From positions 1 to 33,463 of the forward strand of contig JAJDOA010000287.1 of assembly GCA_022340405.1 (NCBI GenBank): a stretch of DNA of 33,463 bases, in the 5' to 3' direction. The notes under the pieces were generated by a model. That model ran no database searches and had not been told where the DNA came from. It saw only the letters and a program-made list of their open reading frames with translations. The position numbers and the translations under genes are program-made. This DNA is from Desulfobacteraceae bacterium. GTDB lineage: Bacteria; Desulfobacterota; Desulfobacteria; Desulfobacterales; JAJDOA01. Each line of letters begins with the position of its first letter. Position 1 is the stretch's first letter. Positions 1 to 33,463 of the stretch are shown here, piece after piece.

Positions 1-9
1 GAACGCTTG

Positions 10-59
10 CCAATCGGAACAGATTTTTGACAGTCGCTATAAAAAACGGTTCCGATTGG
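10..59. repeat. 11-bp inverted repeat downstream of the TRAP operon
   Basis: CCAATCGGAAC (10-20) and its exact reverse complement GTTCCGATTGG (49-59) are separated by 28 nt. The repeat lies between the dctM stop and the window edge. There is no T-run directly after either arm, so it is not a clear intrinsic terminator. It could be a 3' stabilising hairpin or a protein-binding site for whatever lies to the left. Confidence 0.4.
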
Positions 60-100
60 AATCAGAACCGGAATCCACGCGTTCCGTTTGATGAACCGAC

Positions 101-1405
101 TTACCGCAACAGCGCCGGCAGCACGGTGGCGATTCCGGGAAAGATCATCAGAAGTACAACGCACAACAGGTAGGCCGGCAGAAAATAAACCACCCCCCTG
201 AACACCTCCTGCAAGGAAACGCCTTTCGCCATTCCCCCAACCACATAGGTTGTTGCGCCCACTGGCGGCGTCACCGCACCCAGTGTGGTCACCACTGTAA
301 TGGCCACCGCAAACCAGATGGGATCATAGCCGAGTTCCACGGCCACGGGGAAAAAGACCGGTATGGTGATGAGCAGCAGGGCCAGGGCGTCCATCACGGC
401 GCCGCCGATGACGTAAATGCCGAAAATGATGCCCATCACAACCGTCCTGGGCAGGGAAAGCCCAATGACCCAGGCCGCAATGTCGTAGGGTATTCTCGTG
501 ACCGTTAGAAAGCGCCCGAAGACCACCGCACCACCCACGATGACAATAACCATGCAGGAGATCCGAAGGGTGTCCGTCACCGATGCCAGAAAACCCTTCC
601 ACGTCAACCGCCGCTGGATCACGCTGTTGAGCAGTGCCAACAGCGAGCCCGCCGCACCGGCCTCGGCCGGTGTAAAAAAGCCGAAATACAGACCCAGCAT
701 CACCAGGGCAAAAAGCAGAATCATCTCGAAGGCGCCGAGAAGCGAACGCAGTCTGTCCACGGCCCCGGCTCGCGGTCCGGTGGGACCCCATTCAGGATGA
801 AGGGTGCAGACGACGTACACCGACCCCATCAGTAGCAGCGCCAACAGCAGACCGGCCCCGACGCCTCCGTAGAACAGCCGGGCGATGGACTGTTCGGTGG
901 ACAGGCCGATGACGATCAGCACTACACTGGGGGGGATGACCACGCCCAGCGTGGATCCGCAGGCCACCGCTCCGGTGCTGAGCCGCGGGTGATAACCGAA
1001 TCGTTTCATCTCGGGCAGGGCCACCGTGCTCATGGTGGCCGCCGTGGCCGCATTGGAGCCGCAGATGGCGGAAAAAGCCGAGCAGGCCAAGATCGTGGAC
1101 ATGGCGATGCCGCCGCGGATGTGCCCGACCCAGCGGTAGGCCGCCAGGTAGAGTTTTTCGTTGACGCCGGAATAAAATGCGATCTGACCCATGAAGATGA
1201 ACAGTGGAATGACGGTGAGTCCGTACCGGGAAAACGTGTCCCAGAACACGGATCCGAGCATGTTCAGCCCGGCCGGCACGGAGACGATGTGGGCAAAGCC
1301 CAGAAAACCCACCACCGCCATGGCAAACCCCACGGGCATCCCCAGCAAGAACAGCACCGCCAGCAGGGCGGCGATGCCGGTAACCCCGATCATCGCCAGG
1401 CTCAC
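101..1405 (-). CDS. dctM: TRAP transporter large permease subunit (DctM family)
   Basis: This is the large membrane subunit of a tripartite ATP-independent periplasmic transporter, which uses an ion gradient to import a carboxylate delivered by DctP. About 434 residues form a dozen hydrophobic segments, the usual size for the family. Family-typical stretches include the SAICGSNAATAATMSTVALPEM region and a late GAVTPPVGATTYVVGG segment. I chose the GTG at 1405 because it overlaps the dctQ stop as GTGA; an in-frame ATG at 1393 is the alternative. A longer reading frame upstream exists only as dctQ overlap. It is the last gene of the minus-strand ior-paaK-dctPQM group. The substrate cannot be read from the permease; context suggests an aromatic carboxylate. 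Confidence 0.93.
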   Translation of the reverse strand: MSLAMIGVTGIAALLAVLFLLGMPVGFAMAVVGFLGFAHIVSVPAGLNMLGSVFWDTFSRYGLTVIPLFIFMGQIAFYSGVNEKLYLAAYRWVGHIRGGIAMSTILACSAFSAICGSNAATAATMSTVALPEMKRFGYHPRLSTGAVACGSTLGVVIPPSVVLIVIGLSTEQSIARLFYGGVGAGLLLALLLMGSVYVVCTLHPEWGPTGPRAGAVDRLRSLLGAFEMILLFALVMLGLYFGFFTPAEAGAAGSLLALLNSVIQRRLTWKGFLASVTDTLRISCMVIVIVGGAVVFGRFLTVTRIPYDIAAWVIGLSLPRTVVMGIIFGIYVIGGAVMDALALLLITIPVFFPVAVELGYDPIWFAVAITVVTTLGAVTPPVGATTYVVGGMAKGVSLQEVFRGVVYFLPAYLLCVVLLMIFPGIATVLPALLR

Positions 1406-1893
1406 GACGGGCCTTCCCTTCGGCTCCGGATCCGCTGCAGCAAATCGGTGAGGGCGACCCACGACAGAAGGGCGAACCCCAGGGCGACGCCGGCCGTAAA
1501 TGGATAGTAGGGGATTCGCAGGGTCTCGGTCACCTCTCCCGTCCGCCCCAGCGTGATGGCCTTGTCCGCGATCTGCCAAGCCACCACGGCGAAGAACACC
1601 GTGCAGACCAGGTCGTTGATTCCCTCCAACCAGTTCCGGGTGCTATCGGAAAAGCGGTCCACCAGCACGTTCACGGCGATGTGGCCTTTGCTCATCTGCG
1701 TGTAGCCCAAGGCAAACGAGGTCACCAGCGCACCGAAGAATCCCATCAGCTCGAAAGTGCCGCGGATGGGAAGCCATACCATCCGCAGCACGATGTTGCT
1801 GCAGGTCAGTGCCACCATGGCCAGGAGGGCCACTCCGCCGATGACCACCAGCAGGCGGTTGCAGCGGTCCCGGATGTGTATGAGGGATTTCAT
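1402..1893 (-). CDS. dctQ: TRAP transporter small permease subunit (DctQ family)
   Basis: This 163-residue protein has four hydrophobic segments and is the small membrane subunit that pairs with DctM. The RGTFELMGFFGALVTSFALGYTQMSKGHIAVNVL region is typical of the DctQ family. It starts 1 nt after the dctP stop and ends in a 4-nt overlap with dctM, so the three transporter genes are translated as a coupled unit. Order and strand (P, Q, M) match the classic TRAP arrangement. Confidence 0.92.
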   Translation of the reverse strand: MKSLIHIRDRCNRLLVVIGGVALLAMVALTCSNIVLRMVWLPIRGTFELMGFFGALVTSFALGYTQMSKGHIAVNVLVDRFSDSTRNWLEGINDLVCTVFFAVVAWQIADKAITLGRTGEVTETLRIPYYPFTAGVALGFALLSWVALTDLLQRIRSRREGPS

Positions 1894-1894
1894 C

Positions 1895-2917
1895 TTACTG
1901 GCTGTACTTTTGAATCAACGCACGAATGTCCTCGACGATGGCCTTGGCCGGGATTCCCTTTGCCGCATGATCCTGAATCCACTGCTCCACGATGGGATCC
2001 AGCCGCTGGTTCCATTTCGCCTGCTCCTCCGGAGACAACTGGATGAACTCCACCTGATGGGTCTGCTTGGACCATGCCACCGCCTTTTCCACGTGTTCGT
2101 CCATATACTCTCCGGTCCACAGGGATTGCTCCACCCGCAGATCCTCCATCACCTTCTTCACGTCGTCGGGCAAGGCGTTGTACCGATCCATGTTCATCAC
2201 CACGGCAAACGGATAAATCACCGTGTCGGTCAGGGTGACGTACTTGCAGGTTTCGGCGAACTTGAGGTCCTTCATGACCTCCAGGGAGGAAAACAGCCCC
2301 TGCACCACCCCCTTCTGAAGCGCCTCCGGCGTGGCGGACATGGGCATGCCCACCTGGTTGGCCCCCCAGGCCTTGAGGATCTGTGCGGCGCCTCCGGAGG
2401 CCCTCAGATCCAGTCCCTGTATATCTTCCAACGAGCGTACGGGAACCTTGGACATGATGTTGGCCGGCGCCGTGGTGAACATCGCCAGCACCTTCACTTT
2501 GGCAAAGGCCTCCGGCTGGTATTTTTCATACAGATCCCATAGGACCATGCTCCCCACCCGGGCGTTGGGAATGCCCAGCGGCAGGCTGGTGGCGTTGGTG
2601 ATCAGAAAACGGCCGGGCTGGTAGGCCATGCAGAGGTTTCCGATGTCCGCTTGGCCGGCTTCCACACCATCCATCATTTCCTTGGCGCCGAGCAGGGTGC
2701 CGCCCGGGAAGGTGTTGATTTTTACCTGTCCGCCGGTGCGTTTTTCCACTTCGGCCTTCCAGCGCTCCATTTGGACGCAGGGAAACGTCGGAGCCGGCGG
2801 AAAATTGGCGTAGCTGAGAGTGATGGTCTCCGCTCCCGCACCAGGTGCAAGGGGCGGGAGCGCCATAGCGGCGGTCATGAAAAAAACAATGGCCAGCAGT
2901 GCGATGTGCTTCTTCAT
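1895..2917 (-). CDS. dctP: TRAP transporter periplasmic substrate-binding protein (DctP family)
   Basis: This 340-residue extracytoplasmic solute receptor opens with a clear Sec signal peptide (MKKH followed by a hydrophobic stretch, probable cleavage near residues 29-30, AGA/E). The mature protein has the DctP fold signatures: the LSYANFPP beta strand, FPGGTLLG, and the central ...DIQGLDLRASGG segment whose arginine normally binds the ligand carboxylate. A very strong ribosome site, AAAAGGAGGT, lies just upstream of the ATG. The strong site and the 177-nt gap to the upstream CoA-ligase gene leave room for an extra promoter, but I see no convincing one. Given its neighbours (arylacetate-CoA ligase, indolepyruvate oxidoreductase), an arylacetate ligand is a reasonable inference, not something the sequence proves. 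Confidence 0.93.
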   Translation of the reverse strand: MKKHIALLAIVFFMTAAMALPPLAPGAGAETITLSYANFPPAPTFPCVQMERWKAEVEKRTGGQVKINTFPGGTLLGAKEMMDGVEAGQADIGNLCMAYQPGRFLITNATSLPLGIPNARVGSMVLWDLYEKYQPEAFAKVKVLAMFTTAPANIMSKVPVRSLEDIQGLDLRASGGAAQILKAWGANQVGMPMSATPEALQKGVVQGLFSSLEVMKDLKFAETCKYVTLTDTVIYPFAVVMNMDRYNALPDDVKKVMEDLRVEQSLWTGEYMDEHVEKAVAWSKQTHQVEFIQLSPEEQAKWNQRLDPIVEQWIQDHAAKGIPAKAIVEDIRALIQKYSQ

Positions 2918-3094
2918 GGGTCGATACCTCCTTTTCGTGGGGTGCTAGCGGGTCCTTTCCCCTAAAGGGAGAAACCCTGCAAGGTAAAACCGTTTGGCCC
3001 GGAACGCCGAAAAAGCATTCCGTTCACGCTATGTTGAAATCGCTTCCAAGAGCTCTTTTCTGCCTCGATCCGGAAGGCCGCATTCATCGATCCC

Positions 3095-4387
3095 CTATCC
3101 GTTGCCGTTGCGCTGATCGAACACGCGCCGGCTCTTGCGCTCGGTTCGTGGAAGACTTTCGGGGTCGACGATTTCGGCCTGGCACCGCACCAAAATCTTT
3201 CTTCGGATTTCCGATTGTACCGATTCGGCCAGGGTTTGGCTGTCTTGCCGTGCCGTTTCGGGTCGACGTTCCACCCGGATGATCATCTGGTCTCTACCGT
3301 CCGTCCGGTGTCGAAGGTGGATCTGATACTCGCTGCCGATGCCATCGATGCGGCTGAGAACGTGATCGATCTGACTGGGATAGATGTTAACCGCCCGGTA
3401 GATGAACATATCGTCGGTCCGCCCCAATATGCGGTCGTGGCGGGGCATCGGGCTGCCGCAGGCGCAGGTTCCCTCCATCAGCCGGGTGATGTCGTGGGTG
3501 CGATAGCGGATCAGCGGACTCGCCTCCTTGGACAGGGTGGTGACCACCAGCTCTCCAGGTTCACCCGGGGAAACCGGCTCCAGGGTTTCCGGGTTCAGCA
3601 CCTCGAACAGGAACGCATCGGCCCAGTAGTGGATGCCGTCGTGGTGGCGGCAGTCGATTCCGGTGCCCGGTCCGTACAGCTCGGTCAATCCGTAGATGTC
3701 GTGGATGTGCTCCACCCCCATCAACTCCCGGATCCGGTTGCGCATGGCTTCGCTGTGGCGCTCGGCTCCCATGATGATGGTGTGTACACGAATGGCCGAA
3801 CGCAGATTCCGGCGGTGGATCTCTTCGGCCAGCAGCAGGGCCATGGAGGCCGTGGAACAGAAAGCCGTGGGCTGCAGATCCACCATCATTTCACAGTGCA
3901 TGTCGGCGTTTGCGGGGCCCAGCGGAACGGCCATGGCGCCGAAGCGCTCGCAACCCGCCTGGAAACCGGCCCCGGCCGTCCACAGGCCGTATCCCACCGC
4001 AATTTGCACCCGGTCGGATCGACTCAGCCCGGCCATTTCATAGCAGCGCGCAAACAGATCCGCCCAGCGGTCCACGTCTCGTTGGGTGTAGACCAGCACT
4101 TTCCTTTTGCCTGTGGTTCCGGAGGAGGCATGGATGCGGACTACGTCCTCCAGCGGCACGGAAAGTAGCGGAAAGGGGTATTCTTCCTGCAGGTCTTCCT
4201 TGTCCAGGGTGGGCAGTCGGGACAGATCCTCCAAGGTTCGGATGTCCTCCGGCCGCACACCGGCCGTTTCCATCCTTCCTCGATAAAATGGGGAGTTTTC
4301 ATAGCAGTGGGAAACCGTCCACTGCAGGCCCTCGAGCTGCATCGCCTGCAGCTTTTCCGGTCTCAATTCATCGGGTAGAAAGCGCAT
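3095..4387 (-). CDS. Phenylacetate-CoA ligase (PaaK) family arylacetate-CoA ligase
   Basis: An AMP-forming acid:CoA ligase of about 430 residues, the normal PaaK length. Visible motifs are the nucleotide loop ASSGTTGKRK (about residues 87-96), IYGLTE, the hinge-region YRTHD (usually YRTGD in the family) and the C-terminal CxCG...RILGRTDDM segment. The start is the ATG at 4387, preceded by AAGGAG; the frame runs further upstream but only through the neighbouring repeat and iorB shadow. The family activates phenylacetate or similar aryl acids to CoA esters with ATP. Lying next to iorAB, the likely substrate is indoleacetate, phenylacetate or hydroxyphenylacetate. The gene is separated from iorB by foldback repeat copy A, and from dctP by 177 nt that hold a short hairpin (3000-3022) without a T-run. 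Confidence 0.92.
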   Translation of the reverse strand: MRFLPDELRPEKLQAMQLEGLQWTVSHCYENSPFYRGRMETAGVRPEDIRTLEDLSRLPTLDKEDLQEEYPFPLLSVPLEDVVRIHASSGTTGKRKVLVYTQRDVDRWADLFARCYEMAGLSRSDRVQIAVGYGLWTAGAGFQAGCERFGAMAVPLGPANADMHCEMMVDLQPTAFCSTASMALLLAEEIHRRNLRSAIRVHTIIMGAERHSEAMRNRIRELMGVEHIHDIYGLTELYGPGTGIDCRHHDGIHYWADAFLFEVLNPETLEPVSPGEPGELVVTTLSKEASPLIRYRTHDITRLMEGTCACGSPMPRHDRILGRTDDMFIYRAVNIYPSQIDHVLSRIDGIGSEYQIHLRHRTDGRDQMIIRVERRPETARQDSQTLAESVQSEIRRKILVRCQAEIVDPESLPRTERKSRRVFDQRNGNG

Positions 4388-4425
4388 ATTGGACTCCTTG
4401 TGGCCCTTGCGTCCTATGGGGATTC

Positions 4426-4571
4426 TAGAAGCGATCTCAAAATTGTCTTTTCGTCCCATCTCGGCGTCGGGTCCTCGTTTCCAGTCCTCGAAATACAGAC
4501 GTATTCCTGTGGCTGGAAACTCGGATCCTCCTTGACCTGGAACGAAAATCCTAATTTTGAGATCGCTTCTA
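4426..4571. repeat. Foldback (MITE-like) repeat, copy A
   Basis: A 146-bp element with perfect 19-bp terminal inverted repeats: TAGAAGCGATCTCAAAATT (4426-4444) and its complement (4553-4571). The inverted similarity continues inward on both arms almost to the centre, so the transcript can fold into one long imperfect hairpin. TA occurs at both outer ends, as expected of a TA target duplication. It sits directly against the iorB stop and 38 nt upstream of the CoA-ligase start. It is inverted relative to copies B and C. Confidence 0.85.
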
Positions 4572-5159
4572 CTACACTTTGCCGTCTTGGCTATCCGCCT
4601 CGTTGTCGGGAAATGCCTGGGTGCGGACGCCTGCCTCCAGGGCCTGCATGGACTTCTCCAGCAGATCCGGTCTGCCGGCCAGAGACTGCTCCACGGCATC
4701 CCGCAGACCTTGTACCGATACGAAGAGTCCGCCGCTCGCCTGCAGGGAGGACGCGGCGGCTCCCAGCAACACGAGGTTGGCCGATCGGGGGACGCCCAGC
4801 CCGGCGGCGATCCGGTCGGCATCCACGCAGCAAGTCCCGGGGCACGACGAAGCCGAGCCGTGGGGTGAGTTGATGACAGTCCATGCCCCCGTTTTGCAGT
4901 AGTCACCATGGATGGGCACGTTTTCCGGCTTCAGGACCAGCAGACCGTCGGCCGTGGCCGGACGGATCAGGGGACTGTAGAAGCGGCCCACCTTCAAATG
5001 ACTCACCACTGTCCCACCGCGCTGCGCCATGCCGTGCGTCTCCGAGGTGATCACCGGAAGGCCTTTGGCCATGGCGGCCAGTGCAAGCACCCGCGTGACG
5101 AACAGCACACCCTGTCCTCCAACACCGCTGATGACGATTTGTTGACGGACCGATTCCAC
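4572..5159 (-). CDS. iorB: Indolepyruvate:ferredoxin oxidoreductase, beta subunit
   Basis: A 195-residue gamma/beta-type subunit of a 2-oxoacid:ferredoxin oxidoreductase. It begins with the family signature IVISGVGGQGVLFVTRVLA and continues with SETHGMAQRGGTVVSHLKVG, both characteristic of IorB. With IorA it interconverts arylpyruvate plus CoA with arylacetyl-CoA, CO2 and reduced ferredoxin. I chose the GTG at 5159 because AGGGAGGG lies about 7 nt upstream; a GTG eight codons earlier is possible. No ATG fits the conserved N-terminus. It is separated from iorA by about 230 nt, most of which is foldback copy B, and its stop abuts copy A. Intact length and motifs argue that it is functional despite the flanking insertions. 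Confidence 0.92.
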   Translation of the reverse strand: MESVRQQIVISGVGGQGVLFVTRVLALAAMAKGLPVITSETHGMAQRGGTVVSHLKVGRFYSPLIRPATADGLLVLKPENVPIHGDYCKTGAWTVINSPHGSASSCPGTCCVDADRIAAGLGVPRSANLVLLGAAASSLQASGGLFVSVQGLRDAVEQSLAGRPDLLEKSMQALEAGVRTQAFPDNEADSQDGKV

Positions 5160-5197
5160 CCCTGATTCCCTCCCTTTCACACGTTGCCGGCCATTTC

Positions 5198-5392
5198 TAG
5201 AAGCGATCTCAAAATTAGGATTTTCGTTCAAGGTCAAGGAGGATCCGAGTTTTGAAAACTCCCCGCCGCAAGCAGCGGGGAATGCGCTCGCTGTTGCCGT
5301 TCCAGCCGCAGGAATACTGCTGTATTTCGAGGACTGGAAACGAGGACCCGCCGCCGAGATTGGGCGAAAAGACAATTTTGAGATGGCTTCTA
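5198..5392. repeat. Foldback (MITE-like) repeat, copy B, with a nested 50-bp insert
   Basis: 195 bp with ends TAGAAGCGATCTCAAAATT (5198 onward) and CAATTTTGAGATGGCTTCTA (to 5392). It matches copies A (reverse orientation) and C along its whole length. It differs by about 50 extra bases (roughly 5256-5306) that contain their own hairpin, CCCCGC...GCGGGG. The right end overlaps the end of iorA: the TAG of the element's terminal TAGAAG, read on the minus strand, is the iorA stop codon. Confidence 0.85.
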
Positions 5393-7201
5393 CCCACATT
5401 GCCGGATTGCCTCCTTGGGGCAAACCTCCGCGCAAACGCCGCAGCGAACGCAGAGGACCGGGTCGATGCGGATCGGTTCTCCCTCGCCCTCCGGGACCAG
5501 GGCCGGGCACTCGAAATGCTCCAGGCACCACCCACAGCCGTCGCAGGCTTCCGTCACCTCCACCGCCCGATCCAAAACGCTGTTGTCTCGAACGGACCGG
5601 CCCAGAAGGCAAGGATGCCTGGCGATGACCACGGCGGGTCCGTTGTTTCGGGCAAATCGAACCGCTTCCCGCACCGTGGCGGTGAAGGACTTGACTTCAT
5701 ACGGATCTCCGGTTCGGCAAAACGTCACGCCGCATCCCCGTACCAGGTTCTCCAGCGGCACCGCCAGTCCGTCACTGCCGTCGGAGGTCGTATCGTCGGC
5801 CGGTGTGGGCTGGTTGCCGGTCATGGCCGTGGTGCGGTTGTCCAGAATCACCAGTGTGAAACGAACCCGGTTGTGCACGGCATCGATCAGGGCGGGTACA
5901 CCGGCGTGATAAAAGGTGGAGTCCCCGATGGTGGCGACGATGTCGCGCGGCTTGGGTTCGTTTTTAAAAGCATGATGGAAGCCGGCCGCCTGGCCGATGG
6001 CTGCGCCCATGCACAACACCGTGTCCACCGCCCCCAGGTTCAGGCCGAGTGTGTAGCAGCCGATGTCGCTGGTGTAGATTCCCCGGGGAGCTGCCTTTCG
6101 AATGGCGAAAAAGCTTGCCCGGTGCGGGCATCCCGGACAGAGCGTCGGTCGGCGTCCGCCGGCGGCGGGCAGAACGGCCGCGGGTAACTGTTTGCCCGAA
6201 AACGTGGCGATCCGCTCGGCAATGACCTCCGGAAGCAGCTCTCCCACCGAACCGACCGTACCGTCCATCTTTCCCCTGCACCGGCGACGATCGGCGATCT
6301 GCATTTCGATGACGCCGGTGGTCTCTTCCAGAACCAGAATCTCTTCGTACCGGCGGAGAAGGTGGTCGATAAAGTCGGTGTGGAGAGGGTAGGGTTGAAA
6401 CACCTGGTAGAGCGGCAGCGTCTGCTCCAGTTCGAGATCTCGGATCGCCTCGCGGGCGTGGGCGGCGGCCACACCGGATACGACCACCGCTCGTTTTCCC
6501 TGCGCGGCGGGGTGGAGAAGAGCCGGTGCGGTGTCGGAATGGGCGGCGATGCGGGCGATCTTTTTCTCCAGTCCGCGGTGCAGCTGCAAACGGAATTTCG
6601 GGGTGGCGGCCCATCGGGCGGGATCCCGGTCGAATGCGGCGCTGCGGACCGGACCCTCGACAGGTAGCAAGGGTAGGCTCTGCCTCGCATGGCACACCCG
6701 GGTGGTCGGTCTCAGCATCACAGGGATTTCGAAGGTTTCCGAAAGACGGAAGGCTGCGGCGATCAGCTTCCTGGCGTGATCCGGAGAACTCGGGTCCAGG
6801 ACGGGAATTTTGGCCGCCATGGCCAGCAATCGGCTGTCCTGTTCGGTCTGGGAGGAGTGGGGGCCCGGATCATCGGCGGAAATGACCACCAATCCGCCCC
6901 GAACCCCCATGTAAGCGGCGCTCATCAACGGATCGGAAGCCACGTTCAGACCGACCTGCTTCATGCTCACAGCCGCCCGCAGACCGGTCATGGCGGCTGC
7001 GTAGGCGATCTCGAAGGCAACCTTCTCGTTGACGGCCCACTGGACGTGCCGCAGGCTGCCTTGTTCGCGCTGTAGCTGCAGTACGGCCGCCAGGATTTCC
7101 GAAGCCGGCGTTCCCGGATAGGATGTCGCCACAGCGCATCCATTTTCCACGAGTCCGCGGGCTATCGCTTCGTTGCCGAGCATGAGTGCCAATTGCGCCA
7201 C
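5390..7201 (-). CDS. iorA: Indolepyruvate:ferredoxin oxidoreductase, alpha subunit
   Basis: A 603-residue thiamine-diphosphate and iron-sulfur enzyme subunit. The N-terminal pyrimidine-binding domain starts LMLGNEAIARGLVENGCAVATSYPGTPASEI. The TPP domain carries CPGCPHRASFFAI, DIGCYTLG and IGDSTFYHAGV. The C-terminus has two ferredoxin-type clusters (CDGCGWC... and CVRCGVCAEVCPKEAI). IOR reversibly oxidises arylpyruvates to arylacetyl-CoA; some archaea and rumen anaerobes use such an enzyme in reverse to make aromatic amino acids from aryl acids. I chose the GTG at 7201, which has AAAGGGAGGGG 6 nt upstream and fits the family N-terminus; a TTG at 7228 is the longer, poorer choice because it overlaps the terminator T-run. 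The stop lies in foldback copy B. Expression should depend on read-through of the leader terminator just upstream. Confidence 0.95.
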   Translation of the reverse strand: MAQLALMLGNEAIARGLVENGCAVATSYPGTPASEILAAVLQLQREQGSLRHVQWAVNEKVAFEIAYAAAMTGLRAAVSMKQVGLNVASDPLMSAAYMGVRGGLVVISADDPGPHSSQTEQDSRLLAMAAKIPVLDPSSPDHARKLIAAAFRLSETFEIPVMLRPTTRVCHARQSLPLLPVEGPVRSAAFDRDPARWAATPKFRLQLHRGLEKKIARIAAHSDTAPALLHPAAQGKRAVVVSGVAAAHAREAIRDLELEQTLPLYQVFQPYPLHTDFIDHLLRRYEEILVLEETTGVIEMQIADRRRCRGKMDGTVGSVGELLPEVIAERIATFSGKQLPAAVLPAAGGRRPTLCPGCPHRASFFAIRKAAPRGIYTSDIGCYTLGLNLGAVDTVLCMGAAIGQAAGFHHAFKNEPKPRDIVATIGDSTFYHAGVPALIDAVHNRVRFTLVILDNRTTAMTGNQPTPADDTTSDGSDGLAVPLENLVRGCGVTFCRTGDPYEVKSFTATVREAVRFARNNGPAVVIARHPCLLGRSVRDNSVLDRAVEVTEACDGCGWCLEHFECPALVPEGEGEPIRIDPVLCVRCGVCAEVCPKEAIRQCG

Positions 7202-7226
7202 CGGAAACCCCTCCCTTTCGATCGCC

Positions 7227-7252
7227 AAAAAAAAAGGCCGCTTTCGCGGCCC
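7227..7252 (-). terminator. Leader terminator (attenuator) upstream of iorA
   Basis: On the minus strand GGCCGC (7251-7246), loop GAAA, GCGGCC (7241-7236) is followed at once by nine T (7235-7227). This is a textbook rho-independent terminator. It lies after the Trp-rich leader peptide and only about 26 nt before the iorA start, so it can only act as a regulatory stop for the operon. The 5' arm GGGCCGC (7252-7246) can pair instead with GCGGTCC (7283-7277), 7 bp with one G-U, giving an antiterminator. Confidence 0.93.
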
Positions 7253-7272
7253 TCGTCATATGCTTGCTGTAC

Positions 7273-7408
7273 CCATGGACCGCTCCGTTTCGACTTTCGA
7301 AGCCGTCCACGTCTGTGAATGCGATGGTTGTTTCGCTTGGATGCAACAGTGGTGGAAAGCTTCAACCGATGCGCCACCACCACCAGAACGTAACCATACG
7401 GTCCATGG
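7273..7408. repeat. 10-bp inverted repeat linking leader start codon and antiterminator strand
   Basis: CCATGGACCG at plus 7273-7282 is the exact reverse complement of CGGTCCATGG at 7399-7408. In the minus-strand RNA this lets the leader peptide start (CC-AUG-GAC-CG) pair with the strand that otherwise forms the antiterminator. It could couple leader translation initiation to terminator formation; that role is inferred. Confidence 0.6.
7362..7406 (-). CDS. Tryptophan-rich leader peptide MDRMVTFWWWWRIG
   Basis: The ATG at 7406-7404 is preceded by AGGAG with 6-nt spacing and opens a 14-codon frame ending in TGA (7364-7362). Codons 8-11 are four consecutive TGG (Trp), preceded by Phe. Length, Trp run, ribosome site, position after a promoter and position before an attenuator match the logic of the E. 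coli trp leader, which is also 14 residues but has two Trp. The peptide itself probably has no function; its translation speed senses charged tRNA-Trp. It is the key regulatory element of the downstream iorAB-ligase-dctPQM group. Confidence 0.92.
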   Translation of the reverse strand: MDRMVTFWWWWRIG

Positions 7409-7440
7409 TCTGCTCCTGCTATGTCCGCAACAGTAGGTCT

Positions 7441-7469
7441 CCTGTAGCCGAGGCCGTTCTTTTTGTCAA
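7441..7469 (-). promoter_or_regulatory. Probable sigma70-type promoter of the ior operon leader
   Basis: On the minus strand a perfect TTGACA (-35, 7469-7464) is followed after 17 nt by TACAGG (-10, 7446-7441; a weak match). Transcription would begin near 7434, about 28 nt before the leader peptide ATG, which is consistent with a short attenuator leader. Confidence 0.65.
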
Positions 7470-7532
7470 GCACCAATCGCCGCCGGGGCGATTCCGCTGG
7501 CCCGGCCGAGGACGAATGTGTTACCCTGCCTA

Positions 7533-7676
7533 TAAGCTATCTCAAAATTAGGATTTTCGTTCCAGGTCAAGAAGGATCCGAGTTTTCAACCGCAGGAATA
7601 CTGCTGTATTTCGAGGACTGGAAACGAGGACTCGACGCCGAGATGGGACGAAAAGACAATTTTGAAACAGCTTCTA
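7533..7676. repeat. Foldback (MITE-like) repeat, copy C
   Basis: 144 bp in the same orientation as copy B. It begins TATAAGCTATCTCAAAATT (one end base and one inner base differ from the others) and ends at CTTCTA (7671-7676). The body matches copies A and B through GATCCGAG, GGAATACTGCTGTATTTCGAG and CGAAAAGACAATTTTGA. It occupies the divergent gap between the ior leader promoter and the molybdopterin oxidoreductase gene, so it may also supply or separate promoters. The rest of the gap (7470-7532) shows nothing I can assign. Confidence 0.85.
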
Positions 7677-7709
7677 CTGTCGTTTTCTTCACTCGGATCC
7701 AAGCACGCC

Positions 7710-9737
7710 ATGACAGCGATAACCACCGTCTGCGCCCGGGACTGCTACGACAGCTGCTCCCTCCAAGCGATAGCGAACGCCGCCGGGGAAATCGTCTCCC
7801 TCAAGGGAGATCCGCGTCATCCGATCACCCAGGGCTTTGCCTGCCCCCGGGGAATCGCCGACCTTCGGCGGCTGACCACCGGCCGCATTGCGCACCCCTA
7901 CATCCGCGCCAAGGGGGGATTTCGAAGGGTCGGCTGGGACGAAGCCCTGGACCGGACTGCCGAACACCTCCAGAGCACGCTGGATGACCGCGGGCCTGCG
8001 TCCGCATTGCTGCTGGACTATGCCGGGAACATGGGACTGCTCAGCAGCATATTCCCCCGGCGTTTGTGGAGCGCTGTGGGCGCCACCTTCACCGACGGTG
8101 GCATCTGCAGCCGGGCGGGAGCGGAAGGCATCCGGTTGCACTACGGCGACGCCTTCGGAATGGACCCCCTCCGGCTTTCCTCGCGAGATCTTGCCGTCTT
8201 CTGGGGCTTCAACGCCGCTGTCAGCGCTCCTCATCTCTGGTATCGGGTGCGGAAGGCGAGGGCTACGAGAGGCACGCGCATCGTTGTGGTGGATTCCCGC
8301 CGCAGCGAGACGTCCCGCCGGGCCGACCGGTTCGTCCAGCCCGCTCCGGGTACCGACGTGGCGCTGGTGTACGGCCTGGTCAACCGTCTGATCCGATCCG
8401 GGCGGGCCGACACCGCGTTTCTTCGGAACTGGAGCGAGGGGTATGAACATCTGCGCGGGGAAGCCATGCGGTGGAATCCGGATAGGGTTGCCGAACGGAC
8501 CGGCGTAAGGCCTGGGGAGCTGGCGGGGCTTGCGGATGCCTATGCGGAATCCGAGCAGCCGGCGACACTTATCGGAATCGGCTTGCAGAAAAACAACCAC
8601 GGCGGCGATCAGGCGCGTGCGGTGTCGCTCGTTCCCGCTGTGCTGGGGCAGCATCGAGGCTTCTATTACAGCCGGGGGGCCGCGCACCCGGTGGATTTGC
8701 GATATCTGGCCGGCACCTCCCAGGCCGACGTCCCGCCTCCGACGGTATCCCAGGTGGGTCTGGCCGGATCGATGGATGCGGGCACCTACGGCCTGGTTTT
8801 CGTCAGCTGTATGAATCCCGCTGTGACGATGCCGAATCAACGGATCTTCCGTCGGGGTTTGGAGCGCCCGGACCTGACTTGCATCGTATGCGACAGCCAC
8901 TGGACGGAAACGGCGCGGATTGCCGACATCGTACTGCCGGCGCTGACCTACCTGGAAAAGGAAGATCTCGTACTTCCCTGGGGACACGATTTTTTGCAGC
9001 GATCCCGGCGGGTCGCTGCTCCCGCCACCGAGGGCCGGTGCGAGACGGAGATCATGGCAGCGCTGTCCGGACGGCTTCGCCGTACGGAACCCTGGCTGTA
9101 CGAGGACCCCTGGGAAGCGCTCCGGACCGCGACGCTGCCCGCAGTGAAGGAGGGCGACTGGGACGCACTCCTGGCCGGTGAACGCATCCCAATGGTCGCC
9201 AAACCGGACAACGTGTACCCGACGCCTTCCGGGAAAATCGAACTGTCCGCCGCCGCCGCACCCCGCTACGGACTGGCGGCCCTGCCGCTCGCGGCCGAAC
9301 AACCATCTACCGACGATCGGGAGCGTTTTGTCCTGCTCAACAGCGCCTCACGCCGGTACACCAGCACGCAGTTTCAGGAGGTCTACGGCCCCATCCCCCC
9401 GGAGGTCGTGGTGAACCCAAAGGATGCCGCCGGATGCGGTGTGCGTGAAGGGGATACCGTGGTGCTGGCCAATCGCCGCGGGCGGATCCGCTTGCGGGCG
9501 AAAATTGCCGACAGTGTGCCCGAAGGCGTATTGTGGTCACCGCGGCAGTGCCTGGACCTGGACGGAAAGCCCCAGAATCTTCTTACCAGCAGTCGGCCCC
9601 AGGCCGTCGGAAACGGCTCGCGTTTCAATGCCACCCGGGTGAATCTTTTGCCGGGGTCGGCCGGGATGAGAGAGCCAATCGACGGATCCAACCCCGCTTC
9701 GGATTCACGGGTAGGGACCGGAGGAGAGCCCCCATGA
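7710..9737 (+). CDS. Molybdopterin-dependent oxidoreductase (DMSO reductase family)
   Basis: About 675 residues. The N-terminal [4Fe-4S] motif C8-x3-C12-x3-C16-x28-C45 is followed by a molybdopterin-binding body and a C-terminal dinucleotide-binding domain (GVREGDTVVLANRRGRIRLRAKI). The likely metal-ligand region is GGICSRAGAEG (Cys133/Ser134). There is no twin-arginine signal, so the enzyme looks cytoplasmic. The ATG at 7710 begins the conserved TTVCARDCYDSC; an upstream in-frame TTG at 7662 would start inside repeat copy C. The ribosome site is poor. No electron-transfer subunit follows, only a small membrane protein translationally coupled through ATGA. The substrate is unknown. The family includes formate dehydrogenases, polysulfide and thiosulfate reductases and many uncharacterised members. 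Confidence 0.88.
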   Translation: MTAITTVCARDCYDSCSLQAIANAAGEIVSLKGDPRHPITQGFACPRGIADLRRLTTGRIAHPYIRAKGGFRRVGWDEALDRTAEHLQSTLDDRGPASALLLDYAGNMGLLSSIFPRRLWSAVGATFTDGGICSRAGAEGIRLHYGDAFGMDPLRLSSRDLAVFWGFNAAVSAPHLWYRVRKARATRGTRIVVVDSRRSETSRRADRFVQPAPGTDVALVYGLVNRLIRSGRADTAFLRNWSEGYEHLRGEAMRWNPDRVAERTGVRPGELAGLADAYAESEQPATLIGIGLQKNNHGGDQARAVSLVPAVLGQHRGFYYSRGAAHPVDLRYLAGTSQADVPPPTVSQVGLAGSMDAGTYGLVFVSCMNPAVTMPNQRIFRRGLERPDLTCIVCDSHWTETARIADIVLPALTYLEKEDLVLPWGHDFLQRSRRVAAPATEGRCETEIMAALSGRLRRTEPWLYEDPWEALRTATLPAVKEGDWDALLAGERIPMVAKPDNVYPTPSGKIELSAAAAPRYGLAALPLAAEQPSTDDRERFVLLNSASRRYTSTQFQEVYGPIPPEVVVNPKDAAGCGVREGDTVVLANRRGRIRLRAKIADSVPEGVLWSPRQCLDLDGKPQNLLTSSRPQAVGNGSRFNATRVNLLPGSAGMREPIDGSNPASDSRVGTGGEPP

Positions 9738-10144
9738 AGCTCGATGATCAGGATATCCGTTTCCTTCGACAAAGAACCCGCTGGATGAAGGCCTGGCCGG
9801 TGATCGGCGCGGTGCTTTTCTTCGCTGTGGCCCTATCCGGCGTGGTACTTTTCCTTCGTACGCCGCTGGTGGTGAATCCATCCCATTTCCGCGCCGTAAT
9901 GGCGGAACACCTGCTGCCGCTGTCAGCCTTGGAGACCATGGCATCTCTGCTCCCGTTTGCCGTCTTGCTGGTCTTTTTGCTGATGGAAGTCATGGTGCTT
10001 TACGGGTTCACCGTATATTTCAGCGAGCGGCGGCTTCTGCGGATCATCGATTCCCTGCTCGCCGATAGTCCGTCGCTGTTGTCCAGCGCTCCAGAGAGCG
10101 AAGAACAGGGTTCCACGCCGCTGCAGACGCCAAAAGCCCCATGA
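9734..10144 (+). CDS. Small two-helix membrane protein of unknown function
   Basis: 136 residues starting at an ATG that overlaps the stop of the upstream oxidoreductase (ATGA) and is preceded by GGAGGAG. Two hydrophobic segments (about residues 20-45 and 73-96) flank a periplasmic or extracytoplasmic loop. The tail is polar, rich in Ser, Pro and Glu. I recognise no family. Tight coupling suggests it anchors or assists the molybdoenzyme, though no heme or quinone ligands are evident. Confidence 0.75.
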   Translation: MKLDDQDIRFLRQRTRWMKAWPVIGAVLFFAVALSGVVLFLRTPLVVNPSHFRAVMAEHLLPLSALETMASLLPFAVLLVFLLMEVMVLYGFTVYFSERRLLRIIDSLLADSPSLLSSAPESEEQGSTPLQTPKAP

Positions 10145-10186
10145 AAGATCCCAGAACCGATGGACGAAACGGTTTTGGCAAATGCT

Positions 10187-11224
<1,038 letters not shown>

Positions 11225-11463
11225 GCTGTTCTCCTTCCGGCCGCACAAAGGGGAAGAGTAGAGGCCGCGCGTCGAAACGGCCACGGGTTGCGGGTGCGGC
11301 AGGCCTACGGTCTCATGCCTTATCCGAATTTCAAGCGGCATGCAAGAAGACCGGAGGCTGCCGGTTTGTGACTTGGGTGGCGGGATTCTTCTGTGTTATG
11401 GTGGGAGCGTTTTCTTACTACGTGCGCTTTCCGGATCGGAACCACCCGGCCGCAGGAGGCTTT

Positions 11464-12225
11464 ATGCCCGAAATCATCGTGGGTGACGAACGCTGGCACT
11501 ATCTTCGAAACCGGTCCGGCGACTCGGCCTGCCTGGTCCTGGTTCACGGCTCCGGAGGAAGTCACCGGCATTGGCCGGCGGAAATCGCCCGTTTGGAGGG
11601 AATGGATGTCATCGTACCGGATTTGCCCGGCCATGGAAAATCGACGGGGAGAAGCCGAAACCGGGTGGAGGACTACGCAGCGGCGCTGACGGCTTTCTGC
11701 GAACGGATGACGCTCTCCAACGTGACCGTAGCCGGTCACTCACTGGGTGGCGCCATCGCCCTGCACCTGGCACTGACCCCACCTTCCTGGCTGGAACGCA
11801 TCGTCTTGGTGGGAGCGGGATGCCGCCTGCGGGTCCTGCCCGCCGTCCTGGATGGAATCCGTTCCGAGACGAGCAAGACCGCCGGACGGATTGCCGAGAT
11901 GGCCTTCGGCTCCCGCGCGGATCGGAAGCGCGTAAGTGCATTTGCCGGCGAGCTGGCCGCCGTGGACCCCGAAGTGACCCATGACGACTTTTCCGCCTGC
12001 AACGCCTTCGATGTCTGCGACCGGCTTGATACCATCCGCATCCCCGCGCTGGTGGTCGCCGGCGAAGAAGACCGTTTGACGCCGGAAAAATACGGCCGGC
12101 ATCTCCAGGAGCATATCCCGAATGCCACCATCTCCATTTTGCCCGGAGTGGGCCACATGATGGCACTGGAGAGCCCGAAGCGGGTTGCCGAAGTGTTGCA
12201 ACGATATCTTCGGGATCCGAAGTAG
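11464..12225 (+). CDS. Alpha/beta hydrolase fold protein
   Basis: 253 residues with a complete catalytic triad layout: nucleophile elbow GHSLGG (Ser93), acid in AGEEDRLTP (Asp203) and histidine in GVGHMMALE (His231). The oxyanion motif VHGSGGS sits near residues 27-33. The start is the ATG with AGGAGG upstream; a longer frame through the divergent intergenic region lacks a good ribosome site. Such enzymes hydrolyse esters, thioesters or similar bonds, and the substrate cannot be deduced. It is read as a single gene, with a convergent small gene downstream. Confidence 0.9.
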   Translation: MPEIIVGDERWHYLRNRSGDSACLVLVHGSGGSHRHWPAEIARLEGMDVIVPDLPGHGKSTGRSRNRVEDYAAALTAFCERMTLSNVTVAGHSLGGAIALHLALTPPSWLERIVLVGAGCRLRVLPAVLDGIRSETSKTAGRIAEMAFGSRADRKRVSAFAGELAAVDPEVTHDDFSACNAFDVCDRLDTIRIPALVVAGEEDRLTPEKYGRHLQEHIPNATISILPGVGHMMALESPKRVAEVLQRYLRDPK

Positions 12226-12294
12226 CTGGGAGGGCGCCGGATTTCACGCCATCGGGGAAAGGTTGGGGAAGGGCTCGGCAGCCGGCTTCAGCCT

Positions 12295-12594
12295 CTATGC
12301 GATATCCGGCGGCTCCGGGGGCGGATCCTCCTGCATGCAATCGGTGGCATAGCGGTCGTCCTTGAGATAGTCGTAAAGGCTGCCGGTGTACCGGCATTGG
12401 ATGATTTCCCGGATCTTGCTCATCAGATATTCCGTTGTGGCCGCCTCCCCATCGATTTCCAGCCGAAAGGCGAGCAGACGCTTCAGGTTTTCATCGTCTT
12501 TGTCTTTGTCAGGAACCATCCGCATCACGCGCTGAAGCAAAAACGGCAAGTGACTCTTGCTGTTCTCGATGGCAATAACCTTTTTGCGGTTCAT
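12295..12594 (-). CDS. Hypothetical protein, 99 residues
   Basis: A small, charged, soluble protein starting MNRKKVIAIENSKSHLPFLLQRVM and ending in an acidic, proline-rich tail. I recognise no family. The central part is predicted helical (YLMSKIREIIQCRYTGSLYDYLKDD). The ribosome site is weak (GTGAG). The reading frame extends far upstream, but that part is antisense to the SRPBCC gene. It is divergent from that gene and convergent with the hydrolase. It could be real, since codon use resembles its neighbours, but support is moderate. Confidence 0.6.
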   Translation of the reverse strand: MNRKKVIAIENSKSHLPFLLQRVMRMVPDKDKDDENLKRLLAFRLEIDGEAATTEYLMSKIREIIQCRYTGSLYDYLKDDRYATDCMQEDPPPEPPDIA

Positions 12595-12672
12595 GGGCTC
12601 ACTTTCGATGCGCGGTGAATCCGGTCTTGGATACAGTAAGGCCTTTTCGAACCATAACGCAGGAATTTCATT

Positions 12673-13389
12673 TTGCAATCGGCCCTGAACGTTTCCCGGA
12701 GCCTTGTCCGGGGAAGAACTCCTTCGGAATACCGGGCGCGTCTGCATCCCGCGACCGCATTTACGAGGGAATGGGCTCTCCGGATTATGGTTTTGCTTTT
12801 GCTCGCATTGCCGCCGGCCGGATTCGGCGCTGCTTGGGCCGGGAAGGATCCGGTCGGTGAAAAGACGCACGGGGCCGCCCCGGCGTTCGCGCCGGTGATC
12901 GAACACCTTGCACCCGAATCCGGCAAGGGACACGGATACCGCCTGGTGTACACGGTTGACGTCCCCGCGGATGTGATGTGGCGATTCAAGACGGATTTCG
13001 GCGGAGATTTTTTCCGTACCAACCGGTATATCCAGCACCATCGTCTCATCCATCGGCAGAAAGATCGGGTGATCACGGAGGAGGTCTATTCCCATCATCC
13101 GGGAGTTCTCTTTCGATGGGAGACCGTCGTTCACCCCTTGCGGTTTCTGCTGACATTCATCCTGCTGTCGCCGGAGAAAAGCGGGCAGCGCTTTCATCAC
13201 GGTTGGATCCGGCTGGTCCCCATGGGAGAGCGGACCCGTGTAATCCATGTCGCCTATTTCGATTTCGCAGGCGCCTTTTTCTGGGTGCACTACCCTTTCA
13301 GGGGCGGGATGAGGGAATTCCTGAACTACATGGCACGCTGGGAACAGGAGACGGTCGTCCAGCTGCGGAGCCGGTACGAAGACCCATGA
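12673..13389 (+). CDS. Exported SRPBCC/START-like protein
   Basis: Up to 238 residues. A positively charged stretch, REWALR, precedes a hydrophobic IMVLLLLALPPAGFGAAWAGK segment, a likely signal peptide. The mature part (YRLVYTVDVPADVMWRFKTDF ... RVIHVAYFDFAGAFFWVHYPF ... FLNYMARWEQETV) resembles the polyketide-cyclase/START-like ligand-binding fold. The start is uncertain: TTG at 12673 has an AGGAA-like site, whereas the ATG at 12787 would leave a signal peptide with no basic n-region. The stop overlaps the recD2-like start as ATGA. Function is unknown; lipid or hydrophobic ligand binding is the usual guess for this fold. Confidence 0.7.
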   Translation: MQSALNVSRSLVRGRTPSEYRARLHPATAFTREWALRIMVLLLLALPPAGFGAAWAGKDPVGEKTHGAAPAFAPVIEHLAPESGKGHGYRLVYTVDVPADVMWRFKTDFGGDFFRTNRYIQHHRLIHRQKDRVITEEVYSHHPGVLFRWETVVHPLRFLLTFILLSPEKSGQRFHHGWIRLVPMGERTRVIHVAYFDFAGAFFWVHYPFRGGMREFLNYMARWEQETVVQLRSRYEDP

Positions 13390-15569
13390 GCGAAGCACTG
13401 CACGGACAGATCGAACACATCACCTTCACCAACGAGGAGACCGGCTACACGGTTGCACGGCTCCGCGTGGAGGGAAGCGACGCCACCGTGACCGTGGTCG
13501 GAAACCTCCTTGCCACCACGCCGGGCGAGGTGCTCCGCATGACCGGCGAATGGGTCAACCACCCTCGGTTCGGTCGGCAATTCAAGGTGGAAAGCGCGCA
13601 AACCGCTGTGCCCGTCACTGGAGAGGGGATGAAGCGGTATCTCGGCTCCGGTCTGATACCCGGAATCGGACCGGAGATGGCCGAACGGATCGTTCACCGG
13701 TTCGGAGATGACACCGCCGCCGTCCTGGAACGGGAGCCCCACCGGCTGGAAGAAGTACCCGGCATCGGAGCCAAGCGCCGGGAGACCATCGCCCATGCAT
13801 GGGAAGGGCAGAGAGCCATCCGCGACGTTATGGTGTTTCTGCAGGAACATGGCATAGGCACGGCGTTTGCGGTTCGGATCTTCAAGCGGTACGGGCATCG
13901 CTCCATTGCCGTCGTTCGGGAGAATCCCTATCGGCTCGCCAGCGACATCCCTGGTGTCGGTTTCGTTACCGCTGACCGAATCGCCCGCAAGATGGGATTC
14001 GCCAAAGAGACTCCCGCCCGAATCCAGGCAGGCATTTTGTACGTCCTGCACCGGCTGGCGGAAGACGGTCACGTATTCTATCCCCACCCGGATCTCCTGG
14101 AGCGTTGCCACAGCATTCTGGAAGTGGGTCCCGAGCGGGTCGCCGAAGCCGTTGACGCCGTTCGCCGAAAGGAGCGTATCGTCGTGGAGTCTCTTCCCGC
14201 TGAGGCCGGCGCACCGGACGCCTCCGCTCCCGCCGTCTACCTTTCTGGGTATCACCGGGCTGAAGTCGGCGTGGCCCGTCGAATCTGCGAATTGCTTCTT
14301 TCACCGGCCGGCTTTCGGATCCGCAACCCCGAGGCGGCGGTGGAATGGATTCGAAAGCGTCTTCCGTTCGAGCTGGCTTCGCTTCAGGTGCAGGCGGTGC
14401 GGCATGCCCTGACCTCGAAAATGTTGATTGTCACGGGTGGTCCCGGCACGGGCAAGACCACCATCGTCAACGCGGTGCTGCGCATCTTCCGGCACCATGG
14501 CGCGTCCGTTTTGCTGACCGCCCCCACCGGCCGGGCTGCAAAACGTCTGACGGAAACCACCGGTCGGGAGGCGAAGACCATCCACCGCCTGTTGGAATTC
14601 AGCTTTCAGAAAGGCGGATTCCAACGAAACGAAGAGCGGCGGCTTTCCTGTGACCTTGTGGTGGTGGACGAAGCATCCATGATCGACATCCTGTTGATGG
14701 GCCAGCTGCTCCGGGCGCTTCCCGACAGAGCCACGCTGATGCTGGTGGGCGACGCCAGCCAGCTTCCCTCCGTGGGGGCCGGCAACGTTCTGGCCGACCT
14801 CATCGACTCCCGCAAGATCCCGGTGGTGGAGCTGGAGGTGATTTTCCGGCAGGCCCGCGCCAGCCGTATCGTCGTCAACGCGCATCGTATCCACGACGGC
14901 CGCATGCCGCTGCAACCCCGAGAAGGAGAGGCAAGCGACTATTACTTCATCGAAAAGGAAGATCCGGAGCAGGTGCTGTCGCTCATCCTTCGCCTGGTTT
15001 CCGAACGGATTCCCAGCAAATACCGGCTGAATCCCATTGGAGACATTCAGGTGCTGACCCCGATGCACCGCGGGGTGTGCGGAGCCGCCCGTCTCAATCA
15101 GGAACTGCAGCGGGTGTTGAACCCGCGCGGCGCCGAAATATTTCGCGGCGATCGGGTGTTTCGGACCAACGACAAGGTGATGCAGCTTCGCAACAACTAT
15201 GATCGGGAGGTCTTCAACGGGGATGTCGGCCGGATCCGTCACATCGATCCCGCCGCACAGAAAGTGGCGGTGGCATTCGACCGGGGCACCGTCACCTACG
15301 ATCCGGCGGAGCTGGACGAACTGGCGCTCGCCTATGCGGTATCCGTTCACAAATCCCAGGGATCGGAGTATCCCGCGGTGGTCATTCCCCTGCTGACCCA
15401 GCACTACATTCTCCTGCAGCGCAATCTGCTGTACACGGCGATTACCCGCGGAAAGCAACTTGTGGTGTTGGTGGGAAGCCGCAAGGCGGTGCGCATTGCC
15501 GTTCACAACGACCGACCCAACGAACGGTTCACCGGACTGCGGCAGCGGCTGGTGAAACAAGCGCCCTGA
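13386..15569 (+). CDS. recD2: RecD2-type ATP-dependent 5'-3' DNA helicase
   Basis: 727 residues, the expected length of RecD2/TraA-family superfamily 1B helicases that work without RecBC. An N-terminal domain is followed by tandem helix-hairpin-helix motifs (GLIPGIGPEMAERIV; EEVPGIGAKRRETI). Next come Walker A GGPGTGKTT (about 351-359), Walker B VVVDEASMID (about 423-432), and C-terminal motifs VMQLRNNYDREVFNGD, YAVSVHKSQGSEYP and LYTAITRGK. The ATG at 13386 overlaps the stop of the exported SRPBCC gene, so translation is coupled although the two functions look unrelated. It acts in DNA repair and genome maintenance. Confidence 0.93.
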   Translation: MSEALHGQIEHITFTNEETGYTVARLRVEGSDATVTVVGNLLATTPGEVLRMTGEWVNHPRFGRQFKVESAQTAVPVTGEGMKRYLGSGLIPGIGPEMAERIVHRFGDDTAAVLEREPHRLEEVPGIGAKRRETIAHAWEGQRAIRDVMVFLQEHGIGTAFAVRIFKRYGHRSIAVVRENPYRLASDIPGVGFVTADRIARKMGFAKETPARIQAGILYVLHRLAEDGHVFYPHPDLLERCHSILEVGPERVAEAVDAVRRKERIVVESLPAEAGAPDASAPAVYLSGYHRAEVGVARRICELLLSPAGFRIRNPEAAVEWIRKRLPFELASLQVQAVRHALTSKMLIVTGGPGTGKTTIVNAVLRIFRHHGASVLLTAPTGRAAKRLTETTGREAKTIHRLLEFSFQKGGFQRNEERRLSCDLVVVDEASMIDILLMGQLLRALPDRATLMLVGDASQLPSVGAGNVLADLIDSRKIPVVELEVIFRQARASRIVVNAHRIHDGRMPLQPREGEASDYYFIEKEDPEQVLSLILRLVSERIPSKYRLNPIGDIQVLTPMHRGVCGAARLNQELQRVLNPRGAEIFRGDRVFRTNDKVMQLRNNYDREVFNGDVGRIRHIDPAAQKVAVAFDRGTVTYDPAELDELALAYAVSVHKSQGSEYPAVVIPLLTQHYILLQRNLLYTAITRGKQLVVLVGSRKAVRIAVHNDRPNERFTGLRQRLVKQAP

Positions 15570-15723
15570 ACATCGGGTATCCGACATCGAACCTCCGGGA
15601 ATCCCCCGCCCAACGCAACCCCTTCCCGGTTTTCCTTGCCAGCTTCCGGCGCATGGGATAGGCTCTTTTTTTCGCGCCGAGAGGACGGCGAACCTCATTT
15701 TCAGAAGAAGGCGGCAACCGAAA

Positions 15724-17613
15724 ATGGCCAAGGCCACCCATTGGGCCGACCAGTACATCCAAAAGCGCCGCACTGCGGAAAAAGCCGTATGGAAGATCCA
15801 ACCGGGGCAGCGTGTGTTTATCGGGTCCGCTTGTGGTGAGCCCCAGCACCTGGTTCGGGCCGTCGCCGAAGCCTCCGATCGATTTGTCGACATCGAGATT
15901 GTCCGTCTGCTGGCGTTGGAGTCGGCCCCGCTGACGCGAATCGCCAGCAAGTCCATGGATCAGGTCTTCAACATCCGCCAGGCTTATCTCGGGTCGGCCA
16001 AGCCCAAAACCTTGGTCCGGAACCTGCGATACATTACGCCGATCAACCTTTCCGCGATTCCCAAACTTTTCGAGAGCCGGAGGATTCATATTCACGTGGC
16101 CCTGATCCAGGTGTCCCCCCCGGACGACTTCGGCTGGATGAGCCTCGGTGTTTCGGTGGACATTACCCTGTCGGCCGCCCTGTCCGCCGACTGGGTGATC
16201 GCACAGGTCAACCCCCGCATGCCCAGGGTTCTGGGCAACAGCTTCATCCACGTCAACGATGTGGATGCCGTGGTCGAACACGAAGAGGACGTGCTGACCG
16301 TGACCGAACCTCCGGAAATGGAGTCGGCCAACGAAATCGGGCGGCTGATCGCCGGGCTCGTCGAGGACGGCTCCACGCTGCACATCAGCCCCGGCGCCAC
16401 TTCCCGGGGAACCCTTCTGGCGCTGTCCGGGAAAAAGGATCTCGGGGTTCACACGGAATACATCACCGACGGTGTCATGAAACTGATTTCCAGAGGCGTT
16501 ATCACCAATCGAAAAAAAGGCCAGAAGGAGGGCCGCACGGTGGCCAGCAGCGCCATCGGGAGCCAAAACCTCTATCGGTTTCTGGACGACAATCCCTCCA
16601 TCGAGTTTCAGCCGTCGGACTACGTGAATGATCCCGCCGTCATCGCCGGACACAACCGAATGGTGTCCATGGATGTGGCCATGGCCATGGACCTGACCGG
16701 GCAGGTTGCCGCGGACGCCCTGCTCTACAACCATTTCACGGGCGTGACCGGGATGCTCGATTTCGTGCGCGGCGCCACGGCGGCACCGGGGGGCAAATCC
16801 ATTATGATGCTGCCTTCCACCCGCAGAAACGGCACCCGGAGCCGCATCGTCCCGCTGCTCGGCGACACCGCCGTGGTCGTTCCCCGGGGCGATGTCCACT
16901 ACGTGGTTACCGAATACGGAGCGGTGAATCTATTCGGTAAGAATCTGCAGGAGAGGGCCATGGCCCTGATCGGTTTGGCGCACCCGGATTTTCGCGACGA
17001 ACTCTTTCAGTCGGCCCGCTCCATGGGCCTCTTGAGCCCGAAACGGACCCTCGTGGAGTCCATCCACGGCATCTATCCGAGAAAACTGGAGGAAACCATC
17101 GAGATCACCGGAGAGAAAGTCACCCTCCGTCCGGCGAGGCCCGTGGATGCAAGAAGAATTCAGGAGCACTTCTACAACCTGGACAAGGAAGACGTGGTTT
17201 CCCGGTTTTTTCACGAAAAGACCACCTTTTTGCAGGACGAAATCGAAGAGGTCAGCCATGTGGACTATGTAAAGGCTCTCACGGTCATCGCCCTGGTGGG
17301 GGAGTTCGGGTTCTGGGAGGTGATTGCCGTCGGCCAATATCTGCTGGAGAGCGCCGAAAACATGGCCGAGGTGGCCTTTTCCGTAGCCAGGCCATGGCAG
17401 GGCAGGGGGCTGGGCAAGATCCTCATCCGGAAACTGGCCGACGCGGCGCGGGAAAACGGGATTTCCGGTCTCATGGCTTTCACCACCGTCGGCAACCAGG
17501 CCATGATCCAACTTTTCGAAGCCCTGCCATACCGGGTGCATACCACCGTGGAAAACGAAGTGGTCGAGCTGCGCTGCCGGTTCGACGAACCGGAGGGATC
17601 GGTGGCGCGGTAA
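15724..17613 (+). CDS. Acetyl-CoA hydrolase/CoA-transferase fused to a GNAT domain
   Basis: 629 residues in two parts. Residues about 1-445 are a 4-hydroxybutyrate/acetyl-CoA CoA-transferase family domain with GVHTEYITDGVMKLISRGVITN, whose Glu245 aligns with the family's catalytic glutamate. However, the usual GIG turn is replaced by SPGATSRG near 222-229. Residues about 455-610 are a GNAT acetyltransferase domain with the acetyl-CoA loop VARPWQGRGLGKILI. The family moves CoA between acids or hydrolyses acyl-CoA; the GNAT part might sense or use acetyl-CoA. The ribosome site is weak. It stands alone between recD2 and the RACo gene, and a link to acetyl-CoA made by the ACS operon is plausible but inferred. 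Confidence 0.88.
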   Translation: MAKATHWADQYIQKRRTAEKAVWKIQPGQRVFIGSACGEPQHLVRAVAEASDRFVDIEIVRLLALESAPLTRIASKSMDQVFNIRQAYLGSAKPKTLVRNLRYITPINLSAIPKLFESRRIHIHVALIQVSPPDDFGWMSLGVSVDITLSAALSADWVIAQVNPRMPRVLGNSFIHVNDVDAVVEHEEDVLTVTEPPEMESANEIGRLIAGLVEDGSTLHISPGATSRGTLLALSGKKDLGVHTEYITDGVMKLISRGVITNRKKGQKEGRTVASSAIGSQNLYRFLDDNPSIEFQPSDYVNDPAVIAGHNRMVSMDVAMAMDLTGQVAADALLYNHFTGVTGMLDFVRGATAAPGGKSIMMLPSTRRNGTRSRIVPLLGDTAVVVPRGDVHYVVTEYGAVNLFGKNLQERAMALIGLAHPDFRDELFQSARSMGLLSPKRTLVESIHGIYPRKLEETIEITGEKVTLRPARPVDARRIQEHFYNLDKEDVVSRFFHEKTTFLQDEIEEVSHVDYVKALTVIALVGEFGFWEVIAVGQYLLESAENMAEVAFSVARPWQGRGLGKILIRKLADAARENGISGLMAFTTVGNQAMIQLFEALPYRVHTTVENEVVELRCRFDEPEGSVAR

Positions 17614-17724
17614 TCGTCCGGTATCTGGGCCGGATATCCGATGTCCGATATCAGAGGTCGGAGGCCGGATGGCCGGGAGCTGCCGGTCGGACAGTCAGAC
17701 GGTGGGTCGATGTCGGAACCACAG

Positions 17725-17745
17725 CGTAAGCCGTAAGCCGTGAGC
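17725..17745. repeat. Short tandem repeat, three 7-bp units
   Basis: CGTAAGC, CGTAAGC and CGTGAGC in direct succession, in the gap between the CoA-transferase fusion and the RACo gene. The same gap also holds the perfect palindrome CGGATATCCG. This is low-complexity sequence with no evident function. Confidence 0.5.
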
Positions 17746-17790
17746 CGGCGGCCGGAACCCATAACCCACAACAAACCCCAGGAGTCCGCC

Positions 17791-19722
17791 ATGTCCCGAC
17801 ACACCATTCGATTTCTTCCCTACGACACGAAAATTCGGGTCGAAAGCGGCGAACGACTGCTGCGTGCAGCCATGGAGGCCGGCGTGCACATCAATGCTTC
17901 CTGCGGAGGGGAGGGGGTCTGCGGCAAGTGTCGGGTTATTGTCGAAAGCGGGGAGGTCGAGGACGGCTTTTCCGATCGGCTGAGCCCCGAGGACGTCCAA
18001 AAAGGGTATCGCCTGGCCTGCAGGGCCCGGGTGCGCGGTGATGTCGATATCCGCGTTCCGATCGAGTCGGAAATCGACGCCGGCGTTCTCAACCGCATGG
18101 TATCACCGCGAAAAACCGCACGGATCCAGCAGGCCGACCTGGAAGAACTCAAGGAGCAGGGCCTGTTTCTGCCGCCCGTGGAAAAGCATTACCTGGAGCT
18201 GCCCGAACCCACACCCGAGGACAATCTGGCCGATGTGACGCGCCTGGTCAACTACCTGAAAATTCATCACGGTGAGCACCGCCTTGTGGTGGATCTGCCG
18301 GTGATCCGCAAGACGCCTGTCGCTCTGCGGGAGGACCATTTCCGCATCACCGCGACACTGGCCAGGCCGGTGCAGGAAAATCGCAAGACCCGCGTTATCA
18401 ATATCCAGCCCGGAGACACCACGGATAAAAATTTCGCCGTGGCCGTGGACATCGGAACCACGACCATCTACGGTCAGCTCATCGACCTGAAAAACGGGCA
18501 CGTTCTGGCCGAGGCCGGAGAGTTCAACGCCCAGCTCAGCTACGGCGAGGACGTCATCACACGCATCGTCTTTGCCGAAAAGCCCGGGGGGTTGGAAAAG
18601 ATGGAGGCGCTGGCGGTGGGCACCGTCAACAAAGTACTGTCGCGCATTTTCAAGCAATCCGGTGCAGATCCGGACATGGTTTCCACCGTCACCCTGGCCG
18701 GCAACACCACCATGACCCAACTGATGCTCCGGATCGAGCCCCGACATCTTCGACGGAGTCCATACGTTCCGGCCTCCACCCTGTACCCGCCCCTTCGGGC
18801 CGTGGATCTCGGTCTCGAATTGGGGGATCACGTGACCGCGCTGTTCTATCCAGCCATTTCCAGCTACGTCGGGGGTGACATCGTCGCCGGGGTTATGGGA
18901 TCTGGGCTGTACCGGACTCCCAAGCTCACCCTTTTCATGGACATCGGCACCAACGCGGAAATCGTCATCGGCAATCGGGACTGGCTGGCCTGTGCGGCCT
19001 GTTCGGCCGGGCCGGCCTTCGAAGGCGGCGGCATCACGTTCGGCATGCGCGCCGCAAAGGGGGCCGTCGAAGATTTTTCCATCGACCGCGTTACCTTCGA
19101 ACCCATGGTCTTGACCATCGGCGACGTTCGGCCCCGCGGCATCTGTGGCTCCGGGCTGCTGACCGCGGTGGCCGAGCTTTTCGAGGCCGGCGTGATCGAC
19201 AGCAAGGGAAAATTCAACAGAGACTTGGAGACGAAGCGCATCCGCGAGCGCGATGGGGTATGGGAATACGTGCTGGCATGGGAGGATCAGACCCAGATCG
19301 ACCGGGATCTCGTTCTCACGGAGATCGATATCGAAAACCTCATCCGGGCCAAGGGAGCGGTATACGCCGGATGCCAGACCCTCCTCTCCGAAGTGGGCCT
19401 TCAATTCGCCGATATCGAACAAATTATTCTGGCCGGCGGTTTCGGCAGCTACGTCAATCTCGAAAAGGCCATGGCCATCGGGCTGTTGCCCGAAATGGAT
19501 CCGGACGCCATCGTTTTCGTGGGCAACGGCTCTCTGCTGGGGGCCAAGATGAGCTCGCTCACCAACCGGATTCGAAGGGACGTGGTCGAGGTGACCCGGA
19601 AAATGACCAACTTCGAACTGTCGGAAACCAACTCTTACATGGATCACTATATCGCGGCACTGTTTTTGCCCCACACGGACTTGGACCGGTTTCCAAAGGT
19701 CAAAGAGCGGATGCGGCGGTAG
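17791..19722 (+). CDS. Reductive activator of the corrinoid iron-sulfur protein (RACo-type, ASKHA ATPase)
   Basis: 643 residues. An N-terminal plant-type [2Fe-2S] ferredoxin domain (C38, C44, C47, C77: CGGEGVCGKC...C) is joined by a linker to a C-terminal ASKHA-type ATPase (phosphate loop AVDIGTTTIYGQL, then GGDIVAG, MDIGTNAEIVIG, LAGGFGSYVNLEKA). This matches activators that use ATP to return inactive Co(II) corrinoid to Co(I) in the AcsCD protein. The ATG at 17791 has AGGAG about 7 nt upstream; an upstream in-frame start has no site. It precedes the acs operon by 700 bp on the same strand, with a possible terminator and a separate promoter between, so the two are probably distinct transcripts of one pathway. 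Confidence 0.92.
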   Translation: MSRHTIRFLPYDTKIRVESGERLLRAAMEAGVHINASCGGEGVCGKCRVIVESGEVEDGFSDRLSPEDVQKGYRLACRARVRGDVDIRVPIESEIDAGVLNRMVSPRKTARIQQADLEELKEQGLFLPPVEKHYLELPEPTPEDNLADVTRLVNYLKIHHGEHRLVVDLPVIRKTPVALREDHFRITATLARPVQENRKTRVINIQPGDTTDKNFAVAVDIGTTTIYGQLIDLKNGHVLAEAGEFNAQLSYGEDVITRIVFAEKPGGLEKMEALAVGTVNKVLSRIFKQSGADPDMVSTVTLAGNTTMTQLMLRIEPRHLRRSPYVPASTLYPPLRAVDLGLELGDHVTALFYPAISSYVGGDIVAGVMGSGLYRTPKLTLFMDIGTNAEIVIGNRDWLACAACSAGPAFEGGGITFGMRAAKGAVEDFSIDRVTFEPMVLTIGDVRPRGICGSGLLTAVAELFEAGVIDSKGKFNRDLETKRIRERDGVWEYVLAWEDQTQIDRDLVLTEIDIENLIRAKGAVYAGCQTLLSEVGLQFADIEQIILAGGFGSYVNLEKAMAIGLLPEMDPDAIVFVGNGSLLGAKMSSLTNRIRRDVVEVTRKMTNFELSETNSYMDHYIAALFLPHTDLDRFPKVKERMRR

Positions 19723-19935
19723 CAACAAGCCAGGCCGGCCGGTGAGACGGCAGGCGTGATGGGATGGTGACCCTCCACCGGCGCCGATGTCCGACGAAGC
19801 AAACCCAACCGGCCGTACGAGCCGGGGTACCCTAAGCACCGTATTCGAACCGGTAGGGGTAGGTACCACATTCCGAGGACTTCACCCTTGGCGAGCCCGG
19901 CCTTCCTGGGCAGCCTGAAATGAATTGTAAAAATT

Positions 19936-19963
19936 TGAAATTAAATCAATTTCAGTTTTTTTT
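19936..19963 (+). terminator. AT-rich terminator candidate after the RACo gene
   Basis: TGAAATT (19936-19942), loop AAATC, AATTTCA (19948-19954), then G and eight T (19956-19963). The stem is perfect but entirely weak pairs apart from one G-C, so efficiency is uncertain. A longer, imperfect CTGAAAT/ATTTCAG pairing with the sequence just upstream is also possible. The preceding 19723-19935 stretch shows no gene. Confidence 0.55.
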
Positions 19964-20029
19964 CTGCGCTGCTCCTCCGCCGGGAGCCTGCAAGACAATC
20001 GATGCAAAGTTCGGAAAAAGACTCCCCTA

Positions 20030-20058
20030 TTGACAAAGGTCCCGCTCCCGGCTAAATG
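20030..20058 (+). promoter_or_regulatory. Probable promoter of the acs operon
   Basis: TTGACA (20030-20035), a 17-nt spacer and TAAATG (20053-20058) lie in a locally AT-rich stretch. It would produce a 5' leader of about 360 nt before acsD. That leader contains several short GC hairpins (CCGGGA-T-TCCCGG; GGCG-CAT-CGCC; TCCGA-A-TCGGA within about 20310-20365) but no riboswitch I can recognise. Confidence 0.5.
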
Positions 20059-20424
20059 ATATTTTTTGATTGAATTCGTTGGATGGTTTTGTTCGGTAGG
20101 TATGGCTTCTCCTCAACCCACTCGACTGTATTGATGGTTTACAAAATTTGAGACGCTCGGAGCCTGTTTCACCACCTTTCATGCTGCCTTCCCTTGACGT
20201 GCGAGCGGTTGTTCATTGCCGTACGCGTTGTCGATATTCCTTTTTTATTTCCAGAAAAATAAGGGCGAAAAAATCCAATACGGAAAGGAGGGATGGTCGA
20301 ACCAATCGCTGAGGCCGGGATTCCCGGTGGCGCATCGCCTCCTCTCCGAATCGGACGGGGCGGAGCGTCTGAAAACGGATACTCCTGCAACGCAAACCCT
20401 TGACGAAACCAGAAGGAGGTCACA

Positions 20425-21990
20425 TTGGCTTTCGAATTCTTCAACGAAGCATATGCCGGCGGTATAAAGGCAATCACCATTGGCGCCGGAGACAAGGCCG
20501 TCACGGTCGGGGGGGAAACCTGCTATCCATTTTACCAGTTTGAAGGAGACATGCCCCACAAGCCCAAAGTGGCAATGGAGGTCTGGGACATGGAACCGGA
20601 GGACTGGGCGGAAGCCGCCTTGGAACCGTTCAAGGACGTGGTTTCCGACCCGGCGGCATGGGCCAAGAAGTGCGTCGAGGAATACGGCGCGGAAATCATC
20701 GTGCTGCAGCTCAAGAGCACCGACCCCAACGGAAAGAATGCCAGCGCGGACGAGGCCGCCGCAACGGTGAAGAAGGTGGCCGACGCCGTCGACGTCCCCT
20801 TGGTGGTCTGGGGCGTGGCCAACGTCGAAAAGGATGAAGAGGTCCTAAAGAAAGTGGCGGAGGAGTGCCAGGACAAGACCCTCGTTCTCGGTCCCGTGGA
20901 GGACAAGAACCACAAGGGTATCGGGGCCGCTGCCATGGGCTACGGTCACCTGATCATTTCCTCATCACCCATCGACGTCAACCTGGCCAAACAGGTGAAC
21001 ATCCTGCTGGAGAACCTTGGCGTTTCCAAAGACGCTCTGCTGATCGACCCCACCACCGGCGGCCTGGGCTACGGCCTGGAGTATTCCTACTCGGTGATGG
21101 AGCGTATCCGAATGGCGGCCATGCAGCAGGGAGATGACAAGCTGCAGCTGCCCGTCATCAACAACCTCGGCAACGAAATCTGGAAGTGCAAAGAAGCCAA
21201 GCAGCCCCTGGACGAGGACCCCACATTGGGCGATCCGGAAAGACGCGGCATCCTGATGGAGGCCGTGGGTGCGGTGAGCTACCTCGTGGCCGGATCCGAC
21301 ATTCTGATCATGCGTCATCCCGAGTCCATCCGGCTGGTGAAGTCCTTCATCGATTTGGCCATCGACGGCGGATCCGCAAAGGACGTGGCGGGCATCGAAA
21401 AACGTCTGCCCGCATCGGAAATCGACTATGCGTCCCTGGCCCCCGAGCCGGATCTGACCATCGCCGAAGAAAAGAAAGCTGCGCCCAAGCCGGCGGCGAA
21501 GAAGGAAGCCCCGGCCGCAGCGAAGCCAGCGGCGAAAAAGCAGGCGGCGGCGCCCAAGCCCGCCCCGGAAGCCGCCCCGGCCCCCGCCGCGGAGGCCGCT
21601 GCGCCCAAGGCCGAAGACGAGGCGCAGAAGAAGGCAGACGCGGAGGCCAAGGCCAAGGCGGATGCGGAAGCCAAAGCCAAGGCGGAAGCCGAAGCCAAGA
21701 AGAAGGCCGAAGAAGATGCCAAGGCCAAGGCGGAGGCGGAGGCCAAAGCCAAAGCGGACGCGGAGGCCAAGGCCAAGGCCGAAGCGGAAGCCAAGGCCAA
21801 GGAAGCGGCCGCCAAGCGCGAAGCCGAAGAGGATGCCATCCGTCAGGCGAGAGCCAAAGAACGGGAAGAAGCGGCTGCAAAGCGAAGCACCCAGAAAACG
21901 GAGGAAGTGTCTCTTACCGCGGCTGCCGTCCAACAATCGGAGTTGGACAAAATGCTGTCCAGGCTCGATCGGATTCATCGACGGATATAA
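20425..21990 (+). CDS. acsD: Corrinoid iron-sulfur protein small subunit (CODH/ACS delta) with long Ala/Lys/Glu tail
   Basis: 521 residues against about 310-325 usual for the family. Residues 1-340 are the TIM-barrel core (KVAMEVWDMEPEDW, LKSTDPNGKNASADEAA, LLIDPTTGGLGYGLEYSYSVMERIRMAA, LPVINNLGNEIWKCKEA). Residues about 346-397 form a Pro/Ala/Lys linker. Residues about 398-487 are a run of KAKAEAEAK-like units that should form a long charged single helix, and residues 488-521 are a distinct end (SELDKMLSRLDRIHRRI). The start is TTG with AAGGAGGT about 5 nt upstream, and the N-terminus fits the family. With AcsC it carries the methyl group on cobalamin to acetyl-CoA synthase. It is the first gene of the acs operon. 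Confidence 0.92.
   Translation: MAFEFFNEAYAGGIKAITIGAGDKAVTVGGETCYPFYQFEGDMPHKPKVAMEVWDMEPEDWAEAALEPFKDVVSDPAAWAKKCVEEYGAEIIVLQLKSTDPNGKNASADEAAATVKKVADAVDVPLVVWGVANVEKDEEVLKKVAEECQDKTLVLGPVEDKNHKGIGAAAMGYGHLIISSSPIDVNLAKQVNILLENLGVSKDALLIDPTTGGLGYGLEYSYSVMERIRMAAMQQGDDKLQLPVINNLGNEIWKCKEAKQPLDEDPTLGDPERRGILMEAVGAVSYLVAGSDILIMRHPESIRLVKSFIDLAIDGGSAKDVAGIEKRLPASEIDYASLAPEPDLTIAEEKKAAPKPAAKKEAPAAAKPAAKKQAAAPKPAPEAAPAPAAEAAAPKAEDEAQKKADAEAKAKADAEAKAKAEAEAKKKAEEDAKAKAEAEAKAKADAEAKAKAEAEAKAKEAAAKREAEEDAIRQARAKEREEAAAKRSTQKTEEVSLTAAAVQQSELDKMLSRLDRIHRRI
21616..21885 (+). repeat. Degenerate in-frame repeat in acsD (KAKAEAEA units)
   Basis: GCC-AAG-GCC-AAG/GCG-GAA units recur in frame, coding the charged helix of the AcsD tail. 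The repeat is degenerate at DNA level, with synonymous changes between copies. That suggests selection on the protein and not recent slippage alone. Confidence 0.7.
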
Positions 21991-22074
21991 GTGGATCGGT
22001 GGGATCGAATCCTCTGGGCTCTGCCACCATCAGTGACACATATTGGACAACCGAATTTATAGGAGGAATCTCTA

Positions 22075-24099
22075 ATGGCAATTGAAAAACCAGAAAAGGC
22101 CCCGAAACTGGCCGATCCGATTCAATCTTCCATCGATCCCGGCACGCAGGAGATGATCAAGCGTGCGCAGGACCTGGGCATCGATACGGTCTTCGACCGG
22201 GCAGTACAGATGAAACCCTGCAATATCGGTATTCAGGGCATCTGCTGTAAGAACTGTGCCATGGGGCCGTGCCGACTGCCGTTGCCGAAGGGCGGGATCG
22301 AAGGGGAAGACACCCGCAAAGGCCTGTGCGGCGCGACGGCCAATACCATCGCAGCGCGTAACTTCATCCGCATGATCGCCGGTGGCGCGGCGGCCCACTC
22401 GGACCACGGGCGATGTGTGGCCGAGGTGTTTCTGTCGGTAGCGCGGAAAGAAAGCGATGCCTACCAGATCAAGGACGTGGACAAGCTGCTCTCCATCGCA
22501 CCGTATTTCGACGTTGCCATAACGGTGGAAGAGGATGGAGAAGTCAAGGACCGAGATCTGGATGAAATCACACTGGAAGTGGCGGAAAAGGCAATCAACG
22601 AATGGGGCAAAGCCGAGGGCGAACTTTACTATCTGAAACGTGCCCCGGAGCCCCTGTACGAGAAATGGAAAAAAACGGGCGTGCTGCCGCGCAACATCGA
22701 CCGCGAAATCGTGGAGATCATGCACCGCACCCACATGGGAGTGGATCAGGACTACAAGAACCTGATGAAGCAGGGAACCCGTGCCGCCCTCGCGGACGGC
22801 TGGGGAGGGTCCATGCTGGCCACCGATCTGCAAGACGTCCTGTTCGGCACCCCATACCCATTGCAGGCCGAGGCCAACCTGGGCGTGATGAAGAAGGATC
22901 ACGTCAACATCATCGTCCACGGCCACGAGCCGGTGCTGTCCGAGATGATCGTGGCCATGTGCCAGAAGCCCGAGATGATCGAATACGCCAAGTCCAAAGG
23001 CGCCAAGGGGATCCAGCTGGGCGGCATCTGCTGCACGGCCAACGAGATTTTCCAGCGCCACGGCGTGCCGCAGGCCGGTACCTACCTGCAGCAGGAGCTG
23101 GCCATCATCACCGGCGCCTGCGACGCCATGGTGGTGGATATCCAGTGCATTTTCCAGAACCTGGCCAACGTGGCCGAGTGCTTTCACACCAAGCTGATCA
23201 CCACGCATCCCATCGCCAAAATGGAGCAGGACAGCGTCATTCATATCGAGTTCGACGAACATCATGCTCTTGAAGACGCAGAGAAGATCGTGCGCCTGGC
23301 CATCGACAACTTCGAAAACCGTGGTGCCGACGTCATGATCCCGCAGTACAAGGCCCAGTCCGTCGGCGGCTTTGGGGTCGAGTCGATCCAGTATCATCTG
23401 GGCGGAACTTTCCGCGGCACCTACTACACCCTGAACGATAACATCATCAACGGCCGCATCCGCGGGGTGGCGGGTGTCGTGGGCTGCAACAACGCCCGGA
23501 CACGCCACAACGAAGCTCACATCGCCGTGGTCAAGGAGCTCATCAAGAACGACGTGCTGGTGCTGACAACCGGCTGCAACGGCATCGCATGCGCCATGGA
23601 AGGACTGCTGACTCCCGAAAGCGCGGGCGTCTACTGTGGTCCCGGCCTGAAGGAAGTCTGCGAAACGGTCGGGATTCCACCGGTACTGCATCTGGGATCC
23701 TGCGTGGACAACAGCCGGATCCTTCTGGCGGCCACCGAGGTGGTCAAAGCCGGCGGGCTGGGCAAGGAGCTCAGCGACCTGCCGGCGGCCGGAAGCGCAC
23801 CGGAGTGGATGAGTGAAAAGGCCATCAGCATCGGACACTATTTTGTCGCTTCCGGAGTCTACACCGTTTTCGGCCTGCATCTGCCCACTGCCGGCGCACC
23901 GGTATTCCACGACTACATTTCCAAGGAGATGGAAAAGCTCTACGGCGGCAAATGGGATCTGGAAGCCGATCCGATCAAGCACGCCCGCCTGATGATCGCC
24001 CACATCGACCGCAAGCGAAAAGAGCTGGGCATCGACAAGGCCAGGGATCGTCAGCTCATGGATATGGCGGACCGGATGAAACTGGAGGCATCGGCCTAA
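22075..24099 (+). CDS. acsA: Anaerobic Ni-Fe carbon monoxide dehydrogenase catalytic subunit
   Basis: 674 residues, CooS/AcsA family, reversibly reducing CO2 to CO for acetyl-CoA synthesis. Cluster ligands are all present. D cluster: C49 and C57. B cluster: C58, C61, C66, C85. C cluster: the His in HGHEP (about 282-284) and Cys residues in GGICCTANE, VDIQCIFQN, GCNNARTRHNE, TTGCNGIACAM and HLGSCVDNSR. AGGAGG lies 8 nt before the ATG. It is the second gene of the acs operon, 84 nt after acsD. No cooC/acsF nickel-insertion gene is seen in the window. Confidence 0.96.
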   Translation: MAIEKPEKAPKLADPIQSSIDPGTQEMIKRAQDLGIDTVFDRAVQMKPCNIGIQGICCKNCAMGPCRLPLPKGGIEGEDTRKGLCGATANTIAARNFIRMIAGGAAAHSDHGRCVAEVFLSVARKESDAYQIKDVDKLLSIAPYFDVAITVEEDGEVKDRDLDEITLEVAEKAINEWGKAEGELYYLKRAPEPLYEKWKKTGVLPRNIDREIVEIMHRTHMGVDQDYKNLMKQGTRAALADGWGGSMLATDLQDVLFGTPYPLQAEANLGVMKKDHVNIIVHGHEPVLSEMIVAMCQKPEMIEYAKSKGAKGIQLGGICCTANEIFQRHGVPQAGTYLQQELAIITGACDAMVVDIQCIFQNLANVAECFHTKLITTHPIAKMEQDSVIHIEFDEHHALEDAEKIVRLAIDNFENRGADVMIPQYKAQSVGGFGVESIQYHLGGTFRGTYYTLNDNIINGRIRGVAGVVGCNNARTRHNEAHIAVVKELIKNDVLVLTTGCNGIACAMEGLLTPESAGVYCGPGLKEVCETVGIPPVLHLGSCVDNSRILLAATEVVKAGGLGKELSDLPAAGSAPEWMSEKAISIGHYFVASGVYTVFGLHLPTAGAPVFHDYISKEMEKLYGGKWDLEADPIKHARLMIAHIDRKRKELGIDKARDRQLMDMADRMKLEASA

Positions 24100-24170
24100 C
24101 CGGCGGCGAAGCGTCGGAAACCGTGCAAAACCCGATACTGTAAAACCAATCCTCAACGAAGGAGGAACGC

Positions 24171-26387
24171 ATGTCTCGACTCGTAGCATTCGCCGCCATC
24201 CAGGGCGGCTACAACATCGTTTCCAAAGTGGAAGGTAAATACAAAAGAGCTCTGGAAACCTACAACGCCGACACCAAGGTGGGCTTTCCCAACACGGCCT
24301 ACTACCTCCCGGTGATCTACTCCCTGCTGGGGATCAAGGTGGAAACCCTTGAGGACATGAAAAAGCCGTTGGAATTCGCCCGCAAGCTGCTGCCGCCCCA
24401 TGTCAAAGGGCACAACCACCTGCCTTACCTCGGGCCCCTGCTGGACGCCGGCATGGCCGCGCTGTTCGCCTTTGAAATCGAGGAGGCGATCCGCTACCTC
24501 GAACACCCGGACTTCTATCTCCACTCGGAAGAGCCGGACATCGAAGCCGGGAAGATCTGGCTGGGCGCCGCCGACGACACCGTGTTCCGTAAACGCGGCG
24601 TGGAGTTCGTGGACGGATCGGCCCCGGGCTTTGCCGCCATCGTCGGTTCGGCTCCGGATCCGGAAGTCGCCAAATTGATCGTCGAGGAATACCAGCGCCG
24701 CAGTCTGTACATCTTCTGCGCCGCCAACCAGAACGGCACCACCGTCATCGAGCAGCTCATCGAGGCGGGGGTGCAGGTCGGATGGAACACCCGTATCGTT
24801 CCCTTCGGCCCGGACATCTCCTCGGCCATCTTCGCACTGGGTTTCGCCAACCGCGCCGCCATGGCCTTCGGCGGTGTGCAGCCCGGCGACTACAAGCGCA
24901 TGCTGCTCTACAACAAAAACCGCATCTTCGCCTTCGTCAATGCGCTGGGCGACGTCAACGCCGAATGGGCGGCCGCCGCGGCCGGCTGCGTCAACTGGGG
25001 TTTCCCGACCCTGGCCGACACCGACATTCCGGAGATCCTGCCCACCGGCATCTGCACCTACGAACACGTGGTGGCCAACGTGGGCCACGAGGAGATGGTG
25101 CAGCGCTCGGTGGAGGTGCGCGGCCTGAAGACCACCGTTTCCACCATCGACATTCCCTGCAGCTTCGGTCCTGCCTACGAGGGCGAGCGGGTGCGCGGCG
25201 CCGACCTGTTCATGCAGATGGGCGGCGGCAAGACCCAGGCCACCGAACTGGTGCGCATGGTGGACATGAAGGAGATCGACGACGGCAAGGTCGAGGTGGT
25301 CGGTAAGGACATCGGCGACGTCAAGGAAGGCGAAACCCTGCCGCTGGCCATTTTCGTCCAGGTGGCCGGCCGCGAGATGCAGGAGGACTTCGAGCCCATC
25401 CTGGAGCGTCAGATCCACCATCTCATCAATTACATCCAGGGCGTCATGCACATCGGACAGCGCGACATCGCCTGGATCCGGGTGAGCAAGGCCGCCGTGG
25501 AAAAGGGCTTCACCCTCAAGGACATCGGTGTGGTGCTCCACGCGAAGTTCCACCAGGACTTTGGAACCATTTTCGACAAGGCGCAGATCACCCTTTACAC
25601 CGAAAAAGCCAAGGTGGACGAAATCACCAAGGAGGCGCGAGCCGTTTACAAGCACCGCGACGAGCGGGTCGAGAAGATGACCGACGAAGACGTGGAGATC
25701 TACTACTCCTGCACGCTGTGCCAGAGTTTTGCTCCCACCCACGTCTGCAGCGTCAGCCCCGAACGGACCGGACTATGCGGCGCCTACAACTGGATGGACT
25801 GCAAGGCATCCTTCGAGATCAACCCCACCGGGCCGAACCAACCCATCGAGAAGGGCGAGTGCCTCGATCCGGTGCTGGGCCAGTGGAAGGGCGTCAACGA
25901 GTTCGTAAAGCAGGCCTCCCGCGGCGCCATCGACCACTACAACTTCTACTCCATGGTAATCGACCCCATGACCACCTGCGGGTGCTGCGAATGTATCGCC
26001 GCCATGCTGCCTTCCTGCAACGGTGTCATGACCGTGAACCGGGACTACACCGGGGAGACCCCCTGCGGGATGAAGTTCACCACCCTGGCCGGTGTCATGG
26101 GCGGCGGGGCATCCTCGCCGGGCTTCGTGGGCCACAGCAAGTTCAACATCACCCAGCGCAAATTCATCAAGGGTGACGGCGGCCTGCTGCGGATGGTCTG
26201 GATGCCCAAGAGCCTCAAGGAGGAAATCAAGGAACGTCTGATGAAACGCGGCGAAGAGCTCGGAGTTCCCGATCTGTACGACAAGATTGCGGACGAAACC
26301 GTGGGCATCACCGAGGAAGAAATCCTGCCGTGGCTCGAAGAAAAGGGCCATCCGGCGCTGTCCATGGATCCCATCATCAGAGGATAG
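24171..26387 (+). CDS. acsB: Acetyl-CoA synthase (CODH/ACS beta/alpha subunit)
   Basis: 738 residues; joins CO, a methyl group and CoA at the Ni-Ni-[4Fe-4S] A cluster. The cluster cysteines C514, C517, C526 and C536, and the CGC motif C603-G604-C605, have exactly the spacing of the Moorella enzyme (506/509/518/528 and 595-597), offset by eight. The N-terminal CODH-binding domain is present, so this is the bacterial full-length form and not the short archaeal one. GGAGG precedes the ATG. The gene lies 71 nt after acsA. Confidence 0.96.
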   Translation: MSRLVAFAAIQGGYNIVSKVEGKYKRALETYNADTKVGFPNTAYYLPVIYSLLGIKVETLEDMKKPLEFARKLLPPHVKGHNHLPYLGPLLDAGMAALFAFEIEEAIRYLEHPDFYLHSEEPDIEAGKIWLGAADDTVFRKRGVEFVDGSAPGFAAIVGSAPDPEVAKLIVEEYQRRSLYIFCAANQNGTTVIEQLIEAGVQVGWNTRIVPFGPDISSAIFALGFANRAAMAFGGVQPGDYKRMLLYNKNRIFAFVNALGDVNAEWAAAAAGCVNWGFPTLADTDIPEILPTGICTYEHVVANVGHEEMVQRSVEVRGLKTTVSTIDIPCSFGPAYEGERVRGADLFMQMGGGKTQATELVRMVDMKEIDDGKVEVVGKDIGDVKEGETLPLAIFVQVAGREMQEDFEPILERQIHHLINYIQGVMHIGQRDIAWIRVSKAAVEKGFTLKDIGVVLHAKFHQDFGTIFDKAQITLYTEKAKVDEITKEARAVYKHRDERVEKMTDEDVEIYYSCTLCQSFAPTHVCSVSPERTGLCGAYNWMDCKASFEINPTGPNQPIEKGECLDPVLGQWKGVNEFVKQASRGAIDHYNFYSMVIDPMTTCGCCECIAAMLPSCNGVMTVNRDYTGETPCGMKFTTLAGVMGGGASSPGFVGHSKFNITQRKFIKGDGGLLRMVWMPKSLKEEIKERLMKRGEELGVPDLYDKIADETVGITEEEILPWLEEKGHPALSMDPIIRG

Positions 26388-26526
26388 CCGGAACGGAAGC
26401 AAAGGCGGCGGTCCGGCGGATCGCCGCCCTGCCATTCCATCGGTTTCGAACCGCCGGCGGTTTGGATCGGAAGCCGCCGCCGGCATCCGCAAACGGGAAC
26501 ACGCCAACCACGACAAGGAGACAGAT

Positions 26527-27867
26527 ATGGCATTAACCGGAATTCAGATTTTCAAACTCCTTCCCAAAACCAACTGCAAGGAGTGCGGTGTCCCCACATG
26601 CCTTGCCTTCGCCATGAACCTGGCCTCGGGCAAGGCCGAACTGGACGCCTGCCCGTACGTGTCCGACGAGGCCCGTGAGCAATTGGCCGAGGCTTCGGCG
26701 CCCCCCATCCGTCCCGTCGCCATCGGCAAGGGCGTGCGGGCCGCCACCACAGGCGGAGAGACGGTGCAGTACCGCCACGAAAAAACCTTCTACAATCCCA
26801 CACTGCTGGGGGCCATGGTGGCCTCCGACCTCGCGGACGACGAACTGGATGCCAAGCTCAAAGCCTGGAACGCCATGCAGTACGAGCGCGTCGGGCTCAA
26901 CTTGCGTCCGGAACTGGTGGCCCTGAAAGACGCCAACGGGGACGCGGCGGCGTTCGCGGCAAAAGCCAAAAAGATCGCCGAGACCTCCGAGTTCAACCTG
27001 GTGCTGATGACCGAGGACGAGGGCGTTATGAAGGCGGGCGTCGAAGCGGCCGGGTTCAAGCGCCCGCTGCTGTATGCCGCAACCGAGGCCAACGCCGATG
27101 CCTTCGGCCAGCTGGCCAAGGACAACGACCTGCCGCTGGCGATCAAGGTGGACGATCTGGAAAAGATCGCCCCCCTCACCGACAAGCTCACCGGCATGGG
27201 ACTCAAGGATCTGGTCATCGACACCGGAGGCCGAGAGATCCAAAAGGCGCTGCAGGATTCCATCGCACTGCGCCGCTCGGCGCTCAAAGACCTCAACCGA
27301 GCGGTGGGATTTCCCACCATCACCTTCCCTTGCGAAATGGCGGACAATCTCGACACCGAGACCCTCATCGCGGCCATGCTGATCGCCAAATACGGCGGAA
27401 TCGTCATCCTGAGCGACTTCGCCGGGGAAAGTCTTTTCCCGTTGCTGCTGGAGCGGCTGAACATCTATACCGATCCGCAGCGACCCATGACGGTCACCGA
27501 GGGGATTTACGAAATCAACAACCCCGACGAGAACGCACCGGTGCTGGTCACCACCAACTTCGCGCTGACCTACTTCATCGTTTCCGGGGAGATCGAGGCC
27601 AGTCGTGTGCCCAGCTACCTGCTCATCAAGGACTCCGAGGGACTTTCCGTGATGACGGCCTGGGCGGCGGGCAAGTTCGCCGGTGACGATGTGGGCATGT
27701 TCGTGAAAAAATGCGGCATCGCCGACAAGATCAAACACCAGGAATTGATCATTCCCGGCTATGCGGCCGCCATCGCCGGAGACGTGGAGGAGGAACTGCC
27801 CGGCTGGACCATCACCGTGGGTCCGCGAGAGGCGGCGCACATCTCCGGATTCCTCAAATCGAAGTAA
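26527..27867 (+). CDS. acsC: Corrinoid iron-sulfur protein large subunit (CODH/ACS gamma)
   Basis: 446 residues. The N-terminal [4Fe-4S] domain has ligands C17, C20, C25 and C42 (TNCKECGVPTCLAF...ACPYV), followed by a TIM-barrel and a C-terminal corrinoid-binding domain (VPSYLLIKDSEGLSVMTAWAAGKFAGD). It pairs with AcsD, receives methyl from AcsE and passes it to AcsB. The ATG at 26527 has AAGGAG about 7 nt upstream and begins the conserved N-terminus; the frame continues upstream without a start site. It lies 139 nt after acsB. Confidence 0.95.
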   Translation: MALTGIQIFKLLPKTNCKECGVPTCLAFAMNLASGKAELDACPYVSDEAREQLAEASAPPIRPVAIGKGVRAATTGGETVQYRHEKTFYNPTLLGAMVASDLADDELDAKLKAWNAMQYERVGLNLRPELVALKDANGDAAAFAAKAKKIAETSEFNLVLMTEDEGVMKAGVEAAGFKRPLLYAATEANADAFGQLAKDNDLPLAIKVDDLEKIAPLTDKLTGMGLKDLVIDTGGREIQKALQDSIALRRSALKDLNRAVGFPTITFPCEMADNLDTETLIAAMLIAKYGGIVILSDFAGESLFPLLLERLNIYTDPQRPMTVTEGIYEINNPDENAPVLVTTNFALTYFIVSGEIEASRVPSYLLIKDSEGLSVMTAWAAGKFAGDDVGMFVKKCGIADKIKHQELIIPGYAAAIAGDVEEELPGWTITVGPREAAHISGFLKSK

Positions 27868-27878
27868 CGCAGGCCCGG

Positions 27879-27914
27879 GAGGGCGGCCGGATTCCGGCCG
27901 TCCTCATCCTTTTT
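27879..27914 (+). terminator. Internal hairpin with T-run between acsC and acsE
   Basis: GAGGGCGGCCGG (27879-27890), loop ATT, CCGGCCGTCCTC (27894-27905): a 12-bp stem with one G-U. ATCC and five T (27910-27914) follow. It looks like an intrinsic terminator, or a processing hairpin, just 12 nt after the acsC stop. It would lower acsE transcript relative to acsDABC unless acsE has its own promoter in 27915-28020. Confidence 0.65.
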
Positions 27915-28035
27915 CGGCGGCGACGGTTGCCTTTTTTCGACCCAAATAGTATGAAATTCCATTCCACTTGGGGGAGTTCAAACGGCGTCGCCCGCCGCAA
28001 ACCGCAGACCTGCCACAGCTGAAAAGGGGGAAGGT

Positions 28036-28929
28036 ATGATTCTTATCGGTGAGAGCCTGAACGTCATTTCCAAGAAAATCGGCCGCGCTTTCAAAGAGCG
28101 CGATCCCAAGCCCCTCCAGGAAGAGGCTCTGGAGCAGAAAAAGCTCGGGATGGACTACATCGACATCAACCTTGGTCCGGCCAAAAAGGACGGCCACGAA
28201 CTGATGCCGTGGGTCATACAGACCGTTCAGGAGGTGGTGGACGACATTCCGCTTGCGCTGGACACCTCCAACATCGACGCTATCGAGGCCGGACTGAAGG
28301 TCATCAAGGAGGTTCCGGGAAAATCGCACCTGATCAACTCCATCATGTGCCGCCCCGAACGCTACGAGAAGATGGTTCCCATTGCGGCCGAGTACGGTGC
28401 CGATTTCATCGCCCTGATGTGGGGTCCCGAGGGGCTGCCCCGCGACGAGAACGAGCGGGCCGCCCTTTGTGTGGAACTGCTCTACTTTGCCAACGAGGCC
28501 GGAATCCCCAACGAGAAGATCTGGGTGGACGGCATCGTGACGCCGGTGAACATCCAGCAGCCGCAGCTCATGAGCCTGATGGAGTTCCAGAAAATGCTGC
28601 AGGACATCGCACCGGGGGCCAAGAGCACCTGTGGCTTGTCCAACATCTCCAACGGCCCGCCCAACCATTTGCGTCCCATCCTGAACCAGACCTACATGGT
28701 GATGCTCGACAAGTGCGGAATGTACTCGGTCATTTCCGACCCGCTGGACGAAAAGCTCACCGCCATCGCCAAGGGCGAGCGGCAGGATATCGTGGACCTG
28801 ATCCACGGCATGCTCGACGGCAATGAGCCGGATATGGACAGTCTTTCCGACGAGTTGCGGGAATACGCAAAGACAGTGAATGTCATTCTCGGCAATTCGC
28901 TGTATTCCGACTCCTGGCTGGAGGTCTGA
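28036..28929 (+). CDS. acsE: Methyltetrahydrofolate:corrinoid iron-sulfur protein methyltransferase
   Basis: 297 residues of pterin-binding TIM-barrel type. It matches AcsE in order: MILIGESLN, YIDINLGPAKKDG, LALDTSNIDAIEAGLK, LINSIMCRPERYEKM and the substrate-binding CGLSNISNG. It transfers methyl from CH3-THF to AcsCD cobalt. Relative to the Moorella enzyme (about 262 residues) it has roughly 35 extra residues between ISDPLDEKLT and VILGNSLYSDSW. GGGGGAAGGT lies directly upstream of the ATG. It is the last gene of the acs cluster, followed by a strong terminator. Confidence 0.92.
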   Translation: MILIGESLNVISKKIGRAFKERDPKPLQEEALEQKKLGMDYIDINLGPAKKDGHELMPWVIQTVQEVVDDIPLALDTSNIDAIEAGLKVIKEVPGKSHLINSIMCRPERYEKMVPIAAEYGADFIALMWGPEGLPRDENERAALCVELLYFANEAGIPNEKIWVDGIVTPVNIQQPQLMSLMEFQKMLQDIAPGAKSTCGLSNISNGPPNHLRPILNQTYMVMLDKCGMYSVISDPLDEKLTAIAKGERQDIVDLIHGMLDGNEPDMDSLSDELREYAKTVNVILGNSLYSDSWLEV

Positions 28930-28965
28930 AGCCGCGGCCGTTGAAACCACTGACGGCAGATGACG

Positions 28966-28998
28966 AAAACCCCGCCGGAAGGCGGGGTTTTTCTTTTT
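28966..28998 (+). terminator. Strong rho-independent terminator of the acs operon
   Basis: AAAACCCCGCC (28966-28976), loop GGAA, GGCGGGGTTTT (28981-28991), then CTTTTT. An 11-bp perfect stem with a T-rich tail lies 37 nt after the acsE stop. The A-run on the left could also make it work for minus-strand transcripts. Confidence 0.93.
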
Positions 28999-29099
28999 GG
29001 CGGATGCGTGAATGTCATCCCCACGGGTCCCTCGTCCTTTCCGTCCACGCAAAAAAAATGTCGGCGCTGGATTGACGCTGGATACCGGACCGGTTACCG

Positions 29100-29247
29100 T
29101 AGAAGTGGTTTCAAAACCTCCCCTCACGCCCAGTCTCGGCGTTGGGGCAAGGCGCTGAATCCTCGAAATACGCTATGTATTCCTCCGGTTAAGCGCCTCA
29201 CCCCGTCTTGACCTTGAACCCGATTGAAGGTTTTGAAACCACTTCTA
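29100..29247. repeat. Foldback (MITE-like) repeat, copy D
   Basis: 148 bp with 20-bp perfect terminal inverted repeats: TAGAAGTGGTTTCAAAACCT (29100-29119) and its complement (29228-29247). It is a diverged member of the family in copies A-C: same TAGAAG ends, same length, a shared CTCGGCGT block and a centre built around TCCTCGAAATACG...CGTATTCCTC-like sequence. It lies between the acs terminator and the next gene. The rest of the 28930-29296 gap holds only the terminator and nothing else I can assign. Confidence 0.8.
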
Positions 29248-29296
29248 TGCAAACAGGTTCGAGTGTGTGTTTTCCCGCGAACCCGAGGAGGCCGCC

Positions 29297-29785
29297 ATGA
29301 TGCATCGTTGGTTATTGTTTTCTCTCTTGCTGGTTCTGATCGCAGCCGTTTCCCCGCAGGCTGGAGCCGGCGAGCCAAATGTATTCGAACTCACCGACGG
29401 CACCACGGTGATCGGCAGCGTGACGGACTACAGTAACGGGGTCTACACCGTGACTTCCCCTTCGCTGGGAACGATCCGTATCCCCGAATCGGAAATCCTC
29501 GTGATGCGGAAAAAAGGCGGTGCGAGCGCCGTCCAACAGGGACCGTCCGCGGTGGACATCCAGGCCCTGCAGCAGTTGATACTGGCCGATCCCCAATTCA
29601 GCCGGTCCCTCTCCGTGCTGCAGGAGGATGCATCGGTGCAGCAGATGTTGGAAGATCCAGAATTCCGGAAGGCTCTGGAATCCGGAGACTACCAGGCCCT
29701 GATGAACACACCGCAATTCCAGCAGCTCCTCAACCACCCGGAAATCCAGAAAATGATGCGCGATATTTTTCGACAGATGCAGTAG
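29297..29785 (+). CDS. Exported protein with a C-terminal STI1-like helical motif
   Basis: 162 residues. A signal peptide (MMHRWLLFSLLLVLIAAVSPQAGAG, probable cleavage near residue 25) is followed by a short beta-rich domain (VFELTDGTTVIGSVTDYSNGVYTVTSPSLGTIRIPESEILVMRK) resembling small SH3/Sm-like folds in exported proteins. The C-terminus repeats helical DP-type units (ADPQFSRSL, EDPEFRKALESGDYQALMNTPQFQQLLNHPEIQKMM) like STI1/Hop chaperone-binding motifs. GAGGAGG lies 6 nt before the ATG. Function is unknown. It is convergent with the rhodanese gene. Confidence 0.8.
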   Translation: MMHRWLLFSLLLVLIAAVSPQAGAGEPNVFELTDGTTVIGSVTDYSNGVYTVTSPSLGTIRIPESEILVMRKKGGASAVQQGPSAVDIQALQQLILADPQFSRSLSVLQEDASVQQMLEDPEFRKALESGDYQALMNTPQFQQLLNHPEIQKMMRDIFRQMQ

Positions 29786-29825
29786 CCACCTTCAGGTTGC
29801 CCGACCGCTTTCTGCAAAACCCATT

Positions 29826-30323
29826 TTACGGCTCCACGGGGAGCCCGCTATCCCGCCATCGGCCCCATCCATCCACCAGATGGTACACCCGGTTATACCC
29901 CATTTCCTTTAGCTTTTCCGCCAGATGCCGGGCCAGGGGACATCCGGGTCCGTCGCAGTAGGTGATGATCAAACGGTCGGGTTCGACTGCGGTGAAAAAG
30001 GACTCGAACATTTCATCGAACCGCGCATCGGGCAGATTGACGGCACCTTGTATATGGCCCTTCTGAAAGGATGCCTCCGGGCGGGCATCCACAAACAGGG
30101 CCGTGCCGTTCTTGTGGTGCAGCGCGGCCGCATCCACCCCGATGGACGGTATTCCATCGCCACCGGCTCCCGCCGTATCGGTCGGTGCGTTTTCCGGCTG
30201 CCACCCGAACAGGGAAACCCCTTTCGGGCGTAGCGTGTTGAAGGTGATGCCCACACAGACGCTCAACGCCACCAGCAAAGTCGCTCTCCAGACCGTTTGG
30301 AGCATTTCTTCCCGTTGGATCAT
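29826..30323 (-). CDS. Membrane-anchored rhodanese-like sulfurtransferase
   Basis: 165 residues. An N-terminal hydrophobic helix (about 14-29, TLLVALSVCVGITF) works as a signal anchor. A single rhodanese domain follows: ALFVDARPEASFQKGHIQGAVNLP, then the active-site loop TYCDGPGCP with catalytic Cys123, then HLVDGWGRWRDSGLP. It probably faces the periplasm and handles sulfane sulfur, fitting an anaerobic sulfur-metabolising host. I chose the ATG at 30323, with GGAGAG upstream; an in-frame ATG at 30359 is possible. It is divergent from the large gene to the right, 174 bp away. Confidence 0.88.
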   Translation of the reverse strand: MIQREEMLQTVWRATLLVALSVCVGITFNTLRPKGVSLFGWQPENAPTDTAGAGGDGIPSIGVDAAALHHKNGTALFVDARPEASFQKGHIQGAVNLPDARFDEMFESFFTAVEPDRLIITYCDGPGCPLARHLAEKLKEMGYNRVYHLVDGWGRWRDSGLPVEP

Positions 30324-30497
30324 CGAAAACTCTCCGCTTTCTGCATTTTTTTGTCGCATAGAATAATCGGTTTCCTTCCGCGATGCAACGCCCGTTACGC
30401 CTTGCAAATACAGGTCGCCTTTGGTACCCATAACAATAAGAACTACCCGAAAAAGCACGCGTTGTACCACCATCTTTAACACCTCTCGGAGGCCCGA

Positions 30498-33463
30498 TTG
30501 ACGATCAAATCCAAGGCCCTGGAAGTGAATCTGGCCAGCACGCGGGTCGACGTCGACATCGATCCCCGATATTCGGTGCTGCAGGACGTTTTCTCCCGGT
30601 ATTTCGGACTGCTGGAAGGTCTGAACACCTTCCTGATGGAACTGTCCCATCCCTATCGGAACTGGCGCTTCATCGTGGATGAAGCGCGAGGCTACGCGCT
30701 GGACTATTTTCATCTCCTTCAGAAGCATTCCAGTGGCGGAGAGGCGGCAGCACTCCTGCTGGGGGTGTTTTTCGACGCCATCGAAGCCAAGACCGCAGAG
30801 GATGTCCGGGTTGATGCCGTGGACAACTTGATGCTCTACCTGATGAAGATCGCACGGGAAGCCGGACCGGGGATGGACAAGTTCGTCCCTGCGCTGGAGG
30901 CGGCCCTGGATCGGATCCACGACTGCGACGACGCCACGTTTTTTTTCTTTGTGAAGGGGTACTATTCACTCAAACGACTATCCGCAATCCTCCTGGAAAC
31001 GGCGGGCGGATCCGAACTGCGATGGACACCCGTCAACCGCCTCCTGCATCGGCATCTGCACACGACCTATCGATACTGGCAGCAGCAGGATGACCCCGCG
31101 ACGTGGTTTCTACATGCGGTGGACAAAGAGAATCCGCGCCCAGCGCCGCCCGCAGCGATTTTTCGAGACATCTCCCATGCCGCAGTGGCGAAGATGCTTC
31201 ATCGCTTGACCGCGGTGGGTGACGAAGCCGCGGCGGACGATGCGGAACAGACCCGTGCCCTGGTGAAGCTCCCCGGTTTTGGCGATTTCATGGAGGCATA
31301 CCGGTGCATGCCGCAAGCTCTCTTCGATGCGGGAGACACCGCCAGCACCGGAAATTTCTGGAAGGCGATCTTCCTTTTCCACACCATGAACATCGTGGGG
31401 CTTGCGACCATTCACGAAGAAACGCTGCGGGACATCAACCGCACGCTCGGATGGCTCATCGAGCACGAATCCTCCCGCAATGTCAATCTGCTGCTGGATA
31501 GGACCTTTTCCATCCTCAAGGTCTGCATCGAAGCATTTCCCACCACGGCCCTCAACTGTGTACTGAACATGGGAAAGGGGGTCTATAAAACCGGCGATCT
31601 GGATCTCATCGACTTTTTCATCGACTCCGTCGTGGATTTGGGATTTCAGGCGCCCCGCATCGGCGGCGTCGGGGACGACTGGCAGATACAGGTCAATCCC
31701 GCCCACATTCAAAACATCCGCACCTGGATGCAGATCATCGAACTCAACCCCAAGCGCTCCACGCGACTGTTGTCTTGCCTGATCATCCATCTGTCCCTTT
31801 GCGGAGTTTTCATCAAGGACACCGACCTCTTCCCCCGTGACATCACGCGGATGCTCAACAGCGACATCGGACCGGTGTTCAACTTGGCCAAACAGCTGGC
31901 GCGCCTGTTTCCCGTTTATTTCAACGACATTGGAGCCGAAGGGAAACTGCGCGACATCTCCACCGAGCTCGACGAGAGCACCCATCGTCGAGACATCCTC
32001 ATCCATTTTCTCCGCAAGCAGAGTCATGTGGAAAGCAGCAATCTGATCGTCGGGTTCATGGAGGCGGTTCTTCGATTCTGGGCGAAAAAGGACAAAACCG
32101 TCTTGCAGCCCTTCGTGCCTCCGGACATATACGAGCGGATCGATGAGGCCGGCCTGTACATCGACGGTGTCCACCGTATCATGCGCCATTTGAGCGTACA
32201 GGGTGTTTCCCTGCCCGCGGATTTCCTCGAGTTGGAGGGGCCCAACCTGCAAGAGCAGATCGCATCGGCCCCCGGAGTCGATGACGTGGACCGGCGCCGG
32301 GTGACGTTGATCGCCGAATTCTACAAGCTGCTGAGCCAGAAGTACCGGCTCGACAGCCGGTCCATACGCACGCAGGTGGAAGCGCTGCAGGCCGAGGGCT
32401 TCCCGGACCTGGAATGCCTGCATCGGGCCCTGGCCGCGGAAGACCCCAAAAAGAAGATCTCCCTTCTGATGGATGCACTTCAGGACCTGAAGAAGCTCAT
32501 CCTTTCCGACACCCGTTACGAAATTCGGGAGGACATTTACAAAAAGCGCCATTTCACCGTGGACATTCCGTCCATGTACGGCAGCTATCACGAGATGAAG
32601 TTCGACGCGTTGGGGTTGAAGTTCCGCATCGAGTCCATGCTCAACGTGCTGTTCGAAAACCTGGTCGCCGACATCGATCTGAACTTGATCACCAAGGCCA
32701 CGTTTTTCCAGATCAACGATCTATTGAAGATTTTCATCCGGGCGTTGAAGCTGGAGAGCATCTCTTCGATGGAAATCGAGCGGCAACTGGAGCTGCTCAA
32801 CCACGCCTTGCAGGTAAAAGGCCTGACATTTACGCAGTACCTGGACATCTTCAAGGGATTTGCCCAGTGCGTGAAGAATATCATCAGCGACTACTTCAAC
32901 AACATCCATGGCACCAATATCACTCGGATCCTTTCCCAGATTCCTCCGGAGCAGATTCTTCCCAAATTCTTGCCCAAGAACCAAGACAGCGACCCCGAAG
33001 GGCTGGTCCACCGGATTTCGGAAATCTTCATTCGAGACTGTCTGGCGCTTTCGCTCGGGTTGCAGCAGTTGGACCTGCTGCTGAGCCGCGTTCTCAGCAC
33101 GTTGTTTCACCAGTCCAATCGGCTGCCCGCCGACAAGCTGCGTAAGCTGCTGCTCTACGATCCGAAACGGGTCATCACGCCCATCGACTCCGAAGATCCC
33201 TTGGTATCCAGCCTGATCTACCTGGGCAACAAGGGCTACAACCTTCTCCAGCTTCAGCGGTTCGGGGCTCCCGTTCCGCCCGGCTTCATCATCACCACCG
33301 AAGCCTTCCGCTGGCGCGTGCTGATCAACAGCTACCAGCCCGCCGAACAAAACTTCAAAGAGCAGGTGGTTCGGGAAATCGCGGCCCTGGAGCATCGCAC
33401 GGGGCTGCGTTTCGGAGATCTCGACAACCCCCTGCTGCTCTCGGTGCGAAGCGGTGCGGCCAT
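30498..33463 (+). CDS. Very large protein with PPDK/PEP-synthase N-terminal ATP-grasp domain (3' end outside window)
   Basis: An open frame from a TTG at 30498 (GGAGG 6 nt upstream) runs to the window edge, 988 codons without a stop. The first about 905 residues are a mostly helical, leucine-rich region I cannot assign to a family. From about residue 908 the pyruvate phosphate dikinase-type ATP-grasp domain begins (LGNKGYNLLQLQRFGAPVPPGFIITTEAF ... LLLSVRSGAA). The conserved ATP-binding start is visible, while the phosphohistidine and PEP-binding domains, if any, lie outside. It could be a PEP synthase-like or dikinase-like enzyme with a regulatory N-terminus. The start is moderately certain because no ATG lies near. 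Confidence 0.8.
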   Translation, partial: MTIKSKALEVNLASTRVDVDIDPRYSVLQDVFSRYFGLLEGLNTFLMELSHPYRNWRFIVDEARGYALDYFHLLQKHSSGGEAAALLLGVFFDAIEAKTAEDVRVDAVDNLMLYLMKIAREAGPGMDKFVPALEAALDRIHDCDDATFFFFVKGYYSLKRLSAILLETAGGSELRWTPVNRLLHRHLHTTYRYWQQQDDPATWFLHAVDKENPRPAPPAAIFRDISHAAVAKMLHRLTAVGDEAAADDAEQTRALVKLPGFGDFMEAYRCMPQALFDAGDTASTGNFWKAIFLFHTMNIVGLATIHEETLRDINRTLGWLIEHESSRNVNLLLDRTFSILKVCIEAFPTTALNCVLNMGKGVYKTGDLDLIDFFIDSVVDLGFQAPRIGGVGDDWQIQVNPAHIQNIRTWMQIIELNPKRSTRLLSCLIIHLSLCGVFIKDTDLFPRDITRMLNSDIGPVFNLAKQLARLFPVYFNDIGAEGKLRDISTELDESTHRRDILIHFLRKQSHVESSNLIVGFMEAVLRFWAKKDKTVLQPFVPPDIYERIDEAGLYIDGVHRIMRHLSVQGVSLPADFLELEGPNLQEQIASAPGVDDVDRRRVTLIAEFYKLLSQKYRLDSRSIRTQVEALQAEGFPDLECLHRALAAEDPKKKISLLMDALQDLKKLILSDTRYEIREDIYKKRHFTVDIPSMYGSYHEMKFDALGLKFRIESMLNVLFENLVADIDLNLITKATFFQINDLLKIFIRALKLESISSMEIERQLELLNHALQVKGLTFTQYLDIFKGFAQCVKNIISDYFNNIHGTNITRILSQIPPEQILPKFLPKNQDSDPEGLVHRISEIFIRDCLALSLGLQQLDLLLSRVLSTLFHQSNRLPADKLRKLLLYDPKRVITPIDSEDPLVSSLIYLGNKGYNLLQLQRFGAPVPPGFIITTEAFRWRVLINSYQPAEQNFKEQVVREIAALEHRTGLRFGDLDNPLLLSVRSGAA

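Follow-up and report, generated by a model that had tools for sequence, protein, structure and literature searches.

Attenuators of the E. coli trpL type (Rfam family RF00513, Trp_leader) combine a short leader peptide that carries Trp codons in tandem, RNA helices that compete with one another, and an intrinsic terminator ahead of the first gene. Another arrangement is known from the his operon, whose attenuator has segments A to F that pair either as A:B, C:D and E:F or as B:C and D:E. The incorporation of indole-acetate into tryptophan by anaerobes is an old observation. To our knowledge, neither a Trp leader nor a TRAP importer goes with the aryl-acid route of Methanococcus maripaludis. 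In this archaeon, the indolepyruvate oxidoreductase (IOR) MMP0713/0714 and aryl acids form a second route to the aromatic amino acids, according to the excerpted text of PMC4162585. The sulfate reducer Desulfococcus multivorans is reported to produce a TRAP system and a CoA ligase when given phenylacetate/phenylpyruvate, and IorA3B3 when given phenylpyruvate. The excerpted main text of that source describes these genes as catabolic, and the word tryptophan is absent from it (PMC5109826).

The locus described here resembles each of these systems in part. It lies in a window of 33,463 nucleotides (the whole stretch of DNA that was analysed) from a Desulfobacteraceae bacterium, and its operon is read from the reverse strand. 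The first gene is iorA, the alpha subunit of indolepyruvate ferredoxin oxidoreductase (5390–7201, GTG start; TIGR03336, 628 bits against a curated cut-off of 650.9). It is followed by iorB for the beta subunit (4572–5162, start approximate; PRK06274, 196 bits, cut-off 227; PF01558) and by a PaaK-like aryl-CoA ligase gene (3095–4444, start approximate; TIGR02155, 410 bits, cut-off 646). As these NCBIfam scores lie under the curated cut-offs, the names IorA, IorB and PaaK are given at the family level. The remaining genes encode a TRAP transporter: dctP, a solute-binding protein near Desal_3247 and Dde_0634 (1895–2917), dctQ (1402–1893; PF04290) and dctM (101–1405; TIGR00786, 291 bits, cut-off 268). 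Thus, with names at that family level, the genes for an IOR, an aryl-CoA ligase and an aryl-acid importer adjoin in one operon. The IOR and the proposed aryl-acid route are shared with M. maripaludis, which differs in being archaeal (PMC4162585, in excerpt). The TRAP system, CoA ligase and IorAB are shared with a sulfate reducer, D. multivorans, in which they are described as catabolic (PMC5109826, in excerpt).

Some other features of the window may be recorded here. A repeat of about 150–200 bp occurs in three copies (4425–4572, 5197–5393 and 7530–7677), which flank iorB on both sides and lie upstream of the leader promoter, with 90–92% and 60–62% identity to the reference copy. A molybdopterin oxidoreductase ORF (7662–9737) is oriented divergently to the leader, and about 190 nt lie between its listed start and the promoter. 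Inside an Ala/Lys/Glu-rich ORF (20425–21990) there is a tandem array spaced at 24 nt (21562–21811).

The initial annotation had read, in front of iorA, a promoter-like TTGACA-17-TACAGG, an AGGAG placed 6 nt before the ATG of a 14-codon ORF, and a GGCCGC-GAAA-GCGGCC hairpin with nine T. All of these are present on the reverse strand. The putative promoter spans 7469–7441: the -35 hexamer TTGACA is exact (7464–7469), and after a 17-nt spacer comes the -10-like TACAGG (7441–7446), which is weak, agreeing with the consensus at 3 of 6 positions. At equal spacing, relatives have TATGGC (L005), TATGTA (L011) and TAAGGG (L006). A generic promoter scan of the window reported no site. When the top-scoring promoter-like site in front of each leader ORF was compared among 30 iorA leaders (that of the window and 29 further ones), the exact TTGACA was its first hexamer in 19. 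The Shine-Dalgarno sequence AGGAG (7413–7417) and the ORF MDRMVTFWWWWRIG, which begins with the ATG at 7406 and ends with the UGA at 7364–7362 (ORF 7362–7406), together occupy 7417–7362. The terminator hairpin with its nine T extends from 7254 to 7227, the position of the last T. The T run and the GTG of iorA at 7201 are 25 nt apart, and iorA has its own Shine-Dalgarno sequence, GGAGGGG (7208–7214).

Between the promoter and the terminator, six segments can be distinguished, all on the reverse strand. Segment A is the run of four tandem TGG (Trp) codons (7374–7385). Segment B, GAAGCTTTCCACCAC (7349–7363), overlaps the leader stop codon and can pair with A or C; segment C, GTGGACGGCTTC (7299–7310), with B or D; and segment D, CGGAGCGGTCCAT (7275–7287), with C or E. 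Segment E is the 5' arm of the terminator (7246–7254), and segment F is its 3' arm (7233–7241), which is overlapped by the T run (7235–7227). The CCACCAC that the initial annotation gave as the complement of the Trp codons does lie at 7355–7349. The layout drawn around it was incomplete: it has no contact with the terminator, and the segments at 7310–7299 and 7287–7275 stand between the two. In addition, the start-codon region of the leader, CCATGGACCG (7408–7399), is a perfect 10-nt complement of CGGTCCATGG (7282–7273), in and beside segment D.

The final hairpin E:F lies downstream of D, and D may pair with its 5' arm, which gives a third alternative helix. The switch is most aptly written as A:B, C:D and E:F for the off state, against B:C and D:E for the on state. 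A four-segment model was rejected for the window, where the first hairpin (C:D) has no U run; for the same reason, only the second hairpin can terminate transcription there. The trpL-type attenuator proposed in the initial annotation is supported in its kind, by the conservation of the peptide, the competing helices and the terminators and by the model search described below. It has to be redrawn in its architecture, with six segments in place of the four of E. coli, since the terminator is reached via an intermediate hairpin. Compared with trpL, the leader also differs in its target, iorAB-paaK-TRAP, and in its four Trp codons. The pairing cascade is the same as that of the his attenuator, with Trp codons in place of His codons.

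The operation of such a switch can be proposed as follows. When charged tRNA-Trp is plentiful, the ribosome would reach the UGA and cover B, so that C:D and E:F could form and transcription would end at the T run. When it is scarce, the ribosome would stall on the four UGG codons, B:C would form, and the free D would take E. F would then be left unpaired, and the operon would be transcribed. If the leader were untranslated, A:B would pair and the terminator would form again. With a ribosome footprint of the usual size, the coordinates place B (7363–7349) under a ribosome at the UGA (7364–7362) and leave it free beside a stalled one. The sequence and the comparisons below show the parts, their conservation, the covarying alternative helices and leaders of this type at trp genes; the response to tryptophan, the stall position, the substrate and the direction of the IOR reaction are inferred.

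Folding of the window sequence by itself gives a mixed picture. The terminator folds at -16.6 kcal/mol, a value equalled by none of 200 shuffles, and the leader from 7440 to 7229 has a folding z of -3.34. The A:B and B:C stretches are unexceptional, with 40 of 200 shuffles as good in each case, and so is the D:E helix GCGGUCC/GGGCCGC (-14.0 kcal/mol; 26/200 as low). Thus, the support for the switch is comparative. The minimum-free-energy folds of the leader were in the off state under all three maskings, including that for a stalled ribosome; the on state must therefore be kinetic, as is usual for attenuators.

Leaders of this kind are not confined to the window. In 57 other genomes, IorA was found at 59–68% identity in 20 cases and at 49% in two, and upstream of these genes stand the leaders MKPTCWWWWWQRP, MKHIFWWWWYKP, MKYLLWFWWWQP..., MIFQNWFWWRLNL, MRISMFWCWWWQP..., MMVRCWRWRGVL and MTHRQWRGWRQTT. 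More were seen among 80 named loci, for example the Syntrophales-type NLWWWWWGKKRGG and STGWWWWQKISGG. For a count, ORFs of at most 45 codons within 350 nt upstream of iorA were taken, in 106 regions that include a few duplicate genomes (L002/L031, L004/L033, L009/L036, L016/L051). At least three Trp in six codons occurred in 18 of the 106 regions, one of which (L072) looks like a chance ORF, against none of the 106 antisense regions and 32 of 1860 control windows. Four Trp occurred in 10/106, 0/106 and 3/1860, respectively. In 45 further genomes, a Trp ORF was counted upstream of iorA in 10 on the sense and 0 on the antisense strand, a count that scores G173, where a leader is present, and G116, where it precedes trpB2, as none; two weaker cases were accepted by context. 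The candidate MHWWG at L055 was dropped as a leader, having no terminator and no MHWWG in its relative L052.

On the IorA tree, the leader is patchy, being present in 22 of 66 rows and absent from 44, with the weak two-Trp leaders L065 and L077 kept in this count. This distribution takes 15 changes, and 16 of 500 shuffles were as low. The internal stop in the IorA translation of L032 was removed from its row. The comparison of leaders among iorA orthologues, suggested in the initial annotation, thus shows that the Trp run and the terminator are conserved, but patchily. By eye, many leaders have two terminator-like hairpins in series, the Syntrophales-type leaders have a single terminator, and L007, L011 and L015 have a U run already at the first hairpin. 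Three leaderless iorA copies (L004, L008 and L009) seem, also by eye, to be preceded by a gene ending in an ACT-like domain.

The competing helices are supported by covariation. In 16 rows, the consensus of the Desulfobacterales leaders after the Trp codons reads GAAGCTTGCTCACCACC (B), then CAGAGCCGTGAGAGGCTTC (C) and GAAGnGGCTCATGGCTC (D). Of the 11 pairs of B:C, 4 show changes on both sides, and 96.0% of cells are paired; of the 14 pairs of C:D, 6 show such changes, and 96.4% of cells are paired. The two helices are mutually exclusive, and for each of them the paired percentage and the covariation score were reached in 0 of 500 shuffles. In the shuffles for further pair types, B:C was at chance level (102/500) and C:D gave 11/500. 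The D:E helix was assessed by dealing the E segments among leaders, with kinship ignored and with segments cut by eye, as they were for B:C and for the folds of D:E alone. For 20 leaders (19 iorA, 1 trpE), the own duplexes total -372.4 kcal/mol, whereas dealt ones give -289.7 (sd 12.7); none of 20,000 permutations was as low, nor was any for the 14 iorA representatives. The same test for B:C gave 0/20,000 over 24 leaders; it was weaker within groups (512/20,000 for 12 Desulfobacterales and 120/20,000 for 6 other representatives).

The window scores 20.2 bits against RF00513, under the gathering cut-off of 41. Searched at E up to 1, 12 other leader loci gave no match to this family, and none of 58 genomes had one over the cut-off, the E. 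coli control being positive. A sub-threshold Trp_leader match of 32.4 bits (cut-off 41) was seen at L168 (G012:C7:59864-59966). A T-box or other known Rfam leader was rejected, as there is no Rfam match over cut-off in the whole window.

The leader is also found in front of tryptophan genes. The genome of the window has a second one, with WWWWW and two hairpins, before trpE, and this resembles that of iorA in its two hairpins and its D:E pairing. It lies at about 684–900 of L120 (G000:C307) and ends with HQWWWWWNCAPGLAQGSPPE, the 5' arm of the second hairpin pairing with the 3' arm of the first. In the order as a whole, Trp-rich leaders occur in 31 of 47 trpE upstream regions, against 3 of 47 antisense. 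For a wider search, 16 iorA leaders, and no others, were made into a covariance model, R1, with which whole genomes were scanned. At E<=0.1, it matched 29 places in 40 genomes: 5 at iorA, 9 at trpE, 2 at trpB2, 2 at DAHP synthase genes, and one each at trpD, ADH synthase and a stand-alone dctPQM, along with 8 that showed no leader on reading (G036 twice, G005:C217, G017, G037, G027:C6, G020 and G029). Here, trpE and iorA were assigned by position, and the trpB2 of G015 by ORF likeness only. In 231 genomes at E<=1e-4, there were 34 places: 18 at iorA, 5 at trpE (two of them by ORF likeness only), 4 at trpB2, 3 at paaK, 1 at dctPQM, a leader in G040 whose first gene is unclear, and 2 without a leader (G172, and G213 at a contig end). 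Among the 18 iorA matches, 13 are training rows of the model, and the peptide of G173 equals that of the training row L034. The whole-genome search did not recover the trpE leader of the window's own genome (G000).

Thus, leaders found by a model built on iorA precede trpE, trpD, trpB2 and DAHP-synthase genes of the same order. They share the Trp-rich peptide and differ in that they control genes of de novo tryptophan or shikimate synthesis. The genes of the window operon were met separately as well. In G012, the DctP encoded by the stand-alone dctPQM behind a leader (E 3.8e-15) shares 72% identity with that of the window, and the 6.1 kb read contain no ior. The ligases of three paaK loci behind a leader (E 9.7e-24 to 1.8e-22) are likewise 72% identical to the one in the window, and no IorA closer than 40% was found in these three genomes. 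In G116, where the leader precedes trpB2, the end of trpB2 lies about 235 nt before an IorA match. Every component of the window operon thus occurs by itself behind a Trp leader in at least one genome.

Several loci were noted alongside. At L302 and L303, as read from the ORFs, paaK is followed by ABC-transporter-like genes of the branched-chain type in place of TRAP genes. At L263 (G023:C99:42811), a Phe/Tyr/Trp-rich leader, NYFGFYWYFYNTG, with two hairpins stands before a gene for 2-amino-3,7-dideoxy-heptulosonate synthase; it may act as a mixed aromatic attenuator of a shikimate entry enzyme of the archaeal type. DAHP synthase genes lie behind Trp-rich leaders at L259 (FFWRWWWIS) and L272 (TIWRWWWQT), and at L274 (G015:C32:36055-36197) the leader MILHCWWWQMTK and two hairpins precede a trpB2-like ORF.

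Gene content was compared with the presence of the leader. In all 7 leader-bearing loci that were extended, iorB and dctPQM are downstream, with paaK between them in 4. Of 20 loci with a leader, 17 have TRAP genes downstream, as do 3 of the 26 leaderless ones (Fisher p 5.8e-7, kinship ignored), the loci being hand-chosen for enough downstream sequence, with L065 and L077 again included and L047, whose TRAP genes are upstream, scored as without. The leader loci L034 and L060 (contig ends) are outside this count, as are L031, L043, L055, L061, L069, L070 and further loci whose downstream sequence is short. The same applies to the more distant loci L079–L110, among which L093 has dctPQM-like genes at 30–49% identity and L102 a dctP-like gene.

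As for the substrate, the best solved relatives of DctP are 4n6d (Desal_3247, 56% identity, by fold comparison) and 4nap (Dde_0634, 46%). The entries 4pgn and 4pgp, which we take to be the protein of 4nap with indolepyruvate and indole-acetate, score almost like 4nap. Dde_0634 is reported to bind indole-3-acetic acid (PMC9973260 and PMC9543091, both in excerpt, the latter citing Vetting et al. 2015). The TRAP system would accordingly import indole-3-acetate or a similar aryl acid, PaaK would make the CoA ester, IorAB would reductively carboxylate it to indolepyruvate, and a transaminase would yield tryptophan. The reductive direction, from indole-acetate towards tryptophan, we infer from the regulation only. 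The initial annotation had held that the controlled genes are not tryptophan-synthesis genes. Taken with the co-regulated genes and a binding protein of the indole-acetate type, their regulation suggests instead a salvage pathway that supplies tryptophan.

Other explanations have to be weighed against this one. The main rival is catabolism, in which the attenuator is real, IorAB oxidises arylpyruvates, TRAP and PaaK import and activate phenylacetate as substrates for growth, and the leader serves only to signal growth rate or starvation. The genes made by D. multivorans on phenylacetate/phenylpyruvate (PMC5109826, in excerpt) and the related operons of Desulfospira and Desulfobacter, which have no leader, speak for it. 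To turn on a tryptophan-consuming pathway at uncharged tRNA-Trp would be counterproductive, however, and the same leader type precedes trpE, trpD, trpB2 and DAHP synthase, as well as paaK and dctPQM separately. Catabolism is unlikely for the operon of the window, and may hold for the leaderless copies. A plain four-segment attenuator, with the second hairpin as a constitutive back-up terminator, would suit the single terminator of the Syntrophales-type leaders and the U run at the first hairpin of L007, L011 and L015. The first hairpin of the window lacks a U run, however, and a constitutive second terminator would keep iorA off; together with the co-variation of D:E, this makes such a layout quite improbable.

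Less credible again is a leader without control in cis, whose hairpins end a stand-alone sRNA or a trans-acting peptide while iorA has a promoter of its own. A trans role has been published for the trp leader peptide of Sinorhizobium (PMC7298713, in excerpt), and the serial terminator-like hairpins of many leaders would fit it. Against it stand the mere 25 nt between the T run and iorA, the covariation of D:E, a pairing by which the last terminator would be undone, and the movement of the leader with different first genes. The simplest thought, a chance TGG repeat near an unrelated terminator, can draw on the 21 occurrences of four successive TGG in the 4.0 Mb genome (11 for the reversed pattern). 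Outside the window, these fall in 18 regions. In 17 of them, the run is enclosed by another open frame, 297 codons long or longer; the remaining one is the trpE leader. Conservation, covariation and the R1 matches at trp genes already refute this explanation, which retains a negligible chance.

The reading preferred here is that the region is a cis-acting, ribosome-mediated Trp attenuator of iorAB-paaK-dctPQM and that this operon is a salvage module for the supply of tryptophan, to which we give a probability of roughly 80%. The supply role would fit an operon that opens at uncharged tRNA-Trp, and the neighbours of this operon in the regulon are tryptophan and shikimate genes. The genes of the operon probably take up indole-acetic acid (auxin) and convert it to tryptophan, which in these relatives of the sulfate reducers would be a second, scavenging route. 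A broader statement is also favoured, with less assurance: Desulfobacterota would have a second, attenuator-controlled route to tryptophan via TRAP (in one genus perhaps ABC) transporters, a PaaK-like ligase and IorAB. The transporter, ligase, IOR, TrpB2 and the chorismate branch would form one RNA-controlled regulon, with its pieces separately behind Trp attenuators and the iorA form having six segments. The open literature, by the titles and beginnings of abstracts among the matches listed, gave no description of Trp attenuators that control ior, paaK or TRAP genes. The mechanism itself is known; what is apparently new, as far as the open literature shows, is the target operon, the spread over transporter, ligase and oxidoreductase, and the six segments with Trp codons.

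In sulfate reducers, the genes for IOR, PaaK and TRAP have so far been given a catabolic role (PMC5109826, in excerpt). A Trp attenuator is a sequence-based sign of direction: genes that are on when tryptophan is short should make tryptophan. If this is true, genes would be assigned to the anaerobic incorporation of indole-acetate into tryptophan, the auxin of sediments would be linked to amino-acid salvage, and a testable regulon would be named. The leader may mark which copies are biosynthetic, and leader models may be able to separate the salvage from the catabolic copies of the same enzymes.
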